IMG/VR virus record: IMGVR_UViG_3300042868_009486
Coordinates: 1 to 64,000 of that record
DNA from: a virus
Length of the DNA stretch: 64,000 nucleotides
Strand: one strand, 5' to 3'
The notes under the pieces are model-generated. The model saw nothing but the letters and a program-made list of their open reading frames with translations, searched no databases and was not told the origin of the DNA. A program made the position numbers and the translations under genes. Every line of letters starts with the position of its first letter. Position 1 is the stretch's first letter. Below, one piece after another: positions 1-64,000 of the stretch.

Positions 1-1
1 A

Positions 2-343
2 ACTTGTGAAGGTGATGGTGAAGAAGACTGTCGTGAGTGTGGAGGACACGGTCAAACTGAGTGCGAATATTGTTATGGTACTGGTACTGAGGAAACCAGT
101 GAAGAGTATTTTGAAATTGGTTACATGTCTATCGTTGTAGTTGGTTCTGGAATATTAAAGTTTGAAAATACCAAAATGACTTTAAGAGAATATGAAGTAT
201 TAAATATGAACGATAAGATTTTTACATATGAATTAACAGTTGCAAATTATAGTGATATGGATGACATCGACGAGGAAGATAGATATAATATGGAAGATTT
301 TAACGAACCTTTTGTAAAATTTGGTGATGTTTTTAAAATATAA
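2..343 (+). CDS. Partial Cys-rich protein, start upstream of the window
   Basis: The frame is already open at base 2 and runs through an internal ATG at 125, so the true start lies outside the window. The first 30 visible residues hold paired cysteines in a Gly-rich setting (CRECGGHGQTECEYCYGTG), resembling part of a DnaJ-type zinc repeat (CxxCxGxG). The remainder is acidic alpha/beta sequence without a motif I know. Zinc binding is inferred from the cysteines only. The stop at 341-343 is followed at once by the late-type box of the next gene. Confidence 0.6.
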   Translation, partial: TCEGDGEEDCRECGGHGQTECEYCYGTGTEETSEEYFEIGYMSIVVVGSGILKFENTKMTLREYEVLNMNDKIFTYELTVANYSDMDDIDEEDRYNMEDFNEPFVKFGDVFKI

Positions 344-368
344 AGTATTTATATAAAAAAATAAAAAA

Positions 369-839
369 ATGAAAAGAACTATAAGATTAACAGAATCAGA
401 ACTTATCAATTTGGTAAAAAGAATCATCAAAGAAGATGAAGACCAATGGGTGGCAGACTCACGAGAAATGGAAGATGAAACTGACTTTTCAAAAATGGAA
501 ATACAAGATATGCCTGAGTTTCAAAAATTGGTTAGAATACTTAAAAGAAATCCTGAAGCCGCTATGGAACTCCAAAGTGAATTGGGTGATGGGTTGAATG
601 AGGAATATGAGTATATGGATTATCAAGACGCTCAACCAAAAGAAATAGAAAAAGGTGAATACTGGAAAAGAAAATTAGCAACGGTTGGTCTTTATAGTCT
701 TATCGGTTTGGTTTCAGGAATTGCAATGGCTGGCGGAACATCTGCTGAAGATGTTTTACAACTGGCATTAGGTACCGCAGTTGGCGGAGGCGCAATTGCG
801 AACTCAATGATATCTACAGTGCACAGAAGAAAAAAATAA
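369..839 (+). CDS. Tagged small membrane protein
   Basis: 156 aa. The N-terminus MKRTIRLTESELINLVKRI-IKED is a tag of the LTESEL form, also seen at 31117 and 40985, with a possible cut after IKE (residue 22). Residues 25-100 are acidic and hydrophilic. Residues 105-150 form two hydrophobic Gly/Ala-rich segments (GLYSLIGLVSGIAMAGG and LALGTAVGGGAIANSM) ending in a basic RRKK tail, consistent with a membrane hairpin. A late-type box at 346-352 lies 16 nt before the ATG. A strong hairpin terminator follows at 875. Function unknown. The membrane role is inferred from hydropathy alone. Confidence 0.7.
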   Translation: MKRTIRLTESELINLVKRIIKEDEDQWVADSREMEDETDFSKMEIQDMPEFQKLVRILKRNPEAAMELQSELGDGLNEEYEYMDYQDAQPKEIEKGEYWKRKLATVGLYSLIGLVSGIAMAGGTSAEDVLQLALGTAVGGGAIANSMISTVHRRKK

Positions 840-874
840 TAATTTTTAGTTCCGCAGACTAATATATATGAAGA

Positions 875-902
875 CCCCTTACTTTTTGTAAGGGGTTTTT
901 TT
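875..902 (+). terminator. Rho-independent terminator
   Basis: Eight-base-pair stem CCCCTTAC (875-882) with GTAAGGGG (888-895), followed by a T run. It closes the 369 gene. Confidence 0.85.
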
Positions 903-922
903 GTAAATTACAATATTTATAG

Positions 923-930
923 TATATTTG
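923..930 (+). promoter_or_regulatory. Host-type -7 element TATATTTG (with overlapping late-type box)
   Basis: TATATTTG at 923-930, with TTG at 901-903 upstream, fits the Bacteroidota -33/-7 pattern. A TATTTAT box at 914-920 lies directly before it, so the 945 gene may have both early and late promoters. Confidence 0.5.
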
Positions 931-944
931 TAGAAATAAAAGAT

Positions 945-1136
945 ATGAAAACCAAACTTCCATTTACTGTTACATATACACAAGAAATGTCAGACAAGTT
1001 CAATAAAGAATTGAAGGAGTCAGGTAAATGTGCAGTAACAAATCCTAAGTTTTATGGTAAGTGGGATCTTGTTGAGTTTGGTACAACTGAATATGACACC
1101 ATGTTCAAAAAAAAAAGAACTAAAGTAAATGACTGA
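945..1136 (+). CDS. Small protein of unknown function
   Basis: 63 aa, basic at the C-terminus (FKKKRTKVND). It has no tag, in keeping with its host-type promoter. The stop codon overlaps the ATG of the 1129 gene by eight bases, so the two are probably translationally coupled. No domain is recognised. Confidence 0.6.
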   Translation: MKTKLPFTVTYTQEMSDKFNKELKESGKCAVTNPKFYGKWDLVEFGTTEYDTMFKKKRTKVND

Positions 1137-1746
1137 TATAATTAGAAGGATTCTTAATGAAATAAAATTTTCACAAGAAAGGGTTGAGGAACTTAAAAAA
1201 AAGTTTGGTTGGAGGTTTGTACAAAGTAAAAACCCTAAGTCAGGTAAAACATATAAAAAACTTCACATTTATACTTTCAAGAGTCCTAAATACAAATATA
1301 TAGTTCACATTGAAGAGTACGATTACGATTACTTTTTAATATCATTTTTCCCAAAACTAAATAAAGATTTTTATGTTAAACAATCTATTTTAGGGTCCAC
1401 AGGACAGGAACATTATGATGAATATACCTACCTGACAAAAGAAAATATACCACTTAAAATACTTACACTATTAATATCAGAAATGAAAGGTATATTAATT
1501 AAAAAACCTTACGCATCGTTCGGATATTTTGGTGCTCCTGATGTTAAAACAGGTGAAGACGAAGATTTATTTAACACAAAAAGAGTAAGAATTTATAATG
1601 AAATTATCTCAAACGAATTATCCAATACACATAAGATAATATCAGACCCAACTTTTAGTGGATCTTTAGTTTTAAATAAAGAAGTTTTACAAGAGTACCC
1701 ATTATTTGAAAAATATTGTATGGATATATTAGAATCTCATCTTTAA
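1129..1746 (+). CDS. Tagged protein of unknown function
   Basis: 205 aa. It begins MTDIIRRILNE, matching the MKxLIRxILKE tag found repeatedly at 19.8-23.3 kb, with a predicted cut after LNE (residue 11). The body is Lys/Tyr-rich alpha/beta sequence (for example YKYIVHIEEYDYDYFLISF near residue 65) and no catalytic motif is evident. It starts inside the 945 gene. No dedicated promoter is seen, so it is probably read through from upstream. Confidence 0.65.
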   Translation: MTDIIRRILNEIKFSQERVEELKKKFGWRFVQSKNPKSGKTYKKLHIYTFKSPKYKYIVHIEEYDYDYFLISFFPKLNKDFYVKQSILGSTGQEHYDEYTYLTKENIPLKILTLLISEMKGILIKKPYASFGYFGAPDVKTGEDEDLFNTKRVRIYNEIISNELSNTHKIISDPTFSGSLVLNKEVLQEYPLFEKYCMDILESHL

Positions 1747-1781
1747 TACCACCAAAACTTTTCTATTGTTTTTATTTTATC

Positions 1782-1789
1782 TATATTTG
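1782..1789 (+). promoter_or_regulatory. Host-type -7 element TATATTTG
   Basis: TATATTTG ends five bases before the ATG of the HAD-type gene at 1794. The -33 region is not well conserved. Confidence 0.5.
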
Positions 1790-1793
1790 TATT

Positions 1794-2408
1794 ATGAAAA
1801 TAATATTTTTAGATAACGACGGAGTAATTTGTTTATCCAACAACTGGGGTGAACGAGCAAAAAAATGGGCTAATTTTAAAAGAGATAACCCTGATGTTGA
1901 ATTCACTGATAGACCAGTTCTGTGTAGATTTGATGACTTCGATGATAAGGCTGTTAAGGTGTTAAATGAGATACTTGAAGAAACAGGTGCTGAGATCGTT
2001 GTAAGTTCTGATTGGAGACTATATGCGAACTTGGAAGAACTTGGTGAGTACTACGAGAGCCAAGGTATAATCAAAAAACCAATCGCGGTTACTGATATAT
2101 TCAAAGACATATTTCCAAAAGAATGGAATGCATTTAGATTTCGTGCTGAATTAGAATTGGAAAGAAGTATGGAGATAGGACATTGGTTAGAAAATCATCC
2201 TGAGGTTACTCATTGGGTTGCGGTTGATGATTTGGATATGAGTCCTGAGTTTTTATCCAAGTACTTCTCACATAGTGAAGATGAGGATAAAAATCCTGGA
2301 CTAACTAATTTCGTATTAACACCAAGATCAAGAGAAGGTATCAAACAATCGGGAGTTAAAGAAAAAATATTAAAGTTTTTAAAGGATGACACAAAAAGAA
2401 CTGTATAA
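1794..2408 (+). CDS. HAD-superfamily hydrolase (phosphatase/nucleotidase type)
   Basis: 204 aa. All three diagnostic HAD motifs are present: motif I DNDGV with D7 (nucleophile) and D9, motif II SSDWR at 71-75, and the acidic motif IV VDDLD around 144-148. The spacing matches the HAD domain found in phage RNA-repair and polynucleotide phosphatase-like proteins, so a phosphomonoester substrate is likely, though which one cannot be told. I chose the ATG at 1794 over an upstream in-frame start because motif I sits seven residues in, as usual, and the host-type promoter is directly in front. There is no tag. It overlaps the next gene by 23 nt. Confidence 0.8.
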   Translation: MKIIFLDNDGVICLSNNWGERAKKWANFKRDNPDVEFTDRPVLCRFDDFDDKAVKVLNEILEETGAEIVVSSDWRLYANLEELGEYYESQGIIKKPIAVTDIFKDIFPKEWNAFRFRAELELERSMEIGHWLENHPEVTHWVAVDDLDMSPEFLSKYFSHSEDEDKNPGLTNFVLTPRSREGIKQSGVKEKILKFLKDDTKRTV

Positions 2409-2697
2409 TGAGATTGAATACTTAATTATTGTGTGGAACAATGATGGTACTAAAACTGCAGGTTCATTAACAAGAGAAATTATGGGGATATTAGATAATA
2501 AAGACAATACCGAATGGTGTCATTATAGTGATTTACCATCACCTATGTCTTACGCAAAATGTGCCGATTACGACAGTATGGGTAATCACGGAAGATTCCC
2601 AAAAGTTGAAAAAAAACAACCTAAAACAAATAAATTTAAAAAATTATTTGAAAAACTAATTAAAAGTGAAAAATATAAACCAACTATTTCAAAGTAA
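2386..2697 (+). CDS. Small protein of unknown function
   Basis: 103 aa with a Lys-rich C-terminal third. The ATG lies inside the end of the HAD-type gene, which is typical of coupled phage genes. No motif is recognised. The string AGSLTREIMGILDNKDN around residue 26 has tag-like helical character but is internal and probably fortuitous. Confidence 0.55.
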   Translation: MTQKELYNEIEYLIIVWNNDGTKTAGSLTREIMGILDNKDNTEWCHYSDLPSPMSYAKCADYDSMGNHGRFPKVEKKQPKTNKFKKLFEKLIKSEKYKPTISK

Positions 2698-2980
2698 TAA
2701 AAAATTATTATATGAGGTTGAAGTTCAGGAGTTGGTTGAATATTGTCGTGAATTAGAAGGTAAGGTTTTTGAAAGACAAACACAAGACACTTATAATAAA
2801 GAACATATTTTAAGAACCATAGTTTCAGATATACTTTCAAGTTGTAATGAATATGAAGAAAATAAAATACTCAAAGATAGGTACCCCGATTTGTATCAAA
2901 ATGTTGACGCGGATTCTTTAGTTAAAAATTTAATGAACTATATTATTACTATGAATGCAAAAAACGATTTAAGATTGTGA
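2666..2980 (+). CDS. Small helical protein, probable GTG start
   Basis: About 104 aa from GTG 2666. No in-frame ATG occurs near the beginning, so the start is uncertain and could be a downstream TTG. The sequence is largely alpha-helical and charged (VEVQELVEYCRELEGKVFER). The 3' end overlaps the ATG of the 2980 gene (GTGATGA). Unknown function. Confidence 0.5.
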   Translation: MKNINQLFQSNKKLLYEVEVQELVEYCRELEGKVFERQTQDTYNKEHILRTIVSDILSSCNEYEENKILKDRYPDLYQNVDADSLVKNLMNYIITMNAKNDLRL

Positions 2981-3279
2981 TGAAAATAATATTAAGTGAA
3001 AATTGTTTTGGTCCTGATGTTGAAATTGACGATGAGTCATTATTTATACATGAGTATGATAACAGAAATCCTGAGATAATTAGTGATTTACAGGATCAAT
3101 TAATTGATAAATTAAAATCATTAAAAAACAATTTGAGCATGAGTGATTGGACTGAAATTGCAATGATGGTTATTAACAGTTGTGATGAGTTTGAATACGA
3201 TGTTGAAAACTCACAAGAATTTAAAAATTGCGAACAATGTGGAAATTTTAATCATAAACACATTTACATAAAAAAATAA
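2980..3279 (+). CDS. Small acidic protein with a C-terminal CxxC
   Basis: 99 aa from ATG 2980, preferred over GTG 2977 because the product then starts MKIILSENCFG, close to the MKIIITESQ tag form. The C-terminus has EQCGNFNHKH (CxxC-x2-3-H), which could bind a metal. The stop TAATG overlaps the next start. Whether the first residues act as a tag is doubtful because no clear [ILV]-x-E cut site follows. Confidence 0.55.
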   Translation: MKIILSENCFGPDVEIDDESLFIHEYDNRNPEIISDLQDQLIDKLKSLKNNLSMSDWTEIAMMVINSCDEFEYDVENSQEFKNCEQCGNFNHKHIYIKK

Positions 3280-3590
3280 TGAAAGAAACATTTAAACTAT
3301 TCCAAGTCAAAGGAGAACTATATCTTACAAAAATTGAAGAACTGAAGATAGGTGATAAGGTTATTGTCACAGTTGCTGATCAATTCCCTACCGTCGTTGA
3401 GTGTCAAAATGATGAACAAATTAGTTTGATACAGACCCCAAAACTATCCATGACTAAAGCAAATAAAGTTGTGATGGGTCCTGAAGAAATTACTATAGAA
3501 GAAAGTATGGCACAAAAGTTGGGGGATGATGATGGTTTCGTTCTTGTTCAGGTGGAGGACGGTAAAGTAATAATTATAGAAAACGAATGA
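3279..3590 (+). CDS. Small beta-rich protein of unknown function
   Basis: 103 aa. Alternating hydrophobic residues (KIGDKVIVTVADQFPTVVE and DGKVIIIENE at the end) suggest a small beta-barrel. No tag. Coupled by TAATG to the gene before it and by ATGA to the small membrane peptide after it. Confidence 0.6.
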   Translation: MKETFKLFQVKGELYLTKIEELKIGDKVIVTVADQFPTVVECQNDEQISLIQTPKLSMTKANKVVMGPEEITIEESMAQKLGDDDGFVLVQVEDGKVIIIENE

Positions 3591-3697
3591 TCACAGTCGA
3601 AGAAATTGTACATATAACAGGTCTAATGATTACCATACTAATTTTGGGTGGTTATTTAATTTACAGATATTTTAAGAAAAGAAAAAAGGGGAAATAA
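3587..3697 (+). CDS. 36-aa single-span membrane peptide
   Basis: Starts at ATG 3587, overlapping the previous stop. The sequence is a short acidic N-terminus, a hydrophobic span (ITGLMITILILGGYLIYRYF) and a very basic tail (KKRKKGK), so N-out/C-in insertion is likely. It ends inside the arm of a bidirectional terminator. The layout resembles small phage membrane peptides such as holin-like or superinfection-exclusion proteins, but nothing specific can be assigned. Confidence 0.55.
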   Translation: MITVEEIVHITGLMITILILGGYLIYRYFKKRKKGK

Positions 3698-3710
3698 TTC
3701 CCCTTTTTTT
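3682..3710. terminator. Bidirectional terminator between convergent genes
   Basis: Stem AAAAAAGGGGAA (3682-3693) with TTCCCCTTTTTT (3698-3709). The A/T tracts allow termination in both directions, for the 3587 gene and the minus-strand 3709 gene. Confidence 0.85.
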
Positions 3711-4308
3711 ATTTAATGTCTGAACTTTCAATCAGAGTATAAGTAAAAGAGTTCCCGTGTTTGTCACGAGACATTCTACAAATTTTCATAAAAGAATCAA
3801 AGTCGGCTGATTTTTTAAATACCTGACATCCTTCAGACCAATTCTCAACATAAGTTGAATCTGCACCTGCTTTGTGAATGTTGATACCAAATACACCTTC
3901 AGCGATTTTTGTTTCGTCATAAGTTAAATCACGATTTGGGTCACGATAAACCTTAACATTTTTTGCTTGTTTAAGTGCTTCGTACTTACCTTGGTGAAGA
4001 CCGATACCGTGTGAACCTCTGTACTGACCCTCAACAAGACGAGCAACACCTGCGGCATTGTGATATTCCATAACTCCTTTTTTACCAGGATCAGTTGTTG
4101 CCGGCCATTCGTGGTATTTCCAAGTACCTGTTTCGTCTTTGTATGAAATAGTTAATAAATCATCAAACGCATTAGTAACTTTCTGACCTGTTGCAGAGTT
4201 TCTAATGCCAATGATGTTTACATCATACCCTTTATTGTTTGTGTCTTCAAAGTAGACATAACCTTTGGCTTTAACGGCAGCCTCGACCTGTTCTCTTGTG
4301 TAACCCAT
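3709..4308 (-). CDS. L,D-transpeptidase (YkuD)-like protein
   Basis: 199 aa. The signature GINIHKAG (H145) followed by WSEGCQVF (S158, G160, C161) matches the YkuD catalytic pattern H-x14-17-S/T-x-G-C. In cells this fold makes 3-3 cross-links in peptidoglycan. In phages related domains are found on virion or lysis proteins and may cleave or modify stem peptides. There is no signal peptide and no obvious tag. It is transcribed divergently from 4364, with its own late-type box at 4337-4343 on the minus strand. Enzyme class is fairly secure; whether it builds or degrades wall is not. Confidence 0.7.
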   Translation of the reverse strand: MGYTREQVEAAVKAKGYVYFEDTNNKGYDVNIIGIRNSATGQKVTNAFDDLLTISYKDETGTWKYHEWPATTDPGKKGVMEYHNAAGVARLVEGQYRGSHGIGLHQGKYEALKQAKNVKVYRDPNRDLTYDETKIAEGVFGINIHKAGADSTYVENWSEGCQVFKKSADFDSFMKICRMSRDKHGNSFTYTLIESSDIK

Positions 4309-4327
4309 TTGATAATGTTTTTTAGTT

Positions 4328-4343
4328 TATTTATTAATAAATA
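4328..4343. promoter_or_regulatory. Divergent pair of late-type boxes in a palindrome
   Basis: TATTTAT on the plus strand (4328-4334) and TATTTAT on the minus strand (4337-4343) share the perfect palindrome ATTTATTAATAAAT. They point at the 4364 and 4308 start codons respectively. Confidence 0.6.
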
Positions 4344-4363
4344 TTGACTAAATTTTATATGTC

Positions 4364-4726
4364 ATGGGAATAGATGTCGTTGTAAGAGATTTCATAAAAA
4401 ACTATTATATGGTAACTTACTTACCAAAAAAGAAAATTATTCTTTTTGAAGATGGTAATGAAGGAACGCTTTGTGAAAAAAACCCTAATGTTATAGCTTT
4501 GGGTAAATTTAAAGGTTGCTCGGTAGATTTAATATGGGGTAACATTAGAGAAATTACTGGTATTGAATATCACCACAAAGATTATGTATCGGACTTAACA
4601 GCACTATTTTCAGAAATATATCACAATAAATTAACAAGAGATTTACTTCAAACATTAATTGAAGGTAATGTATCAGTATCTTTTACCCTACAAGAAATGA
4701 TTGATTATTTTCCAACATTAGAATAA
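4364..4726 (+). CDS. Protein of unknown function
   Basis: 120 aa beginning MGIDVVVRDFIKNYY. It has alpha/beta character with two cysteines and ends in a helical LLQTLIEGNVSVSFTLQEM segment. Its late-type box (4328-4334) is 29 nt upstream. No typical tag is present, so it is one of the minority of untagged genes behind such a box. Stop and next ATG are two bases apart. Confidence 0.6.
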   Translation: MGIDVVVRDFIKNYYMVTYLPKKKIILFEDGNEGTLCEKNPNVIALGKFKGCSVDLIWGNIREITGIEYHHKDYVSDLTALFSEIYHNKLTRDLLQTLIEGNVSVSFTLQEMIDYFPTLE

Positions 4727-4727
4727 T

Positions 4728-5081
4728 ATGGCACACCCAATTTTACATGCAAAAAGTTCCGCAAAGAAGTTTGGCGGAAAGTGGGAAGATTATATACATC
4801 TTCATAATTGGTTAGATGAAACCAAAGGATGGTATGGTCATTCATTCCACAGGATGTTTAGACACCATTCAGAAGGGATATTTGAGATGGAGCAAAGGTT
4901 TGGACCTGAGTTTAAAAATAGTGACGGTAAAACCGTTTATACTCGTTATGTCGGGGAACAACATGTCAGAGAAGATTGTGATGGATACATACCAACTGCA
5001 AAAGAATGGTTTACAATTGTAGAAAATAAACAAAGACCCACATGGGCAACACGAACTCAGAAGTTAGAGTTTGAAGATTGA
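4728..5081 (+). CDS. DUF6915-like protein
   Basis: 117 aa. The opening MAHPILHAKSSAKKFGGKW, the central FRHHSEGIFEMEQRFG and the RYVGEQHVREDCDGYIPTA block follow, from memory, the conserved layout of the uncharacterised DUF6915 family of bacteria and phages. The His cluster (HxxxHxxxRHH) suggests metal binding, but no activity is known to me. No tag. It precedes the 5095 gene by 13 nt. Confidence 0.6.
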   Translation: MAHPILHAKSSAKKFGGKWEDYIHLHNWLDETKGWYGHSFHRMFRHHSEGIFEMEQRFGPEFKNSDGKTVYTRYVGEQHVREDCDGYIPTAKEWFTIVENKQRPTWATRTQKLEFED

Positions 5082-5094
5082 AGTATTTATTATT

Positions 5095-5787
5095 ATGGAA
5101 CTGACTGAATCAGAAAAAAAAGGACTTAGAAGATTTTCTTTATTATTAGAATCATTATCCGACGACCCATGGGAACTTAATCTGTGGTTTGATGACGCGT
5201 CACTATCCGATTCATTACATCATAATAAATATTTTTCATCAAATAGTGCCAGTGGTAATATTGAAATAGACTTCTTCATGGAAGCACTACTCGATAACTT
5301 TTTACGGGAAATCGAAAACAATAATATGATATATGATTATTGTTCTGAAGAATATTGTAGAGGATATGTTATTTTTGAAATAAACCCAAAACAAAAAACA
5401 TTCTCAATAAATTTTGATTTTGAAGTTGACATATCAGAAAATCATACCTCAACCTATGGATTTAAAGAATTTGGTGAGTTAAATGAACAAGAACTCGAGA
5501 CTATCCAAAATTATAAAGAACAGGGTATTGATCACAGTATAAACTTTGACGGTGGTGGTGATAGTGGATATATTGAAGAAGAAGATGCGAATACGGCTGA
5601 ACCAATACCTTCATTTATCACTGAAATGTTATATTCAGTTTTAAATGAAGATTATAGGGGGTGGGAAATCGATTCTGGATCTACTGGTTTTTTTGAAATA
5701 GATTATGAAAATGAAACCATACATTGTTCTGTAACTGAATATGACACAACAAGAACAAATGAAGAAATAAAAGTAATGAATTTTTAA
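5095..5787 (+). CDS. DUF6878-like protein, paralogue 1, tagged
   Basis: 230 aa from ATG 5095. An in-frame codon at 5071 would overlap the previous gene and lies upstream of the late-type box at 5084-5090, so it is rejected. Residues 1-20 (MELTESEKKGLRRFSLLLES) look like a tag. The second half has FDGGGDSGYIEEED followed by a W-E-x-x-x-G-S-x-G block (GWEIDSGSTGFFEID), the layout I associate with DUF6878. The next gene shares the same C-terminal layout, so this is a tandem duplication. Function unknown. Confidence 0.6.
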   Translation: MELTESEKKGLRRFSLLLESLSDDPWELNLWFDDASLSDSLHHNKYFSSNSASGNIEIDFFMEALLDNFLREIENNNMIYDYCSEEYCRGYVIFEINPKQKTFSINFDFEVDISENHTSTYGFKEFGELNEQELETIQNYKEQGIDHSINFDGGGDSGYIEEEDANTAEPIPSFITEMLYSVLNEDYRGWEIDSGSTGFFEIDYENETIHCSVTEYDTTRTNEEIKVMNF

Positions 5788-5788
5788 A

Positions 5789-6532
5789 ATGACCGAAATT
5801 AAAATATCTCCTGAAATGAAGAAAGAACTTGTAAAGTTCAACCTCTATCTTCGTGCAATTATGGACGAAAATAAAATACATTGGGAGTATTATTACGATG
5901 GTAATGATGGTGGGTTTTATGATTCCTACGGACCATATGTGGGTTACCAATACGATGGTCAAATAGATTTAAAAAATCACATTATTGAATTTTTTACAGA
6001 TAAAGTAGATTTAATTACAAGTCATTATGAAGACCATATGTATGATTTAACAAGTTGTGATTTATGTAATGAACGAGGTAGTATGCATGTGCATTATAAT
6101 CCTACAAATTCTTCACTTGACTATAACTTTTATTATACAGAAAAAGAATCACATGATCACCAACAAATAAAATCATTTGAAGAATTATCTAGAATGGATA
6201 GTTGGTATAACACTGGTGACCCTCTATATAAAAAATTAAACGATGATAATTTTGTTAAACAATTAGTAGAACAAAACGGAGGGACAACTAAATTTGAAAT
6301 GATATATAATGGTTATGGTGATAGCGGTCAAATAGATGATACGCATTATTCTAATAGTGTTGAAACATTAGGTTATGAGGTAATTGATTTATTTTATTCA
6401 GGTTGGGAAAATAACGAAGGGTCTGATGGAACAATATTAATTGATTGTGATGATAAGAAAGTTATATTAAACCATACTTATTATTTTGAAGAAGATATTT
6501 TTGAAGAAGGTGGTGAAATAAGATTAGTGTAA
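5789..6532 (+). CDS. DUF6878-like protein, paralogue 2
   Basis: 247 aa. It shares with the preceding protein the GYGDSGQIDD motif (around residue 180) and GWENNEGSDGTILIDCDD near the C-terminus. The N-terminus MTEIKISPEMKKELVKFNL may be a diverged tag. It contains a CDLCNERG element (CxxC). TAATG coupling to the tagged nuclease downstream puts both in one operon led by the 5084 box. Confidence 0.6.
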   Translation: MTEIKISPEMKKELVKFNLYLRAIMDENKIHWEYYYDGNDGGFYDSYGPYVGYQYDGQIDLKNHIIEFFTDKVDLITSHYEDHMYDLTSCDLCNERGSMHVHYNPTNSSLDYNFYYTEKESHDHQQIKSFEELSRMDSWYNTGDPLYKKLNDDNFVKQLVEQNGGTTKFEMIYNGYGDSGQIDDTHYSNSVETLGYEVIDLFYSGWENNEGSDGTILIDCDDKKVILNHTYYFEEDIFEEGGEIRLV

Positions 6533-7458
6533 TGAAAAAGTTGAACGAAGATATATTAAGAATTAAGGAGTTGATGTCATTGGTTGAAAGTGATCAATTG
6601 TCATTAAATTTTGACGAGACACCTGCTGATCAGGAAGAAGAGACACCAAAACCTGATGAAAAAGACAACTCACCCCAAATATCAACAGACTCAGACGAGT
6701 TCATTAAAAAGTTTAAAGAAAAAGTTTATTTTATATTAAAAGACTTATATAAATCTAATTGGGATTCAGACAAAAGTAGAGGACCTCGCGGAGGTGGTGG
6801 GGTAGTTGGTATTCATACTGTTTATGATTTATTAAAAGAAAAAGGTTTAAATGATTATGACCCTGAAGGTGGTGATTGGTCAATATTAAATTACTTTGAC
6901 ACAAATCCACAGGTTAGAAAAACATTAATCAATCAATATAAAACGGAAACAGGAAACATAATTAATAGTGTAAAAACTATGGATGATTTTATAAAGTGGA
7001 TGTCAGTAAGTAGAAATAAAATATTTAAAGACGGACCTATTTTAAGCAAACTTATCAAACAAAATACTGAATCACTATATCAAGGGGAACTAAATGAAAG
7101 AAAGGCTTATGAATACCTTTTGAAAATACTTGAAAACTTACCAGGTTGGAAGTTAAAAGGTAGATCGGTTCCTGGATCAAAATCTGATAGGGAAGGAATT
7201 GATTTTGTTATGGAAAAAGAAGGGACAAATGAGAAAGCTAAATTTCAAGTTAAACCTTTATCTTCATTAGAAAGAGTTGGTAAATTTTATAAAATAACCA
7301 GTTATAATATAAAAAACTTAGATAAAAAACCTGTTAACTATTTTGTTTTCGTTTCTAGTGGTAAGGACGATATTTATATATTTAGAAATAAGATTGGTAA
7401 ATATACAATCTTAGATAACAACACAATTCAATTTGAAGAGGGACCAATTCAGTTTTAA
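6532..7458 (+). CDS. Tagged PD-(D/E)XK-like nuclease
   Basis: 308 aa in three parts. Residues 1-20 (MKKLNEDILRIKELMSLVES) are a tag. Residues 21-60 are a low-complexity acidic linker. The C-terminal domain has the elements of a PD-(D/E)XK fold: E189/E194 on a helix (LNERKAYEYL), D224 in GIDFV, and Q239-V-K241 in KFQVKPLSS, in the right order and spacing. I infer a DNA nuclease or Holliday-junction-type enzyme. The tag implies virion packaging, so it could act on host DNA right after entry. The nuclease fold is a motif-level call, not confirmed by alignment. Confidence 0.55.
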   Translation: MKKLNEDILRIKELMSLVESDQLSLNFDETPADQEEETPKPDEKDNSPQISTDSDEFIKKFKEKVYFILKDLYKSNWDSDKSRGPRGGGGVVGIHTVYDLLKEKGLNDYDPEGGDWSILNYFDTNPQVRKTLINQYKTETGNIINSVKTMDDFIKWMSVSRNKIFKDGPILSKLIKQNTESLYQGELNERKAYEYLLKILENLPGWKLKGRSVPGSKSDREGIDFVMEKEGTNEKAKFQVKPLSSLERVGKFYKITSYNIKNLDKKPVNYFVFVSSGKDDIYIFRNKIGKYTILDNNTIQFEEGPIQF

Positions 7459-7460
7459 TT

Positions 7461-8585
7461 ATGAGCTTACAAGTTGCAAATGATTTAGTAATTAAATTTA
7501 ATAATGGGGATTATTTAGACGATATTGAACCATATTTTAATGATTTAATAACTTTTTTTAGGTATCTTAAAAAATATGACCTATTAGATGAAATTGAATT
7601 GGGTAATATACCATCTCGTGATTTTGATGAAGAATTGTGGGAGTTTGTTGTTGAAAATGACCTTATATCAAATTCAGATTACAATTACTTACCTGAAGAA
7701 TTAAAAAATTATTTTCTATTATATGAATTAGAGAATAACTATGAATGGGTTATGGAGTATATTACAAATAATCTCATTACTGATGTAGATAAAAGACAGG
7801 ATGGTTTTTATTTATATTTAAAAGATAAAGAGGATTTATCTAATCTTTTTTGTGGGTCAAATCGTGATGGTGGGGCCAGATATGTTGCAAAAATGGTTTT
7901 AAGTGAAGATGGTTTGGGACATGAATGGTATTTTGATTATAATAGAAAACCATTTGACACCATAGATGAATTAGATGAAACGAATTTTACCGCATTAAAA
8001 GACATTATATTCAAAGAAATAGGAAATAAGGAATTATCCTTAGAAGATTACAACTCCGATTTTTTTGAGAGTCTATCTGAAGAACAAGGAACTGAAGGTT
8101 ATTTTAGAATAACTGCAGAAGACATTACTGAATTACTTAAAGACCAAGATGCTATTAATGAATTATGTAAAAATGATTTAGACGAGTTAGGTTCTAATCT
8201 AATAAGTGTATATCATTGGGCTGAAAATGGTGCTTACGAAGATGAGGTATATGATTATGTTTTTGGGGGTTTAGAGGAGTATTTTGAAGGTAGAATTACC
8301 GATGTTCCGAGAGAGGTAACTAAAACTGATGGTTCTAAAGTAACTAGATATGACCAATACATTAAAATTAGAGATTTTCAATCAATAATTAAAACATTTT
8401 TAGAAAACACCAAAGGTCAGGTATATAATGATTCCCATTTAGAGTATTACGGTGATTTTATCGAACTACTTGTTGGAATGATTAATAACGATGAAGTTGA
8501 ATGTATTAATTTTAGAGTACCTGAATATCCTGATTGGTCAAGAACAACAAAAAATATAAACGAAATGTTTAATGATTATATTTAA
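7461..8585 (+). CDS. Large acidic protein of unknown function
   Basis: 374 aa, acidic and Tyr/Asp/Glu-rich with few basic residues. The segment DLSNLFCGSNRDGGARYVAKMVL around residue 125 is the most distinctive part. It follows the nuclease by two nt and is in the same operon. No tag, no signal peptide, no recognised domain. Confidence 0.65.
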   Translation: MSLQVANDLVIKFNNGDYLDDIEPYFNDLITFFRYLKKYDLLDEIELGNIPSRDFDEELWEFVVENDLISNSDYNYLPEELKNYFLLYELENNYEWVMEYITNNLITDVDKRQDGFYLYLKDKEDLSNLFCGSNRDGGARYVAKMVLSEDGLGHEWYFDYNRKPFDTIDELDETNFTALKDIIFKEIGNKELSLEDYNSDFFESLSEEQGTEGYFRITAEDITELLKDQDAINELCKNDLDELGSNLISVYHWAENGAYEDEVYDYVFGGLEEYFEGRITDVPREVTKTDGSKVTRYDQYIKIRDFQSIIKTFLENTKGQVYNDSHLEYYGDFIELLVGMINNDEVECINFRVPEYPDWSRTTKNINEMFNDYI

Positions 8586-8591
8586 TATTAT

Positions 8592-9620
8592 ATGAGTAAT
8601 TACCATTTTGATAACGCCGAAAAAAAATTAATGATTGCTGAATCAATCTTAAATGAGATGTCCGATAAAGAATTGGAAAGATTAATGGCTCGTGAGTTAC
8701 AAAAAATTAGATTAATACCATTGGATATGTTTGCAGCAAAAGAGGCTATATCTAATATTATTACTGCTGAAGTATCAAGAGGTACCATTAACTTCAATCG
8801 ACAGATTACAGGTTTAATGTCTTTAGACCTATCAACCGTAACACTTAGAAATAAATTTAGATTTGATAACTACTACAGAAGATTTGTAAACTCTAGAAGT
8901 CGTGGATTTGATTTTGAAGGACTCATTGCGGGTCTTTTAGATGCTGAAATATCAGAGAGTAAGATATCACCTTATGATATCATCACGACGGACGGTGGTT
9001 TACAATCACTTAAAACATTAAATTCATTAAGTGAATCACCAGTATTGAAATCAATTAAAACAAACTTTAAATACTATTTAGAAAATTTCCAAGGAGATGA
9101 TGAGTATAGAAGAGAATTGGAGTCAATAATAAAACAAGATAATCCGTTAAGGTTTTTAGTTGATAGCTCAGACCCAATATTTTTAGATATTGCAAAAGAC
9201 ATATTGATAAATGCATTATCTGAAATCGACGGAATGTTGGTTGGTATACCAATGAAAGATCAAAGAATTAAAATGTTCTATTTTAGTAAGGAAAAATTAA
9301 TTGAACTTGGTTTGCAAGCAGGAATGATTATGGCTCCTAAATCAAAAGGGGCAATGCAAATAAGATTTTCGTCAAAAATTTTTAAAGACCCGACAATTAG
9401 TGGTGAGTTACTTTTTCCCGACCTGACAAAAAAGGATTATGAAAATTTTCTAATAGGTGACGACAACACTACTCGAACAATCCAAACTTTAGATGCCTTC
9501 GGTAGAAAGTACGGGATTAATGGTTTAGGTAGACAATTACCCCAAGATGTTGTAATGGATTTAGCAAAGAGTGAATCATTTATTACTGATATGAGTTTTA
9601 TTATAGGTGACAAAAAATGA
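8592..9620 (+). CDS. Protein of unknown function, possible nuclease-like fold
   Basis: 342 aa. The first 30 residues (ending IAESILNEMSDKE) are helical and include ILNE, which could serve as a tag cut site. Residues 95-135 (RGFDFEGLIAGLLDAE, then YDIITTDGGLQSLKTL) have the order E...D...x-S-L-K that can be read as a degenerate PD-(D/E)XK core. I regard this as a weak guess. The stop overlaps the next start (AAAATGA). Confidence 0.5.
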   Translation: MSNYHFDNAEKKLMIAESILNEMSDKELERLMARELQKIRLIPLDMFAAKEAISNIITAEVSRGTINFNRQITGLMSLDLSTVTLRNKFRFDNYYRRFVNSRSRGFDFEGLIAGLLDAEISESKISPYDIITTDGGLQSLKTLNSLSESPVLKSIKTNFKYYLENFQGDDEYRRELESIIKQDNPLRFLVDSSDPIFLDIAKDILINALSEIDGMLVGIPMKDQRIKMFYFSKEKLIELGLQAGMIMAPKSKGAMQIRFSSKIFKDPTISGELLFPDLTKKDYENFLIGDDNTTRTIQTLDAFGRKYGINGLGRQLPQDVVMDLAKSESFITDMSFIIGDKK

Positions 9621-9865
9621 AAATAATAATAACAGAAGATCAATTAGAGGAGGTGATAAGGAGGACTATTCAAAAAGGAAACTCTAAAAAACTTGTAGGT
9701 AAATCTAAAATGAAAACACCAATAGGGAAAATCGGAATACACCTTCCAATTATGGGGGAGGATGATCTTGAAGAAAAATGGTCCGAAAAATATAAAAAAA
9801 GTATCAATTGTAATAACCCAAAAGGTTTTTCACAGAAAGCTCATTGCCAAGGAAGAAAAAAATGA
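9617..9865 (+). CDS. Small tagged protein with C-terminal Cys/basic motif
   Basis: 82 aa. MKIIITEDQLEEVIRRTIQK is the MKIIITESQ-type tag fused to the helical part of the VxRxI type. The C-terminus NCNNPKGFSQKAHCQGRKK is a compact Cys-x(n)-GFSQKAxC-basic motif that I have seen at the ends of several unrelated phage proteins. Lys-rich overall, so nucleic-acid or scaffold association is possible. Confidence 0.6.
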   Translation: MKIIITEDQLEEVIRRTIQKGNSKKLVGKSKMKTPIGKIGIHLPIMGEDDLEEKWSEKYKKSINCNNPKGFSQKAHCQGRKK

Positions 9866-9872
9866 TTTGAAA

Positions 9873-9904
9873 TTTGATATTTCAAAAAAAGTTATTTAGA
9901 TTTG
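9873..9904 (+). promoter_or_regulatory. Host-type promoter TTTG-N20-TAGATTTG
   Basis: TTTG at 9873-9876, a 20-nt spacer and TAgaTTTG at 9897-9904 make a near-ideal Bacteroidota promoter. The following TTAATCATTTAA recurs after two other host-type promoters (14658 and 31627). Confidence 0.75.
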
Positions 9905-9939
9905 TACTATTATTAATCATTTAAAAATAAACAAAAAAT

Positions 9940-10188
9940 ATGGCAACAAAATCAGGACAAAAAGGTCGTTACATCTGTAAGGTAGGTTTTTATGACATCT
10001 ACGCTAAAGACACAATGAGAGCAAAAACAAATCGTAGACCAGGGTCTTCTGAAGTTGAAGTAAAATCAACAGAGTATGTTGTACTACATGCAAAAAAAGT
10101 AATCGAGAAAGGATTAAAGACAAAAGACTTGGCCGTAACTAAAGCAACCGAGTTACTTGGGTCAAAAAAAGAGATCTACGGTATTTAG
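9940..10188 (+). CDS. Small basic untagged protein
   Basis: 82 aa, Lys/Thr-rich (MATKSGQKGRYICKVGFYD). Codon use is richer in G/C-ending codons than the neighbours, which suggests high expression. It stands alone between a strong host-type promoter and a perfect terminator, so it is an independent, probably early, transcription unit. No homologue is recognised. A small nucleic-acid-binding protein is possible from its charge. Confidence 0.65.
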   Translation: MATKSGQKGRYICKVGFYDIYAKDTMRAKTNRRPGSSEVEVKSTEYVVLHAKKVIEKGLKTKDLAVTKATELLGSKKEIYGI

Positions 10189-10210
10189 TATTTAATTATA
10201 TATAGATTGA

Positions 10211-10234
10211 AGTCAGGGAGACCTGACTTTTTTT
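10211..10234 (+). terminator. Rho-independent terminator
   Basis: Perfect 7-bp stem AGTCAGG (10211-10217) and CCTGACT (10222-10228) with a GAGA loop and a T run. It ends the 9940 unit. Confidence 0.9.
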
Positions 10235-10256
10235 ATGCTTGAAATATTTATCTTAT

Positions 10257-10817
10257 ATGAAAATCATAATTACAGAATCACAATATAAATTAATAGAATC
10301 TTATTCTGAAGAAGAAAAAAAGTTTAAAAAGTTATTTTTTAAAATTTGGCAAAACGAATTGGACAGTACTGGTACAATAGATTTCGATCCAAAAATTGCT
10401 GACTACGTAAATTATAATCCACAAGACAGGAAAGAAATTTACGAAATGTATAGGGATTTTCTTGGTGGTTGGGATAAAATGATAGAAAAGTCATACCAAC
10501 TAATGGATAGAACATTTGACACTATGGATTATGATTTTAGGGGTGGATATAATTTTAAGTTTAAACCGCAGTTTCATAGTGACTATGAAGAAGATAATTT
10601 GATATTTGTTAATGGACCAATTGAAAGTGACGGTAAAGTAACTTTAATAATGACTGATGGCGAAACCCACTATTTAAAAGATTTAGAAGAAAATGAAGAC
10701 TTGTGGTGGGAAATTGATAGTGAAATTAAATCAGTAATTGAAGATATATTATATCAAGAAGTTACTAAAAAAACAGGAATAATGGTTGAGACAAATTTAT
10801 GTTGGATAAAAGAATGA
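10257..10817 (+). CDS. Tagged protein, paralogue of the 12482 gene
   Basis: 186 aa from ATG 10257; the start is fixed by the tag MKIIITESQYKLIES and the late-type box at 10245-10251, five nt upstream. The body (FFKIWQNELDSTGTIDFDP, then YEMYRDFLGGWDKMIEKSY) matches the order of the 12482 protein (YSFWDRQKKNGEEPFLDE, then WYRYNGGREILYDKLVKE), so the two arose by duplication. Unknown function. First gene of a five-gene tagged operon running to 13066. Confidence 0.65.
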   Translation: MKIIITESQYKLIESYSEEEKKFKKLFFKIWQNELDSTGTIDFDPKIADYVNYNPQDRKEIYEMYRDFLGGWDKMIEKSYQLMDRTFDTMDYDFRGGYNFKFKPQFHSDYEEDNLIFVNGPIESDGKVTLIMTDGETHYLKDLEENEDLWWEIDSEIKSVIEDILYQEVTKKTGIMVETNLCWIKE

Positions 10818-11218
10818 AAATAATAATCACAGAAAGTCAGTATAGAATATTGTTGGAGTCAAATACAGATTCCATGCAAAGTCTTATTGACATGGCTTTT
10901 GATCAGGTAAAAGAAAATTGTGAAGGTGGATATTATATTAGATCACATCAAAATCTTATTTGTGACCCTGTAGATATGATTGAAGAAATTAAAGTAGTGG
11001 ACGTATCAAAAGTAACATCTATGGATTATTTTGAAAAAAATAAAATGGAAGTTATACACATAAAAGTTAACTGTTATGTTGATTCAATAAATGAATATAA
11101 TAATTTAGATAATTTTATTTATGAACTACAAGCAGAGGCAAGAAACATTATTGGTGGTAGATTCATTACTATAGAAATAGGAGAAATAATTAATAAAAGA
11201 AAAGACTTCAATTGGTAA
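10814..11218 (+). CDS. Tagged protein of unknown function
   Basis: 134 aa. Begins MKIIITESQYRILLES, with a predicted cut near LES (residue 16). The ATG overlaps the upstream stop (ATGA). Small alpha/beta body with three cysteines (residues 39-55 and 95), no recognised fold. Confidence 0.65.
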   Translation: MKIIITESQYRILLESNTDSMQSLIDMAFDQVKENCEGGYYIRSHQNLICDPVDMIEEIKVVDVSKVTSMDYFEKNKMEVIHIKVNCYVDSINEYNNLDNFIYELQAEARNIIGGRFITIEIGEIINKRKDFNW

Positions 11219-11595
11219 TGAAAATAATAATTACAGAGAACCAACTTAATGAAATGGAAAAACACATTTATGATTATATAAATGATTTGTACGATGTAAG
11301 TGATATATCTTATGGTGAACAGGAAATCTATGATTTTGATAACCGTGAGTATGTTATGTCAGACAATATTTACTTTTATAGTGGGGACTTTAGTTACGGG
11401 AAAATGGAATTTGTTTTATACCAACAAGGATATGAAACAATAGGGGATGAAAGAATATTGGTAGGTCCGGTATTATTTATTGAAGACGAAAATAAAATAG
11501 AATTATTGAGTCAATTTGGTGAATTGTGGAAACCTGTGTTTAAAAAATGGTTTAAAGATAATTTTAACTATGATATTAAAACAATTGATGCATGA
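11218..11595 (+). CDS. Tagged protein of unknown function
   Basis: 125 aa from the ATG at 11218 (TAATG overlap), which places the tag MKIIITENQLNEMEKH at the very N-terminus. The body is Tyr/Asp-rich and acidic (YGEQEIYDFDNREYVMSDN) and predicted beta-rich. ATGA overlap with the lysozyme downstream. Confidence 0.65.
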   Translation: MKIIITENQLNEMEKHIYDYINDLYDVSDISYGEQEIYDFDNREYVMSDNIYFYSGDFSYGKMEFVLYQQGYETIGDERILVGPVLFIEDENKIELLSQFGELWKPVFKKWFKDNFNYDIKTIDA

Positions 11596-12485
11596 AAATC
11601 ATAATTACAGAATCACAATTAAAAATGTTGACAGAAGCAACATCTTTAGCTGATGACGAAGATTTTAGAGAAACAATCAAATCATATGAGAACGAGGTTG
11701 TTGATGCGACAGGAAAACATTATGTATTTGATGACAAGGACCCTAAAAATCCAAAGACATTTGTTAGTTCATCAAATAAAAAAAGAGGTGGAACTTTAAC
11801 GATTGGATGGGGGCATACTGGTCCTGAAGCAAAGGTTGGTGCAAAGATTACAAAAACAAAGGCAGAACAACTTCTTACATTGGATATTATAAATGAAGAA
11901 AAGAAAACAAAAAACTTATTTCCTAAATACGACACTTACCCAACTTATATAAAAAAAGCTCTTGTTAATTCAGTTTATAGAGGAGAAGCAAAAAAAGGTT
12001 ATAAATGGGTTGAGGCAATTAATGCTGGTAATTGGGATGATGCTGCGGCAAAATATCTACAAGGTTGGAACATTGATTTCTCACAAGCAAATGACCCAAG
12101 ATATAAAGGTGGTGTTGCTGATAGAATGGTTACTAATCAAGAAGCCTTTAAAAAATATGCTAAAGAATTGAAGGGAGATAAAAAAACTAACTCAGATAAA
12201 AAACCACAATCAAATAATAGTAAAGAAACTGAAAAACAGAGGTGTTTAAAAATGGAACCCATAGATGCGGCAAAAAGACCCGAATGTGATAAGTATTTCA
12301 AAAATGATTACTATATGGATTACGGGTATGATTTCTCAAAAGAATTTTATACAGTAAAATCAGGTGATACACTTTCTAAAATAGCGTCTCGATACGATAA
12401 AAGTGTTACTGTAGATAGTTTAAAAAAATTAAACGACTTGAAATCAGATAAAATAGAAGTTGGGCAAAAAATAAAAATCAAATGA
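11592..12485 (+). CDS. Tagged GH24-type lysozyme with LysM domain
   Basis: 297 aa. Residues 1-16 are a tag (MKIIITESQLKMLTEA). Residues 25-170 fit a T4-type (GH24) lysozyme: candidate catalytic Glu33 in SYENEV, then LTIGWGH at 69-75, the family's best conserved block. A low-complexity Lys/Ser linker follows (178-200), then a LysM peptidoglycan-binding domain at the C-terminus (FYTVKSGDTLSKIASRY to the end). It would cleave the MurNAc-GlcNAc bond. The tag argues for a virion-borne enzyme that opens the wall on entry rather than a free endolysin. The first part of the fold is longer than in T4 lysozyme. Confidence 0.8.
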   Translation: MKIIITESQLKMLTEATSLADDEDFRETIKSYENEVVDATGKHYVFDDKDPKNPKTFVSSSNKKRGGTLTIGWGHTGPEAKVGAKITKTKAEQLLTLDIINEEKKTKNLFPKYDTYPTYIKKALVNSVYRGEAKKGYKWVEAINAGNWDDAAAKYLQGWNIDFSQANDPRYKGGVADRMVTNQEAFKKYAKELKGDKKTNSDKKPQSNNSKETEKQRCLKMEPIDAAKRPECDKYFKNDYYMDYGYDFSKEFYTVKSGDTLSKIASRYDKSVTVDSLKKLNDLKSDKIEVGQKIKIK

Positions 12486-13066
12486 ATATTCTAATTACAG
12501 AAGCACAATATAGTAAACTCACCGAAGACAATCTTCGTGAGTTCTTGTATTCTTTTTGGGACAGACAAAAAAAGAATGGGGAAGAACCTTTTTTGGATGA
12601 GATGTTATACCACGTTTTAGGTATTACAAAAAATAGTATAGAAGATTACCAACAAGTTAGACCGATATGGTATCGTTATAATGGTGGTAGAGAAATATTA
12701 TACGATAAATTAGTTAAGGAAATAAGTGATAAAACATTCAGATTACAAGACGACTCACAGAATTTAAACGCCGATTTTAAAGTTGTTGGATTTGATAGTT
12801 ATGAACTGAGTATCAAAATGGAAGTTGTCCTTTTAATGTTAGATGTGGACGGTAATGGTGAAATTGAAGCATTAATTTATGAAGATGATTACGGAGAAAA
12901 TTACCGAATGGAAATAGTTTCAATTTATGAAGCGTTAAACATTGCAAGAGAGTTTTACGAGACAGGTGATTTAACAGGTTATCTTAGAAGTGTAGCTTAC
13001 GATTATTTTTATAATTTACTTGAAAAATACGGATTACCAATCGATGTTGAAGTTGACATAAAATAA
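12482..13066 (+). CDS. Tagged protein, paralogue of the 10257 gene
   Basis: 194 aa with the tag MNILITEAQYSKLTED. See 10257 for the shared body motifs. The central LLMLDVDGNGEIEALIYEDD has an EF-hand-like DxDGNG loop, but only one, and it could be coincidental. Overlaps the lysozyme gene by four nt and closes the operon. Confidence 0.6.
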   Translation: MNILITEAQYSKLTEDNLREFLYSFWDRQKKNGEEPFLDEMLYHVLGITKNSIEDYQQVRPIWYRYNGGREILYDKLVKEISDKTFRLQDDSQNLNADFKVVGFDSYELSIKMEVVLLMLDVDGNGEIEALIYEDDYGENYRMEIVSIYEALNIAREFYETGDLTGYLRSVAYDYFYNLLEKYGLPIDVEVDIK

Positions 13067-13090
13067 AATATATTTTATATTTTTAATACT

Positions 13091-13351
13091 ATGAAAACAT
13101 TCCGTCAAGAACTCAGAAATTGGTTGAAAGAAAAAAAACAAAACGAAGAAAGTTTGGACCACTCAACCTTGTTAGAAGAAATCATTGTAAAAGTTAATGA
13201 ACTTGAAAAAGTGGAGGAAGACTCGATCAATCGTGCTTACCATCGAGGACACATGGATGGTGAAAGTAAAAAAAATCCAGCAAGTAATTATTATGCAAAC
13301 ACACATAAATCAATGAGTATATTTAGAAAGATGCTCAAAAAAAACAAATAA
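13091..13351 (+). CDS. Small helical protein, possibly tagged
   Basis: 86 aa. MKTFRQELRNWLKE could be a tag (basic amphipathic helix ending LKE). The rest is a charged coiled-coil-like helix (LLEEIIVKVNELEKVEEDS) with a basic tail. It is one base from the thioredoxin gene, so they are co-transcribed. Confidence 0.6.
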   Translation: MKTFRQELRNWLKEKKQNEESLDHSTLLEEIIVKVNELEKVEEDSINRAYHRGHMDGESKKNPASNYYANTHKSMSIFRKMLKKNK

Positions 13352-13352
13352 A

Positions 13353-13670
13353 ATGGAAATTACAAACAACGAATTAAAACAAAAATTAAATAACGGTGAG
13401 AAAGTTATCGTTGAATTTTGGGCGCCTTGGTGTGGTCCGTGTAAAATGTTGAAACCTGTGTTCGAAAGAGTTGCAACAAGTAACACTACAGGTATTCAAA
13501 TGTATACAATGAATATTGAAGAAGGTAATAATAAAGAGATTGCAATTGAGTATGGTGTTCGTAGCATTCCTGCGATCAAATCATTTGATGGTTCAGAGTT
13601 AAGAGAAACATCTGTTGGTGTTGTATCGGAAGAAAGAATTAAAGAATTAGTATCAAGTTTAGTTTTGTAA
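13353..13670 (+). CDS. trxA: Thioredoxin
   Basis: 105 aa, the usual length. The active site WAPWCGPCKM has C27 and C30, the cis-Pro block is GVRSIPAIKSF around residue 70, and the core beta-alpha order is complete. A cytosolic dithiol-disulphide reductase that could supply electrons to a phage ribonucleotide reductase or act as a folding or processivity partner (T7 recruits the host's). No tag, no signal peptide. Lies one base after the 13091 gene. Confidence 0.92.
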   Translation: MEITNNELKQKLNNGEKVIVEFWAPWCGPCKMLKPVFERVATSNTTGIQMYTMNIEEGNNKEIAIEYGVRSIPAIKSFDGSELRETSVGVVSEERIKELVSSLVL

Positions 13671-13686
13671 AAAAAATAAAAAACAT

Positions 13687-13717
13687 TTTGTAGATTGAGA
13701 AAAAGTATATATCTTTG
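13687..13717 (+). promoter_or_regulatory. Host-type promoter TTTG-N19-TATCTTTG
   Basis: TTTG at 13687-13690, 19-nt spacer, TATCTTTG at 13710-13717. Drives the 13742 peptide and DUF932 gene. Confidence 0.75.
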
Positions 13718-13741
13718 TTGAAGTTAAATGATTTAGAAATT

Positions 13742-13855
13742 ATGAAACAGGTGGAATTAACAATACAAGAAATTTGGCAAGCTACTCGACCTGTAGTGTA
13801 TAAGAGTAAAAAATCATATTCCAGAAAACAGAAACATAAAAACAAAAATATATGA
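13742..13855 (+). CDS. 37-aa basic peptide
   Basis: Small ORF (MKQVELTIQEIWQATR, then a Lys/Arg-rich tail SKKSYSRKQKHKNKN) directly behind a strong promoter and overlapping the DUF932 start (ATATGATGA). Position and coupling favour a real gene, perhaps a DNA-binding peptide or a leader peptide. No homologue is recognised. Confidence 0.5.
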   Translation: MKQVELTIQEIWQATRPVVYKSKKSYSRKQKHKNKNI

Positions 13856-14604
13856 TGACACTCAACGACTTAAAATCCACAACACCCGCAGTGTTTGCAA
13901 CTGCACCATCTCCAAAAATGTCTGACAAGTATGTATTCGTACCTACGATGGACATCATGGAAAACTTCGAACTAGAAGGTTGGGAACTAGCAACAGCAAG
14001 ACAAGTAGGTAAGGGATTACATTCAATTCACGAGTTACGATTTCGTAACGGACAATTACCAAAAGTAGGTGACACATTAGTTGAAGCGGTAATTAAAAAC
14101 TCACACAACGGAATGGCAACATTCTCTGTAAGTGCAGGACTTCACCGTTTGGTTTGTTCCAACGGTCTAACAGTACCAACAGCATTATCAGAGTCATTTA
14201 AACTCCGTCACTCAAGATTTGATTTGGATGAAGTTAAACGATTGACTGAAAGTTTTGCGGGACGACTACCAAAGATTGAAGGATCTGTTAATCGCATGAT
14301 GGAACGAGAGCTCTCAACCGATGAAAAAATTGATTTCTTACGACAGTCTGCTGAGATCCGTTTTGGAAAAGAAAAAGTTCTCAAGGACATGGAGATTGTA
14401 GGACTTTTGACACCTAATCGTGATGAAGATCAAGGTGATGATATGTGGAAAGTGTTCAATGTAGTACAAGAAAAATATGTTCGAGGTGGTGTTGAAATGA
14501 CCACACAAAGAGGTAGAAGATCTAAACTCCGTGGACTACAGAACATTATCGCGGTTAATCAAGTGAATACAAAACTTTGGGAGTTGGCTGAGTCAATGTG
14601 TTAA
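13852..14604 (+). CDS. DUF932-family phage/plasmid-like protein
   Basis: 250 aa (start 13852; the adjacent ATG 13855 is equally possible). The layout YVFVPTMDIMENFELEGW, then HELRFRNG, FSVSAGLHRLVCSNGL and the long helical C-terminus is that of the DUF932 / TIGR03299 family, common on phages and plasmids of Bacteroidota and beyond. Biochemical role unknown. Expressed from the host-type promoter at 13687 and closed by a terminator, so likely early. No tag. Confidence 0.8.
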   Translation: MMTLNDLKSTTPAVFATAPSPKMSDKYVFVPTMDIMENFELEGWELATARQVGKGLHSIHELRFRNGQLPKVGDTLVEAVIKNSHNGMATFSVSAGLHRLVCSNGLTVPTALSESFKLRHSRFDLDEVKRLTESFAGRLPKIEGSVNRMMERELSTDEKIDFLRQSAEIRFGKEKVLKDMEIVGLLTPNRDEDQGDDMWKVFNVVQEKYVRGGVEMTTQRGRRSKLRGLQNIIAVNQVNTKLWELAESMC

Positions 14605-14610
14605 AAAAAT

Positions 14611-14639
14611 AATCCTCACAAATGTGGGGATTTTTTTTG
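14611..14639 (+). terminator. Terminator overlapping the next promoter
   Basis: AATCCTCACA (14611-14620) pairs with TGTGGGGATT (14623-14632), with one G-T pair, followed by T6. The T run plus G (14636-14639) doubles as the -33 TTTG of the next promoter. Confidence 0.8.
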
Positions 14640-14690
14640 CAGTTCGGAAAAGTTGACTATCTTTGTATTGTAATCATTTAAACCCCATCA
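14636..14690 (+). promoter_or_regulatory. Host-type promoter with conserved 5' leader
   Basis: TTTG 14636-14639, 18-nt spacer, TATCTTTG 14658-14665. The transcribed leader (TATTGTAATCATTTAA then CCCCATCACA) is nearly identical to the one before the 31664 gene. Confidence 0.8.
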
Positions 14691-14693
14691 CAT

Positions 14694-15422
14694 ATGTCAA
14701 CTACCACTCAAGTTCAAAACTACCAAGGTCATAACTCTTTCATCTTAAGAATGAAAGATGTAATCGCTAAATATGGTTCATTAACCGCAAACCAAGCGGC
14801 TGCGGTTGAGAAGATTCTAAACGCTCCTGTTGAGGCAAAACAAGTCGAGATGACTGAGGATATGAAAAAAATCCAAGCGTACGAAGGGACCAATTCTTTT
14901 GTTAAAGAAATCCAATCTAAACTTGAGAAGTTCGGTAAGTTGACAGATAAACAAATATCTGCCGCGATCACACAAATCCAAAAAGAGGAAACCAAAAACG
15001 CAACCGTTCTCATGAACATCCCTCTTGAAGGTGACACCATCATCGTTGGTCGAAATATCGGTCAGAAGATGAAAGAGGATTACAACCTCCAATTCAACCC
15101 AACACTTTTAGACATCACTAAAGTTTTGGCGGTATCACCTAAAGCTGTTAAGTTCTCAGGTAAGATGACTGTAAAACGAGGAGACATCTGTGTATGTTGC
15201 GGTAAAACACTAACTGATGAGTTTTCAATGTTGACTAAGATGGGTAAGACTTGTGCTAAACACATGAAAGTTGAATACATCACTGACAAAACACAAGCGG
15301 ACCGTTTCCGTAACGATTACCTTAAACGAGTTGAGGAAATTGGTGAGATGGTGTTTTGGGTTCCAAAACGACAAATCAAAAAATGGGAAGGAAATGGTGA
15401 CCTTCTTCTTCAGATGATATAA
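14694..15422 (+). CDS. Two-repeat protein with C-terminal Cys4-type zinc site
   Basis: 242 aa. Residues 8-43 and 64-97 are two copies of one repeat (YQGHNSFILRM...YGSLTANQAAAVEKIL and YEGTNSFVKEI...FGKLTDKQISAAITQI), a helix-turn-helix-sized module also seen in phage proteins that bind nucleic acid. A zinc-like site follows at about 163-184 (CVCCGKTLTDE...GKTCAKHM). Untagged, strongly promoted, terminator behind it: an independent, probably early unit. DNA or RNA binding is inferred. Confidence 0.65.
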   Translation: MSTTTQVQNYQGHNSFILRMKDVIAKYGSLTANQAAAVEKILNAPVEAKQVEMTEDMKKIQAYEGTNSFVKEIQSKLEKFGKLTDKQISAAITQIQKEETKNATVLMNIPLEGDTIIVGRNIGQKMKEDYNLQFNPTLLDITKVLAVSPKAVKFSGKMTVKRGDICVCCGKTLTDEFSMLTKMGKTCAKHMKVEYITDKTQADRFRNDYLKRVEEIGEMVFWVPKRQIKKWEGNGDLLLQMI

Positions 15423-15427
15423 GAAAC

Positions 15428-15456
15428 AACCCCACTTGAAAAGGTGGGGTTTTTTG
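15428..15456 (+). terminator. Rho-independent terminator
   Basis: Ten-base-pair stem AACCCCACTT (15428-15437) / AGGTGGGGTT (15442-15451), GAAA loop, T run. Confidence 0.9.
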
Positions 15457-15565
15457 CTACCTTAATGTTAACAAACTTTATCCTTTCGTTAAACATTTCG
15501 TAGATTGGTGACATATACAATTTTAATTAGTATCTATTGGTAAATAAAAACTAAAAAATTAATTT

Positions 15566-17131
15566 ATGAAACAAATTTACGCAAGTATCTTATTTTTAAT
15601 GTGTGTTCTAACAACAAACGCACAAAACACATTTTGGACACCAACAGATTATAGAGGAGCGTTTCCTGTAACAGATAACTCACCAGCAACTGATTGGACT
15701 TATGGTTGGTCTAATTGGGATCCTAACAATACAGTATACCCAACTACACAAACTACAGTTAGCTCAGATGTTACAACAAATACAACTTGGTCAGGAGTTA
15801 TCCTATTACAAAACAAAGTGTATGTTAAAAACAACGCAACACTTACAATACTTCCTGGTACGATCATCAGAGGTGACTATCAAACACAAGGAACATTAAT
15901 CATCACAAGAGGTTCAAGACTACTTGCTGATGGTGAACAATTTAATCCAATCGTATTTACATCAAACAATCCGATCGGCCAAAGAAACGAAGGAGATTGG
16001 GGTGGTGTTATTGTTTTGGGTAATGCTAAAAACAATCAACCTGGTGGTGTTGCAAACATAGAGGGTTTAAGTCCCACAAACTTCACACAACACGGAGGGA
16101 CTAATGACAACGATGATTCAGGTGTGATTAGATTTGTAAGAATCGAGTTTGCGGGTATTGCACTTGAACCAAATAAAGAAATAAACGGACTAACTTTTGG
16201 TTCTGTCGGTAATCAGACTTTGGTTGACTATGTTCAAGTAAGTAATTGTGGTGATGACTCATTTGAATGGTTCGGAGGAACTGTAAACTGCAAACATTTA
16301 ATATCATATTCATGTGTTGATGATGACTTTGACACAGACTTTGGATACAGAGGTAATGTTCAATTTGGTTTATCGATCAGAAATGAAAATTTGTCAGACG
16401 CCGTAGGTGACTCAAATTGTTTCGAATCGGATAATGACGCACAAGGTAGTGTGGCTCAACCATTGACGGCACCTATTTTTTCTAACTTCACAATTATTGG
16501 CGCGAAGAGCGATGGGACGGTTTCCCTTCCAATAGGTGAGAAATTTGAAAAGGCTTTCAGATTAAGAAGAAATACGGCAACTTCTGTTTTCAACACCATT
16601 GTTACTGGCTGGGAGAAGGGATTATCCATTGAAGGTCTACCTGTAGAAGATAATATTTTAGGGGACACAATGCACTTCCACAGTAACATTCTTTCTAATT
16701 TTAACCCTAATACTGTTTGTATTACAACAACACTTGGTGTATTATCGGTATACTTCTCACAACATGCAAACGACTCAATATCGACACATTCAAATATCAA
16801 TTGGGTGACACCATTTGTTCCACTTGGATTGACACCTGACTATCGCTTAATTGAAGGATCAACGGCAGCCGTAGGAGCAAGCTTCCCAAGTGAAATCTTT
16901 GGTGATTTAGCGTCGGTTAAAGAAAACTCAAATGACTTTAGAATCTATCCTAACCCAGCAAGTGAAGTAGTTTATGTAAGTAAGAAATCATATATCGAGT
17001 TGATCGACCAAAGTGGTAGAGTAATTGATTCTGTTAATGATAATGAAATTGATCTTCGTAACTTAGAGAATGGTGTTTACTACATCAGAGTAAACAAAGT
17101 TAAAACTAAAAAGTTAATAATTAGAAAATGA
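15566..17131 (+). CDS. Exported beta-helix protein with T9SS type A sorting domain
   Basis: 521 aa. Signal peptide MKQIYASILFLMCVLTTNAQ, then a beta-helix-type passenger (VYVKNNATLTILPGTIIRG, WGGVIVLGNA and similar rungs, with a Cys pair in VDYVQVSNCGDDSFEWFGG). The last 70 residues (DFRIYPNPASEVVYVS ... GVYYIRVNK) are the Por_Secre_tail/TIGR04183 domain that directs proteins through the type IX secretion system to the cell surface. The passenger resembles surface proteins of free-living Bacteroidota. On a phage it would be exported by the host's own T9SS. The upstream region has no late-type box. No tag. It could be a host-derived cargo gene. Confidence 0.8.
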   Translation: MKQIYASILFLMCVLTTNAQNTFWTPTDYRGAFPVTDNSPATDWTYGWSNWDPNNTVYPTTQTTVSSDVTTNTTWSGVILLQNKVYVKNNATLTILPGTIIRGDYQTQGTLIITRGSRLLADGEQFNPIVFTSNNPIGQRNEGDWGGVIVLGNAKNNQPGGVANIEGLSPTNFTQHGGTNDNDDSGVIRFVRIEFAGIALEPNKEINGLTFGSVGNQTLVDYVQVSNCGDDSFEWFGGTVNCKHLISYSCVDDDFDTDFGYRGNVQFGLSIRNENLSDAVGDSNCFESDNDAQGSVAQPLTAPIFSNFTIIGAKSDGTVSLPIGEKFEKAFRLRRNTATSVFNTIVTGWEKGLSIEGLPVEDNILGDTMHFHSNILSNFNPNTVCITTTLGVLSVYFSQHANDSISTHSNINWVTPFVPLGLTPDYRLIEGSTAAVGASFPSEIFGDLASVKENSNDFRIYPNPASEVVYVSKKSYIELIDQSGRVIDSVNDNEIDLRNLENGVYYIRVNKVKTKKLIIRK

Positions 17132-17217
17132 TATATCTTTGGTTATTTGTAATATCATTTATCACTCCTACAATCATAAAAGATAGGAGGGAATACCAAG
17201 AGTGGTCTAAGAAATAA
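17128..17217 (+). CDS. 29-aa membrane peptide
   Basis: MIYLWLFVISFITPTI followed by a charged tail (KDRREYQEWSKK). The ATG overlaps the stop of the T9SS gene (ATGA), and the stop lies just before a terminator. One hydrophobic span with basic cytosolic end. Plausible but unproven. Confidence 0.45.
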   Translation: MIYLWLFVISFITPTIIKDRREYQEWSKK

Positions 17218-17221
17218 TATG

Positions 17222-17250
17222 AACCCCATCTCAAAAGGATGGGGTTTTTT
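17222..17250 (+). terminator. Rho-independent terminator
   Basis: Nine-bp perfect stem AACCCCATC (17222-17230) / GATGGGGTT (17238-17246), then T run. Confidence 0.9.
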
Positions 17251-17312
17251 CTTTAGTCATAAAAACAAAATAACCATTCACAACACAAACAACTTATGTG
17301 ATATTTATTATT

Positions 17313-18095
17313 ATGAAATCAATTTTAGAAGAAGAATTACAAAGACTAAAACAACTTATGTTGTCAGAAGAAAGGGTTCAGAGTGACGGATATAAAAAAC
17401 TGAAACAAACTATAGATATTCTGAAAAAAAAAGACAAAGTTCTTTTATTGTCTTGTTCAAATAGATACCAATTCGATCCTAAAAAATTTGACACACCAAA
17501 ATCAAGATTGTTGGCTTTATATATCAAAGAAGAACTTGGTGACAAAGCAACTTACATAGATGTAACAGAACTTAAAATATTACCGTGTGAAGGTAATGTA
17601 TCAAGAGCTGATGGTAATTCATGCGGACTATTAAAGGCTACTCTTAAAGATAAGAAAAAGAACCCATCAGGTCATCACAGATGTTGGGTTAATATAAATG
17701 AACCATCAGACCAACTATGGAAAGTTTCAAAAGAACTTTTTGAATCAGACGCTGTGTTATTTTTCTCTTCAGTGAGATGGGGAGCAGCAAATATGTACTA
17801 CCAAAATCTAATGGAAAGACTTACATGGATTCAAAATAGACACACAACACTTGGTGAATCAAACTTGATTAAAGACATTGAGACTGGCTTTATTTGTGTA
17901 GGTCAAAATTGGAATGGTGAAAATGTGACTGAAACTCAAAAAGAAAGTCACGAATATTATGGATTTAAACCAAATCCAAAACTTTATTGGAACTGGCAAT
18001 ATACTAAAAATCAAAATGATGAAACTCAAAAATCATACAAGGCGTCTCACGATAAGTTCATCAAGGATATGAAACTTGAAGAACCTAAAAAATAA
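17313..18095 (+). CDS. Tagged flavodoxin-like NAD(P)H-dependent FMN reductase
   Basis: 260 aa from ATG 17313, four nt after the late-type box 17302-17308; an upstream in-frame start is rejected because it precedes the box. Residues 1-20 (MKSILEEELQRLKQLMLSEE) form the tag. The body follows the FMN_red/flavodoxin-like order: KVLLLSCSNR (phosphate loop), SRLLALYIKEELG, a conserved cysteine region, DAVLFFSSVRWGAANMYYQN (the motif around the FMN ring) and TGFICVGQNWNG. It would bind FMN and reduce quinones, flavins or other acceptors. A redox enzyme carrying a packaging-type tag is unusual. TAATG coupling to the LamG gene. Confidence 0.7.
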   Translation: MKSILEEELQRLKQLMLSEERVQSDGYKKLKQTIDILKKKDKVLLLSCSNRYQFDPKKFDTPKSRLLALYIKEELGDKATYIDVTELKILPCEGNVSRADGNSCGLLKATLKDKKKNPSGHHRCWVNINEPSDQLWKVSKELFESDAVLFFSSVRWGAANMYYQNLMERLTWIQNRHTTLGESNLIKDIETGFICVGQNWNGENVTETQKESHEYYGFKPNPKLYWNWQYTKNQNDETQKSYKASHDKFIKDMKLEEPKK

Positions 18096-19834
18096 TGGCA
18101 ACATCGAGACCTTTTGCGTATAACACAGGATCAACAATATCGGGCACAATACAAATTGGTAATTTAGCTATAGGTGTTGATAATATAGATTATGTTGGAG
18201 GTGTAGGTGGTGTAAGATGGTGGAACGGCCCTGATGAAGATTTAGGTTATGTTGTTGCTTACCCGAACACACAAGGAAATCAACCTAACCCTGAGTTTGT
18301 TAATGCGTATTTAGGATTCAAAAGGAGTGTTTTAAAAAACGACAATAGTTTTTTAGCGTTAGTTAATAAATCATATTCACAAACATTCACAGATCCCGCA
18401 ATTGCCAAAGAGTGGTTAAACGATAATGGTTATTGGACATCATACTCAGGTATTAATACCTTAGGTTTAATCATACAATTAGATGCATATACAAGTTTAA
18501 GTTATCCAGGGACAGGATCTACAGTTTATGATATAACGAGTGGGTATGATCACACATTAACCAACGCTACTTACACAGTTCTTAACGGTATAAAATGTTT
18601 TGATTGTACTACGGGAACTAACAGAGTTGTTGTAAATGGTACTGGACCAACATTACCAACATCAGGATACACTTATATTACTTGGGCAAGATTAATAACA
18701 AGTACTGCCGGATTTAGAACATTACTTTACACAAACTCACCAAAATACACACCAATTACCATCCCTAATGGAACTAATACCTTAGGATATTGGGATACTT
18801 CCTTCAAAAGTTCAGGATATGATGTTGCATCTTCAGCTGGCGTTTGGGTTCAGTATGCGGTAGTTGGAACTAACGCATCTCAAAGATTCTACATAAATGG
18901 TTCACAAGTGGGAAGTACAATCGCTTTCGGTGCTGGAGGAATAACACATTGGGGTTGGGGGAATAATGATCTGGCAGGTCAACCTTTTGGACATGTTGCC
19001 AACATGTATTTCTATAACAGACAATTAAGTCTTTCAGAAATCACACAACAATACAATTATTTGGCTCCAAGATTTGTTGAACCAACTCCAACACCGACAT
19101 CTACACCGACATCTACACCAACTGCGACACCAACTGCGACACCAACTGCGACACCAATAGTTCCTGTAACAAGTAATCTTGTATTACATTTTGACCCAAG
19201 CAATTCGTTAAGTTATTCTGGTGCGGGTACAACAATAAATGACTTATCGGGTAACGGGTTAAATGGTACAATGTCAAATATAACATTTACAAACCCTTAT
19301 TTCACATACAACGGTTCGTCATCTCAGATTAGTGTTGCTGACAATGCATTACTCGAGCCAGGTAGTGGTGATTGGACGATTGAGTTTTGGGTAAACCATT
19401 CGGTAATTGCAGGGTCAAGTAGAGTCCTTATTGCAAAAACTGATGGCGGTAACTCTGCCGATTGGGGATATGGAATAAGAACAATTTCCAACGGTAATAC
19501 GTATATGGAAATAGGTAATGGTTCAACATCAATTACATCACCAGCAACAGGTTTAACTATTAATACTTGGTATCAAGTTGTGGGTGTATGGACTAACGTT
19601 GCAAGTAATTCATTAGCCCTTTATATAAATGGTAGTTTAGTTGGAAGTAACTCTCATTCATTTACAAGTATTAAAAACACAACATCACCTTTATACGCTG
19701 GATCATTCAATGGAGGACAATTTTCTCAATGGTTGAATGGTAGAATGGGTGTTGTAAGAATGTATAGCTCAGCATTAACGGGTTCACAGGTACTACAAAA
19801 CTTTAATGCGGATAAATCTAAGTATGGTTTATAA
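18095..19834 (+). CDS. Tail-fibre-like protein with two LamG domains
   Basis: 579 aa. Residues 1-115 form a globular domain (PFAYNTGSTISGTIQIGNL ... RWWNGPDEDLGYVVA) of a type found on phage tail proteins. Residues 120-330 and 360-570 are two concanavalin/LamG folds (GYTYITWARLI ... FYINGSQVGS and WTIEFWVNHSV ... LYINGSLVGS). They are joined by a Thr/Pro repeat linker (TPTSTPTATPTA). Two carbohydrate-binding modules on a flexible stalk suit receptor binding. No tag, although it is downstream of the tagged flavoprotein. The 3' end is duplicated at 20500. Confidence 0.75.
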   Translation: MATSRPFAYNTGSTISGTIQIGNLAIGVDNIDYVGGVGGVRWWNGPDEDLGYVVAYPNTQGNQPNPEFVNAYLGFKRSVLKNDNSFLALVNKSYSQTFTDPAIAKEWLNDNGYWTSYSGINTLGLIIQLDAYTSLSYPGTGSTVYDITSGYDHTLTNATYTVLNGIKCFDCTTGTNRVVVNGTGPTLPTSGYTYITWARLITSTAGFRTLLYTNSPKYTPITIPNGTNTLGYWDTSFKSSGYDVASSAGVWVQYAVVGTNASQRFYINGSQVGSTIAFGAGGITHWGWGNNDLAGQPFGHVANMYFYNRQLSLSEITQQYNYLAPRFVEPTPTPTSTPTSTPTATPTATPTATPIVPVTSNLVLHFDPSNSLSYSGAGTTINDLSGNGLNGTMSNITFTNPYFTYNGSSSQISVADNALLEPGSGDWTIEFWVNHSVIAGSSRVLIAKTDGGNSADWGYGIRTISNGNTYMEIGNGSTSITSPATGLTINTWYQVVGVWTNVASNSLALYINGSLVGSNSHSFTSIKNTTSPLYAGSFNGGQFSQWLNGRMGVVRMYSSALTGSQVLQNFNADKSKYGL

Positions 19835-19855
19835 TTATTAAACTATTTATAAAAA

Positions 19856-20290
19856 ATGAAAGACATTATCAAAAACATATTGAAAGAAGAACAAGATGGT
19901 GAGTTAGAACAAAGGTTTAGAAACTCTATGCAAAAACTTCAATATATTTTTGAAAGTAATATTTCTTCTGAGATAGATTCTGTAGAGATAAGTGAAATTG
20001 AATTTGACCCAAAGTATATTCAAATTCGAGCAAAACTTACGGTTAAATCATACTTTGAGGACCACGATTTTGGTTCAATCGGTCGACATGCAGATAGTAT
20101 AGAAAATGAAGTTTATAAAATTAATCAACAATATACTTTTACAGAAAACGGTGGTTTAATCAGAAGAGGGTCTGATAATGATTGGATGTTAGGTTGTTTG
20201 CCAATTGGTATGAAATGGCAGGCAGGTGGTGAGGAATCATTTGTTTTAACATTAGAGTTTTGGGTAAATCAAGATGAATACGACGCATAA
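19856..20290 (+). CDS. Tagged protein, paralogue of the 21175 gene
   Basis: 144 aa. Tag MKDIIKNILKEE, late-type box 19844-19850 five nt upstream. The body (LEQRFRNSMQKLQYIFESN ... EIEFDPKYIQIRAKLTVKS ... VNQDEYDA) aligns by eye along its whole length with the protein at 21175 (RFIKSAESVPYIVES ... NITFDERYTEIAGD ... RQEEYDED). Unknown fold, beta-rich. First member of the ILKE array. Confidence 0.7.
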   Translation: MKDIIKNILKEEQDGELEQRFRNSMQKLQYIFESNISSEIDSVEISEIEFDPKYIQIRAKLTVKSYFEDHDFGSIGRHADSIENEVYKINQQYTFTENGGLIRRGSDNDWMLGCLPIGMKWQAGGEESFVLTLEFWVNQDEYDA

Positions 20291-20498
20291 TGAAAGAGTT
20301 GATTAGAAACATATTAAAAGAATATGAAGGTCCTGAAAGAAAGGAATATAGCCAAACATCCAAAAAAGGTCTTGATATTGCTATGAAAATACTTAAACAA
20401 GATTATCCTTTTATCATTGGGTGGGATTTGGTGCGGCAACAGGAGGTGCAAATGATAATCACCAATTAATCAATTGGACTTTAACATTTACATAGATA
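20290..20498 (+). pseudogene. Decayed tagged gene, relative of the 21593 gene
   Basis: The ATG at 20290 opens a 59-codon ORF with an intact tag (MKELIRNILKE), then KKGLDIAMKILKQDYPFIIGWDL, which matches LKGIGIVVNTLKQQYPFILGWEL of the 21593 protein. After GWDL the frame is lost. Matching residues (NIYIDI, compare IYINLYVDY) reappear in another frame around 20480. Homology then stops at about 20498, where a copy of the 3' end of the LamG gene begins. A gene truncated by duplication or recombination. Confidence 0.7.
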
Positions 20499-20499
20499 T

Positions 20500-20560
20500 T
20501 ACAAAACTTTAATGTGGTTAAGTCTAAATGTGGACTATAATAATCTAATAATATATTTAT
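20500..20560. repeat. Diverged copy of the LamG gene 3' end and promoter
   Basis: TACAAAACTTTAATG at 20500-20514 repeats 19794-19808. Similarity continues through the stop region up to the next late-type box (20554-20560, compare 19844-19850). It marks the joint of a segmental duplication that enlarged the ILKE array. Confidence 0.65.
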
Positions 20561-20566
20561 AAAGAT

Positions 20567-21178
20567 ATGAAAAATTTAATAAGACAAGTACTGAAAGAAT
20601 ATGTAACTTTAGTTGAGCAAAACGAGTTAAAAAATTATGCTCTTAAGGGACTAAATAATGCATCAAAAAAAATTAATAATGCTGTAAATAACCTTGATGA
20701 GGTAATTAGTGGAAGTTACTCAGCTGAAGGTCAACCAAGAGCATACGACGCATTACACTCATTTCAAAGCAGAAGATCGGATGGATTTGGTGGTAGAATC
20801 AACACAAAAGTTCAGAATGGCATCAAAGAATATAAAAACACAAAAGGTTTAAACGCGGTAGATATTAAAAAAGTTACCGTAAATATTGATCCCAATACAT
20901 TAACAGTAAATTGGGAAGTCACAATCGGAAAAAGTAATGATGGTTATACCTACGAACAGTTTGATAGTAGAGGAAGTGCTGGTGGAGGTGAATCTGCGGT
21001 TGATGGTCAATTAGCTGGTATGCATTCAGTTAACTCAGGAGAACCAAAATTGGTATATTACTTCAATAAAACTATGCCAAAATGTTTCGATTCTAATGGA
21101 GTAAAACTATCGGGTGGATGTAAAGGAACGATCAATATACAGCAAAAGTTCTTCAAATACGGTAAAAAAGTAAAATGA
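20567..21178 (+). CDS. Tagged protein of unknown function
   Basis: 203 aa. Tag MKNLIRQVLKE, extended to YVTLVEQ. The body is Asn/Gly/Ser-rich with LNNASKKINNAVNNLDEVI (helical) and a later beta-rich part (TVNWEVTIGKSNDGYTYEQ, with a two-Cys element CFDSNGVKLSGGC near the end). Late-type box 20554-20560. Function unknown. Confidence 0.65.
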   Translation: MKNLIRQVLKEYVTLVEQNELKNYALKGLNNASKKINNAVNNLDEVISGSYSAEGQPRAYDALHSFQSRRSDGFGGRINTKVQNGIKEYKNTKGLNAVDIKKVTVNIDPNTLTVNWEVTIGKSNDGYTYEQFDSRGSAGGGESAVDGQLAGMHSVNSGEPKLVYYFNKTMPKCFDSNGVKLSGGCKGTINIQQKFFKYGKKVK

Positions 21179-21603
21179 AAAATTTAATCAAAAATATATT
21201 AAATGAGGAAACAGAAGGTTTGAGAGAAAGATTTATCAAGTCAGCTGAATCTGTTCCCTATATCGTAGAAAGTATTGTGGATACAAACATTATCAACGGG
21301 GTTGAAGTTCAAAATATTACTTTTGATGAAAGATATACTGAAATTGCGGGAGACATTATTATAACATCTTGGAATGAAGATCCTGACCTTTTTGAGTTCA
21401 CTCAGCAATTGCGTAGAATTGATGGTGAATTAGATAAAGTTTTACTTAAATATTCATTTAAAGATAATGGTTCTTTTGGTAGAAATACGGGTAAATATAA
21501 TAACTTGATGTGGTATTTTATTGGTTGTGAGTGGAGTTCCGACAACCAATTTATATTAAAAATGACATACGCATTTAGACAAGAAGAATACGATGAAGAT
21601 TAA
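21175..21603 (+). CDS. Tagged protein, paralogue of the 19856 gene
   Basis: 142 aa. Tag MKNLIKNILNEE, ATGA overlap with the preceding gene. Homology to the 19856 product is described there. The pair flanks the pseudogene, which supports a duplication history. Confidence 0.7.
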   Translation: MKNLIKNILNEETEGLRERFIKSAESVPYIVESIVDTNIINGVEVQNITFDERYTEIAGDIIITSWNEDPDLFEFTQQLRRIDGELDKVLLKYSFKDNGSFGRNTGKYNNLMWYFIGCEWSSDNQFILKMTYAFRQEEYDED

Positions 21604-22048
21604 TAGAAATTTAATAAAGCAAATTCTTACTGAAGAAGTTGAAGAACCAAAAATTCTAAAAGGGATCGGTATTGTAGTTAATACACTAAAACAACAATAC
21701 CCATTTATATTAGGATGGGAATTGTCAGATGAATTAGAAACATACAAGATGATAATTTACATCAACCTCTATGTTGACTATGAAATGGTAAAAGAATTTT
21801 ATGGTTTAGAACCCCGATATGAAAAAATTTTTTATTTAGATAAGGCCCTTGTGACACCATTATCCCCATTCAAGGGAAGATATGATAATGAAGGGGTAGA
21901 TGAGGCTTTAAAAATGAATGAAGAGTTACGAGAAATGTATAAATATATCCCTGAAGATATGAAGATGATAGGATATGGTGGTTTTTCAGATGATTATAAA
22001 GAACCAATGATTGATAATTTTACTTTTGTTGATGAGACAACTAATTAG
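21593..22048 (+). CDS. Tagged protein of unknown function
   Basis: 151 aa. Tag MKINRNLIKQILTEE. The start lies 11 nt inside the upstream gene. The body YPFILGWELSDELETYKMI is the intact version of the decayed 20290 gene. The C-terminal half is rich in Met/Tyr. Fold not recognised. Confidence 0.65.
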   Translation: MKINRNLIKQILTEEVEEPKILKGIGIVVNTLKQQYPFILGWELSDELETYKMIIYINLYVDYEMVKEFYGLEPRYEKIFYLDKALVTPLSPFKGRYDNEGVDEALKMNEELREMYKYIPEDMKMIGYGGFSDDYKEPMIDNFTFVDETTN

Positions 22049-22403
22049 ACATATCTTAAGAGAGTCTAAAGTGCAGACTGACATCCTCGATCTAATTAAA
22101 GATGAGGATATTTTTGTTGCCGCTAAGTTTGTTGGTGGTTTAGATAACCTAAAACAAATACTCAAAAACGAACCTGAGTATGTAACATTAATTGACTCAC
22201 TCAAAGGAAAGTTGAATCTTATTTACCACTCGTTAAAGGAATACCTTGAGTTTCCAATGAAGTTTGAGATAGTAGGTAAAGGTGAAAATGTATTTAAAAA
22301 CCAATTAAACGACATCTATGATATGATACCAAAAGAAATGGTTATTAAAGATACTTGGGGTGATATTAAACAATTAGATATTGAATATTTTAAGTTCAGA
22401 TGA
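22032..22403 (+). CDS. Tagged protein related to domain 1 of the 904-aa fusion
   Basis: 123 aa from ATG 22032, which puts the tag MRQLIRHILRES at the N-terminus. The segment DEDIFVAAKFVGGLDNLKQIL matches DNNIFDAAEMVGGLDNLKSIF near the start of the 23349 protein, and FPMKFEIVGKG matches FPIEYEIIGIK. A small domain of unknown role used both alone and in the fusion. Confidence 0.7.
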   Translation: MRQLIRHILRESKVQTDILDLIKDEDIFVAAKFVGGLDNLKQILKNEPEYVTLIDSLKGKLNLIYHSLKEYLEFPMKFEIVGKGENVFKNQLNDIYDMIPKEMVIKDTWGDIKQLDIEYFKFR

Positions 22404-22723
22404 AAGATTTAATTAGAAACATATTGAAAGAAGAATCTGAAGAGATTGACCAAAAAGTTTATAACTTCCTAAGAAGAAGATATGAAATTAATGAGATTAA
22501 CATTGAAGGAGGAAGTAAGTTTAAAGAGATATATTTTAAGGTAGGTGATGAATATTATGGTGTATCTATGTGGGATAATAAAAAAAGACAAGTAAGACGT
22601 ATTTTGAATATGCTTATTGAAAACAATGTTACTGAACCAATGAGTATCTTCACAAACGAGAATGACCCATATAGACAAAAAGTTGTTAGAACTATTAAAA
22701 AGTTTTTATACGAAGTAATGTAA
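22400..22723 (+). CDS. Tagged small protein
   Basis: 107 aa. Tag MKDLIRNILKEE, ATGA overlap. Basic helical body (VYNFLRRRYEINEINIEGG, KKRQVRRILNMLIENN). The Arg/Lys clusters could contact nucleic acid. No domain recognised. Confidence 0.65.
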   Translation: MKDLIRNILKEESEEIDQKVYNFLRRRYEINEINIEGGSKFKEIYFKVGDEYYGVSMWDNKKRQVRRILNMLIENNVTEPMSIFTNENDPYRQKVVRTIKKFLYEVM

Positions 22724-23352
22724 TGAAAGAATTAATTAGACACATATTAAAAGAAGAGGTTAGTAGAAAATATGATAAACCTACACCAAAGGTAGAGCAA
22801 CTTATCTACAGATGGTTGAATGATTATTTTGATGGTGTTGAGATGTACCATAAAAAATCTTATGAATCAACACATAGTTTTGATTTTTGTAAAAACGGAA
22901 GAGAAATATTGGATGTTGTTTTATATTTTGGTAATGATGACGACAATAAAAAAACTGAAGAAATGAGTTTTAATAGGGGTTTAATGAGTGTTCCAAAAAA
23001 TGTATTTGATGACTTATCCACAGATATTCCTGTGAGAGTAAGTTATTTAAGATACCTACTTGAAGAATGGTTTGATGATACTTATTTAGGTGAAATTCAA
23101 AAAAAGATGGGTAGAAATGATATCTACATTTCCGAACTTTATATAACTAATTACGACGGTGATATTTGTTTTCCGCCGATAACAAAACCTGATGATGTAA
23201 CTGAGGAAGAAATGATAGAACATATTCTTAAAACAGGAAAATATAAAATGAACGATATATTGTGGTGGGAAGAAAGATTACCAGGATGGATTGAACAAAC
23301 TTATTTAGAACAACTTAATGGTGCTGAATACAGAAGATTAAAAGGAGAATGA
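22723..23352 (+). CDS. Tagged protein of unknown function
   Basis: 209 aa. Tag MKELIRHILKEEV, sharing ten of its eleven residues with the decayed 20290 gene. The body has a STHSFDFCKNGREILDVVLYF segment and several Trp (WWEERLPGW). TAATG and ATGA junctions on both sides place it in one operon from 20567 to 26063. Confidence 0.65.
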   Translation: MKELIRHILKEEVSRKYDKPTPKVEQLIYRWLNDYFDGVEMYHKKSYESTHSFDFCKNGREILDVVLYFGNDDDNKKTEEMSFNRGLMSVPKNVFDDLSTDIPVRVSYLRYLLEEWFDDTYLGEIQKKMGRNDIYISELYITNYDGDICFPPITKPDDVTEEEMIEHILKTGKYKMNDILWWEERLPGWIEQTYLEQLNGAEYRRLKGE

Positions 23353-26063
23353 AAGAACTGATTAGACATATCTTAAAAGAAAATAGACTCCAACAAGAGA
23401 TGAAACAATTTATTGAAGATAATAATATCTTTGATGCTGCTGAAATGGTTGGGGGACTGGATAATCTTAAAAGTATTTTCAAAGATGACCTTGAACTTTC
23501 TGAAATGTTAAATCAATTAACAGGTGTTGTTGATTTCGAATATCACGACGCTTGGGGAGATCCTAGATTTGTTGTATTCCCGATTGAATATGAAATAATT
23601 GGTATTAAAAAAAATATATGGGGCACACATTCTTGGCCTGAATTAAATCTTATTTATGATGACAGTAAATTAACTTCAGCAGAAAAAAAGAAACTAATAA
23701 CCATCCTTGCCACAATTCAAAATGACAATACTGTAGGAAAGATAGAAACCAACTTACCTGAAATTAAAAGTTCTGGTTATTTTGATGTTAGACAAATAAA
23801 CGGCAAAGATGTCGATATACATGATGAAGAATTCCCTTTTTCAAAAGAAGATGTGAAAAGAATACACAACAAACTTTATGGTGAGTCTGAAAGTTTAAAC
23901 GAAAGTGATAATCGTGAAACTGACAAAAATCTAAGGGCAATAAATGTATTGTTATCTTTAGTTAGTTGGGACGGGCTTTGTGATATATGGGCAGAATATA
24001 ATCCTGATGATAAAGAATATGAAATACGATCAAAAACTCTCTCAACAGATGATTTGGCGACCTCAATTACTGAAATAGAAAAAGAACTTAATTCTTTAGA
24101 GGACTCAATAAAGTCTATGGGAATCAAAGTGTATATCTACACACCGTGGTATGTGGATAGTTGTGACGATGAGGTTAAGTTCATGAACGAGAGTTCAAAC
24201 AGAAATGAAAAGGACACACAAAGACTTTTCAAAATAATAAAAATGATAATGGAAGATATGATACTTCCTGAATATGGTCATCTTATTTGTTCTTATGAAA
24301 TCACATTAAATGAAGATTTTTTCAATATACCTCAAGTTACAGTTTTATTTATTGGAGGTTACGGAACAGAATATTGGCCAGTGACCCAAGCTGTAAGAAA
24401 CATGTATAATGAGGTCTTAGATGCCATTACAAAAGAAATTGCAACCTATACAGGAGTAGTAATTTATGTTGATATGTTACAAACACCAAAGTGTGAAGAT
24501 AAAGAAAATATCTATCTGAGAGAAAGTGAATCAGAAGACAAAGATTATAGTCCTGCGGGTAAAGAAATAACACCCAATCATATTGTTGTCCATAAGTCCA
24601 ATCCAATGTACAGAGATAAGATAATGGAAAACGGTCTTAAAGTAAGAGCGGGAGAATGTTATAAAGTATATGTAGGTTATGGGGTTAAATGTAAACCAGC
24701 AATTTTTGCAACCAACTCAACAAACAAAAGAGCATGGTTTGATTCAACATACGACGATGATATTTGGTTTATTGACACAACAATGATTCCTTATGTTAAA
24801 TGGTTTAAAGATAGACATTTTGAGTCAAGGTCAAAACATATTGTAACATTTCAAGATATTCCAAAAGAGGCGATAACCCTAAAATATGAAGGAACAGGAA
24901 GTAGTGAAGATGTTTTAAATTCGTGGCCTGAAGATTCACCTAATAGATTACAAGAATCCATAAGAAGTATATTAAGGGAAGATTCATTAAAGAATGATTT
25001 AATGGAATCAGAAGATAAAAAACTTGATTTGGTTAAACAAATGATTCTTCAGTTATTTGATGAGGTTGAATATATTGAAATTGATGAAATATACGGAAAA
25101 CCTTTAATTAAAATCTATCACGATGTAGATGATACTGCAGCAAACTACGACAGTTGGTTTGAAGAAGTTATAGAAGATAAGATTGATGAAATGACAGGTG
25201 GAAATATTATTTTATGTTCATGGTGGGCACCAGTATGGCACTATAAAAGAAAGAACGCTGACTTTTTTATTGATGTTGAAAAAATTGAATATGACGATGA
25301 CGGAAATGAGATAAACGAGTCAGAAGAAAAACAACCAAAGTATTTAGACATCATCAAAGATATTGTGGAACCATTTAAAAATGAAGATTGTGTTTGTGAT
25401 ATTAGAGTTTTGTATAATGAAGAAGACGATATGTATTTAATTGATGTTGAGATTGGTTTATTTGACCTTAAAGAGAAGTTTTTTGCTGAGGTAGGAAGAA
25501 ACCATTATGTTAAAAAAATAAGACTTGATATTAAAGAAACAATCAAAGGTTACATCCCAATAGATAATTTCTATGTTGGTTCATACTCAACACCAAAATG
25601 TGGTGAGAAAAGATGGTGGGACAAAAATATAAATGAATCTGATAATAAAGAACAATCATTACAAAAACTTATAGACCAACACGGTTTATATGATTTCATA
25701 AAGATGACAGGGTTAGACTTTAATCAAGTAAAAACATTATTAAGTAAAGTAGATAACCCCAAAGAAATATTAAAACAATATATAAGAGAATTTGTTTTAG
25801 AACATGATGGGATGAGTGGTGACAATTATGGTTCACTTTTTGCGTTAAATTTACCATTGAGTGATACTAAGTATGTTAACGATATATTAGTACAAGACAG
25901 TGGTCAAAGTGCTGTTGAGATATGGGAGTATCATCTTGATGAATATGGACATAGAGAACAAAAAGACCAATATCTAACATCAATTATTACCCTAACTAAT
26001 GACGAGTTACTATCAATTCTTTCTTGGATGATGGAAGTAATAGAAGGTGGTTATTGGGATTAG
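23349..26063 (+). CDS. 904-aa tagged multidomain fusion, polyprotein-like
   Basis: Starts with the tag MKELIRHILKEN. Domain 1 (residues 12-180) is related to the 22032 protein. Next come two alpha/beta modules (about 190-280 and 285-395), an ADP-ribosyltransferase-like module (about 398-530), an internal copy of a tag (RLQESIRSILRED, about 534-546), two more modules (about 555-660 and 660-760) similar in order to the earlier pair, and a C-terminal domain related to the 27099 protein (QHGLYDFIKMTGL). Short linkers with NES/RES/NESE (ESDNR, NESSNR, RESESEDK, NESEEK, NESDNK) separate modules. I infer gene fusion of tagged neighbours. Processing into pieces at the linkers is a hypothesis. Confidence 0.7.
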   Translation: MKELIRHILKENRLQQEMKQFIEDNNIFDAAEMVGGLDNLKSIFKDDLELSEMLNQLTGVVDFEYHDAWGDPRFVVFPIEYEIIGIKKNIWGTHSWPELNLIYDDSKLTSAEKKKLITILATIQNDNTVGKIETNLPEIKSSGYFDVRQINGKDVDIHDEEFPFSKEDVKRIHNKLYGESESLNESDNRETDKNLRAINVLLSLVSWDGLCDIWAEYNPDDKEYEIRSKTLSTDDLATSITEIEKELNSLEDSIKSMGIKVYIYTPWYVDSCDDEVKFMNESSNRNEKDTQRLFKIIKMIMEDMILPEYGHLICSYEITLNEDFFNIPQVTVLFIGGYGTEYWPVTQAVRNMYNEVLDAITKEIATYTGVVIYVDMLQTPKCEDKENIYLRESESEDKDYSPAGKEITPNHIVVHKSNPMYRDKIMENGLKVRAGECYKVYVGYGVKCKPAIFATNSTNKRAWFDSTYDDDIWFIDTTMIPYVKWFKDRHFESRSKHIVTFQDIPKEAITLKYEGTGSSEDVLNSWPEDSPNRLQESIRSILREDSLKNDLMESEDKKLDLVKQMILQLFDEVEYIEIDEIYGKPLIKIYHDVDDTAANYDSWFEEVIEDKIDEMTGGNIILCSWWAPVWHYKRKNADFFIDVEKIEYDDDGNEINESEEKQPKYLDIIKDIVEPFKNEDCVCDIRVLYNEEDDMYLIDVEIGLFDLKEKFFAEVGRNHYVKKIRLDIKETIKGYIPIDNFYVGSYSTPKCGEKRWWDKNINESDNKEQSLQKLIDQHGLYDFIKMTGLDFNQVKTLLSKVDNPKEILKQYIREFVLEHDGMSGDNYGSLFALNLPLSDTKYVNDILVQDSGQSAVEIWEYHLDEYGHREQKDQYLTSIITLTNDELLSILSWMMEVIEGGYWD

Positions 26064-26093
26064 TCAAATAATTTTATTATATTTGCTTTTGAT

Positions 26094-26360
26094 ATGGTAA
26101 AAGATTTATCAAAAGTAATAGAACAATATGTATATACTCATCTATCACACAGAGATGATATTTTGGTGCAAGTAGTAAAATCACCAACAAGATATAAAGT
26201 CCACATAGTTATATATGTAAAACCAACCGACGGACTTTATGCCACAATCAACAAAGGTATCGACAGAGGTGATTTAATGAATGGAATTAAAGGGTATTTT
26301 AATTTGGATTGGGATAGTTGTATGATTTACACTCAAGTTAGCGAATACCAAACTGAGTAA
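26094..26360 (+). CDS. Small SHRDD-family protein, copy 1
   Basis: 88 aa. MVKDLSKVIEQYVYTHLSHRDD and INKGIDRGDLMNGIKGYF are shared with the 27552 protein. A compact alpha/beta fold with no known function. It is untagged and has its own host-type promoter (TTG 26054-26056, TATATTTG 26078-26085), so its timing differs from the tagged genes around it. Confidence 0.65.
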   Translation: MVKDLSKVIEQYVYTHLSHRDDILVQVVKSPTRYKVHIVIYVKPTDGLYATINKGIDRGDLMNGIKGYFNLDWDSCMIYTQVSEYQTE

Positions 26361-26371
26361 TATTTATTATT

Positions 26372-26671
26372 ATGAACCTACAAGAACAAATATCAAGAAT
26401 GAAATCAATGATGGGGGTTATTAATGAGTCTCATCTACCGACATACATTATAAGAAGGGTGACAATAGAAAAATTAGATGACTTGGTTGATGATGTGAAA
26501 GGTTTAATTGATTCGGGTTATGATAGAACCGACGCAATATACGATACCGTAAGACAATTTATTGCATCCAGTAAGAATTTTAGATTTCTTAGTTCGTCTG
26601 AACAAGAATATTGGGATTCATATATTATGTTTGAGAAGCCATTGGTGGATTATGTAAAAGAAAAGTTATGA
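26372..26671 (+). CDS. Tagged protein of unknown function
   Basis: 99 aa. Tag of the long MNLQE form, MNLQEQISRMKSMMGVINES, with a cut expected at INE|S. Late-type box 26361-26367 four nt before the ATG. The body is helical and acidic and contains a YWDSYIMFEKPLVDYV stretch. Confidence 0.65.
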   Translation: MNLQEQISRMKSMMGVINESHLPTYIIRRVTIEKLDDLVDDVKGLIDSGYDRTDAIYDTVRQFIASSKNFRFLSSSEQEYWDSYIMFEKPLVDYVKEKL

Positions 26672-27099
26672 TGAACCTACAAGAACATATAAGAAAGATA
26701 CTAAAGGAAGAGACATATTATAAAATTTCTGATGACAAGTATTCAAAGTTAATTAAAAATCTTATCCTTGATTATGTTAATTTTAATATATGTACATTAG
26801 TTGTTAGTGCGTTAGAATCTTTTGAAGACCAATATTTAGTTATTTTGATAGTTGAAGAACAACTTAAGTCATCTTATCGTGAGGAACTTCAAGAATATCT
26901 TAATAATTATATCCCGTTAAAAGCAATATATGTTTCCGTTTCAGATGGTCAGGACTGTCAAAATTATAAAAAAGGAAGAAGTCAACAAGAAATGAAAGAG
27001 GGTGAACTAACAGAAAGATGTTGGAAAGGATATACTCAAAAAGGTATGAAGACTATGTTTGGTAAACGTTATCCCAATTGTGTGAAGAAGAAAAAGTAA
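26671..27099 (+). CDS. Tagged protein with C-terminal Cys motif
   Basis: 142 aa from the second of two ATGs (26671), giving the tag MNLQEHIRKILKEE. The C-terminus GELTERCWKGYTQKGMK then GKRYPNCVKKKK is a Cys-Trp-Lys-Gly...Pro-Asn-Cys-Val tail that recurs on unrelated large-phage and giant-virus proteins, probably a small sorting or interaction module. The central part is hydrophobic alpha/beta. Confidence 0.65.
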   Translation: MNLQEHIRKILKEETYYKISDDKYSKLIKNLILDYVNFNICTLVVSALESFEDQYLVILIVEEQLKSSYREELQEYLNNYIPLKAIYVSVSDGQDCQNYKKGRSQQEMKEGELTERCWKGYTQKGMKTMFGKRYPNCVKKKK

Positions 27100-27518
27100 T
27101 GAAACTACAAGAAAACATAAGAAAAGTACTCAGAGAAGAGAGTCAAAAACAATCATTACTTACACTCTTAAACCAACATGGTTTATATGAATTTATGAAG
27201 ATGACAGGACTATCTCTTCCACAAATCTATACAAAGACAGGAGAACTACCAAGAGAAGTCTTTGAGAGATACATAAAAGACTTTTTAGAAAAAGATGAAA
27301 TAGGTTGGGATCTATCTATACAAATATCACCAAATAAAATAGTAGATTCATTTTATTTATCTTATGGTGTAGTTACAATAGGAGTAAATGAAGTAGATTC
27401 AATAGGTAGAGTAGTTGCTGGAAGTTTCGAAAGACTTTCAGTTTTATCTGATGAGGAAATTTTCAGTTTAGTTGATGAAATGTCACAAATCAACGATGAT
27501 TATTTGGATTATATGTAA
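27099..27518 (+). CDS. Tagged protein related to the C-terminal domain of the 904-aa fusion
   Basis: 139 aa from ATG 27099; tag MKLQENIRKVLREES. Residues 20-60 (LLNQHGLYEFMKMTGLSLPQ) match LIDQHGLYDFIKMTGLDFNQ near the end of the 23349 product. The C-terminal half has short beta strands. Standalone and fused versions of the same domain in one locus support module shuffling. Confidence 0.65.
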   Translation: MKLQENIRKVLREESQKQSLLTLLNQHGLYEFMKMTGLSLPQIYTKTGELPREVFERYIKDFLEKDEIGWDLSIQISPNKIVDSFYLSYGVVTIGVNEVDSIGRVVAGSFERLSVLSDEEIFSLVDEMSQINDDYLDYM

Positions 27519-27551
27519 TTAATCAAATTTTTTTCTTATATTTGCCTGAAG

Positions 27552-27836
27552 ATGGTAAAGGACTTATCAAACGCACTTATTTCATTTGTATATGATCACC
27601 TCTCACACAGGGATGATATTACCGTCCAAGTTCAAACAAACGGTAAAAAACCTTATTTCTACAGTATACATATATTAGTATACTTAGATGAACACGACGG
27701 ATTATATAACACAATCAATAAAGGAATAGATAGGTATGGACTTTACCATCAATTAAAAAAGTATTTTAATTTAACACTAGACGATTGTCGTATCACATAT
27801 CAAACCATTTATCCAACCACATCATTATGGGTTTAG
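27552..27836 (+). CDS. Small SHRDD-family protein, copy 2
   Basis: 94 aa. Shares DHLSHRDD, DGLYNTINKGIDR and the KKYFNL segment with the 26094 protein. TATATTTG at 27537-27544 lies seven nt before the ATG. No tag. The gene heads a run of three overlapping small untagged genes. Confidence 0.65.
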   Translation: MVKDLSNALISFVYDHLSHRDDITVQVQTNGKKPYFYSIHILVYLDEHDGLYNTINKGIDRYGLYHQLKKYFNLTLDDCRITYQTIYPTTSLWV

Positions 27837-28096
27837 AACAATATATTATTTCAGTACTTGATGAACCACAAGTAAAAGTAACACTTGTGGAAGGGGTGTA
27901 TCATGTCAATAGTGAAATAGATTCAACCAAAGTGACATCTATAGATACATTGGCATTTAAACAAATGCATATGACAGAAAGAATAAGGAACAAACTAAAA
28001 ACATTTCTACCATCAGATGTGGAGTATACGGTATTTGTTTATGTCAAACCAAATTTTGCAAAACTATCAAAGTCAAGACATGAAAGACCGAGATAA
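27827..28096 (+). CDS. Small untagged protein
   Basis: 89 aa from ATG 27827 (in-frame upstream codons lie deep inside the previous gene). MGLEQYIISVLDEPQVKVTL, then a VEYTVFVYVKPNF strand. Size, order of elements and position suggest a distant SHRDD-family member. Overlaps its neighbours at both ends. Confidence 0.55.
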   Translation: MGLEQYIISVLDEPQVKVTLVEGVYHVNSEIDSTKVTSIDTLAFKQMHMTERIRNKLKTFLPSDVEYTVFVYVKPNFAKLSKSRHERPR

Positions 28097-28364
28097 AATA
28101 GAAAAACTTATATTAGATTACTTCAAGTTTGTAAACCCATTACCATGTGATGAGGTTAAAATAGAGTTTTGTGAGTTTTTTGATTTGTATACGATTAATA
28201 TTAAGAGTGAAAATTACTTAGACTACATAAGACATAGAAGAGACATACAACCAAATAGTAAAACTGTTTGTGAGGAGATAAGATACAGTATGGAAAATTT
28301 GTTTCCTTATAACTTCCGTGTGTTATGCGTAGTAGAAAGAAGAGATTTTTATAAAAAAATATAA
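28080..28364 (+). CDS. Small untagged protein
   Basis: 94 aa from ATG 28080. KIEKLILDYFKFVNPLPCDE then an alpha/beta body (VKIEFCEFFDLYTINIKSE, YNFRVLCVVERRDFYKK). Probably the fourth member of the small-gene family starting at 26094, judged by size and element order only. Confidence 0.55.
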   Translation: MKDRDKIEKLILDYFKFVNPLPCDEVKIEFCEFFDLYTINIKSENYLDYIRHRRDIQPNSKTVCEEIRYSMENLFPYNFRVLCVVERRDFYKKI

Positions 28365-28365
28365 T

Positions 28366-28455
28366 ATGGAATTAGAACAAATAATTAGTATGTCGATCGG
28401 GTTATTCTCAACCTGTATGATGATCATAATTTATATAATCGGGATTAAAGATTAA
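28366..28455 (+). CDS. 29-aa hydrophobic peptide
   Basis: MELEQIISMSIGLFSTCMM, then IIIYIIGIKD. One membrane span. It begins one base after the previous stop, and its stop codon overlaps the left arm of repeat R1. Real translation is plausible from its position but unproven. Confidence 0.4.
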   Translation: MELEQIISMSIGLFSTCMMIIIYIIGIKD

Positions 28456-28533
28456 GAGTATACGATTAAATCATTCGGTTCATAGTCCTACACTGCGTTC
28501 GGAATTCACCTCATAATTTTATCCTATACTCTT
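28454..28533. repeat. Dispersed palindromic element R1
   Basis: 80 nt. The left arm AAGAGTATACGATTAAAT pairs with the right arm ATTTTATCCTATACTCTT. The core contains CATTCGGTTCATAGTCC and GGAATTCACCTCATAA, both repeated in R4. The TTG just inside the right end (28532-28534) is the -33 of the next promoter. Confidence 0.8.
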
Positions 28534-28562
28534 GGCTGAGTCAAAATTATATAGTATCTTTG
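28532..28562 (+). promoter_or_regulatory. Host-type promoter of the restriction-modification operon
   Basis: TTG 28532-28534, a 20-nt spacer and TATCTTTG 28555-28562, four nt before the ATG, so the transcript would be essentially leaderless. Confidence 0.7.
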
Positions 28563-28566
28563 TTAT

Positions 28567-29316
28567 ATGAAAAGGAACCGAAGTCAAGGATGGACATACG
28601 CCAAATTAAGCGGGCACAAGAATGAATCGTTAGTCAGCGAAGAGTTGGGTGATGGATACTACACTCTTGCTGGTAAGGTAGAATCTATCTTCGGTGACAA
28701 AACAACTCCTAAGCCAGACATTTATGGTGTAAAAAGACATAGTCTAAAAAAATCATTAAGTGGTCAGGTTCACATGAATAAGGTTGGTCGTTTCTTAGAT
28801 GGTTATACGATCATGTATGGTGAGATTCCGTCAAATGTATCAAAGGTGTTTTTATTATTGTTTGGTGGTAGTGATATCATTGATGAGGTTTTATCTTGTG
28901 AGGATTGCATACATCAGAATCCTAAGGTTAGAGCAACTGAAGTTAGAAGAAAGACCACCACCACAGAGACTTTGATCAAATATAATGAGGATCTCTCAAA
29001 TGAGTTTAAGTTATGGTTCAAGGACAACTTACACAACATCACGGAGTTGGTTTTTAAGAAGGGATGGAGCAAAAATGAAGGTGATTGGGTTGACATCTTA
29101 TGGTATGTTAACAAACTCGGTGACAACCAAGTTAATGAGAAATTTGACATCAACGAGATCATTGAGAAATCAAAAGGGCGTGATGTTATATATGGAACAA
29201 AGAATGGAGGAACAACCATTCAGTTACCATTTGGTCACCTACAATTTCATCAGGGAGGTCTACAATTTCATCACAATTATGAGAAGATCAAGGAATTGAT
29301 TTCTGAGAGAAAATAA
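28567..29316 (+). CDS. Probable type II restriction endonuclease
   Basis: 249 aa. The N-terminal part has NESLVSEEL (E20/E25), KPD (P50-D51) and SLKKS (59-63), an arrangement seen in PD-(D/E)XK restriction enzymes where the last Lys is in an S-x-K. The C-terminal half includes CEDC and LQFHQGGLQFHHN. It is followed 12 nt later by a DNA methyltransferase in the same operon, the normal R-M layout. Alternative: another methyltransferase-associated nuclease. Recognition sequence unknown. Untagged. Confidence 0.65.
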   Translation: MKRNRSQGWTYAKLSGHKNESLVSEELGDGYYTLAGKVESIFGDKTTPKPDIYGVKRHSLKKSLSGQVHMNKVGRFLDGYTIMYGEIPSNVSKVFLLLFGGSDIIDEVLSCEDCIHQNPKVRATEVRRKTTTTETLIKYNEDLSNEFKLWFKDNLHNITELVFKKGWSKNEGDWVDILWYVNKLGDNQVNEKFDINEIIEKSKGRDVIYGTKNGGTTIQLPFGHLQFHQGGLQFHHNYEKIKELISERK

Positions 29317-29328
29317 TTATATTTAAGT

Positions 29329-30048
29329 ATGATAGATTTAAGAATGGGGGATTGTATTGACGAGATGAGAAAGATCCCATCAGACTCAATTGCGTGTATA
29401 GTTACAAGTCCTCCGTATAACAAGAAAGGATTGATCGGTAAGGTAAAACCTGGCAATCAAGTATGGAAGAAATTTAATATTGACTATGATTCATATGGGG
29501 ATGATCTAAGTGAGGTTGATTACCATAACTGGATGATCGATGTATTAAATGAGATGAAGAGAATCATTAAACCTGATGGATCAATATTCTTCAATCATAA
29601 AGCGAGAAGACATAAGAACAAGTTGCATCTTCCTACAGACTTTATCTCCAAGTCGGACTTAAATGTATATCAATTAATTATATGGAATCGTCTGTCAAGT
29701 CCTAACATTAGAAAGGATCTATTGTTGCCGTGTACAGAACATATCTATTGGTTAACAAAGGGTAAACCTAAGGTATTCAAAGATCAGATACCAAGTGAGT
29801 ATCAGTCTGAGGTGTGGATAATCAATCCTGACAAGAATACAAAACATCCAGCACCATTCCCAAAGAAGTTAGTAGAGACATGTATGTTGTTAACGACAGA
29901 AGAGAATGATTTATGTTTAGATCCGTTCTTAGGATCAGGAACCTCAGCAATTGTGGCTCGAAATAATAATAGAGATTTTATAGGGATAGAGATTGATTCT
30001 AAGTATATAGATCTAACAAATGAATTATTAGGGGACCCTTCATTGTAA
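29329..30048 (+). CDS. DNA methyltransferase (N4-C/N6-A, beta class)
   Basis: 239 aa. TSPPY at 26-30 (catalytic motif IV) comes first and DPFLGSGTS at 198-206 (motif I, SAM binding) comes near the C-terminus, the beta-class order. The N6-adenine versus N4-cytosine choice cannot be made: TSPPY is more typical of N4-C but also occurs in N6-A enzymes. It protects DNA against the partner nuclease. Flanked by repeats R1 and R2, which suggests a movable cassette. Confidence 0.88.
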   Translation: MIDLRMGDCIDEMRKIPSDSIACIVTSPPYNKKGLIGKVKPGNQVWKKFNIDYDSYGDDLSEVDYHNWMIDVLNEMKRIIKPDGSIFFNHKARRHKNKLHLPTDFISKSDLNVYQLIIWNRLSSPNIRKDLLLPCTEHIYWLTKGKPKVFKDQIPSEYQSEVWIINPDKNTKHPAPFPKKLVETCMLLTTEENDLCLDPFLGSGTSAIVARNNNRDFIGIEIDSKYIDLTNELLGDPSL

Positions 30049-30062
30049 AGATGGGGGGTTTT

Positions 30063-30080
30063 TATTTATAATATATTTAT
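30063..30080 (+). promoter_or_regulatory. Two late-type boxes in tandem
   Basis: TATTTAT at 30063-30069 and again at 30074-30080, the second four nt before the ATG at 30085. Confidence 0.5.
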
Positions 30081-30084
30081 TATT

Positions 30085-30573
30085 ATGAATCTACAAGAAC
30101 GAGTAAGGAGAATATTAAGAGAAACCCTTGAGTCCAAATGGAACGACGGGAATTACGACTATCAGCACGGGTATTGCCATTACTTCGCACATAACATCAT
30201 AGATAAGATTAGGGAACGTTTCCCGAACAAAAACGTAACTTACTATCTTTTACTGGCAAACGAGGTTAATATTGACACGGAAGAGATAGAACAGGAGTAT
30301 TTGTTGCACGTATATATAAAGATCGGGGATAAGTTATTAGATTCCAATGGATTCATTACATTGGATAAGGTGGAGGAAAGAATAGATGATTGGTATAATA
30401 GACAACTTACAATAACACCTGAAGAGTATGAGATAAATGTATGGGATGAAGAAAGTGATACAATCCCTGATATGTTCTTTAATAGTAGATTCTGTAATGT
30501 AGATAAAGTAAAGAAAGATACGGAGAAATTCTTATCTAATCCAATAGTACAAAGGATCCTTAAGTATAAATAA
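30085..30573 (+). CDS. Tagged cysteine-peptidase/transglutaminase-like protein
   Basis: 162 aa. Tag MNLQERVRRILRET. The body carries GYCHYFAHNI (Cys on a helix start, residue ~31), LLHVYIKIGDKLLD (His ~75) and DSNG (Asp ~86), the Cys-His-Asp order of papain-like folds common among phage proteins. Substrate unknown; peptide or isopeptide hydrolysis would be expected. It lies behind the R-M operon but has its own late-type boxes and a tag, so it belongs to the virion set. Confidence 0.55.
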   Translation: MNLQERVRRILRETLESKWNDGNYDYQHGYCHYFAHNIIDKIRERFPNKNVTYYLLLANEVNIDTEEIEQEYLLHVYIKIGDKLLDSNGFITLDKVEERIDDWYNRQLTITPEEYEINVWDEESDTIPDMFFNSRFCNVDKVKKDTEKFLSNPIVQRILKYK

Positions 30574-30582
30574 AGAGTATAC

Positions 30583-30656
30583 GATCAAATCATTCACTCC
30601 ATCCTACCGTTCGTAAACTCACTACGGAATTCACCTCACAAATTTATCCTATATAT
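30583..30656. repeat. Dispersed palindromic element R2 (right arm altered)
   Basis: Left arm AAGAGTATACGATCAAATC and core (CATTC, CTACGGAATTCACCTCA) match R1 and R4. The right arm reads TTTATCCTATATATAAAC instead of ending CTATACTCTT: the 49-nt repeat starting at 30652 has replaced it. Confidence 0.7.
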
Positions 30657-30700
30657 AAACTATCGTTATTAAAGGGAGTGAATAAGATCAGGAACATATA
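30652..30700. repeat. 49-nt direct repeat, copy 1
   Basis: Identical over 49 nt to 32767-32815 (begins TATATAAACTATCGTTATTA). Sits at the damaged end of R2. Confidence 0.85.
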
Positions 30701-30727
30701 AGAATATAACAGTTTATATAATATATT

Positions 30728-30765
30728 ATGGGTATATTTATTTAATATGGGTATATTTATTTAAT
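30728..30765 (+). repeat. 19-bp tandem duplication carrying the late-type box
   Basis: ATGGGTATATTTATTTAAT occurs twice head to tail (30728-30746, 30747-30765). Each copy has a TATTTAT (30735-30741, 30754-30760), and the second abuts the ATG at 30766. A recent promoter duplication. Confidence 0.8.
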
Positions 30766-31116
30766 ATGAATTTACAGGAGAGTATATATAGAATTCGTCA
30801 AATTATGGAAGTATCTGATCCGACAAAGACATTTAGTTTTGTTATGGATGGGAGGCAAGAAACTCATCAGTATCAAGTGGTTAATGTAAGTGATTCAACA
30901 AAGTCTGTACCTGTAGACAAAACAAACCCTAGAGGTGAGAAGAAAACTTTTAATACAAAGGTTATAGAATTAAAATGGATGAATCCGCCAGCAAATATCA
31001 CAAACCCTGAAGGTATTACAATTGTAAAGGTGTGTGGTGATAATGTTATCAAACCACCAAGAGGATATAGTAAATTACCTGATGACTTTATAACTTACGC
31101 AAACCAACTCTGTTAA
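30766..31116 (+). CDS. Tagged protein of unknown function
   Basis: 116 aa. Tag MNLQESIYRIRQIMEVSD. The body is beta-rich (TFSFVMDGRQETHQYQVVNV, VIELKWMNPP) with two Cys (VKVCGD, C-terminal Cys). Adjacent to the 31117 gene without a gap. Confidence 0.65.
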   Translation: MNLQESIYRIRQIMEVSDPTKTFSFVMDGRQETHQYQVVNVSDSTKSVPVDKTNPRGEKKTFNTKVIELKWMNPPANITNPEGITIVKVCGDNVIKPPRGYSKLPDDFITYANQLC

Positions 31117-31461
31117 ATGAAAAAAATTATTAGACTTACTGAAAGTGAATTGATTAACTTAGTCCATAGAGTAATTAAAGAGGATATGAGTACAGTTAAT
31201 ATTACAATCAATGGTGATGTACAAAGAGAGTGTAATAAGTGTAATGGAGACACAATAGATTATGTTATATTAAATGAGTTAAGAAATATCTCAGATCTTA
31301 CGCAGATTACCTCAGAAGATATAACATATGTAGAATATGAAATACAAAACTATTCCGATGTCAATAAGATTAAAAGTGTATTAGAGTTAAAGTTAAAGAC
31401 TTTATTAGAAAAGCAAATTACTTGTGAGGTTAACGGAAATAATATTACTTGTCAGATATAA
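31117..31461 (+). CDS. Tagged protein of unknown function
   Basis: 114 aa. Tag MKKIIRLTESELINLVHRV then IKED, nearly the same as that of the 369 and 40985 proteins although the bodies differ. The body contains ECNKCNGD (CxxC) and a pair of beta strands with a C-terminal ITCEVNGNNITCQI. Repeat R3 begins four nt after the stop. Confidence 0.65.
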   Translation: MKKIIRLTESELINLVHRVIKEDMSTVNITINGDVQRECNKCNGDTIDYVILNELRNISDLTQITSEDITYVEYEIQNYSDVNKIKSVLELKLKTLLEKQITCEVNGNNITCQI

Positions 31462-31464
31462 ATC

Positions 31465-31552
31465 AAGAGTATAGATTTAATTTACTCACTCATCATTACC
31501 GTTCATTTCATTCACTACATTCTTCGTTTCATAATTTAATTCTATACTCTTT
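31465..31552. repeat. Dispersed palindromic element R3
   Basis: 88 nt. Left arm AAGAGTATAGATTTAATT pairs almost perfectly with right arm AATTTAATTCTATACTCTT. The core differs from R1 and R4. Confidence 0.75.
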
Positions 31553-31580
31553 CCCCCCTCTCTTTATAAGGGGATTTTTA
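31553..31580 (+). terminator. Likely terminator
   Basis: C6 at 31553-31558 can pair with GGGG at 31570-31573 followed by ATTTTTA. Together with the R3 hairpin it should stop transcription. Confidence 0.5.
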
Positions 31581-31604
31581 TTTAAAAAAAACTTGACTTT
31601 TTCA

Positions 31605-31660
31605 TTGTAGATATGAGGAATATCACTATCTTTGTATTGTAATCATTTAACCCCCATCAC
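31605..31660 (+). promoter_or_regulatory. Host-type promoter with conserved 5' leader, copy 2
   Basis: TTG 31605-31607, 19-nt spacer, TATCTTTG 31627-31634. The next 26 nt (TATTGTAATCATTTAAC then CCCCATCAC) repeat the leader of the 14694 gene. Confidence 0.8.
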
Positions 31661-31663
31661 AAT

Positions 31664-32320
31664 ATGAAAAACCTTCTTTTAGTTGCTCTTGTTTCTTTAG
31701 TATCAATTGTTTCTTTTTCACAAAAACAAATAGGAGTTTCATTACTATATAATGGTAATTTACCAAAAGCGGCTTGGGGATTCTCAGTAGAGAAAACGGT
31801 AAAAAACTACACTATTTTCTTTGACTACAAAATCGGAGGAATGTTACCAGCTCAAGATAGAGTTAAAACATGGACAACTCCTGAAGAGACAAATTTTGAT
31901 AACTACTCATATGGTGTTACAGAGTGGGGTTCATATGTTTACGAATCATCAACAATCACAACAAGATACGGTACGGCAATTAAACCCTCATTGTTTAATA
32001 TTGGTGTTGGTAAAGAGATTATAACTGTCGGTAGTACAGATATTAGAATCAATTTAGGTTTAGGAGTGTGTAAAGAAAGACACCAATTAGTAAGAGAAAA
32101 TTCTTACTTTGATTTCCAACTTTATAATTTAGAATTAGTTGATTACCACGAGTCTTTCTCAGACTTAGATGTTTATTATCAAGTTGTTAGTGAAAAAAAC
32201 ACATACAAGTTAAATTTTACGGCAAATGTACTTTTCGAAAAATATGATATGTTTGTATATGGTTTTGGTTTTGACACTAAACCTATGGGTGTTAATCTAA
32301 TCTTTGGTTTAAAATTTTAA
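31664..32320 (+). CDS. Exported protein, probable outer-membrane beta-barrel
   Basis: 218 aa. Signal peptide MKNLLLVALVSLVSIVSFSQ, then amphipathic beta strands with aromatic residues (NYTIFFDYKIGG, IRINLGLGVCKERH, YKLNFTANVLFEKY) ending in MGVNLIFGLKF, a typical terminal beta-strand with a C-terminal Phe. It is untagged and expressed from a strong host-type promoter, so it could change the host surface during infection, for example by excluding other phages. The function is inferred only from the predicted location. Confidence 0.65.
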   Translation: MKNLLLVALVSLVSIVSFSQKQIGVSLLYNGNLPKAAWGFSVEKTVKNYTIFFDYKIGGMLPAQDRVKTWTTPEETNFDNYSYGVTEWGSYVYESSTITTRYGTAIKPSLFNIGVGKEIITVGSTDIRINLGLGVCKERHQLVRENSYFDFQLYNLELVDYHESFSDLDVYYQVVSEKNTYKLNFTANVLFEKYDMFVYGFGFDTKPMGVNLIFGLKF

Positions 32321-32321
32321 T

Positions 32322-32403
32322 AAGAGTATAGGATTAATTCATTCGGTTCATAGTCCTTCGTTATCACTACGGAATTCACCTCATAATTTAATTCTACACT
32401 CTT
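32322..32403. repeat. Dispersed palindromic element R4
   Basis: 82 nt. Left arm AAGAGTATAGGATTAATT pairs with right arm AATTTAATTCTACACTCTT. The core CATTCGGTTCATAGTCCT and GGAATTCACCTCATAATTT are shared with R1. Confidence 0.8.
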
Positions 32404-32504
32404 ATTATCGTCTATATAACCGATATCGTATATTATCGTTCATTTAACCGATATTCTATTACATCTCTATAAGAGATAAGTCCCATTAATTACCACATAT
32501 ACTT

Positions 32505-32589
32505 TATCGTAATGATCATTACACATTTTGTGTAACACATAATGTAGAATAGTATCGTAATGTACATTACTGTAATGGGGGTTACGATA
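32505..32589. promoter_or_regulatory. Cluster of three 18-bp operator/iteron-like sites
   Basis: TATCGTAATGATCATTAC (32505-32522) and TATCGTAATGTACATTAC (32553-32570) on the plus strand, and TATCGTAACCCCCATTAC on the minus strand (32589-32572). Each has the inner dyad GTAA...TTAC, two of them perfect 14-nt palindromes. Confidence 0.65.
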
Positions 32590-32766
32590 TACATGTATAG
32601 AAAATCTAATTCTTTATACATGATGAGGTTCTTATGTATAGATCGTATACATGATACACAACTTACCATTCGGTAAGTTACTACTTAGTAAGTTCCCCCC
32701 ATCTAAAGACAGGTCCCCCATTTCTTATGGTGTGGTTTAATGGTATGTTCTACTGTGGTATTCAGT

Positions 32767-32815
32767 TATATAAACTATCGTTATTAAAGGGAGTGAATAA
32801 GATCAGGAACATATA
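32767..32815. repeat. 49-nt direct repeat, copy 2
   Basis: Identical to 30652-30700. It lies inside the doubtful 32727 ORF. Confidence 0.85.
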
Positions 32816-33046
32816 CGAAGGGACTGTTGTTTTATATCATTGTTGTCAGGTTAAACCTGATATAAGTGATATGTTTAATATGTCCCACATATTACCACAA
32901 GTGTTGGGGACTGACTAAATGACACATAATTGGGGGTACATTAGGTCCCCTAATCGTTGGAAGAACTATAGGACTATCGTCTCCCGCCCACCCTCATCAT
33001 AAGAACACAAATTAGCTGGAAAATGTATATACCTAAAAAACTAGTC

Positions 33047-33073
33047 CTGTAGACCCCTACAGAGGGGATTTTT
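33047..33073 (+). promoter_or_regulatory. Attenuator-like pair of overlapping hairpins
   Basis: CTGTAG/CTACAG (33047-33052, 33057-33062) overlaps CCCCT/AGGGG (33054-33058, 33063-33067) followed by ATTTTTT. Only one can form, and the second is a terminator. Confidence 0.4.
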
Positions 33074-33296
33074 TAGGCTGATCATAGCAACAGAGGGGAT
33101 TGTGGTGGTAAATAGTGGTAGACCTGTGTGGTAAAAAGTGGGGAAAGGGATTGTCCCCTGTGTGAATCGTGACTGACATTTTGACAAAATCAAGAAAAAT
33201 ACAATAAATATTTATCAACAATTCCCCCCTGACATACTGTCACCCCCAATTTACTATTTAAAATGTATCAAATATTTATTAACATTAACGGTACAT

Positions 33297-33641
33297 ATGA
33301 ACGCAATAGAGAAATTTCTTAAAGAACAGTATACCCAATGTGTGGTAGAAGATAAGATGGGGATCAAATGTTTATTCAAACATAAGCAAGGACTCACAGA
33401 TGATGGGGTTGTATTTTTTGAGTTTGCAAAAAAGAAGTGGTCCAAGAAACCAATCCTTAGTAAAAGACAATTTGTAATTGTGGATGCAGACATGGGGGAT
33501 GTGTTACAGTTTTTAAATCAATACTATAACCTGTCAGAAAATGACTACCAAGAAATAAGATCACTCATAGTTAATATGAGTATAGAACATGTAGAGAAAT
33601 TCTTTAGTCCTGATGGGGAGGATCCAAGTCAACATCAGTAA
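33297..33641 (+). CDS. Protein of unknown function, short tag
   Basis: 114 aa. MNAIEKFLKEQ is a short tag-like leader. The late-type box 33273-33279 is 17 nt upstream. The body has KMGIKCLFKHKQGLTDDGV and an acidic VIVDADMGDVLQFL. The 3' end overlaps the minus-strand membrane gene at 33604. Confidence 0.55.
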   Translation: MNAIEKFLKEQYTQCVVEDKMGIKCLFKHKQGLTDDGVVFFEFAKKKWSKKPILSKRQFVIVDADMGDVLQFLNQYYNLSENDYQEIRSLIVNMSIEHVEKFFSPDGEDPSQHQ

Positions 33642-33777
33642 TAACATGACGACGAATGAATCCACTTACTTTAGAGGTGGGGAAATACTTAAGGGACATT
33701 AAACAAACCCCCATGAAGATAGAAGCTCCAATGACAATATAAGCGAACATAAGATTTATAAATAGAATTGTTTTCAT
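33604..33777 (-). CDS. 57-aa membrane protein
   Basis: From the ATG at 33777 (minus). MKTILFINLMFAYIVIGASI then FMGVCLMSL is one long hydrophobic span, followed by a basic and then acidic tail. The start sits in the dyad GTTTTCATA/TATGAAAAC (33770-33796). It overlaps the 3' end of the plus-strand 33297 gene, which weakens the call. Otherwise unknown. Confidence 0.4.
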   Translation of the reverse strand: MKTILFINLMFAYIVIGASIFMGVCLMSLKYFPTSKVSGFIRRHVITDVDLDPPHQD

Positions 33778-33907
33778 ACTATAAAGATATGAAAACATTT
33801 CGACAAGGACAAGAGGGTCCTTCACAAAAAGATGGGGATCCTTATATAAAAATATAAGGCAGGTTGGAGTCTACTCGGTCCCCCCCGATTAAAAAGGTTA
33901 CACTACA
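33642..33907. other. Intergenic stretch with a possible 22-codon remnant
   Basis: On the plus strand ATG 33789 opens MKTFRQGQEGPSQKDGDPY, ending at 33857. Its first six residues equal those of the 13091 protein, so it may be a tag remnant. GAGGGTCC and GGATCC hairpin segments and a C7 run (33881-33888 area) follow. No other gene is seen on the plus strand. Confidence 0.35.
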
Positions 33908-34019
33908 AAGGTATGGATTTTTTTTGACATGGCCTAATATTTATATAAGTAAAAAATAAAATTAAGGTATGGATTTTTTTTGACATGGCTTAATATTTAT
34001 ATAAGTAAAAAATAAAATT
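33908..34019 (+). repeat. 56-bp tandem duplication of a promoter
   Basis: Two 56-bp copies (33908-33963, 33964-34019) differing at one base. Each contains TTTTTTTTGACATGGC and a TATTTAT (33938-33944, 33994-34000). A doubled promoter for the 34039 gene. Confidence 0.85.
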
Positions 34020-34038
34020 AACATTAAAAAATAAAACA

Positions 34039-34302
34039 ATGAGAAGAAGATTAAATGAATCAGACATAGATCGTATAGTAAGTAGAGTATTGTCTGAACA
34101 AGTTGCCCCCACTAAAGAGTTGTCAGCATGTTGTAAATCTGCAGGGATCACTGTACCTATGGCTTGTACAGCAGGAGATCCTGGCAAATGTATTGAAGCT
34201 CTTTTAGAAATGGCATCTAAAGATCCTATGGGTGTGGGGATGAAAGCAATAACTGCAATGAACTGTATTAAGGATAAGAAGTTATCGCCTGTACAATACT
34301 AA
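34039..34302 (+). CDS. Small tagged Cys-rich protein
   Basis: 87 aa. Tag MRRRLNESDIDRIVSRVL then SEQ, expected cut LSE|Q. The body has SACCKSAGITVPMACTAGDP and AMNCIKDKK, five cysteines in 65 residues, suggesting a small disulphide or metal-bound fold. The promoter is tandemly duplicated (33908-34019), which suggests selection for high late expression. Confidence 0.65.
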   Translation: MRRRLNESDIDRIVSRVLSEQVAPTKELSACCKSAGITVPMACTAGDPGKCIEALLEMASKDPMGVGMKAITAMNCIKDKKLSPVQY

Positions 34303-34583
34303 TCACCATATAAAATACTTATTAACAATTGGGGGGTCTTATAGGTCCCCCTCTTTGTTTGGCATACCCCCCTCCCCTTAATAATTGGGGTCCCCCTCCC
34401 CCGTATCCCCCCTCTTTCTGACACTTTGACAGGGTCCAAAATGGGGGTCAATCCCCCTTGCAGAGTATAAGTTTTAAAAAAGGTAATATGGTCTTAAAAA
34501 ATATTTTGGGAAAAAATCTTTAAAAATCGGAATACCCCCTATACACTAAAAAAAAATTCCAGAAAATTTTGGGAAAATCGGAG
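34303..34583. other. Non-coding stretch with G-run/C-run hairpins
   Basis: No gene. Inverted G/C runs include GGGGG (34331-34335) with CCCCC (34347-34351), and a G5/C5 hairpin with a TCAAT loop (34443-34447, 34453-34457), separated by C-rich tracts. The first probably terminates the 34039 gene. The right end carries the conserved upstream element of the 34608 promoter. Confidence 0.5.
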
Positions 34584-34590
34584 TATTTAT
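34549..34590 (+). promoter_or_regulatory. Late-type promoter with conserved upstream element, copy 1
   Basis: A-run, TTCCAGAAAA, GGGAAAATCGGAG, then TATTTAT (34584-34590). The same 40-nt arrangement recurs at 35051-35094. Confidence 0.65.
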
Positions 34591-34607
34591 AACTAAAGAA
34601 ATATATT

Positions 34608-35051
34608 ATGAAACACTTATTAAATAATTTAAGTTCAGAGGAGAAAAATAGAATTCGTGAACAACACACAGGAGGAATTAAAGTTATGACTGAAAATTTC
34701 TCAAGATTATTAAATGCCAAACTTGGTAATGCAAAACCACTTATTTCAGAAGAAGAAGGGACAACTAATTTTGATAAGAATTATTTCATGAGTAAAAAGA
34801 CAGGAACTGTTAATTTTGATGATTATGGTTTCCCTACTACAGTTGACGGAATTCAAATAACTGATTATGATAATCAGTGGAAAAACAACTTTACGGTTAA
34901 AAATATCGGTGGCAGAGGGTTCCAAGGGGGTGACTACAAATGGACTTATAGTGATAAAGTTAGTTCAGGGGTCATGGCACCAGGACAAGAAAAACCAGGT
35001 ATATCAATAACCGATACTCAAAATCAAGTTGTAGGTACTCTACAATTCTAA
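34608..35051 (+). CDS. Protein with long PLISE-type tag
   Basis: 147 aa. The leader has two parts: MKHLLNNLSSEEKNRIREQ and FSRLLNAKLGNAKPLISEE. The second is the same kind as in the 39872 protein (VRPLISE). The expected mature part starts at about residue 51 (TTNFDKNYFM) and is beta-rich and Gly/Asn-rich (NNFTVKNIGGRGFQGGDYK), like small virion decoration or fibre proteins. The function is inference only. Confidence 0.65.
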   Translation: MKHLLNNLSSEEKNRIREQHTGGIKVMTENFSRLLNAKLGNAKPLISEEEGTTNFDKNYFMSKKTGTVNFDDYGFPTTVDGIQITDYDNQWKNNFTVKNIGGRGFQGGDYKWTYSDKVSSGVMAPGQEKPGISITDTQNQVVGTLQF

Positions 35052-35094
35052 AAAAAAAATTCCAGAAAAATTTTAGGAAAATCGGGGTATTTAT
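35051..35094 (+). promoter_or_regulatory. Late-type promoter with conserved upstream element, copy 2
   Basis: Repeats the A-run, TTCCAGAAAA and GGAAAATCGGGG spacing of 34549-34590, ending in TATTTAT at 35088-35094, 35 nt before the 35130 start. Confidence 0.65.
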
Positions 35095-35129
35095 ATTTAA
35101 ATCGTTAATAAACAAATAAAAAATATATT

Positions 35130-35405
35130 ATGAAAAACAAATTAACAGAAAGAGATTTATCACGTATCGTTAAACGTGTAATAAATGAGGGAGTATTCTC
35201 ACCAGGTGACTTAATTAATTTTCCTGATGGTACTTATCTTATGACAAAAATTGAACCTACTGACCAACCAAGTCAAAAAGGAAATTACTTTGTAAAAAAT
35301 GGTAATAGTATTGCTAATATAGTGATTGTTTCGGGTCAGGTTAAAAAGAAAGAAGACGGTAGTACTTCCCCTTATGGAAGTGGAATACTATATAAAGGTA
35401 AATAA
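35130..35405 (+). CDS. Small tagged protein
   Basis: 91 aa. Tag MKNKLTERDLSRIVKRVI then NEG, expected cut INE|G. The mature part of about 70 residues is beta-rich and Gly/Ser-rich (GDLINFPDGTYLMTKIEPT, SGQVKKKEDGSTSPYGSGI), SH3-like in flavour. Unknown role. Confidence 0.65.
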   Translation: MKNKLTERDLSRIVKRVINEGVFSPGDLINFPDGTYLMTKIEPTDQPSQKGNYFVKNGNSIANIVIVSGQVKKKEDGSTSPYGSGILYKGK

Positions 35406-35420
35406 AATAAGTTTAAATAA

Positions 35421-35654
35421 ATGGATGACTGTGAAGTAATTATTTCAAATATGGAATATGTTTTTAATGATTTTATGTCGTTTGTTAAAACTTCACCTGA
35501 AGAACAAAGTCCCGAAGATATGTACGATGACATACAATCAGAACTTGGAGGGTTCCTAGATATGGATGAAGAAATGGAGTGTGAAAATATTGACGAAGTG
35601 TATATGATTTATGATGAACTCATAAATGATTTTCGTTCATATGTCGGACTTTAA
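35421..35654 (+). CDS. Small acidic protein
   Basis: 77 aa, strongly acidic (EEQSPEDMYDDIQSELGGF, DMDEEMECENIDE). No tag. It follows the 35130 gene by 15 nt and is closed by the 35683 terminator. A DNA-mimic or chaperone-like acidic protein would fit, but there is no evidence for either. Confidence 0.55.
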   Translation: MDDCEVIISNMEYVFNDFMSFVKTSPEEQSPEDMYDDIQSELGGFLDMDEEMECENIDEVYMIYDELINDFRSYVGL

Positions 35655-35682
35655 TAATTAAAAAAATAAAGAACTATACATT

Positions 35683-35716
35683 AAAACCCTTCCTTCAACG
35701 GAGGGGTTTTCTTTTT
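35683..35716 (+). terminator. Rho-independent terminator
   Basis: Stem AAAACCCTTCC (35683-35693) / GGAGGGGTTTT (35700-35710) with a TTCAAC loop, then C and T6. Confidence 0.88.
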
Positions 35717-35748
35717 TATGTATAATATTTATATTTAAAATAAAACCT

Positions 35749-36432
35749 ATGAAAAAATTATTATTATTTATTGTTACCACAACTATGTTAATTGGTTGTA
35801 GTACGAAAACTGAAACTCTTGAAGACATTAAGTCTGATAAAATTGTGAAACTACACAAGGGATCATTTGCATTTTGTGGAGCATCATCTGCTGTTCCTAC
35901 GGGAAGAAAGATTGTTGTCCAAGGTGTTGAGTATAACGAGGGTTGTGCCATTTGTCCTGTGTTGGAGGGACCATCTTTATCCAACTTGGCTATGGAAGGT
36001 ATTAGTGATACTTATGGTAAGTTCAATGTGAACGATAATTTCCAAACTCCAAACGGAAAAAGTAATACTGTATGGTCTTTGTTTTGGTATTATGATTCAA
36101 CCACCACTATTCCCCAATTTAATCCATCTACTAAGAAGTGGGAAATGATGTCACCTAAAAATAGATCATTTGTGATTAATATGGATAAACCATCTACAAG
36201 TGAAAGTAATATGTTTGCAATGCCAGGTATCATCTTTGATACAACTTCTACAGGTATTGTGTTGGCAAAAGTTTATGGACCACTTAATGAAGCTGCGGTC
36301 CCATTGCGTAAAGCTGTACCTGTTAAAAACGGACAAACATCTGTTACGGCAGCAAAGATTGGTTTCCCTTTCCCTGTCGGAACCCCTATTCCTGTTTCAG
36401 AGTATAGTAAGGAACTACAGAAAAAACATTAA
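35749..36432 (+). CDS. Lipoprotein of unknown function
   Basis: 227 aa. Lipoprotein signal peptide MKKLLLFIVTTTMLIGCST with the lipobox LIGC (Cys17). The mature part includes FCGASSAVPTGRKIVVQG, a GCAICPVLEGPSLSN block with CxxC and several Gly/Pro turns. It is untagged yet preceded by a late-type box (35726-35732), so it is expressed with the virion genes and anchored in a host membrane. Superinfection exclusion or a lysis role would fit. Standalone unit between two terminators. Confidence 0.7.
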   Translation: MKKLLLFIVTTTMLIGCSTKTETLEDIKSDKIVKLHKGSFAFCGASSAVPTGRKIVVQGVEYNEGCAICPVLEGPSLSNLAMEGISDTYGKFNVNDNFQTPNGKSNTVWSLFWYYDSTTTIPQFNPSTKKWEMMSPKNRSFVINMDKPSTSESNMFAMPGIIFDTTSTGIVLAKVYGPLNEAAVPLRKAVPVKNGQTSVTAAKIGFPFPVGTPIPVSEYSKELQKKH

Positions 36433-36442
36433 TTAAACAACT

Positions 36443-36470
36443 AAACCCTACCTCATCGGTGGGGTTTTTT
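36443..36470 (+). terminator. Rho-independent terminator
   Basis: AAACCCTACC (36443-36452) / GGTGGGGTTT (36458-36467), loop TCATC, T run. Confidence 0.85.
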
Positions 36471-36493
36471 ATTTTCCCATATATTTATCTTAT

Positions 36494-36865
36494 ATGAAAA
36501 TCATTCTTACAGAATCTCAATATATAAAACTATTGGAATCCTCCGACAAGACTAATATTGTTGAACAAATCTTGGAAATGGAAGGTATTGAGTATGACGG
36601 TTGTGAATATGATGGAAGGACCCATGATAATTTTGGAAGAAACCATGACTCTGTTGTTTTTTATTTTAAATTTCCTAACGATTATAAGCATAGAAGTATT
36701 CGTTTTTTAACTAAAAATAATAAAGTTGTTAGTGTTTTAAGTTCATCAGATTTTAGAATTACTGATGGACTTAGATATATCCCTCGAAAAGTTTTAATGG
36801 ATTATTTTATTGAAAAGGGTAAAATACATTTGGAAAAAATATTACCTTTAGAATATCCCCGTTAA
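36494..36865 (+). CDS. Tagged protein of unknown function
   Basis: 123 aa. Tag MKIILTESQYIKLLES, late-type box 36482-36488 five nt before the ATG; the sequence around the box matches that of the 10257 gene. The body has GIEYDGCEYDGRTHDNFGR and basic stretches. TAATG coupling with 36865. Confidence 0.65.
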   Translation: MKIILTESQYIKLLESSDKTNIVEQILEMEGIEYDGCEYDGRTHDNFGRNHDSVVFYFKFPNDYKHRSIRFLTKNNKVVSVLSSSDFRITDGLRYIPRKVLMDYFIEKGKIHLEKILPLEYPR

Positions 36866-37242
36866 TGAAAAATGAAAAACTAATATCTTTACTTAAAAAA
36901 CTCTTTGAAAATAAGGAGTTTGAAATGACGCTCACAGACGTTGAACATGTTTATGATGGGTATAACAATGTCACGCAAGATGTTAACTATGAATTTAAAT
37001 TTCACGTTGTTGTTAGAAGTGTTGTTGGTAAGGGGGTAGAAGCTGTTGGTGATATGGATATTATTATTGATTCTATAACTAAAGATGGTGATGACTATTA
37101 TCCTGTTTGGGCCGATAGTGATTATGGTGATTCTATGTGGTATATTAATGAACTCGATGAAACGTTTTATCTTGATTATTTGGAAATTCTACCATTTAGT
37201 GTGTATACAACAATCTACGGTTATGATGAAGAAAGATTATAA
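36865..37242 (+). CDS. Small protein of unknown function
   Basis: 125 aa. The leader MKNEKLISLLKKLFENKE may be a tag ending in FEN. The body is beta-rich and acidic (YEFKFHVVVRSVVGKGVEA, DYGDSMWYINELDETF). Closed by a weak terminator at 37246. Confidence 0.6.
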   Translation: MKNEKLISLLKKLFENKEFEMTLTDVEHVYDGYNNVTQDVNYEFKFHVVVRSVVGKGVEAVGDMDIIIDSITKDGDDYYPVWADSDYGDSMWYINELDETFYLDYLEILPFSVYTTIYGYDEERL

Positions 37243-37245
37243 ATC

Positions 37246-37268
37246 CCCTCCCCTAAAGAGGGTTTTTT
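37246..37268 (+). terminator. Weak terminator
   Basis: CCCTC (37246-37250) / GAGGG (37258-37262) followed by T6. Confidence 0.6.
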
Positions 37269-37319
37269 ATTTTAAGATATATTTATATTTAAAATAAGCA
37301 AATAAAATAAAATTATATT

Positions 37320-37778
37320 ATGAAAAATATTTTAACAGAATCAGAAAAGAATGAAATTCTTGAAATGCATAGAAAGCATGGGTACAACAATTCTTTAAAT
37401 GAACAAGGTGAGGAGGAATCTACTAAAACTGCTTTGGAACAAGAAGTTGAGGAACTTGAAGCGTTAAAGATGGAATTGGAAAAAACTAAATCTCAGTTGG
37501 TCTCTAAAAAAGCAATCGTTGGTGGTACTTTAAGAATGAGACTTCGTAAAGCAGCACAAAGAAAAAGATTGAGACAAGAAAATAAAAAACTTGCTGCAGA
37601 TCTTGAAAGATTGGAAACAGACATTGCTAAATTGGAATCAGGCAAAGTTATTGATAGTGATACTGTTGAAACCGCTAAAGTAATCGGGGCTGCCATTGCA
37701 ACTTTAACTTTATATATTACGATGTTAAAAAAAGGAATTGTGGGAGCCATTAGTGATAAAATTGGACCTGAAAACTAA
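37320..37778 (+). CDS. Tagged coiled-coil membrane protein
   Basis: 152 aa. The leader MKNILTESEKNEILEMHRK ... SLNEQ (residues 1-29) is a long tag ending LNEQ. Residues 35-105 are a coiled coil with a very basic middle (RMRLRKAAQRKRLRQENKK). Residues 115-140 form one hydrophobic segment (AKVIGAAIATLTLYITMLK). Late-type box 37280-37286. The combination suggests a structural or tape-measure-like accessory protein. Confidence 0.65.
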   Translation: MKNILTESEKNEILEMHRKHGYNNSLNEQGEEESTKTALEQEVEELEALKMELEKTKSQLVSKKAIVGGTLRMRLRKAAQRKRLRQENKKLAADLERLETDIAKLESGKVIDSDTVETAKVIGAAIATLTLYITMLKKGIVGAISDKIGPEN

Positions 37779-37802
37779 CATTTATTCATTATAAAATAAT
37801 CG

Positions 37803-37828
37803 ACCCCATCATAAAGGTGGGGTTTTTT
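37803..37828 (+). terminator. Rho-independent terminator
   Basis: CCCCA (37804-37808) with TGGGG (37818-37822), extended by a flanking A-T pair, then T6. Confidence 0.8.
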
Positions 37829-37863
37829 ATTTTCCTTTATAAAAAAATAACTTATATTTAATT

Positions 37864-38043
37864 ATGACAAATCAGCAAAAAGCCGAACTTTATACACAGT
37901 TGATGTATGAACACACAAAAATACAAAATAAAATTTCTTCCATTAAGGGGGAATCCATTAATTTGAATGAACAACAACTTTTGCAAATTAGAGATTTGGA
38001 AAATAAATTAAGATTCCTTATGAATAAAGTATCTAAATTATAA
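37864..38043 (+). CDS. 59-aa coiled-coil protein
   Basis: MTNQQKAELYTQLMYEHTK then a heptad-like helix ending KLRFLMNKVSKL. No tag, no membrane span. It starts directly after a terminator and is followed without a gap by two small membrane genes. No promoter motif is clear (TTATATTTAATT precedes it). Confidence 0.55.
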   Translation: MTNQQKAELYTQLMYEHTKIQNKISSIKGESINLNEQQLLQIRDLENKLRFLMNKVSKL

Positions 38044-38124
38044 ATGGTTGATTCTGTTGTAATAGTTGGATTTATTATTGTTTACTCCATTTTTGTAATG
38101 GTGGCTCATTTTTTTAAAAAATAA
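38044..38124 (+). CDS. 26-aa membrane peptide
   Basis: MVDSVVIVGFIIVYSIFVM then VAHFFKK: a single hydrophobic span with a basic end. Its ATG directly follows the stop of the 37864 gene. Confidence 0.45.
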   Translation: MVDSVVIVGFIIVYSIFVMVAHFFKK

Positions 38125-38126
38125 TT

Positions 38127-38300
38127 ATGAATCGTTTAAAACCTCATCTCTTTTTGATCCTTCTTGTGGTCTTTATGTTTTTGGCCCTTATGGGGATTCC
38201 CTATTATGTAAAATATGTGAATGAAATATTTGGAGCCATTCTTGGGATGTTAATTTATTATCTCGGATTTAAGACATTAAAAGATACCTTTAATTTTTAA
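38127..38300 (+). CDS. 57-aa two-span membrane protein, holin-like
   Basis: MNRLKPHLFLILLVVFMFL, a short charged loop (KYVNE), then a second span (IFGAILGMLIYYLGF) and a charged tail. Two spans with a short loop and a length under 60 fit a class II holin, but small phage membrane proteins of other kinds look the same. It lies two nt after the 38044 gene and before a terminator. Confidence 0.55.
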   Translation: MNRLKPHLFLILLVVFMFLALMGIPYYVKYVNEIFGAILGMLIYYLGFKTLKDTFNF

Positions 38301-38303
38301 AAT

Positions 38304-38338
38304 TTCCCCCTTTCATTTGATCGGGGGATTTTTTTTAT
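38304..38338 (+). terminator. Rho-independent terminator
   Basis: TCCCCC (38305-38310) / GGGGGA (38323-38328) and a long T run, which runs into the late-type box (38336-38342) of the next gene. Confidence 0.75.
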
Positions 38339-38350
38339 TTATATTTTTTC

Positions 38351-38911
38351 ATGGGACTTTGTGATAATGTGAGATTTAGCGATAACTTCATGAATGAGTA
38401 TATGAATCATACTTATAATTCTTATTCTGATTATAAGTCCATGTATGAAAATGCAAAACTACAATACCTCATCCATAAAAAATATTTGAAACTCTTGGGT
38501 AAATTTATTGAAACGATATACCCTAACTTGAGGTTTGATATTTTTATTAGAAACCGAAACCCTAAAGAAAGAAAGGTCGATTGGTATGGAATGACTTATA
38601 TGGAACTTGTGATCTTTGATGTTATTTGTAGTCCTGTATATAACCCCATGAATTTTGAACCGGTTTATAGAACCCCACATTGTGAGGAGTATATTTCTAC
38701 AGAGTCATTATTTTATGAGATTGATTCATATCTTCCTGAAATTACTAAACATCTTTTAATTAAGTTTAAACCTTTAATACAACCTCATATTGAAATTCAT
38801 AATATGGATTTTTATAATATCCCTGAGTTTGAATGTTGGACTGAATGTTATAAAAGAGAAAGAATTAAATCTTATGCATCTTTTGGTGATCCTTATGGTA
38901 ATGGATATTAA
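38351..38911 (+). CDS. Protein of unknown function
   Basis: 186 aa, rich in Tyr, Asn and His (MNEYMNHTYNSYSDYKSMY). The N-terminal 60 residues are helical; the middle has FDIFIRNRNPKERKVDWYG. No tag, although a late-type box at 38336-38342 precedes it. Nothing recognised. Confidence 0.6.
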   Translation: MGLCDNVRFSDNFMNEYMNHTYNSYSDYKSMYENAKLQYLIHKKYLKLLGKFIETIYPNLRFDIFIRNRNPKERKVDWYGMTYMELVIFDVICSPVYNPMNFEPVYRTPHCEEYISTESLFYEIDSYLPEITKHLLIKFKPLIQPHIEIHNMDFYNIPEFECWTECYKRERIKSYASFGDPYGNGY

Positions 38912-39003
38912 AATCATTTATAGTGGATGGTGAAGGTCAATTTCTGGAAAATTTTTTTTGACCTGAACCTCCCCCAAACCCCCTCCTTGTTGTATTTATC
39001 TTT

Positions 39004-39846
39004 ATGAAGGTTTTAATTTTGGAATCACAATATGTCTCCCTTATGGAGGATATCAAAAAAGAACGATACAAAGAATTGGTGTCGAATCTTTTGGAAACTT
39101 TATTTGGGAAACTTTCTATTGTAGATAATGAAGATGGTGGTGAAATATATCAACATACCATACACGACCAAAATGGTGAAGATATAGCTGAAATCTATTT
39201 GGGAAAATATGGAAACGCGGGTTGCAAAAAAGACTTGACATTATCACGAGATGTTACTGAAAAACTCGAGGGGTATGTTCCTTATTTTCGACATAAATTA
39301 TTTTCTAAAGTTCTTGTTGATTATGTTTATGAACAATTGGGTATTAAATGTGATTGTGTTCAATATGATTATGATTTTGAAAATAAGGTGGAACTCGATA
39401 CTGACGGTACAGAATATGAATGGAGAAGTTCTAATACAAGAAAGTATAATGTCAAAAAGAAAAAGAAGATTAAAGAATCAATTGATAAGAAGAAAAAGTT
39501 TTTAATTGATGTAATGGGAATTGACTTCACAGATAAGATTGAAGAAATAAAAGATGCCTACGATGTTCCCTTGGAATTTGATGATATAATTGGTCCCGAT
39601 TTAATTAGACGAATGTTAAATTATTTTGGACCCATGTATCTTGTTGATATTGATGGGAAAAAATACTTATACCAATATAGATCCGATGAAGATAATAGGT
39701 TTGGATGGGATAGTGGTGATTTTGAATGGTTTCATGATGAGAATGGATTTGACTATGTTGATGGTGAAATCTCAGAAAAACTTGGTATTACACAAATGGG
39801 ACTAAAGTTCTCTGATATCATTGATATATTTTACAATGAAGACTAA
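39004..39846 (+). CDS. Tagged protein of unknown function
   Basis: 280 aa. Tag MKVLILESQYVSLMED, a diverged MKIIITESQ form. It has two alpha/beta halves separated by a basic segment (RKYNVKKKKKIKESIDKKK, residues 146-164) that contains IKES and could be a second processing site. The C-terminal half has YLVDIDGKKYLYQYRSDED. Late-type box 38993-38999 five nt upstream; TTTTTTTTGACCTG further upstream resembles the 56-bp promoter repeat. Confidence 0.65.
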   Translation: MKVLILESQYVSLMEDIKKERYKELVSNLLETLFGKLSIVDNEDGGEIYQHTIHDQNGEDIAEIYLGKYGNAGCKKDLTLSRDVTEKLEGYVPYFRHKLFSKVLVDYVYEQLGIKCDCVQYDYDFENKVELDTDGTEYEWRSSNTRKYNVKKKKKIKESIDKKKKFLIDVMGIDFTDKIEEIKDAYDVPLEFDDIIGPDLIRRMLNYFGPMYLVDIDGKKYLYQYRSDEDNRFGWDSGDFEWFHDENGFDYVDGEISEKLGITQMGLKFSDIIDIFYNED

Positions 39847-39871
39847 TATTTATATATAAAACAATTTAATT

Positions 39872-40435
39872 ATGAAAAATATTGAACAATACAGAAATAG
39901 GTTTAACTCTTTATTGGAGTCAACAATTGGGGATGTTAGACCTTTGATTAGTGAAGTTACCACAAACCCATTACACCAATTGATTGGAAAAACTGTAAAA
40001 TTCGAACCAATAAATTTAAATAGAGTAATTGGTGCGGATGTGAAAACAGATGTATGGTACGCTTCTGAGGTGGATAAGGAATCATTATCTAATCTTGATG
40101 CTAGTTATTGGGATGAATTTAAAACCGGAACAATCAAAGGAAAAATTAAAGGAGTAAGAATTCTTACACAGGATGTTATTTTATTTGAATTGGAGGATCT
40201 TGATAACCTTGCTCTTTCTACGAGAATAACAGCTGAACCTGATTTTAAATGTGGTGATGATGTTTTCAATATTACTCTTACGGTACAATCTTCTAATTCT
40301 TGGTTTTCAGGTAAAAAAGTTCAAGGGACCTACCGTAATGTAAAATTGGCAGAATACCTTAATAATAATTTACCATGTGGCGGGTTTGACTTTGCCAAAA
40401 TTGATTCTGAGGAAACTCCAACTAACTTTGCATAG
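39872..40435 (+). CDS. Protein with PLISE-type tag
   Basis: 187 aa. The leader MKNIEQYRNRFNSLLESTI, GDVRPLISEV ends in LISE at residue 28. The body is beta-rich (KTVKFEPINLNRVIGADV, TGTIKGKIKGVRILTQDVI) with paired Cys (DFKCGDD, LPCGG), possibly an OB- or SH3-like barrel. Late-type box 39847-39853. Confidence 0.65.
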   Translation: MKNIEQYRNRFNSLLESTIGDVRPLISEVTTNPLHQLIGKTVKFEPINLNRVIGADVKTDVWYASEVDKESLSNLDASYWDEFKTGTIKGKIKGVRILTQDVILFELEDLDNLALSTRITAEPDFKCGDDVFNITLTVQSSNSWFSGKKVQGTYRNVKLAEYLNNNLPCGGFDFAKIDSEETPTNFA

Positions 40436-40440
40436 ACCAA

Positions 40441-40914
40441 ATGTCTCCATTAGAAAAACTTAGCGATAAAGCACTTCTTCTTCTTATTAATCAAATAAGA
40501 GAAGAATTTGTGGATAATGATGTTGATTCATATAGCTTGGAAGAATTTTTATCAAGTTATAACATGATAGAAACAAAGGCATCCTATTTTGGAATTGATA
40601 ACTTACAAGTTCCAGATATAACTTATTTGTTTAAGTTATTTTCACAGATAGTTTATGACGAGGAAGATATTACAGAGTTACCCCCAAGACCACAACTAAA
40701 AAAACTAAGAGTTGAGTGGAGTGAAGATGTAACTGAATATAACCGATATTATTATCAAGATACCGTTGAGTCATATTATGATTTATCTACTTATGATATG
40801 CAAGTCTTAAGAAGTGAAGAATTTTTTGATCCATGGAGTGGTAAAATGTACCATAAAGAAATTTTGGATTCAGAAACAACTGAAGATGGGTGTACTGAAG
40901 TAACAGAAATCTGA
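40441..40914 (+). CDS. Acidic protein of unknown function
   Basis: 157 aa. A helical N-terminal half (MSPLEKLSDKALLLLINQI then REEFVDN) and a Tyr/Glu-rich second half. It has no clear tag, though LINQIREE is tag-like. Starts five nt after the 39872 gene and is closed by a terminator. Confidence 0.6.
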   Translation: MSPLEKLSDKALLLLINQIREEFVDNDVDSYSLEEFLSSYNMIETKASYFGIDNLQVPDITYLFKLFSQIVYDEEDITELPPRPQLKKLRVEWSEDVTEYNRYYYQDTVESYYDLSTYDMQVLRSEEFFDPWSGKMYHKEILDSETTEDGCTEVTEI

Positions 40915-40923
40915 TTAAATTTT

Positions 40924-40947
40924 AAAACCCACAAAAGGTGGGTTTTT
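40924..40947 (+). terminator. Rho-independent terminator
   Basis: AAACCCAC (40925-40932) / GTGGGTTT (40938-40945), loop AAAAG, T run. Confidence 0.88.
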
Positions 40948-40984
40948 GTTTTTCAAACATATTTATAAAATATATTATTAAACT

Positions 40985-41356
40985 ATGAAAAAAATTGTAA
41001 GACTTACTGAATCTGAATTAACTAATTTGATCGGTAAAATTGTAAAGGAACAAAAATCACAATTCCAACCCGATTCGTATTATTTGAATGTTGCAAATAA
41101 AATGATGAAAAATAACCCAAAACCTGACCAAGGTGGTAAATACTGCTTTACACCAAAAGGGTTGTCAAATGAAATAAAAAATCAAGGGGAGGACTACATC
41201 AAATTTTATAAAATTAAAAAAAATGACACATTAAGTAATCTGCAATCAATGACAGACCAAGATTCTGCACTTATAAAAATGAATCCTGTGTGTAATTTGA
41301 AATCTGTAGTTAAGGTTGGTGATGTTGTTATAATGAGTATGAGAGAATCCATGTGA
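40985..41356 (+). CDS. Tagged LysM-like protein
   Basis: 123 aa. Tag MKKIVRLTESELTNLIGKI then VKEQ. The C-terminal 50 residues (FYKIKKNDTLSNLQSMTDQ ... VVKVGDVVIMSM) follow the LysM pattern: Y-x-V/I-x-x-G/N-D-T-L at the start and V-x-x-G-x-x-I at the end. This predicts peptidoglycan or chitin-type glycan binding. Late-type box 40960-40966. Confidence 0.65.
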   Translation: MKKIVRLTESELTNLIGKIVKEQKSQFQPDSYYLNVANKMMKNNPKPDQGGKYCFTPKGLSNEIKNQGEDYIKFYKIKKNDTLSNLQSMTDQDSALIKMNPVCNLKSVVKVGDVVIMSMRESM

Positions 41357-41391
41357 TCATGGTCCGTTAATTTTTATTATCTTTTACAACA

Positions 41392-41424
41392 AAAACACCC
41401 TCATAGATTGGGGGTGTTTTTTTA
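41392..41424 (+). terminator. Rho-independent terminator
   Basis: AAAACACCC (41392-41400) / GGGTGTTTT (41412-41420), T run. Confidence 0.88.
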
Positions 41425-41487
41425 TTGATTTAATATATTTATCAGTAAGATCTTTTGGTCGATAAACATTAATTAAACTCAAATAAG

Positions 41488-41619
41488 ATGGCAAAAATAA
41501 AAGGGGGTTCAAGTGATTCAAGAAAACAATCATTTGGTAAAAAAAGGGTTGGGAAATTAAAAAGAAAATTCGGACCAAAAGAACAAAGACCAAAAAAATA
41601 TAAAGGACAAGGTAGATAA
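41488..41619 (+). CDS. 43-aa very basic protein
   Basis: MAKIKGGSSDSRKQSFGKK then RVGKLKRKFGPKEQRP and a KKYKGQGR end. Over a third of residues are Lys/Arg. Short proteins with this KKYKGQGR-type end occur in other Bacteroidota phages as I recall them. DNA- or RNA-binding is likely from charge. Box TATTTAT at 41446-41452; TAATG coupling to the next gene. Confidence 0.65.
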   Translation: MAKIKGGSSDSRKQSFGKKRVGKLKRKFGPKEQRPKKYKGQGR

Positions 41620-42068
41620 TGTTTACAAAAGAGGAAATAACTAAAATTAACAAAAGTGTATCAAAACAAGAATTTGAAACTCCTGTTTATATATACCCTG
41701 ATGATAAAAGTAACACATCAGTAACTTACACATTTGAGATTGTTGGAATTAAACCAATGATTTCAGTTGGTGAGTGGTATGATTATGCTATGTACGATGT
41801 GACTATTTTGGATGCAAACGAAACATTAAAAAAATGGATGTCAATTGCTATTAAAATATTCTACGAATACAAAACTGACGAACCGTTAAAACAAAGGTTA
41901 GAATACTTCTTGAAAAAAGATAGTTACATTCTTAGACGAGTTAATGAAGATATAGATAACACTTTAGGGTATTACCACACAGGAGATTATAGTCGATCAA
42001 CTATGAGAGATGTATATGTCTCTAACGAATTAGTAAAGGAAATAGAAAATATTGTTATAAAGATGTAA
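41619..42068 (+). CDS. Protein of unknown function
   Basis: 149 aa. Alpha/beta, Tyr/Asp-rich. VTYTFEIVGIKPMISVGEW is the clearest strand pair. No tag. In an operon with the basic 43-aa protein, closed by the bidirectional terminator at 42110. Confidence 0.6.
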   Translation: MFTKEEITKINKSVSKQEFETPVYIYPDDKSNTSVTYTFEIVGIKPMISVGEWYDYAMYDVTILDANETLKKWMSIAIKIFYEYKTDEPLKQRLEYFLKKDSYILRRVNEDIDNTLGYYHTGDYSRSTMRDVYVSNELVKEIENIVIKM

Positions 42069-42109
42069 CAAAAGAAACGGCTTAGGACCGATATAGCAAC
42101 GGCTATATA

Positions 42110-42149
42110 AAACCCCCATCAGTGTCGCTACCAATGGGGGTTTATTTTT
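42110..42149. terminator. Bidirectional terminator between convergent genes
   Basis: Ten-bp perfect stem AAACCCCCAT (42110-42119) / ATGGGGGTTT (42134-42143) with flanking A and T tracts, shared by the 41619 gene and the minus-strand FKBP gene. Confidence 0.9.
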
Positions 42150-42575
42150 TTATTGGATTTCTAATACTTCTAAATCGAAAATTAGTTTTTTTCCAGCAAG
42201 TGGGTGATTCGCATCCAACACGACTGTACTTTCTTTAACTTCTTTTACTGTTAAAATAATCGGACCCATTTCAGTTTGGGCTTGAAGTTGCATTCCTGCT
42301 GAAACTTCTCCTGGCATATTTTCCAAAGGAACCTCTTGCTCCATGTTTGGAAGGTATTCGCCATATGCATCCGACGGATCAATTTGTACTTCTTTTGTGT
42401 CTCCAACAGACATATCAATTAATCCCGATTCAAAACCTGAAATTAATTGACCTTGACCTAAAGTTGCTGTCAAAGGGTCTCTCCCTTCGACCATTGAGGA
42501 ATCGAAAACAGTACCATCTTCTAATCTTCCTGTGTAATGTACCTTGACGGTATCTCCATTTTGTATTTTTCTCAT
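42150..42575 (-). CDS. FKBP-type peptidyl-prolyl isomerase, SlyD-like
   Basis: 141 aa. NGDTVKVHYTGRLEDGTVFD at the start and GFESGLIDMSVGD are the FKBP core. An insert (YGEYLPNMEQEVPLENMP ... VKESTVVLDANHPLAGK) is the insert-in-flap chaperone domain of the SlyD group, and DxNHPLAGKxLxF is its signature. It lacks the His-rich metal tail of E. coli SlyD. It would assist folding of phage proteins in the cytosol. No tag. The upstream region (TTTTCTAAAAATATTATT) has neither promoter motif clearly. Confidence 0.9.
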   Translation of the reverse strand: MRKIQNGDTVKVHYTGRLEDGTVFDSSMVEGRDPLTATLGQGQLISGFESGLIDMSVGDTKEVQIDPSDAYGEYLPNMEQEVPLENMPGEVSAGMQLQAQTEMGPIILTVKEVKESTVVLDANHPLAGKKLIFDLEVLEIQ

Positions 42576-42637
42576 AATAATATTTTTAGAAAACTTAATT
42601 AAAAAATTTTGTTAAGTAAAACAAAACGATCTATATA

Positions 42638-42666
42638 TTGAAAATAAATTATTTTTACTATATTTG
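42638..42666 (+). promoter_or_regulatory. Host-type promoter TTG-N18-TATATTTG
   Basis: TTG 42638-42640 and TATATTTG 42659-42666, four nt before the ATG at 42671. Confidence 0.7.
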
Positions 42667-42670
42667 TGGT

Positions 42671-42964
42671 ATGGAAAATTTAGATAAGTTAGAACTACAA
42701 GAAATAAAATCTTTATGTAAGAAGTATGAAATCGGAACCGTCGGTGATAAAAAAACTTTGGTAAAAAAACTAAAATATTATTTGGACCCAATACAAAATG
42801 TTTTGAACACTCATGTTGGAAGAAAAATACCTAAGGAAAAAGAAATTGTAGGGGTTCCTGCCGACTCAACCGATAAGATTAATTCTGTTTTGAAAAAAAA
42901 AGGTCAATTTCTTTATTATTCTTTGGGGTATAACTACTACATGGTAGATAAATCGGATAAATAA
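42671..42964 (+). CDS. SAP-domain-like small protein
   Basis: 97 aa from ATG 42671. Residues 1-40 (LDKLELQEIKSLCKKYEIG, then DKKTLVKKLKYYL) follow the SAP helix-turn-helix pattern L-x2-LK-x3-Y-G-x3-K-x-L-I-x-L, a DNA-binding module. The C-terminal half is a small basic beta hairpin. Untagged, host-type promoter. Confidence 0.6.
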   Translation: MENLDKLELQEIKSLCKKYEIGTVGDKKTLVKKLKYYLDPIQNVLNTHVGRKIPKEKEIVGVPADSTDKINSVLKKKGQFLYYSLGYNYYMVDKSDK

Positions 42965-42979
42965 AGTATTTATTTTAAT

Positions 42980-44167
42980 ATGGGTAAAAAGTTTGTTATA
43001 TCTGAAAATGATAAAAGACATATCATGTCTTTGTATGGAATATTATCCGAAGAAACTGCAAATTTAATTTTCGGTAAAGTTGTCAGTGAGGTTTTTCTTG
43101 ATGATTATTTATTGTCTATGTATGAAAAATATACGGTAGGTATAAAAAATCTGAAAATAACTCTCGGTTACTTTGGGTCAAACGGCTCAGGAACATTTAC
43201 AAAAGTTTTAGATACAACAACAGACGAAGAAGGAAATTTTAAATTTGAAAATACACCACTAAGATCGGATTACACAATTATAGTTCCCGAGACTAATACC
43301 TTTAAGCAAGTAATTAAAAAAATTAATATAACCAAGGGGAAGGATCTTAATGTTGGAGACATTGTGGTCACATCAAAAACCGAAGTTCCAAATAATATGA
43401 TCTCTACTGATACAGATTTAAAAGATCCTTGTGGTGAATTTGAATCTTCATCTACTATTTTCTATGGTCGAGGTAATGAGGAAGTTAAAACCTCATCTAA
43501 GTTTGAAGGTGAACTTTCAGTGTCTCAGTCAATATTAGATGCTCTTACAAGTATAGTTGAGCAGTATTTTGAAAAGTTTCAAATAGATGAATCACTATTA
43601 GATTCCGCATTAGAATGTTTAGAAGTGAAAGAAGTCCCATTTAATTATGAGATAGTTTGTAATCAGATTATATCTTTAGCGACAACATCATTCAAGTATG
43701 TTGTAGTAAAAGCGGATATAAAAGACATTACTAAATTTCTTCAGGAATGTTCAAAGTATTCTAATAAAGAAATTATTGAACCTGAAAAAAAGATTGAGTT
43801 TGAAGATTACAAATTTATAGATGCTTTGAATTTGTCTTATGATACAAAACGAAAAATATTTATGTTAGTTGGATTATCGTCCGATCAAAACACTAATGAA
43901 GTTTTGGAAAGATTGAATAAAAGTCCTGAAAGGGTTGACTCGATAAATAAAAATTATATAAACCTTTACTATCAGGTTGATAGAGGTGATAAGGATAAAT
44001 ATTATATTGCGTCTGAATTTTTAGACATGGAGTCCTACCCATCAATCTACATTATTGAAGTTGTAAATGATCCTAATAACACTGAATTAAGGGACAGTAT
44101 AAAAATAATCAAAAGGTTGGATGGTGTAAGTAATAACTTGGAATCACTTGACACTTTGGGTATTTAA
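42980..44167 (+). CDS. Tagged protein with carboxypeptidase-regulatory-like domain
   Basis: 395 aa. The leader MGKKFVISENDKRHIMSLY, GILSEE is a tag ending in LSE. Residues 50-130 form a beta-sandwich of the CarboxypepD_reg/prealbumin type (LKITLGYFGSNGSGTFTK ... DEEGNFKFENTPLRSDYTI). Such sandwiches often decorate phage fibres. The rest contains four Cys and an acidic alpha/beta C-terminal region. Late-type box 42967-42973. Confidence 0.6.
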   Translation: MGKKFVISENDKRHIMSLYGILSEETANLIFGKVVSEVFLDDYLLSMYEKYTVGIKNLKITLGYFGSNGSGTFTKVLDTTTDEEGNFKFENTPLRSDYTIIVPETNTFKQVIKKINITKGKDLNVGDIVVTSKTEVPNNMISTDTDLKDPCGEFESSSTIFYGRGNEEVKTSSKFEGELSVSQSILDALTSIVEQYFEKFQIDESLLDSALECLEVKEVPFNYEIVCNQIISLATTSFKYVVVKADIKDITKFLQECSKYSNKEIIEPEKKIEFEDYKFIDALNLSYDTKRKIFMLVGLSSDQNTNEVLERLNKSPERVDSINKNYINLYYQVDRGDKDKYYIASEFLDMESYPSIYIIEVVNDPNNTELRDSIKIIKRLDGVSNNLESLDTLGI

Positions 44168-44191
44168 TAATATTTATAAAAAAAACATGTT

Positions 44192-44521
44192 ATGAATAAT
44201 AAGATAAATAAAGAATTAAAAGAAATGAAGTACCTTTTTGGTTATGAAAGAGGTAGAGTTATTTCAGAACAAAATATGCCAATCGATGAATACGAAGTGG
44301 AAGATGATATCGAAGTTTTAGATTTTGATCCTGAATTTGCAGGTAGAGAAGTAGAAACACCGGTAAGACCCGATGTTGACACACCAACAAAACCATCGAA
44401 ACCCGGAACACCGTATAGACCAAAACCAGGACCAAAGAAAAATCCTAAGGCAGACATGGATGATGTTGATATGCCAAATTGGTTATCATTTGATGAATTA
44501 GGTTTAAATTTTGAAGACTAA
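44192..44521 (+). CDS. Tagged Pro-rich acidic protein
   Basis: 109 aa. Tag MNNKINKELKEMKYLFGYE, RGRVISEQ ends ISE|Q (residue 26). The mature part is acidic then Pro/Lys-rich (TPTKPSKPGTPYRPKPGPK), with an aromatic/acidic C-terminus (WLSFDELGLNFED), so it is likely disordered with a C-terminal docking motif. Late-type box 44171-44177. Two nt before the 44524 gene. Confidence 0.65.
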   Translation: MNNKINKELKEMKYLFGYERGRVISEQNMPIDEYEVEDDIEVLDFDPEFAGREVETPVRPDVDTPTKPSKPGTPYRPKPGPKKNPKADMDDVDMPNWLSFDELGLNFED

Positions 44522-44523
44522 CT

Positions 44524-45801
44524 ATGAAAAAATTAATCGAACAAAGAGACGAACTTAGAGTTAAATTAGTTTTAGAAGGATTAAGTAATGCTGAAATGAA
44601 TCGTTTAGCAAAACTTTCATCTAAAATAAATGAGGCTCCAATCGATTATGAGGGACCTGAAAGAATGGAACCAGGAATCGAAAGAAAGATTACAGGTAAA
44701 GAAACACCTTACCACAACTTCCCAGCGATACCCGAAATGGATAGAGACTTTATAGAACTTATTTCTTCAAAAAGATTCAAAGACTCTGTTGATAAAGTTA
44801 GAAGATACATGGGTAATACCCAAATCATTCAAGGAGGTAATCCACTCATGCAGTTGATGATGACAGTTGGTCAGGCGATGCAACAAATCATTGGTATCCA
44901 AATGAGACATAAGGAAGAATTGGAACAACTCGCTATCAAACTTGTCAAAGATGAGATGGGAATTCCTGAAGATGCAATGCAGTTCAAGGCTGAACTTGTT
45001 ATGCAACCAATGGGTGCTGCTGAAGGGATGCAACAAGAACCTGAACTACCAAGTGAAGAAGAAGTTGAAGAGTTTATGGGCGATATGGAGTCATTTAATT
45101 TAGAAAGGTCTAAAAGAAGATTCATTAATTCACTTATTCAAGGGGCAGCATTTAAAGGTGGACATATGTATGTATTAGTTTCAAATGAACTAAACGACAT
45201 GGACCCAAGATTATTGAACCTATATGGCGTTTCACAATCTTTGATGGAACATGCTTATTGGATTTTCCCTGATATGGAACAAATGGCTGGCGGTGGTGGT
45301 GGTCAAATGGGACAATCAGAAGTTGATGAAGAAACTGATCCACCCACAGTAAAGGCTAAAGCAGTAACATTCCCATTATTAGTTCACGAGTTAGTTAAAG
45401 GTGTTTATGAAATCTTTGGAACACATGGTTTACCTGATGACCCAAGACAACAAGAAATGATTTTAAATGCTGAAGACACTTTACCTGCGGAAATTTGGGA
45501 CTCTCGTTTGGGTCCAATCTTTTGGGAAAAGTTTATGGCAACATATCCTATGGAATTATTTGATGAGGATAAAAAACATATACAACATTACTTATTTATG
45601 CGTTTCTCAGCACTTGACGCTAAAGAATTTTTCAGGGTAGCAAACCTTATTTTAGCCGGTGATCCTAAAGGAAACAAATTTATTCAAGACATGGTTGACG
45701 ATATTGTTCGTGAACTTAAAAAAGAGGAATATAGACAAGCATTACCTAACGAAGATGACGATGACAACTTGGATAACATCGATATTTCAGGATTATTTTA
45801 A
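44524..45801 (+). CDS. Tagged, probably structural protein
   Basis: 425 aa. MKKLIEQRDELRVKLVLEG, followed by a helix ending KINEA (residue ~38), could be a long tag with cut INE|A. The body is mostly helical, Met/Gln-rich (LMQLMMTVGQAMQQIIGIQM) with a Gly-rich loop (MAGGGGGQMGQ) and an acidic C-terminus (EDDDDNLDNIDISGLF). Length, abundance-type codon use and neighbours suggest a virion or assembly protein, but no family is recognised. Confidence 0.6.
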   Translation: MKKLIEQRDELRVKLVLEGLSNAEMNRLAKLSSKINEAPIDYEGPERMEPGIERKITGKETPYHNFPAIPEMDRDFIELISSKRFKDSVDKVRRYMGNTQIIQGGNPLMQLMMTVGQAMQQIIGIQMRHKEELEQLAIKLVKDEMGIPEDAMQFKAELVMQPMGAAEGMQQEPELPSEEEVEEFMGDMESFNLERSKRRFINSLIQGAAFKGGHMYVLVSNELNDMDPRLLNLYGVSQSLMEHAYWIFPDMEQMAGGGGGQMGQSEVDEETDPPTVKAKAVTFPLLVHELVKGVYEIFGTHGLPDDPRQQEMILNAEDTLPAEIWDSRLGPIFWEKFMATYPMELFDEDKKHIQHYLFMRFSALDAKEFFRVANLILAGDPKGNKFIQDMVDDIVRELKKEEYRQALPNEDDDDNLDNIDISGLF

Positions 45802-45811
45802 AAATAAAAAA

Positions 45812-46105
45812 ATGGAAAGAAGAATAACAGAATCAGAAATCAATAGAATCGTTAATAGAGTTATTAACGAAGAAATGGAAGACAAAGAATTAAGATTTGG
45901 GGTCGCATATAACAAACAAACTGAGTTGGTTGATGATGTCATCAACAGGATTAAAGAATATGGTGAAGAATATACAAGAGCCCTTAATAAATTGAACTTT
46001 GATTTCCCAACCGAGAAATATAAAAGAGTTGAAAGACCAAGAAGAGATAATTTTGAATTACCAAAGGGTGTTAGAGTACAAAGTAGTGTATTTGGTGATG
46101 AGTAA
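45812..46105 (+). CDS. Small tagged protein
   Basis: 97 aa from ATG 45812, ten nt after the previous gene. Tag MERRITESEINRIVNRVI then NEE, expected cut INE|E. The mature part is basic and helical with two Pro/Arg clusters (KRVERPRRDNFELPKG). An upstream in-frame start inside the 44524 gene is rejected because it would bury the tag. Confidence 0.65.
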   Translation: MERRITESEINRIVNRVINEEMEDKELRFGVAYNKQTELVDDVINRIKEYGEEYTRALNKLNFDFPTEKYKRVERPRRDNFELPKGVRVQSSVFGDE

Positions 46106-46110
46106 TACTT

Positions 46111-46767
46111 ATGGACACTGAAAAAATATTAGAATTATTTAAAAAATATGCGGGAGACAAGATTAATTTGTATGGATTAATCGTGACTCCCGTTTTAGTT
46201 GAGACTAGTTTCAAAACTAAAGGTCAGTATAACATATTTTTTAATTTTGAAAATCCAAATAATGTATCTTATTATACAATAATAGTGGAGAATGAATTAT
46301 CTGAAGATGTTGAGTCATTCGAATCAATAATCAATGAAAAAATAAATACATATTTATTGCCAAGCATTAAAAGAGGTCTTTATTTTAATAATGAACTCAA
46401 AGAAAAAATTCAAAATGTATTTGATTCTGTTAAAATTATAAAATTTGTTACAGGAACACCGTTTATTGGTTACGAAAGATACGAAATACATGTAGAATCG
46501 GTTGGTTTCAAAACATATGCGTATGATGATGAAAGTCTCTATATAGAAAATAATGTAAAAGCACTTAAAGCGACAAAAAATGGTGAAGAAATCAATATAC
46601 AAGAAGCGATTTTTGAATATGTCGACGAATTTTTACCAAATGTTGAGACTTATTGGGAAACAGAAAATTTATATAACCCAATTGACTATATTTTAAACGA
46701 TTATCCCTTATTAACTGACAGATGGGGTCACATCGCTGGTTACTACGACACAAAATTTATCCAATAA
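46111..46767 (+). CDS. Protein of unknown function
   Basis: 218 aa. Leader MDTEKILELFKKYAGDK, no clear tag. Two alpha/beta halves of similar make-up (YNIFFNFENPNNVSYYTII and YERYEIHVESVGFKTYA), possibly a repeated fold. Its last 11 nt overlap the convergent uvrC-like gene. Confidence 0.6.
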   Translation: MDTEKILELFKKYAGDKINLYGLIVTPVLVETSFKTKGQYNIFFNFENPNNVSYYTIIVENELSEDVESFESIINEKINTYLLPSIKRGLYFNNELKEKIQNVFDSVKIIKFVTGTPFIGYERYEIHVESVGFKTYAYDDESLYIENNVKALKATKNGEEINIQEAIFEYVDEFLPNVETYWETENLYNPIDYILNDYPLLTDRWGHIAGYYDTKFIQ

Positions 46768-48031
46768 CTGATTTACTCCTTTTTTTTCTGTGAAATGTAA
46801 TAACAAATCGGTGAACCTCATTCTGAATTGTTGCAAGTAAGTTAAAAAACTTTTTATTTTCAAATTTTACACTATTTCCATCAGTAAAATGTATAATATC
46901 TGACCTGTGCTGTGAGTTTTTAGATATAGATAGTAAATCTATACGATTAGATAGTGAAAGTTCGTCAAATACTCTCTTTGCTATACCTAATTGACCTTTA
47001 CCACCGTCGATGATCACTAAATCTGGTAATTTTGACCGTTCTTTAAGTAATCTTGTAAACCTTCTTCGTAAAACCTCATCAAATGAAGCATAATCATCAG
47101 GACCAACAACGGTTTTAATGTTGAATTTACGGTATTCTGATGTGTTTTTCTTACCATTTGTGTATCTAACAAGGGCAGACACCTGACAATCCCCATTAGT
47201 GTGGGAGTTATCGTACATTTCTATGTCAATTGGGGTGTTTTGTAGACCAAAAGTAGTCTTAAACTCATCAGCAATCACCAAATAACCACCAATTCTTGCA
47301 GATTCTACACATTTTTCGTACTTATCAAGGGCATTTAGTCTAAATTTAATAGTATTTGCCTTCTCAAACTCCATAATTTTACTAAATGCGTTCATTTTAC
47401 GAATTAATTTACCTCGCAATTGGTCAAAATTGTATAAAACCACCTGTTTTAGTTCAGATATTACCTCACGATAGATAAATTTATTAATATTTGATACACA
47501 TGGTGCGTCACATCTACCCATATGGGACTCTAAACACACCTTAAACTTGTTATTTTCAATGTTTTCAGGTGTTAATTCATAAGAACATGAGCGTAAATTA
47601 AAGATATCGTGTAATAAATCATACATTTCATGACACATACTACTACTTGGAACCTCAATTAAAGGGTCTGAGTCCAAATTAGTATCATTTTTAACCTCTA
47701 AACGAGGAAAATCGTCATTTGTAAGGGTTAAATACCATTTTTTTGACCTATCATCCTTCAATTTGATGTTAAATTTAGGATTATGGGTCTTAATTAGATC
47801 ATTTTCTAAAATAAATGCGGAATTTTCGTCTAAAGTTGTCAAAAAATCCACATCTACAATGTTTTCTACCAATAATTGGGTCTTACTTGGGTGATTTTTG
47901 TTAGAAAAGTACGATTTTACCCTATTTGGGAGGTATTTTGCCTTACCTACATAGATAATTTGACCTTTTTTATCTTTAAAAAGGTAACAACCACTACTTT
48001 TTGGGATATTTTGGAGCTTTTCTACTAACAT
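46757..48031 (-). CDS. uvrC: UvrC-like excinuclease, C-terminally short
   Basis: 424 aa versus about 600 for bacterial UvrC. The N-terminal GIY-YIG domain is intact (GCYLF with Y16, IIYVGKA with Y27, R37, E76 in FILENDLIK). The C-terminal RNase H-like domain has EMYDNSHTNGD, VIIDGGKGQLG and NEVHRF, so both nuclease centres look complete. A Cys cluster with FxxCxExHMGRCDAPC lies between. The terminal helix-hairpin-helix pair is missing and the recognisable UVR helix is weak, so damage recognition or UvrB contact may differ. It would cut DNA on both sides of a lesion, or act without host UvrA. TATTTTTG lies just upstream on the minus strand (48044-48037). No tag. Confidence 0.85.
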   Translation of the reverse strand: MLVEKLQNIPKSSGCYLFKDKKGQIIYVGKAKYLPNRVKSYFSNKNHPSKTQLLVENIVDVDFLTTLDENSAFILENDLIKTHNPKFNIKLKDDRSKKWYLTLTNDDFPRLEVKNDTNLDSDPLIEVPSSSMCHEMYDLLHDIFNLRSCSYELTPENIENNKFKVCLESHMGRCDAPCVSNINKFIYREVISELKQVVLYNFDQLRGKLIRKMNAFSKIMEFEKANTIKFRLNALDKYEKCVESARIGGYLVIADEFKTTFGLQNTPIDIEMYDNSHTNGDCQVSALVRYTNGKKNTSEYRKFNIKTVVGPDDYASFDEVLRRRFTRLLKERSKLPDLVIIDGGKGQLGIAKRVFDELSLSNRIDLLSISKNSQHRSDIIHFTDGNSVKFENKKFFNLLATIQNEVHRFVITFHRKKRSKSVIG

Positions 48032-48053
48032 TTACACAAAAATAAGGTTTTTT

Positions 48054-48086
48054 CGGTCAAAATACAACAAAATAACGGTCAAAATA
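48054..48086. promoter_or_regulatory. Direct repeat CGGTCAAAATA, 22-bp period
   Basis: Copies at 48054-48064 and 48076-48086, on the same helix face, in the divergent space between the uvrC-like and 48100 genes. Possible operator. Confidence 0.45.
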
Positions 48087-48099
48087 GGTATTTATTAGT

Positions 48100-48651
48100 A
48101 TGAAAATCGTAATTACAGAGTCACAATACCGTTTTTTGGTCGAAAATACCCAAGAAATAGACAAAATTCTAGATAAAATGGGTAAAATTGGGTATGAAAA
48201 CCTTGAAAATGAGGAAAAAATGACCCTAAATGCCTATTCTGAGTGGTTAAATAGTGGAAAAAAGGGTGAATTTACCCCCCAAAATGACCAAAAACAGACT
48301 GATTTTGAGGGTAAAATGGGTGAAAAATGGACCAGAACGCTACAAGATGGTAGTGAATTTACCTTCCAATTTGACTATGAAGAAATAGAAAATGATGTAG
48401 AATTGTATTTTGGAGTAGTGACTTGGAATAACACTCAGTGGGTTGGGTGTATTGTTGCAGAAAAAGACGGATCTTTAGCTATGTTAGACTTCGTAGAGGA
48501 TGACGGTGAATTTGAAACATACGATAATGTACAAATATCGTCTAAATTTGAACAAAAACAACATAGATATTTACAGAACGAACTTGGTAAATTACAAAAT
48601 GAGGTTGATTATTATGTTGAGGAAGTGATTATTCCTGAGTTAATGGATTAA
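48100..48651 (+). CDS. Tagged protein of unknown function
   Basis: 183 aa. Tag MKIVITESQYRFLVEN, late-type box 48089-48095 four nt upstream. A charged linker (residues 40-75) is followed by a beta-rich domain (EFTFQFDYEEIENDVELYF, TQWVGCIVAEKDGSLAM) and a helical C-terminus. The 3' end overlaps the convergent PAP2-like gene by 12 nt. Confidence 0.65.
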   Translation: MKIVITESQYRFLVENTQEIDKILDKMGKIGYENLENEEKMTLNAYSEWLNSGKKGEFTPQNDQKQTDFEGKMGEKWTRTLQDGSEFTFQFDYEEIENDVELYFGVVTWNNTQWVGCIVAEKDGSLAMLDFVEDDGEFETYDNVQISSKFEQKQHRYLQNELGKLQNEVDYYVEEVIIPELMD

Positions 48652-49251
48652 ATCGTTGCTTTTCAAATAATCAAACATAGATTTTGCTAACTTTTCACCA
48701 AATCTAATATCAGAAGGATAATGTGCCTTTGCCATTTGTCGTGAATTTGTTATATCTTTACATATCTTATTAAAATCCTTTTTATAGTCAGGATACAATT
48801 CACATAAAACCATACATAAAAGATTAGAGGTGGTGGAGTGACCTGATGGGTAGGCAAACCCTTCCATCGAATCTAACATTGTGTCTGTTAAGGATGGGTC
48901 TAATCTAAACGGTCTTGGTCTTTTGTAGTGTGATTTTAAATCTAAAACAATATGATATAAATCATCATATACCTTTTTGAGGTATTTTTTGTTGTATTTG
49001 ATTTTTTTTTCTTCTAAAAACTCCATAAAGTTTCCTAACATGTCGTCTTTTTCTTGAATAAATAATTTATCTAAGTTGATAGATCTTAAATATTCTATTT
49101 CTTTTTTGGTTTGATCACTAGAATCTGAAGGTGGTGGAACATCTTTAAATGATGAATAATCAAACTTATAAAACAAATTGTTTTTGTCCATTTTGGTTTC
49201 GTTTAAGTTCATTAAGTTCTTAATTTTTAAAATTTCTTCATATAGTAGCAT
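48640..49251 (-). CDS. Tagged PAP2-family phosphatase
   Basis: 203 aa from ATG 49251 (minus), four nt after a minus-strand late-type box (49262-49256). Tag MLLYEEILKIKNLMNLNE. All three PAP2/acid-phosphatase motifs are present: K-x6-RP (KSHYKRPRPF, R111-P112), PSGH (135-138) and SRxxxxxHxxxD (S170-R171, H177, D181). It has no membrane spans, so it resembles the soluble class A acid phosphatases rather than lipid phosphatases. Substrate unknown. A packaged phosphatase might dephosphorylate host nucleotides or cell-envelope lipids. Confidence 0.75.
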   Translation of the reverse strand: MLLYEEILKIKNLMNLNETKMDKNNLFYKFDYSSFKDVPPPSDSSDQTKKEIEYLRSINLDKLFIQEKDDMLGNFMEFLEEKKIKYNKKYLKKVYDDLYHIVLDLKSHYKRPRPFRLDPSLTDTMLDSMEGFAYPSGHSTTSNLLCMVLCELYPDYKKDFNKICKDITNSRQMAKAHYPSDIRFGEKLAKSMFDYLKSNDLIH

Positions 49252-49255
49252 ATTT

Positions 49256-49316
49256 ATAAATATAATACTAGGCAGCAAGCTTGCTACTAGCTTTAAATAA
49301 ACTAGCACTAGACTAG
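49256..49316. promoter_or_regulatory. Divergent intergenic region with palindrome and CTAG cluster
   Basis: Besides the minus-strand box it contains the perfect palindrome AGCAAGCTTGCT (49274-49285) and five CTAG tetramers (49268, 49287, 49302, 49308, 49313), both conspicuous in this A+T-rich sequence. No plus-strand TATTTAT precedes 49319. Confidence 0.45.
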
Positions 49317-49318
49317 AT

Positions 49319-49780
49319 ATGATTACTAAAAAAGATTTATTAAATAGAAATTACAAATCATTTTCTTTTTTGAATGAAGAAGAGGAAGATAAAAAAGATG
49401 AAAAAGAAACTAACAATTGGGACTTTGCAGAAATGATGTCTATTCTTTTACACTCACAAACTCAAGCCCATACATTACATCTCCAAACTGAATCCTATTC
49501 AGAACATAAAGCACTTCAAAATTATTATGAAGGTATTGATGGGATAGTTGACGGTTTAGTTGAATCTTTTCAAGGTAAATACGGTATTATTAAAGGATAT
49601 AAAAGTATGAACCTACAAGAATGGAAAAGTACTGAAGACACTGTAAAATACATGAAAGGTTTATGTGAAAAAGTTATAGAATTAAGAGATTGTTGTGAAG
49701 ATTCTTATATTCAAAATCAAATTGATACTGTTTGTGAATTAATTAATTCTACACTTTATAAATTAAGATTTTTAAAATAA
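49319..49780 (+). CDS. DUF5856-like, ferritin-like helical protein
   Basis: 153 aa. The leader MITKKDLLNRNYKSFSFLN, EEEE is a diverged tag (FLNEE). The body LLHSQTQAHTLHLQTESYS then EHKALQNYYEGIDGIVDGL and VESFQGKYGIIKGY is a helix bundle with E/H residues spaced as in Dps/ferritin-like proteins and matches, from memory, the phage family DUF5856. It could bind iron or DNA. Neither is proven for the family. Confidence 0.65.
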   Translation: MITKKDLLNRNYKSFSFLNEEEEDKKDEKETNNWDFAEMMSILLHSQTQAHTLHLQTESYSEHKALQNYYEGIDGIVDGLVESFQGKYGIIKGYKSMNLQEWKSTEDTVKYMKGLCEKVIELRDCCEDSYIQNQIDTVCELINSTLYKLRFLK

Positions 49781-49801
49781 AAGGCGTATCATCTGAGCAG
49801 G

Positions 49802-49832
49802 AAAACCGTGACGAAAGTTACGGTTTTTTTAT
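49802..49832. terminator. Bidirectional terminator
   Basis: AAAACCGTGAC (49802-49812) / GTTACGGTTTT (49817-49827), GAAA loop, T run. Lies between convergent genes. Confidence 0.9.
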
Positions 49833-50414
49833 TTATGGTTCTTGAGATACTTGGGACATCCTACCAAACCCTTTGAATACCCTTCCATAATAACCACTTA
49901 AGACATTTTTTTGAATATTTACACCCTTATCTGTTGAAGAGTGTATCATATCTATAGTTCCATCTTCATTTACTGCGTGAACAATACCAATATGATCAAT
50001 ATCACTACTTTCTGTATTTGCATCAAAAAATATCATATCACCTACTTGTGCATTTTCTTTATCTATTTTCTCAGCACTATTAAAAAATGATTGTGCGGTA
50101 CCTCTCGGTATTGAAACCCCAGCATCATTATATGCCCATGTTACTAATCCACTACAATCAAACCCATCACTTTCACTTTCAGATCCCCACACATAAGGTT
50201 TACCAATTTGAGATTCTGCCGATGCAATAATTTTTGAACCTACTTCTGAAGTATATACATCTTTTGGTTTTCTTGTCTTAACACTTGACGAGTCTGAAAA
50301 ATCCAAAGACCCAATAGTTTGACCAACAGAGATTCCGCTCTCAGGATCGATCATCGATCCGAACTTACCACCTTGTTCGTAAATGTTTTCTTTGAGTATT
50401 TTTAATAATTTCAT
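49833..50414 (-). CDS. Tagged NlpC/P60 peptidoglycan peptidase
   Basis: 193 aa. Leader MKLLKILKENIYEQGG (tag, cut near YEQ|G). The NlpC/P60 domain covers residues 60-180: DCSG with catalytic Cys87, HIGIV with His141 and a third polar residue around H158 (DMIHSS), preceded by GKPYVWGSE. It cleaves stem peptides (gamma-D-Glu-meso-Dap type). No signal peptide; the tag suggests a virion tail or capsid enzyme. Minus-strand late-type box 50435-50429. Confidence 0.85.
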   Translation of the reverse strand: MKLLKILKENIYEQGGKFGSMIDPESGISVGQTIGSLDFSDSSSVKTRKPKDVYTSEVGSKIIASAESQIGKPYVWGSESESDGFDCSGLVTWAYNDAGVSIPRGTAQSFFNSAEKIDKENAQVGDMIFFDANTESSDIDHIGIVHAVNEDGTIDMIHSSTDKGVNIQKNVLSGYYGRVFKGFGRMSQVSQEP

Positions 50415-50520
50415 TTAGATATATTTTAATAAATATCATTTAATAACTAAATACCCATATTTGATAATCTAATTTGACTAAATGAAGTATTAGGTTTAGT
50501 ATTTCATATTTATTAATTAT

Positions 50521-52755
50521 ATGAAACATCTAATACTTTTATTCTTATTCCCCCTTTTTGCGTATTCGCAATTCTGTCCGGCATTAGGACCTGACCAAAT
50601 TCTTCCGTGTGGAGTTGGATCCACAACCTTAACTGCAGACCTTAGTCAGTGTGGTGTTGGTGGACCTACACCTAATCAAACAACAAACTATAGTGTTGCA
50701 CCAATCCCTTATGTGAATCAAACTAACACAGGTAATCAGTTATTCATGACTGATGACTCACAACAAGGTCCTTTTAACATTGGGTTTACCTTTTGTTTCT
50801 TTGGTCAGACTTATACTCAGTTTTGGGTGGGGTCAAATGGGTGGATTTCCTTCTCACCAGCACAACCAATAACCTTCACAACACAAACTATACCAACAGG
50901 TAATATAAATGTCCCTAAAAACTGTATTATGGGACCATGGCAAGACTGGCATCCTGGTATTGGTGGTCAGATCAGATACCAAACAACAGGAGTTGCTCCT
51001 TGTAGAAAGTTAATTGTGTCTTGGACTAACATGCCTATGTTCTCTTGCACTAATAACTTTGGAACATTCCATATTGTGATAAACGAATCAACAAATTATA
51101 TTGATAGTTACATTCAAAACAAACCTGCTTGTCTACAATGGCAGAATGGAACAGCAACACAAGGTATTCATAATCAATTAGGTACTATTGGAATTGCCGT
51201 TCCTGGTAGAAACTCATCTGTATGGACAGCAGTTAATGATGCTTACCGATGGACACCAACAGGACCGGTAGTTTTGCCAACTTTAACTTGGTACCAAGTC
51301 GGTAACCCAAATCCTATTGGTACAGGACCAACAATAACCGTTACCCCACCTGCTGCAGGTGCGAATTATACCTGTCAGTTTGTATACCCAACCTGTAATG
51401 CAGGATGGAACACTTGTAATGCGGGTCAAGGCAGTAATTTAGGACCTGACACAGTATTTGTTTTACCTGGTCCACCAAACCTACCTCAACCAATAATTAA
51501 TTTCGGTAACCCAACTTGTTTTCAAAGTTGCGATGGTTTTATTGATATTATTGCACAAGGTGGTAACGGAGTTCAAACAATTTCGTGGAACGGTCAATTA
51601 CCAAATAATTTTATAAATTTAAGTTTATGTGCCGGCACATATCCATTTACTATTACGGACGCACTTGGTTGTAGTGTTACGGGTGTCGTAAACTTAGTTG
51701 ACCCACCACAAGTAACTTTAACACCGATAGTTGGGTCAGACACTCTATGTTATAATTCGACAAACAATATTTTTAATGTTGGTAGTGTGTTTCCTAATTT
51801 GACATATAACTGGTCAACCAATTTAGGTAATATAACATCAGGTCAAGGAACACAACAAATTAATTTAGATGTAAGTGGTGAAAACAGTGGATTCTATAAT
51901 AATGTGTTATCTGTTTATGGAATTAACCAATTTGGGTGTATGAGTAACCCTGTAAACTTTTCGTTAGTTAATTTCAATTTATTACCCCAAGTTGCACAAA
52001 TCGGACCTTTTTGTGAATACGATGGGTGTACACCTCTTACTGCTGTCCCGGCTGGAGGAACATTTAGTGGTAATAATGTATGGTTGAATGATTATTGTCC
52101 CAACAATGGTTTTATTGGGGTTGATGGTGTAAGTTATTTTGTAACACAATCTGGTTGTTGGTTTGATACCACAATATCAGTAAATGTATTCCCAAGACCG
52201 ACCGTAATTCCTGTAATCGATGGGAGGGTTGGTGTTAATTATGAATATCACGAAATATGTGATGGGGACACAATACAAGATTTATATGAAGCACAATCAC
52301 CATTCGTTGGTTATAATGAATGGTATGTGTTTGGTGATACACTACAAGGACCCACAATTAGTTTAACTTGGGATCAAGAAGGTATATTTCAATTTGATGT
52401 TGTGAGATGGAGTAATGGTTGTATTTCTAATCCTGAAACGATTACCGTAGCTCTAAGTCTATGTCCGCAAGAATTGATTTATATACCTAATACATTTACT
52501 CCTGATGGTAATGAACATAATCAGTATTTTTTACCGGTAATAACTTCAGGTGTTGATTTATATCAGTATCGCATGACTATCTACAATCGTTGGGGAGAAG
52601 TGATATGGGAAAGTATGGATTCTAAAGTTGGTTGGGATGGTACATACAATAATGTTATATGTCCTGACGGTTCTTATACTTGGATTTTACAGTTTGGTGT
52701 GTCAAACACTGATGAGGTTAAAGAATATCACGGAAATTTAACAATAATAAGGTAG
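50521..52755 (+). CDS. Large exported protein with T9SS type B (CHU_C) domain
   Basis: 744 aa. Signal peptide MKHLILLFLFPLFAYSQ. Cys-rich beta-sandwich passenger (NIGFTFCFFGQTYTQFWVG, SNGWISFSP), several Ig-like or SprB-like repeats (CDGFIDIIAQGGNGVQTIS) and a C-terminal gliding-motility-type sorting domain (IPNTFTPDGNEHNQYFLPV ... YNRWGEVIWES ... GWDGTYN ... PDGSYTW), TIGR04131. Such proteins are exported through T9SS and attached to the surface. Unlike the 15566 gene it follows a late-type box (50507-50513), so the phage appears to control it. Possible role: adhesion or shielding of infected cells. Confidence 0.85.
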   Translation: MKHLILLFLFPLFAYSQFCPALGPDQILPCGVGSTTLTADLSQCGVGGPTPNQTTNYSVAPIPYVNQTNTGNQLFMTDDSQQGPFNIGFTFCFFGQTYTQFWVGSNGWISFSPAQPITFTTQTIPTGNINVPKNCIMGPWQDWHPGIGGQIRYQTTGVAPCRKLIVSWTNMPMFSCTNNFGTFHIVINESTNYIDSYIQNKPACLQWQNGTATQGIHNQLGTIGIAVPGRNSSVWTAVNDAYRWTPTGPVVLPTLTWYQVGNPNPIGTGPTITVTPPAAGANYTCQFVYPTCNAGWNTCNAGQGSNLGPDTVFVLPGPPNLPQPIINFGNPTCFQSCDGFIDIIAQGGNGVQTISWNGQLPNNFINLSLCAGTYPFTITDALGCSVTGVVNLVDPPQVTLTPIVGSDTLCYNSTNNIFNVGSVFPNLTYNWSTNLGNITSGQGTQQINLDVSGENSGFYNNVLSVYGINQFGCMSNPVNFSLVNFNLLPQVAQIGPFCEYDGCTPLTAVPAGGTFSGNNVWLNDYCPNNGFIGVDGVSYFVTQSGCWFDTTISVNVFPRPTVIPVIDGRVGVNYEYHEICDGDTIQDLYEAQSPFVGYNEWYVFGDTLQGPTISLTWDQEGIFQFDVVRWSNGCISNPETITVALSLCPQELIYIPNTFTPDGNEHNQYFLPVITSGVDLYQYRMTIYNRWGEVIWESMDSKVGWDGTYNNVICPDGSYTWILQFGVSNTDEVKEYHGNLTIIR

Positions 52756-52809
52756 ACTTACTTATATTTATTTTATGTGGAAACACATTAATTAATAAAA
52801 CTAAAAAAT

Positions 52810-53646
52810 ATGTTATTAAAGGTCGGATCTAAAGGAGAAGATGTAAAAAAATTACAGGTAAAACTTGGAGTCGAAGCAATAGGAACCTTCGGTCCAAAAA
52901 CTGAAGCGGCTGTGAAAGCTTGGCAAAAAGCAAACGGGTTAAAAGACGATGGTATTGTTGGAGATACAACATGGACAAAATTGTTCGGAGAACAATCGCC
53001 AAAAACAGAAGTCATTAAAGAAGATGTGGTTCTTCCAAAAGGGGGTCCATTAAATATTGAAAAGTTAAAAGGTCATATTCCTGATGCGGTTCTAACTCAA
53101 ATACCTGAGACGGCGGCTAAGTTTAATATTACAAATAATTTAAGGTTAGCACATTTCTTAGCTCAGTGTGGTCACGAATCGGGTAACTTTAAGGCGGTAA
53201 GTGAAAACTTAAATTATTCTGCGGATGGATTAAAGAAAATATTTGGTAAATATTTTCCAGGAAATTTGAACGAATCTTACGCTCGTAAACCTGAAAAAAT
53301 TGCAGCTCGTGTTTACGCATCAAGAATGGGTAATGGTGACGAAGCGTCAGGTGAAGGTTTCAAATTCAGAGGAAGAGGTTATATTCAATTGACAGGAAAG
53401 GCAAACTACACAAACTTTACAAAGTTTATTGGTGAGGATTGTGTTGCTAACCCTGACTTAGTAGCCACTAAATATCCATTAGCTTCCGCCGCGTTCTTTT
53501 TTGATTCAAATAAGTTATGGGCGATTTGTGATAAAGGTGCTGATGACGCTACCGTAACATCAGTTACTAAAAGAGTAAATGGTGGTACAATAGGTTTAGC
53601 CGATCGAATCAAACATTTCAAAGAGTATTACAACTTACTTAAATAA
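52810..53646 (+). CDS. Endolysin: peptidoglycan-binding domain plus GH19
   Basis: 278 aa. PG_binding_1 domain at residues 5-60 (GSKGEDVKKLQVKLG ... TFGPKTEAAVKAWQKANGL), then a GH19 chitinase/lysozyme-type domain at 85-278 with catalytic Glu123 in CGHESGNF and second acid Glu132 in VSENLNYS, plus the GFKFRGRGYIQLTGKANYT block. Hydrolyses peptidoglycan glycan strands. Untagged and without a signal, thus the best candidate for the lysis endolysin, released with a holin. Late-type box 52765-52771, 38 nt upstream. Confidence 0.9.
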   Translation: MLLKVGSKGEDVKKLQVKLGVEAIGTFGPKTEAAVKAWQKANGLKDDGIVGDTTWTKLFGEQSPKTEVIKEDVVLPKGGPLNIEKLKGHIPDAVLTQIPETAAKFNITNNLRLAHFLAQCGHESGNFKAVSENLNYSADGLKKIFGKYFPGNLNESYARKPEKIAARVYASRMGNGDEASGEGFKFRGRGYIQLTGKANYTNFTKFIGEDCVANPDLVATKYPLASAAFFFDSNKLWAICDKGADDATVTSVTKRVNGGTIGLADRIKHFKEYYNLLK

Positions 53647-53648
53647 AA

Positions 53649-53675
53649 AAAACCCAACTTCGGTTGGGTTTTTTA
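53649..53675. terminator. Bidirectional terminator with UUCG loop
   Basis: AACCCAAC (53651-53658) TTCG GTTGGGTT (53663-53670) with A and T tracts on both sides, between convergent genes. Confidence 0.92.
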
Positions 53676-55256
53676 TTATCTGTTTGGGTTATTTGCCTTT
53701 CTTTTTCTTTCAAACGCCTTATCTCTTTTTTTGTACATATTAGAGAGTCTTCGATCTGTTGTGTTTTGTGAAAGCCACTTACGACCACCGAATAATCCTT
53801 TTCTTAAGTACATTGATTTTTCTTTACTTCCTGGAATTAAAGAAAAATCTATATCAAAACCACCACCTTTGCGTCCTGTATATTTCAGTACGATAATTTT
53901 CTGTGTTATTTCACCTTTAAGTTGGTTCACTGATGCTCTAGTCCTTTGTTTTGTTTTTGTAACCGAAAAATCTATTAATATTTCAGAATATTGACCGGGA
54001 TTCGGAAATTCAGATGTTTTTGTTTCGTCTACTTTTCCACCTGTATTTGTGATACGAATTTCCGTCTCGATATCACTCGACCAATCAAAAGACTGTGATA
54101 ATTTAATTCCTGGTGTTTTTGCGATGTCAGTAAGAACCGCCTGAATTAACTTATTACCCCTTTCTTTCGCTAATTTAAAGTTTTTAATATTATTTCCTTT
54201 ACGATCTAAACTACCAATATCTTTGACTTTGGTGCCATTATTTTCATGAGTATAATCTAATATTTCATCTCTAACCCAAGTGTTACTTGCTGAAGACAAT
54301 ATTGATGCACTAGTCACATTAATTGTATATGTGCTATCACAGTTACCATCACCACATTCGATCATTTCTTTAACTGTAATTGCCGGATCACCATCACTAA
54401 ATGATACTGATGTTTTATAAACTATATCCAAAATTGTTTTCATCATGTTTGGGAGGAACATTTGGGGGTCAGAAGAACCAGCAACATACTTTCCAGGGAT
54501 TTTAGGAACAACAATTTCAAAACCACCAACGGTCGTGTATTTTTCGTCAGGTGACAGTTCCTTAATAGTTAATGGTTTAGATGCTCTCGCAAATAATGAT
54601 GATAGTATAGGTTTATTAATTACATTTGATGAGACATCACCCTCTTTTTTATCGTAATAAAAATATGAACCTTGTTTTGATAATATAGTACCTTCTTTAG
54701 AATTCGCCTCATTAAGGTTAAAGACTTCTTGATTCATTACTTGATTAAGACCCTCTAATGTTGATAAATCGCCTTTCGATGTCACACTTAACTTAACTAC
54801 CCCAACATCTTCGGGTTCTATAACAGAAAAGGACCATCTTTGTGATTTTTTAAAAAACTTTCTTAGTTTTTTTACACTTTCTTTATCTTCCTTATTAACT
54901 TTCTGTCCGTTGATAACCGCTTCTATTGCATTATAAAAACCTTCTGCAAACATATTTTTAGTTTCTGCTGGTAGTTTTTGATAATCCCCATCTTGTATTT
55001 CTGCAGACATTTTAGAATATACATCACCTGCGGTCGTCAGTTCTTTATCTAGTTCTTTATCGTATTCAAAACCTAAACCAATTTTAGTTGGACTTCTTTG
55101 AATTCCTCTCATGTTGAATTCGTTACCAAAAAGATCTGCACCTATATTAAAACCTCTTCTCTCTGTTTCTTGTTCATTAATTACTTTACTTGGGTCGTAA
55201 TTTGTCATAAAAGAAAACCTTTTGATTTCTTCTAATATTTTTTTTTCATTTTCCAT
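53676..55256 (-). CDS. Large tagged protein, probably virion
   Basis: 526 aa. The leader MENEKKILEEIKRFSFMTN, YDPSKVINEQ ends in INE|Q (residue 29). The body has a helical N-terminal third, a central Ser/Gly-rich beta part (VGGFEIVVPKIPGKYVAGS) and a very basic C-terminus (KKRDKAFERKRKANNPNR). Residues ~320-450 (NVTSASILSSASNTWVRDE, KERGNKLIQAVLTDI) could be an OmpA-like or peptidoglycan-contact fold, but I cannot assign it. Minus-strand late-type box 55278-55272. Confidence 0.6.
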   Translation of the reverse strand: MENEKKILEEIKRFSFMTNYDPSKVINEQETERRGFNIGADLFGNEFNMRGIQRSPTKIGLGFEYDKELDKELTTAGDVYSKMSAEIQDGDYQKLPAETKNMFAEGFYNAIEAVINGQKVNKEDKESVKKLRKFFKKSQRWSFSVIEPEDVGVVKLSVTSKGDLSTLEGLNQVMNQEVFNLNEANSKEGTILSKQGSYFYYDKKEGDVSSNVINKPILSSLFARASKPLTIKELSPDEKYTTVGGFEIVVPKIPGKYVAGSSDPQMFLPNMMKTILDIVYKTSVSFSDGDPAITVKEMIECGDGNCDSTYTINVTSASILSSASNTWVRDEILDYTHENNGTKVKDIGSLDRKGNNIKNFKLAKERGNKLIQAVLTDIAKTPGIKLSQSFDWSSDIETEIRITNTGGKVDETKTSEFPNPGQYSEILIDFSVTKTKQRTRASVNQLKGEITQKIIVLKYTGRKGGGFDIDFSLIPGSKEKSMYLRKGLFGGRKWLSQNTTDRRLSNMYKKRDKAFERKRKANNPNR

Positions 55257-55300
55257 TTAAAATATTTTAAAATAAATATCTTTAAAAATAAAAAAATGTA

Positions 55301-55321
55301 TATATTTGTGGTATAAACCAC
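55301..55321 (+). promoter_or_regulatory. Host-type -7 element and 5' hairpin
   Basis: TATATTTG 55301-55308, followed by GTGGT ATAA ACCAC (55308-55321), a small hairpin in the short leader of the CAP-domain gene. Confidence 0.5.
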
Positions 55322-55327
55322 CTCCAC

Positions 55328-55948
55328 ATGAAAAGTCTATTAGTTTTTTTATCTTTTTTTATTTACACTTTTGGTTATACACAAACAACTATTTTTTCAG
55401 ATAGTGTTGAGTTTTATTTTTTAAAATATCTGAACGAACACAGAAAGACTTTGTATGGTGACTCTGTTGTTGATTTAACAATAAATAAAAATGCAAGTCT
55501 TGCGTGTGAGCATCATAACAATTATTTGTTTGATATGGTTTGGGTAAATAAACCACAAAATCAAGATAAGTCTTTCAAACAAGAAAAGTATTTTATTAGT
55601 CACGGGGAACCACAAAAAAGCACCACTAGTGACGGATCAACTTTTGAATACAAGGGTAAAACACAGTTAATTCCAAACTTTGCAGATAGAATCAGATACT
55701 ACAATACGAATAAAGACTTTGGACCTATTGGTGAGGTAATAAATAGTGGAGGGGTTAGACCATCTAATGAGGTTCAGGCAAAAAAAGTTTTAGAGTCTTT
55801 TTTAAATTCTCCACCACACAAAAAGATTTTGGAAGATAGAGACTACAAGTATATTGCCATTGATGTGATGATTAAGGGTTCTATGGTATCTACAGTTGTT
55901 GTGACAGGAACAGGACCTAATGAAGGATTAAAATTTAACGGACACTAA
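55328..55948 (+). CDS. Exported CAP-superfamily (SCP/PR-1-like) protein
   Basis: 206 aa. Signal peptide MKSLLVFLSFFIYTFGYTQ. The CAP pattern follows: FLKYLNEHRKTLYGDSVVD at the start, NASLACEHHNNYL, ISHGEPQ, IGEVINSGG (the conserved GEN-like block) and VLESFLNSPPHKKILEDRD (the W/F..SPPH..I motif), then paired beta strands. CAP proteins bind lipids or are secreted effectors, and bacterial roles vary. Untagged, host-type promoter, own terminator. Confidence 0.8.
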   Translation: MKSLLVFLSFFIYTFGYTQTTIFSDSVEFYFLKYLNEHRKTLYGDSVVDLTINKNASLACEHHNNYLFDMVWVNKPQNQDKSFKQEKYFISHGEPQKSTTSDGSTFEYKGKTQLIPNFADRIRYYNTNKDFGPIGEVINSGGVRPSNEVQAKKVLESFLNSPPHKKILEDRDYKYIAIDVMIKGSMVSTVVVTGTGPNEGLKFNGH

Positions 55949-55952
55949 TTTT

Positions 55953-55988
55953 AACAAAACCTGATCATACGATTGGGTTTTGTTTTTA
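55953..55988 (+). terminator. Rho-independent terminator
   Basis: AACAAAACC (55953-55961) / GGTTTTGTT (55976-55984), then T run. Confidence 0.85.
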
Positions 55989-56004
55989 TATACTATTTAT
56001 AGAT

Positions 56005-56688
56005 ATGAAAAAAGGATTAAACCCTAAACTTGACACCGGTGATAAAATCATTCTTGTCCATATGGATGGGGAGGATGTTGGTCCCGGAACTAAAGGTGAA
56101 GTTATAAAAGTAGAAAAAATACCTTCTTTCGGTGGTTCCGTTGATTACCAATACCGAGTGAATTGGTTTGATAATGATGGTAAAGTAATCAGTACTCTTT
56201 CATTATTACCCGATGTTGATGGGTGGTTAATGGATGAAGAAGAAAAAAAGGAAGACATACAAGAAATTAATTTTAAAAATCTTGATGACCTAATGGCTAA
56301 AGGTGATTTTTTAGCATGTTTTTCAACAAGAGATTTAGATGAGATATATAAGTTTTTGGAGCTTGAAAGAAGAATCGGTTCACACAATATGGCTACGGAA
56401 GGTGGTAAGTTTTTATTAATGGGTCCTGACTATATAAAAGATTTTTTCAAATTACAAAGTTACCACAGAACTCCTGATGAAGATAAGCAGATACTTATAG
56501 ATAAACTTGTTGGTCGATCCCAAGACATTTATGATTTGTTTGTAAGGGCATCCTTAAAATATCTTGAGAAAAAAAACGAAGAAATAAGTATTCCGAGGGT
56601 TCAAAGAACTATGGGTCGTTTGGCAACAACGGCTAAACAATTTTGGATGTTTGGAGGTAATAAATTTTTAAATAAAGAAATAGAATGA
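56005..56688 (+). CDS. DUF4314-like N-terminus plus helical domain
   Basis: 227 aa. Residues 8-75 (KLDTGDKIILVHMDGEDVG ... GTKGEVIKVEKIPSFGG ... VNWFDNDGKVISTLSLLP) match the small SH3/KOW-like DUF4314 barrel. The rest is helical and contains FLACFSTRDLDEIYKFLEL. Late-type box 55994-56000, four nt before the ATG, but no tag. Coupled to 56685 by ATGA. Confidence 0.65.
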   Translation: MKKGLNPKLDTGDKIILVHMDGEDVGPGTKGEVIKVEKIPSFGGSVDYQYRVNWFDNDGKVISTLSLLPDVDGWLMDEEEKKEDIQEINFKNLDDLMAKGDFLACFSTRDLDEIYKFLELERRIGSHNMATEGGKFLLMGPDYIKDFFKLQSYHRTPDEDKQILIDKLVGRSQDIYDLFVRASLKYLEKKNEEISIPRVQRTMGRLATTAKQFWMFGGNKFLNKEIE

Positions 56689-57179
56689 GAGGATATTCAA
56701 TAATGTCTAATGATGAAAGACAAGAAATATTAAAAAAACACAGTGAATTATATAATGGTTATGCGGTAGGTAATATTCCATCTAATATGACTCCATTGAG
56801 GGTTTACGACGCCACTGGTGATAAAGAAGGAATTACTGTTAATTCTAGAGGTGAGGTTGGGAACTACAGAAATCATAATATTAATGAGATTACAGCAAAA
56901 CCACTCAACTATGATGAGATTACACCGGCGTATGACTTTGACTCTAAAGGTCCACAACAATCTATGACACAAATGGGTATGGGTAAAAGACCTTATGATT
57001 TTGAATCAAAGGGACCTTCGGATGTTTATGAATATGAAGTGGAGGAAGAAGTTTACGAAGAATCTAATTTAGATGATTTACTTAATAAGGATGAAGATTT
57101 ACAACAACAAAGAGATCAAATTGAGGAGAATGTATATAAATCATTAGATATGTTCAAAAGATTTCAAAAATACAATTAA
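56685..57179 (+). CDS. Acidic protein with YDF(D/E)SKGP repeats
   Basis: 164 aa (start 56685, or 56703 giving MSNDERQEILKKH, which looks more like a tag). Two copies of a short motif (YDFDSKGPQQ and YDFESKGPSD) lie at about 84 and 104, followed by a highly acidic stretch and a helical C-terminus. Likely disordered. Scaffold or docking role possible. Confidence 0.6.
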   Translation: MRGYSIMSNDERQEILKKHSELYNGYAVGNIPSNMTPLRVYDATGDKEGITVNSRGEVGNYRNHNINEITAKPLNYDEITPAYDFDSKGPQQSMTQMGMGKRPYDFESKGPSDVYEYEVEEEVYEESNLDDLLNKDEDLQQQRDQIEENVYKSLDMFKRFQKYN

Positions 57180-57484
57180 TGGAAGTAATTGAAGTTATAT
57201 CACATTATGTTGACAAAACTCAAAATATAATAAACATTGAGTTTAGGTTATTAGGCGACTCTGAAGATAATGTAAGAGAAGATATTATCGAATATTCTTT
57301 TTTTGAAGAGTTTGGTTTTGACAACAGTAAAGACTTTGATATTTTTGAATCAATAATCGACGAGGAGGACGAATGGGATAATGATGAATATGATTATATT
57401 AATAACGAAGATGACTTATTGACATTTTTGAATGAATATTATGTTGTGTATCCCGACAAACTACCTAAAACACAAATCAAATGA
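57179..57484 (+). CDS. Small acidic protein
   Basis: 101 aa, with an extremely acidic middle (IIDEEDEWDNDEYDYINNED). No tag. TAATG and ATGA junctions join it to its neighbours. Confidence 0.6.
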   Translation: MEVIEVISHYVDKTQNIINIEFRLLGDSEDNVREDIIEYSFFEEFGFDNSKDFDIFESIIDEEDEWDNDEYDYINNEDDLLTFLNEYYVVYPDKLPKTQIK

Positions 57485-58818
57485 AAAAGATTTTTAATTT
57501 ACAAGAGGATTTTGTTAACGAACCAAATGTTGCAGTAATCGGTGATGAAATTGCCTACTTGTTGGATAATTCAGATTTATTTAGACCAATAGACCTTATA
57601 GATCCAAACATCGATGTCAATCTATTATTGATGCAACTTACTAGACAAGAACCATATCCATTTGTTGATACTTTGTTTTTTTCTGTTGGGTCAAACGATT
57701 TATTTGACCCAAATACGAGCATATCGGCATTAGTTAATGAACTTTCAAGAGTATTTCCTAATGCTGAACTTTATTTGATGAAAGGATATATTGATATCGA
57801 TGAATATGACTTTGATGACGAACAATGGGACAAAATTGGTGATGATGAAATCATATTTCATCAGATGTTAGAAAAAGACAAAGTAAATGTTGTCGGTAAC
57901 TACTTTTCTTTTGGGGATGAGGTACTTTCAAAGGGTAGTAAAGTTATAAGAAACCTAAGAGGGGTTGTTGATAATTTTATTAACGATGGTGGATTTGAAT
58001 TTGAAAATGAAGATCAAAAAGAAATTTTACAGAAAAACCAAAACCTTAATATTAATGACGAAACAGATTACGACACGATATATGAGTTTTTAGATAACTT
58101 CGATTTAATTGTTAAATCAAAAAATAGTTACAGTATTGATGACAGGTTTAGTGATATTGATGATGTTAGGATTATTAAAATAGCATTATCATTCTTAGGG
58201 TATGGGGACTTGACCGAAAATGGGTTTTACGATGAAGAAACAGAAAAGGCGGTAAAAAAGTTCCAAATGGATAATACAATTCAACCAACAGGTATATCTG
58301 ATAATGACACTTTAGAGGAATTAATTTATGAATTAAGAGTTCATGGATTTGATGAGGATGACTTGAGTAAGTTTTTAAGTAAAATATTAAAAGATGTTGA
58401 ACCTGAAGATGAATTCGAGATGATTAACAGGTCCGTTTCGGATTTCAAACAAGAAATGTCTAATATTGGCGTACAACTAAAGGGTGGTGGTGCAGATATA
58501 GATAGTGGAGGAAATGTTGATCCTAAGTTTTTAGGTATTGTAACATCACTATTTCAGGAATTTAAAAAAATGGTTCCTAACGCAAATTTAGTTGTGACAT
58601 CTGGAAATGATAAATTCCATCATGGATTAAATTATACTAGTCTACACTCTATGGGTAAGGCTTTAGATGTTACTTTGGATGGGGGTTATCATCGCCAATT
58701 TATAAATCTATTGAATAATTATAAAGGTCAATATTCTGGATTCGGTTATATTGACGAATATAATGACCCCTCGGATGCTTCCACAGGTCCTCACTTCCAT
58801 TTACAATACAAAGGATAA
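57481..58818 (+). CDS. SGNH-like + peptidoglycan-binding + M15-type peptidase
   Basis: 445 aa. The leader MKKIFNLQED is short and tag-like. Residues 20-100 (VAVIGDEIAYLLDNS, FFSVGSNDLFDPN) resemble a degenerate SGNH/GDSL hydrolase without a clear Ser-His pair. Residues 220-285 form a PG_binding_1 domain (IKIALSFLGYGDLTENGFY ... KAVKKFQMDN). The C-terminal 90 residues follow the M15 (VanY-type, zinc D,D-carboxypeptidase) pattern: SLHSMGKALDVTL (HxxGxAxD) and GPHFHLQYKG (HxH). Predicted virion-associated wall-cleaving enzyme. Confidence 0.7.
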   Translation: MKKIFNLQEDFVNEPNVAVIGDEIAYLLDNSDLFRPIDLIDPNIDVNLLLMQLTRQEPYPFVDTLFFSVGSNDLFDPNTSISALVNELSRVFPNAELYLMKGYIDIDEYDFDDEQWDKIGDDEIIFHQMLEKDKVNVVGNYFSFGDEVLSKGSKVIRNLRGVVDNFINDGGFEFENEDQKEILQKNQNLNINDETDYDTIYEFLDNFDLIVKSKNSYSIDDRFSDIDDVRIIKIALSFLGYGDLTENGFYDEETEKAVKKFQMDNTIQPTGISDNDTLEELIYELRVHGFDEDDLSKFLSKILKDVEPEDEFEMINRSVSDFKQEMSNIGVQLKGGGADIDSGGNVDPKFLGIVTSLFQEFKKMVPNANLVVTSGNDKFHHGLNYTSLHSMGKALDVTLDGGYHRQFINLLNNYKGQYSGFGYIDEYNDPSDASTGPHFHLQYKG

Positions 58819-58855
58819 ATCTTATTTTTCTTATTGTTAAAGTATTTATTAGTAA

Positions 58856-59305
58856 ATGAAAAATTTACAAGAGAGCATATCACGCATCAAAAATTTGATG
58901 AATATCTTAGAAGGATCAACGGAGTTTACAAAAGATCCGTATGGTGACTATGCGGACGACCAAGACCCAAGACAAACAGGACCATCACAATATGGTGTAA
59001 ATCCAGAAATGGACAAAGAAATGGATAGTTATGATTCTGATGGGATGGGTGAAGGTGAAATCAAAGAAGAGGGTGAAGAAACTGCAACTACAACAGATAC
59101 TACCACAGATACCACTACTGATACCGCATCTTCAGGGGGAGGTACTGTAAGTAAGTGGGAAAGTGGAGTCAATAGATCTAAGGGAAACCCTGTCGGGAAC
59201 ACTGTTTGGGATAGTGGGAGAACTAAAGGTCCGACTTACCAAGGTACGGGTTATAAATGGACTTCAGGAAGAGGTTACGGACCAACAGGAAAATACGCAT
59301 CATGA
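58856..59305 (+). CDS. Tagged low-complexity protein
   Basis: 149 aa. Tag MKNLQESISRIKNLMNILE then GS. The remainder is Asp/Glu-, Thr- and Gly-rich (TTTDTTTDTTTDTASSGGG, GPTGKYAS at the end) and probably disordered. Late-type box 58843-58849 six nt upstream. ATGA overlap with the large gene that follows. Confidence 0.65.
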   Translation: MKNLQESISRIKNLMNILEGSTEFTKDPYGDYADDQDPRQTGPSQYGVNPEMDKEMDSYDSDGMGEGEIKEEGEETATTTDTTTDTTTDTASSGGGTVSKWESGVNRSKGNPVGNTVWDSGRTKGPTYQGTGYKWTSGRGYGPTGKYAS

Positions 59306-61428
59306 TGGACAAAGATTTATCACTAAATATTGAACTACTTAGACAATTATCATTAATCAATTTTGATAGATCTAAGACTTTAATGGAACAAACCGTTAAA
59401 AGTGATAGATTAGGTTCAGAAGGGCAGTTCCAACCATTAATTGATACTAACAGACCATCTAAAGACACGACAGTTGCATATAGAGTTTTTGAAAAAATTA
59501 AAAAAGAAATAAACAAAGATTCATACTGGGTTGAGTTTTGGAAATGGGGTACAGATGAGGACGGATTACTAGAATCATTAAAAACCTTAAAAAACAAAAA
59601 TCAGTATGACATACTTTTAAAATTAATACACAAAAATTTTCCCGAATCGGTAGGGTTAACAATAATTCAGTTTTTACAACAACAAGAGTTTAGTGTTGCC
59701 CAAGACCCATTTTTTCAAGAACTTAATAGGGATGTTAATATGGCTTCTGAAATACAATATCAGAAAAATGACAAATGGTTAATACAATATCAAAATATTC
59801 TTCAAAAATTTAATCCATATGAAAAATATTCTTATGAATCAGTTTTTGACCCATCCACAACAATAGCCAAACAAATGATACCTCCATATACAAGAGAACT
59901 TTTACATGTTGTGTTACCCGTATCTGCGGTATTAGTTGCAATAGCGACGGGTGGTATTGGAACTAGTTTAGGTTATGGATTAGTAGAGTTTTCACTCGAA
60001 TTATTAGATGCTGCTATTTATGCCACGGTAGATGGTGATATATATATGGCAGGATTAGGTATGGTATTTGCTTTAGTGCCTGGTTTTACTCTTTTGGCAA
60101 AATACCTAAAGAATATGGGCATACCTAAGTTCAAAAAGTTTTTAGAAAAGTTAGGTTTATGGAAAGCAGGAAAGATCGGTTCCGAATCGTTAAGTTCACA
60201 AGAAAGACAAGCTTTAAATGAATTTATTGAGAATCAAGACTATTATGTAAAATTGGCACTTAAAACTGCCATGAAAAATGTAGTAACCAAAACACTAATG
60301 ACTCTAACTAAAAATGTAGAAAAGTTTTTAGAATTTTTACTATACTTAGTAAAAAAATCTTTGTTACCTGCAAATTTTTTAACACAAGCAGGTCTTGTAA
60401 TGGGAGGTGGTTTTATGACATGGGACGCAATCGCAAGTGGTCTTGGAGTTTGTAGGTCGTTTAGTCTACAAGACCTTGAAGGTTCAGAAAATAAAATATT
60501 ATCTCTCTTAGGTAAAATTGGCGGAGCAACACAAAGATTTGCTGAAAGATGCGATACAGAAGAGAAAGAAAAACTAATTGATGACATAGAGAAACAACTT
60601 AGTACTTTAAAGGATATTGTTGTCATGTCATTGGAACAAATAATAAAATCTAATCTTACATTTAGTGAGAAAAATTTTAAGAATACTTTTATGTATGAAG
60701 TTGTTTTTATTCAGTATGTTCTAAAAAAACTAGGTATTAAAAGTGATCAAAAAGTTGCTAGCTATAGCTACGATAGTAAAAATATGATTTTGAACTTTCA
60801 GAATGCTGAAGAAATAAGTAGTGTCAAAGTGTATAGTGTTTACGGTAGAGAAATGGCATCAAAAAATAATGATGAAAAAACTAACATACTTGTTGACATG
60901 TCTAAATTACAAGAAGGGGTATATATAGTTAATATTACATTATCGGACGATACAAAACGAAACTTCAAAATATTTTCTTTGAAAAAGTCGTCTCCCGCAT
61001 ATAATTTGGGTGCCGTTAATTCATCATTCAAATGGGGATATTATGATAAATACACTGAAAATGTAATTAAAAAATATCAAAAAAATAGAGGATTGAATCC
61101 TGACGGTGTTTGTGGAAATGATACATTAGAATCATTATTGGAAGACTCCAAAAAATTTGACAAAATAAATAATTACGGTAATATTTCTTTAGATTCAAAA
61201 TCAATAAAATTAGCTATAGAACAAGCGAGTTCTCAAATCGAAAAAAATCAACTTGAGTGGGAAAAGAAGAATGAAAGTCAAGTCACTAAAGAAGAAGTAC
61301 AGGAGGAATTAAACAAACAAAAAGGAAAAAAAATAAAAGAAATTACCGATGATTTAAATGACCTCGAGTTTGATGAAAATATGTTAAATATGGTAAGTAA
61401 AAAATCAGACACCTTGATAAAGAACTGA
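59302..61428 (+). CDS. Large tagged membrane protein with internal T9SS-tail-like and PG-binding domains
   Basis: 708 aa from ATG 59302 (59305 also possible). The leader SLNIELLRQLSLINFDRSK then TLMEQ is a tag ending in MEQ. A helical region follows, then hydrophobic segments around 208-290 (VVLPVSAVLVAIATGGIGT, MAGLGMVFALVPGFTLLAK), more helices, a module at ~490-570 resembling Por_Secre_tail (SSVKVYSVYGREMASK, KLQEGVYIVNITLSDDTKR), a PG_binding_1 domain at ~585-625 (YTENVIKKYQKNRGLNPDG) and a charged helical end. An injection or tail-channel role would suit membrane spans plus wall binding. This is inference. Confidence 0.65.
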   Translation: MMDKDLSLNIELLRQLSLINFDRSKTLMEQTVKSDRLGSEGQFQPLIDTNRPSKDTTVAYRVFEKIKKEINKDSYWVEFWKWGTDEDGLLESLKTLKNKNQYDILLKLIHKNFPESVGLTIIQFLQQQEFSVAQDPFFQELNRDVNMASEIQYQKNDKWLIQYQNILQKFNPYEKYSYESVFDPSTTIAKQMIPPYTRELLHVVLPVSAVLVAIATGGIGTSLGYGLVEFSLELLDAAIYATVDGDIYMAGLGMVFALVPGFTLLAKYLKNMGIPKFKKFLEKLGLWKAGKIGSESLSSQERQALNEFIENQDYYVKLALKTAMKNVVTKTLMTLTKNVEKFLEFLLYLVKKSLLPANFLTQAGLVMGGGFMTWDAIASGLGVCRSFSLQDLEGSENKILSLLGKIGGATQRFAERCDTEEKEKLIDDIEKQLSTLKDIVVMSLEQIIKSNLTFSEKNFKNTFMYEVVFIQYVLKKLGIKSDQKVASYSYDSKNMILNFQNAEEISSVKVYSVYGREMASKNNDEKTNILVDMSKLQEGVYIVNITLSDDTKRNFKIFSLKKSSPAYNLGAVNSSFKWGYYDKYTENVIKKYQKNRGLNPDGVCGNDTLESLLEDSKKFDKINNYGNISLDSKSIKLAIEQASSQIEKNQLEWEKKNESQVTKEEVQEELNKQKGKKIKEITDDLNDLEFDENMLNMVSKKSDTLIKN

Positions 61429-61469
61429 TAAACTATATTATTTAAATAATTAGGGTATATTTATATAAA

Positions 61470-64000
61470 ATGAAAAAAGAACTCATATCTGAAATATCGA
61501 GAATACAGGAACTCATGGGTGTTCAAAAACTAATTGTTGAACAAGGAACTTGGTTAAAAACTTTAGCAATCAAAGCACCTAGATCGTTTGATAGTTTTAT
61601 GACAATATTAAAGTCTGTAAGACAAAAGGGCGTTAAAATAACTGATTCGGAATTAGATGAAATACAACTCAAACTAATTGAAGCTGGTGGTCTTACTGAT
61701 GATGAAATTGAAAATCTGATGAAAGTTTTAAGAAATGACATCGAAGTGAGAAAAATACTTTCTACTACAGATGATTTTTTATCTGATTTGGCAAATAAAT
61801 TCCCTGACGATGCCGTTCCGAATACATCATTGGCGGGACTTTCCAAAATTAAACTTAATCCCGATCAAATAAAGAAAATATCAGAAGATGCCGTAAAAGC
61901 ATTACTTCGTAACAGAAACCATCCAATGAATCGTTTATATACGCTATTAGATGAAACTTTTTACGAGGCGATATATGGAATATCCACATCAGGACAAAAG
62001 TTAAATAATGTTGACGAAGTATTTGATTTGATCGACGATAACATTAATTACATAATTAAACACAATGTAAAAACGGGAAAAATTGACCCGTCGATAGTGG
62101 ATCCAAACTTGCTTTTTCAACAAACATCAGAATTCTTAAGAAATTTTTCAAAAACAAAACAGTTACTAGATGATATGGTTGAAAACAAACAAGTATTCAA
62201 CTATCCAAAAAGAACAAAAACTGTAAAATATGGGGACGCCCCTTTAGGTTTAAACGCTGATGAGGTTATTAAAAGCATTGGTGGACAAGGAGTTGATGCA
62301 AAGTTTTTAAGCAAATACGAAGAATTATTACAAAAAAATCAGGATGAATTAAACGACCAACAAAAACAATTTATAAAAGATGTTGATGATTTCAAAAAGG
62401 GGATTGATGTAAATCTTGATGACTCCCTTGAATTTGTAATTAGATCAGAAAGATTGGAAGAATTAGGAAACACATTTAAAATTTTGAGTGCGAAAAATGT
62501 AAATTTTGATTCATGGTATGTTAAATATTTTAGACCATTATTTAGATGGTGGGTTGCAAATTTTGAAGTATTAGTTGATGCAGTAATCAATAGTACCTTG
62601 AAACCTAAATTTGAAACATATGCTAAAGAATTTGAAAAGGCGTTCGGAGAGGGATTGGCAGCATATAGAAATGTTAGTGAAAACCCAACAAAGTTAGATC
62701 CATATTATCTTTTTAAAATAAAAGATAGATTACTAAAACTACGATCTGAAATTATTTTGGATCCGGCAAAATATAGTCGAGAACTTTTTGTAGAAGATTT
62801 GTGGAAGGCTTTCAAAGAAAACGCGGTTAAGAAACTTACAACCCAACAAGATATAGAGTCATTCCAAAGTTTTTGTAAAGTGGTTGATGAACAACCTCCG
62901 GGTTTTAGATCAGCATCTATTAGAGACCTTTTTAATAAAGCATCTGTCGATGAGGGTGGTATGGACTTTAAAAAAATGTCAGAAGAAACTAGTAAAAAAT
63001 TCGAAGACATGTCCAAAACCGTAAAAAATAATGAAGTTACCACAGTTATTAAGGACAAAATGGGTGAGTTTATTATGAACAGTAAAGTACTGTCATGGTT
63101 TACGACAGGATCTTGGAAGACACCTAGAGAGGTTGAGAGATTATTGGCAACAAAGGGATATAGAGGAAGGACGATTTATTACAACACATTAAAAACTATT
63201 GGTTTAAGATATATTTTAGTTCCGTTTGTTGCCGGATTACTCTCTGCTATTTTTGACGCATTCCAAAAGGCGAGAAATGTAGTTGGGATGGACACCAAGG
63301 ATAAAAATTTATTTGAGGCTTACTGGTTACCCGAATATATCGATTTTATATCAGGTAAGTCAATTGTAGAATTTGGGTTTGAGCAATATATGGGTAAAAT
63401 ACCTGGAGGTAATGAATGGACCGACGTACTACAAATCGCAGTTCCAGGATTTGCGGACAACACGATAATTCAACTTTATAACAGGCTTAGTTATTATAAA
63501 GACAACCCTGGTGAGTATGACAATATTGTGGATGCAACTAAAGCGGCAGTAGGAGAGAAATCTAATCAAGAAATAATTAAGAAAAATGATAAGATAATTG
63601 AAAAGACTAACAATCGTTTGGAGGAGAGAGTTGAAGAAGTTGGTTATGATCAAATAATTAAGACTCAACAAATTGCTCTACCGATTTTTAAAAATCGAGT
63701 AGACGACTTAGTAAAAGAGGGAATTATCGATAAAGAACAAGGAGAATTTGTAAAAAACAATATGAAATATGTTCCAAAGTTACCCAAGGATTACTTAAAT
63801 ATGGTAAAACAAAAACAAAAAGAAATGGTTGCCGCTGGTAATGCGGGTGAATTGTTGACAAAAATGAACACAATATTTGGTGTGTCAAATATTGATATAA
63901 CATCAGTATCAATCCCACGAGGGGTGGATTTAGGGTCTATAGTCTTAAATGGTGATAATGTACAATACTTAGTAGTTCTACAAAAAAGAGATATCTACTC
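61470..64000 (+). CDS. Very large tagged protein, 3' end beyond window
   Basis: At least 843 codons from ATG 61470, still open at 64000. Tag MKKELISEISRIQELMGVQ, KLIVEQG (expected cut VEQ|G). The late-type box 61458-61464 is five nt upstream. Mostly helical and charged; hydrophobic segment near 575-595 (RYILVPFVAGLLSAIFDAF). Length, helicity and a membrane-active segment suit a capsid-internal ejection protein or tape-measure-like protein. No motif proves it. Confidence 0.65.
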   Translation, partial: MKKELISEISRIQELMGVQKLIVEQGTWLKTLAIKAPRSFDSFMTILKSVRQKGVKITDSELDEIQLKLIEAGGLTDDEIENLMKVLRNDIEVRKILSTTDDFLSDLANKFPDDAVPNTSLAGLSKIKLNPDQIKKISEDAVKALLRNRNHPMNRLYTLLDETFYEAIYGISTSGQKLNNVDEVFDLIDDNINYIIKHNVKTGKIDPSIVDPNLLFQQTSEFLRNFSKTKQLLDDMVENKQVFNYPKRTKTVKYGDAPLGLNADEVIKSIGGQGVDAKFLSKYEELLQKNQDELNDQQKQFIKDVDDFKKGIDVNLDDSLEFVIRSERLEELGNTFKILSAKNVNFDSWYVKYFRPLFRWWVANFEVLVDAVINSTLKPKFETYAKEFEKAFGEGLAAYRNVSENPTKLDPYYLFKIKDRLLKLRSEIILDPAKYSRELFVEDLWKAFKENAVKKLTTQQDIESFQSFCKVVDEQPPGFRSASIRDLFNKASVDEGGMDFKKMSEETSKKFEDMSKTVKNNEVTTVIKDKMGEFIMNSKVLSWFTTGSWKTPREVERLLATKGYRGRTIYYNTLKTIGLRYILVPFVAGLLSAIFDAFQKARNVVGMDTKDKNLFEAYWLPEYIDFISGKSIVEFGFEQYMGKIPGGNEWTDVLQIAVPGFADNTIIQLYNRLSYYKDNPGEYDNIVDATKAAVGEKSNQEIIKKNDKIIEKTNNRLEERVEEVGYDQIIKTQQIALPIFKNRVDDLVKEGIIDKEQGEFVKNNMKYVPKLPKDYLNMVKQKQKEMVAAGNAGELLTKMNTIFGVSNIDITSVSIPRGVDLGSIVLNGDNVQYLVVLQKRDIY

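Follow-up and report, generated by a model that had tools for sequence, protein, structure and literature searches.

The gene at positions 23349-26063 (+ strand) of the 64,000-nucleotide stretch of viral DNA analysed here (the window), which is part of a 78,576-base IMG/VR fragment, is very probably a head-maturation polyprotein of internal head proteins, cut by an S77 prohead protease at [LIM]xE|S (the bar marks the bond that is cut) and originated by the fusion of tagged genes. It consists of one unbroken open frame of 904 aa with an ATG start, as a preliminary description of this DNA had reported. The gene sits among short genes of the same strand, many of them with an amphipathic tag at the start, and its own start overlaps the stop of the tagged gene just before it.

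The candidate cut sites divide the chain into an 11-residue tag, seven modules and two short relic-tag peptides, all of them on the + strand. The tag, MKELIRHILKE| (residues 1-11; 23349-23381), is capsid-targeting-like: in the window as in the relatives, it has the form of a propeptide at the N-terminus, some 10-19 residues long and closing with L/I-x-E. The modules M1 to M7 are 174, 96, 111, 144, 104, 106 and 141 aa long, with masses of 11.1-20.1 kDa. M1 (residues 12-185; 23382-23903; 20.1 kDa) ends in SLNE|, M2 (residues 186-281; 23904-24191; 11.1 kDa) in FMNE|, M3 (residues 282-392; 24192-24524; 13.0 kDa) in YLRE|, and M4, of the DYSPAGKE family (residues 393-536; 24525-24956; 16.7 kDa), in RLQE|. 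A tag relic without start codon, RLQESIRSILRE, covers residues 533-544 (24945-24980), and is followed by M5 (residues 554-657; 25008-25319; 12.4 kDa; end EINE|), M6 (residues 658-763; 25320-25637; 12.7 kDa; end NINE|) and M7 (residues 764-904; 25638-26060; 16.4 kDa). Cut sites are predicted from junction statistics and codon comparison at LNE185|S (23895-23906), MNE281|S (24183-24194), LRE392|S (24516-24527), LQE536|S (24948-24959), INE657|S (25311-25322) and INE763|S (25629-25640); LME553|S (24999-25010) is predicted from the strict-motif count against shuffles and from codon comparison, and LRE544|D (24972-24983), the end of the tag relic, from the cut-site map of the chain.

The position of the motif, rather than its count over the whole protein, is the main argument, because whole-protein enrichment is mild: seven strict [LIM]xE|S sites are present vs 1.2 +/- 1.1 in composition shuffles, which over the 904 residues is only mildly unusual (p ~1e-3). 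The homology-defined module cores contain none of the seven, which are confined to the remaining 19.6% of the chain (naive p ~1e-5). Modules were delimited by profile hits, and the outer ten residues were trimmed from the seeds made of cut-out modules, so that the motif was unable to define the boundary. Among related proteins, [LIM]xE|[SN] stands at 84 of 89 homology-defined module boundaries, vs a mean of 0.8 and a maximum of 4 in 500 controls with equal-length random windows inside modules; P1 is Glu in 89 of 89, and the five exceptions read IKE|E, IVE|G, LRE|Q, WRE|S and LNE|G. In the 64 distinct junctions, P1 is Glu and P3 is Leu, Ile or Met without exception (64 each), P1' is Ser or Asn in 60 (Ser 53, Asn 7) and P2 is Asn in 40, P4 and P2' being nearly free. 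In the 18 polyproteins with at least three modules, 85 sites fall within 1,784 linker aa vs 7 sites within 10,329 module aa. Because the sequences are related, these junction counts are not independent events, and the 30 different neighbour pairs of modules found across the boundaries are a better measure. At the window junctions, the P1' Ser codons are AGT three times and TCN four times, so the motif is kept as protein and not as shared DNA, which argues for selection on the protein. The linkers are also more disorder-prone than the modules (TOP-IDP 0.21 vs 0.03, on a crude scale). The shorter L/I-x-E occurs 23 times in the chain, many of them within modules and, since it is so short and frequent there, accessibility or exposure must limit cutting.

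The first and the last modules are homologous to the mature parts of two free tagged genes of the window. Residues 2-93 of M1 match the protein encoded at 22032-22403 (+) with E=2e-13, and residues 2-62 of M7 match that encoded at 27099-27518 (+) with E=1.5e-11 (phmmer in both cases); each match begins right after the tag of the free protein. Both likenesses had been pointed out in the preliminary description and they hold, and the linkers that it quoted are all present. Its in-order repeats among the modules in between were not confirmed: for the most part these modules show no sequence kinship with each other, and profile comparison gives within the chain only a weak link of M2 and M6 (probability 68%), while every clear pair involves a module from another phage (M5-M5b, 97%; M6-Y, 93%). 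Further architectures were obtained by family scans seeded with M4, M7, X, M3, M6 and M5. Five of the seven modules (M1, M4, M5, M6 and M7) are found elsewhere, in this or other phages, directly behind an N-terminal tag, for example M5 in L168 and L173, M6 behind MNLQEQIRKILKEE in L154 and M4 behind a tag such as MNLQESIRRILRE|D in L010/L043, L047 and L055; modules X and M5b are found likewise. Relatives that carry modules as separate genes, with which the preliminary description had proposed a comparison, thus exist for M1, M4, M5, M6, M7 and X. M2 and M3 were not found in such a position.

M4 has been detected at 31 loci and, elsewhere than behind N-terminal tags, it is preceded in every inspected case by a junction xxE or by the end of an inner tag, with unrelated partners upstream. 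In L010 and L009 the gene opens with a tag, MNLQESIRRILRE|D or MNLKESIIRILKE|D, and goes straight on into M4; the polyprotein of L007 still has a near-complete inner tag, DLQESIRKVLRE|ED, before it; and in the 904-aa chain LRE|SESEDKD is all that is left of the tag. Read together, these sequences form a graded series from a free tagged gene to a fused module. In the fused versions, the boundary retains the tag end [LI]xE, regardless of the upstream domain. Related to this, a complete tag had been described in the middle of the chain: the tag-like stretch RLQESIRSILRE is indeed there, and L007 and L009 contain equivalent internal tags, but it has no Met and is incomplete. Without Met, the start of translation as in a free tag is impossible, and the stretch is therefore considered the relic of a fused gene.

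When viral contigs were scanned with the 904-aa chain, ten loci were found, eight of which are homologous polyproteins of 848-1018 aa from eight other IMG/VR contigs (one cut off by the contig end). Wherever the aligned relatives have gained or lost a module, the edges of the change lie at the motif. M2 is cleanly missing from the L004 and L008 relatives, where the edges of the gap read xNE|S, and the order of modules is highly variable, with 13 orders in the 18 polyproteins and M3 at different positions. One polyprotein lineage (L051, L054, L068-L070 and L172) is without recognisable N-terminal tag. No relative of the chain was found in cultured phages (tblastn) or in bacterial genomes.

The protease that the motif calls for is encoded by the relatives. 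Pfam Peptidase_S77 was found above cut-off in 2 of 8 and in 8 of 14 related contigs searched, that is in ten relatives, many of the others being fragments; among those bearing it is a 272-kb contig with a 1018-aa polyprotein. The gene is absent from the window's own 78.6-kb fragment. The G007 protease, which sits in a T4-like head cassette, matches T4 gp21 (PDB 5jbl) with E=2e-14, and the capsid protein of the same genome matches T4 gp23 with E=1e-24. Such a cassette, with gp23-like capsid protein and gp21 protease, is present in both large relative contigs, where portal, scaffold and terminase are assigned by their position and by reading of the sequence. A capsid hit was obtained for ten relatives, and the capsid protein of each has LINE|A or LLNE|S a little ahead of the conserved beginning of the mature shell domain. 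T4 has SFLTE65|A at the corresponding place; that its precursor and mature chains are offset by 65 residues is seen in the comparison with T4 gp23. The scaffold-like proteins of seven relatives contain three conserved sites, namely [LI]KE|S, [IML]NE|S or VTE|S, and LIE|S. Besides, T4 gp24 has near its N-terminus LLRE|S, at which it is cut, and this is the same as one junction of the 904-aa chain. The specificity of gp21 is L/I-x-E with the cut after Glu, and short capsid-targeting propeptides (the capsid-targeting sequence or CTS, 10-19 residues) are enough for the import of foreign proteins into the head (PMC9026906). Several units of the chain are thus independent elsewhere, and each junction carries a protease motif which matches the capsid and scaffold sites of the relatives. 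At the level of sequence the modules, the tag, the conserved junction motif and the relatives' protease and sites are established, and the idea of the preliminary description, that fused tagged genes with cut-site-like junctions form a polyprotein, is supported by boundaries that keep [LI]xE and by relatives that have both the protease and the same capsid and scaffold motif. Away from the head genes, a 123-aa protein of G019 (249084-249299; L115) is weakly like the N-terminal propeptide region of the capsid protein.

Tag classes are found at the start of about 20% of the contig genes (21/104), vs 0.3% at internal Met. The types on the contig (window 369-48651 and the rest of the contig) are RILKE, TES..VKRVI, LQEQISRI..MM and MKIIITESQ, and the putative head-targeted proteins make up an unusually large set of about one fifth of the genes. 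Other joined proteins were also observed. At L001:7053-8489 (also L002 and L007), a GIY-YIG endonuclease-like protein continues in frame into a homologue of the window 22400 gene, with the inner tag INENILRKIIKEE retained at the junction, so that it constitutes a second, two-part family of fused tagged genes. In L065, an ORF at 3476 (611+ aa) goes in frame from a part like the N-terminus of cyanophycin synthetase into KLQESIRRILRED|EYSPAGKE (M4), an untagged protein being joined to a tagged one. Two-module proteins with a MKIIITESQ-type start are found at window 39004-39846, at L004:20129-20980 and in L094; their second half is an X module behind IKE|S, behind an inner TNIVKRVISE|N tag or behind INE|N. 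A shared stretch, CWKGYTQKGMKTMFGKRYPNCVKK, is present on otherwise differing tagged proteins (window 26668-27099; L001:15360-16112; L008:15351-16226) and matches several PHROGs of unknown function, the best being phrog_9737 (E=1.7e-6). Flavobacterium phage immuto (NC_055915.1; L116, L118), the closest cultured relative as judged by the capsid protein, has two proteins starting with MKKQILSEQF(K/R)RMQ.LAGIITE|S, which resembles the long tag type; a polyprotein was not detected in it. The proteins at window 15566-17131 and 50521-52755 have C-termini that look like secretion sorting domains of Bacteroidota (YPNPASEVVYV..., NTFTPDGNEHNQYF...), which points to a host from that group.

Database searches with the modules gave no known domain above cut-off in Pfam, PHROGs, NCBIfam or PADLOC, and no significant match to the T4 internal protein families in Pfam, PHROGs or NCBIfam. 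The M4 profile had no match in the PDB, and the predicted structure of M4 is of low confidence (pLDDT 47), too poor to search with. A hit to a RecBCD-inhibitor PHROG (E=0.017) was discarded, as it is weak and lies mainly over the tag relic. A likeness of M4 to an ADP-ribosyltransferase such as T4 Alt had no support from any tool and is not claimed.

These features could also be read as those of a chain that is never cut, that is a multidomain ejection protein of the 'polyvalent' kind, the modules of which act together while the linkers are flexible spacers inherited from the tags. Multidomain phage proteins delivered whole are known (PMC5512222), and the E/S/N/K-rich linkers and a motif LxE|S that could be a passive remnant of the tag are compatible with it. 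We nevertheless consider this unlikely: a passive remnant would not hold P3 and P1 at 64 of 64 junctions while P4 and P2' drift, and Ser codons of two families with no single-base link between them occupy the same position. The separate genes behind N-terminal tags and the conservation of the same motif in the relatives' capsid and scaffold proteins point the same way, and searches with Pfam, PHROGs, NCBIfam and PADLOC found neither an embedded peptidase nor a polyvalent hallmark domain in the chain.

The codons bear equally on the proposal that the junctions are recombination hot spots, in which conserved DNA would serve module shuffling without any proteolysis. It is very improbable, since the junction DNA is not conserved (the codons for L/I/M, N, E and S vary, with AGT vs TCN for Ser), the DNA of the degenerate motif is not enriched in the window, and what is conserved is the pattern of a protease, with P4 nearly free and P2 variable; the great variation in module order (13 orders) and the coincidence of breakpoints with junctions are the observations that speak for it. 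There is likewise only a slight chance that the chain is cut by another protease, of host or phage, or only after injection. The S77 gene is indeed missing from the window's contig fragment, but the junction motif equals the capsid and scaffold sites of the relatives and the published gp21 rule, and ten relatives have S77 genes.

For a polyprotein cut by the prohead protease, the following mechanism is the most likely one. One N-terminal capsid-targeting sequence of 11 residues would draw the entire chain into the core of the prohead. As the head matures, the T4 gp21-type (S77) protease would cut after Glu at [LIM]xE|S in exposed linkers and the tag would be removed, giving seven proteins of 11-20 kDa and two relic-tag peptides of 8-9 residues; the released proteins would stay with the DNA and would probably be ejected into the host. 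As for its origin, neighbouring tagged genes would have fused in frame, with the loss of the inner start codons and of the greater part of every inner tag. The tag ends, being the cut sites, would have been retained, and modules would later have been exchanged at the junctions. It is from the features of the sequences that we infer cleavage, packaging and ejection, as well as roles such as counter-defence.

Among known systems, T4 IPI, IPII, IPIII and Alt resemble the chain in their short N-terminal L/I-x-E propeptide, their targeting to the prohead core and the removal of the propeptide by gp21 are like the steps proposed for the chain, and the T4 internal proteins (IPs) are a diverse set ejected with the DNA (PMC9026906, PMC3012670). 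However, each T4 internal protein has its own gene and its own CTS, whereas the 904-aa chain has seven units and one CTS, with sites in between. The CTS of T4 ipIII is MKTYQEFIAE|, to be compared with MKELIRHILKE| in the chain, and the predicted pieces of 11-20 kDa are within the size range of T4 IP proteins. A counter-defence role is known for IPI (PMC3012670). Kinship of the mature part to the T4 internal family is not a strict requirement, because T-even internal proteins have only the CTS in common (PMC3012670). The T4 core proteins gp22, gp67 and gp68 also have several L/I-x-E sites for the same protease class (gp21), but their cutting clears the scaffold for the DNA, whereas the pieces of the chain are conserved modules, several of which are also separate tagged proteins. 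Polyvalent proteins (P1 DarB and N4 vRNAP type) are like the chain in having many units in one polypeptide, probably packaged and ejected, and they were likened to polyproteins by their discoverers (PMC5512222). On the other hand, they carry recognised enzyme domains and, in many cases, a built-in metallopeptidase or assemblin-like peptidase, none of which was found in the 904-aa chain, while the chain, unlike them, has regularly spaced sites for a separate prohead protease. Finally, phiKZ and SPN3US (gp175/gp245) are large phages with extensive cutting of head proteins after Glu, with Ser preferred at P1' in SPN3US; the accessible part of that work gives 14 mapped sites for SPN3US, 13 of which remove N-terminal propeptides and one a C-terminal one, and within it the release of several proteins from one chain is not reported (PMC10052503).

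The literature searched on phage polyproteins tied to a prohead protease contains polyvalent proteins and the polymerase polyprotein of Aquificae viruses, and no chain like this one. The targeting tag, the S77 protease, the ejected internal proteins and the multidomain phage proteins are known already. Polyproteins are characteristic of RNA viruses and retroviruses, and the prohead protease of tailed phages is known for the trimming of propeptides and the removal of the scaffold. For a chain of separate head-cargo proteins which is matured by a protease and shuffled at its cut sites, no example was found in the literature searched or in cultured-phage records. It is likely that this is a natural polyprotein of tailed phages, in which the prohead protease frees interchangeable internal (ejected) proteins brought in by one targeting signal and shuffled at the cut sites, that is to say a plug-in cassette for head cargo. 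If so, the T4 targeting system would here be put to a new use, with seven head-cargo proteins delivered by a single signal, and module exchange would take place at protease sites. Gene fusion would lead to an equal dose and would save one tag per protein, and large phages could in this way fix the relative dose of many packaged proteins. Many uncharacterised small proteins would also gain a shared likely destination, and exact predictions for mass spectrometry follow.
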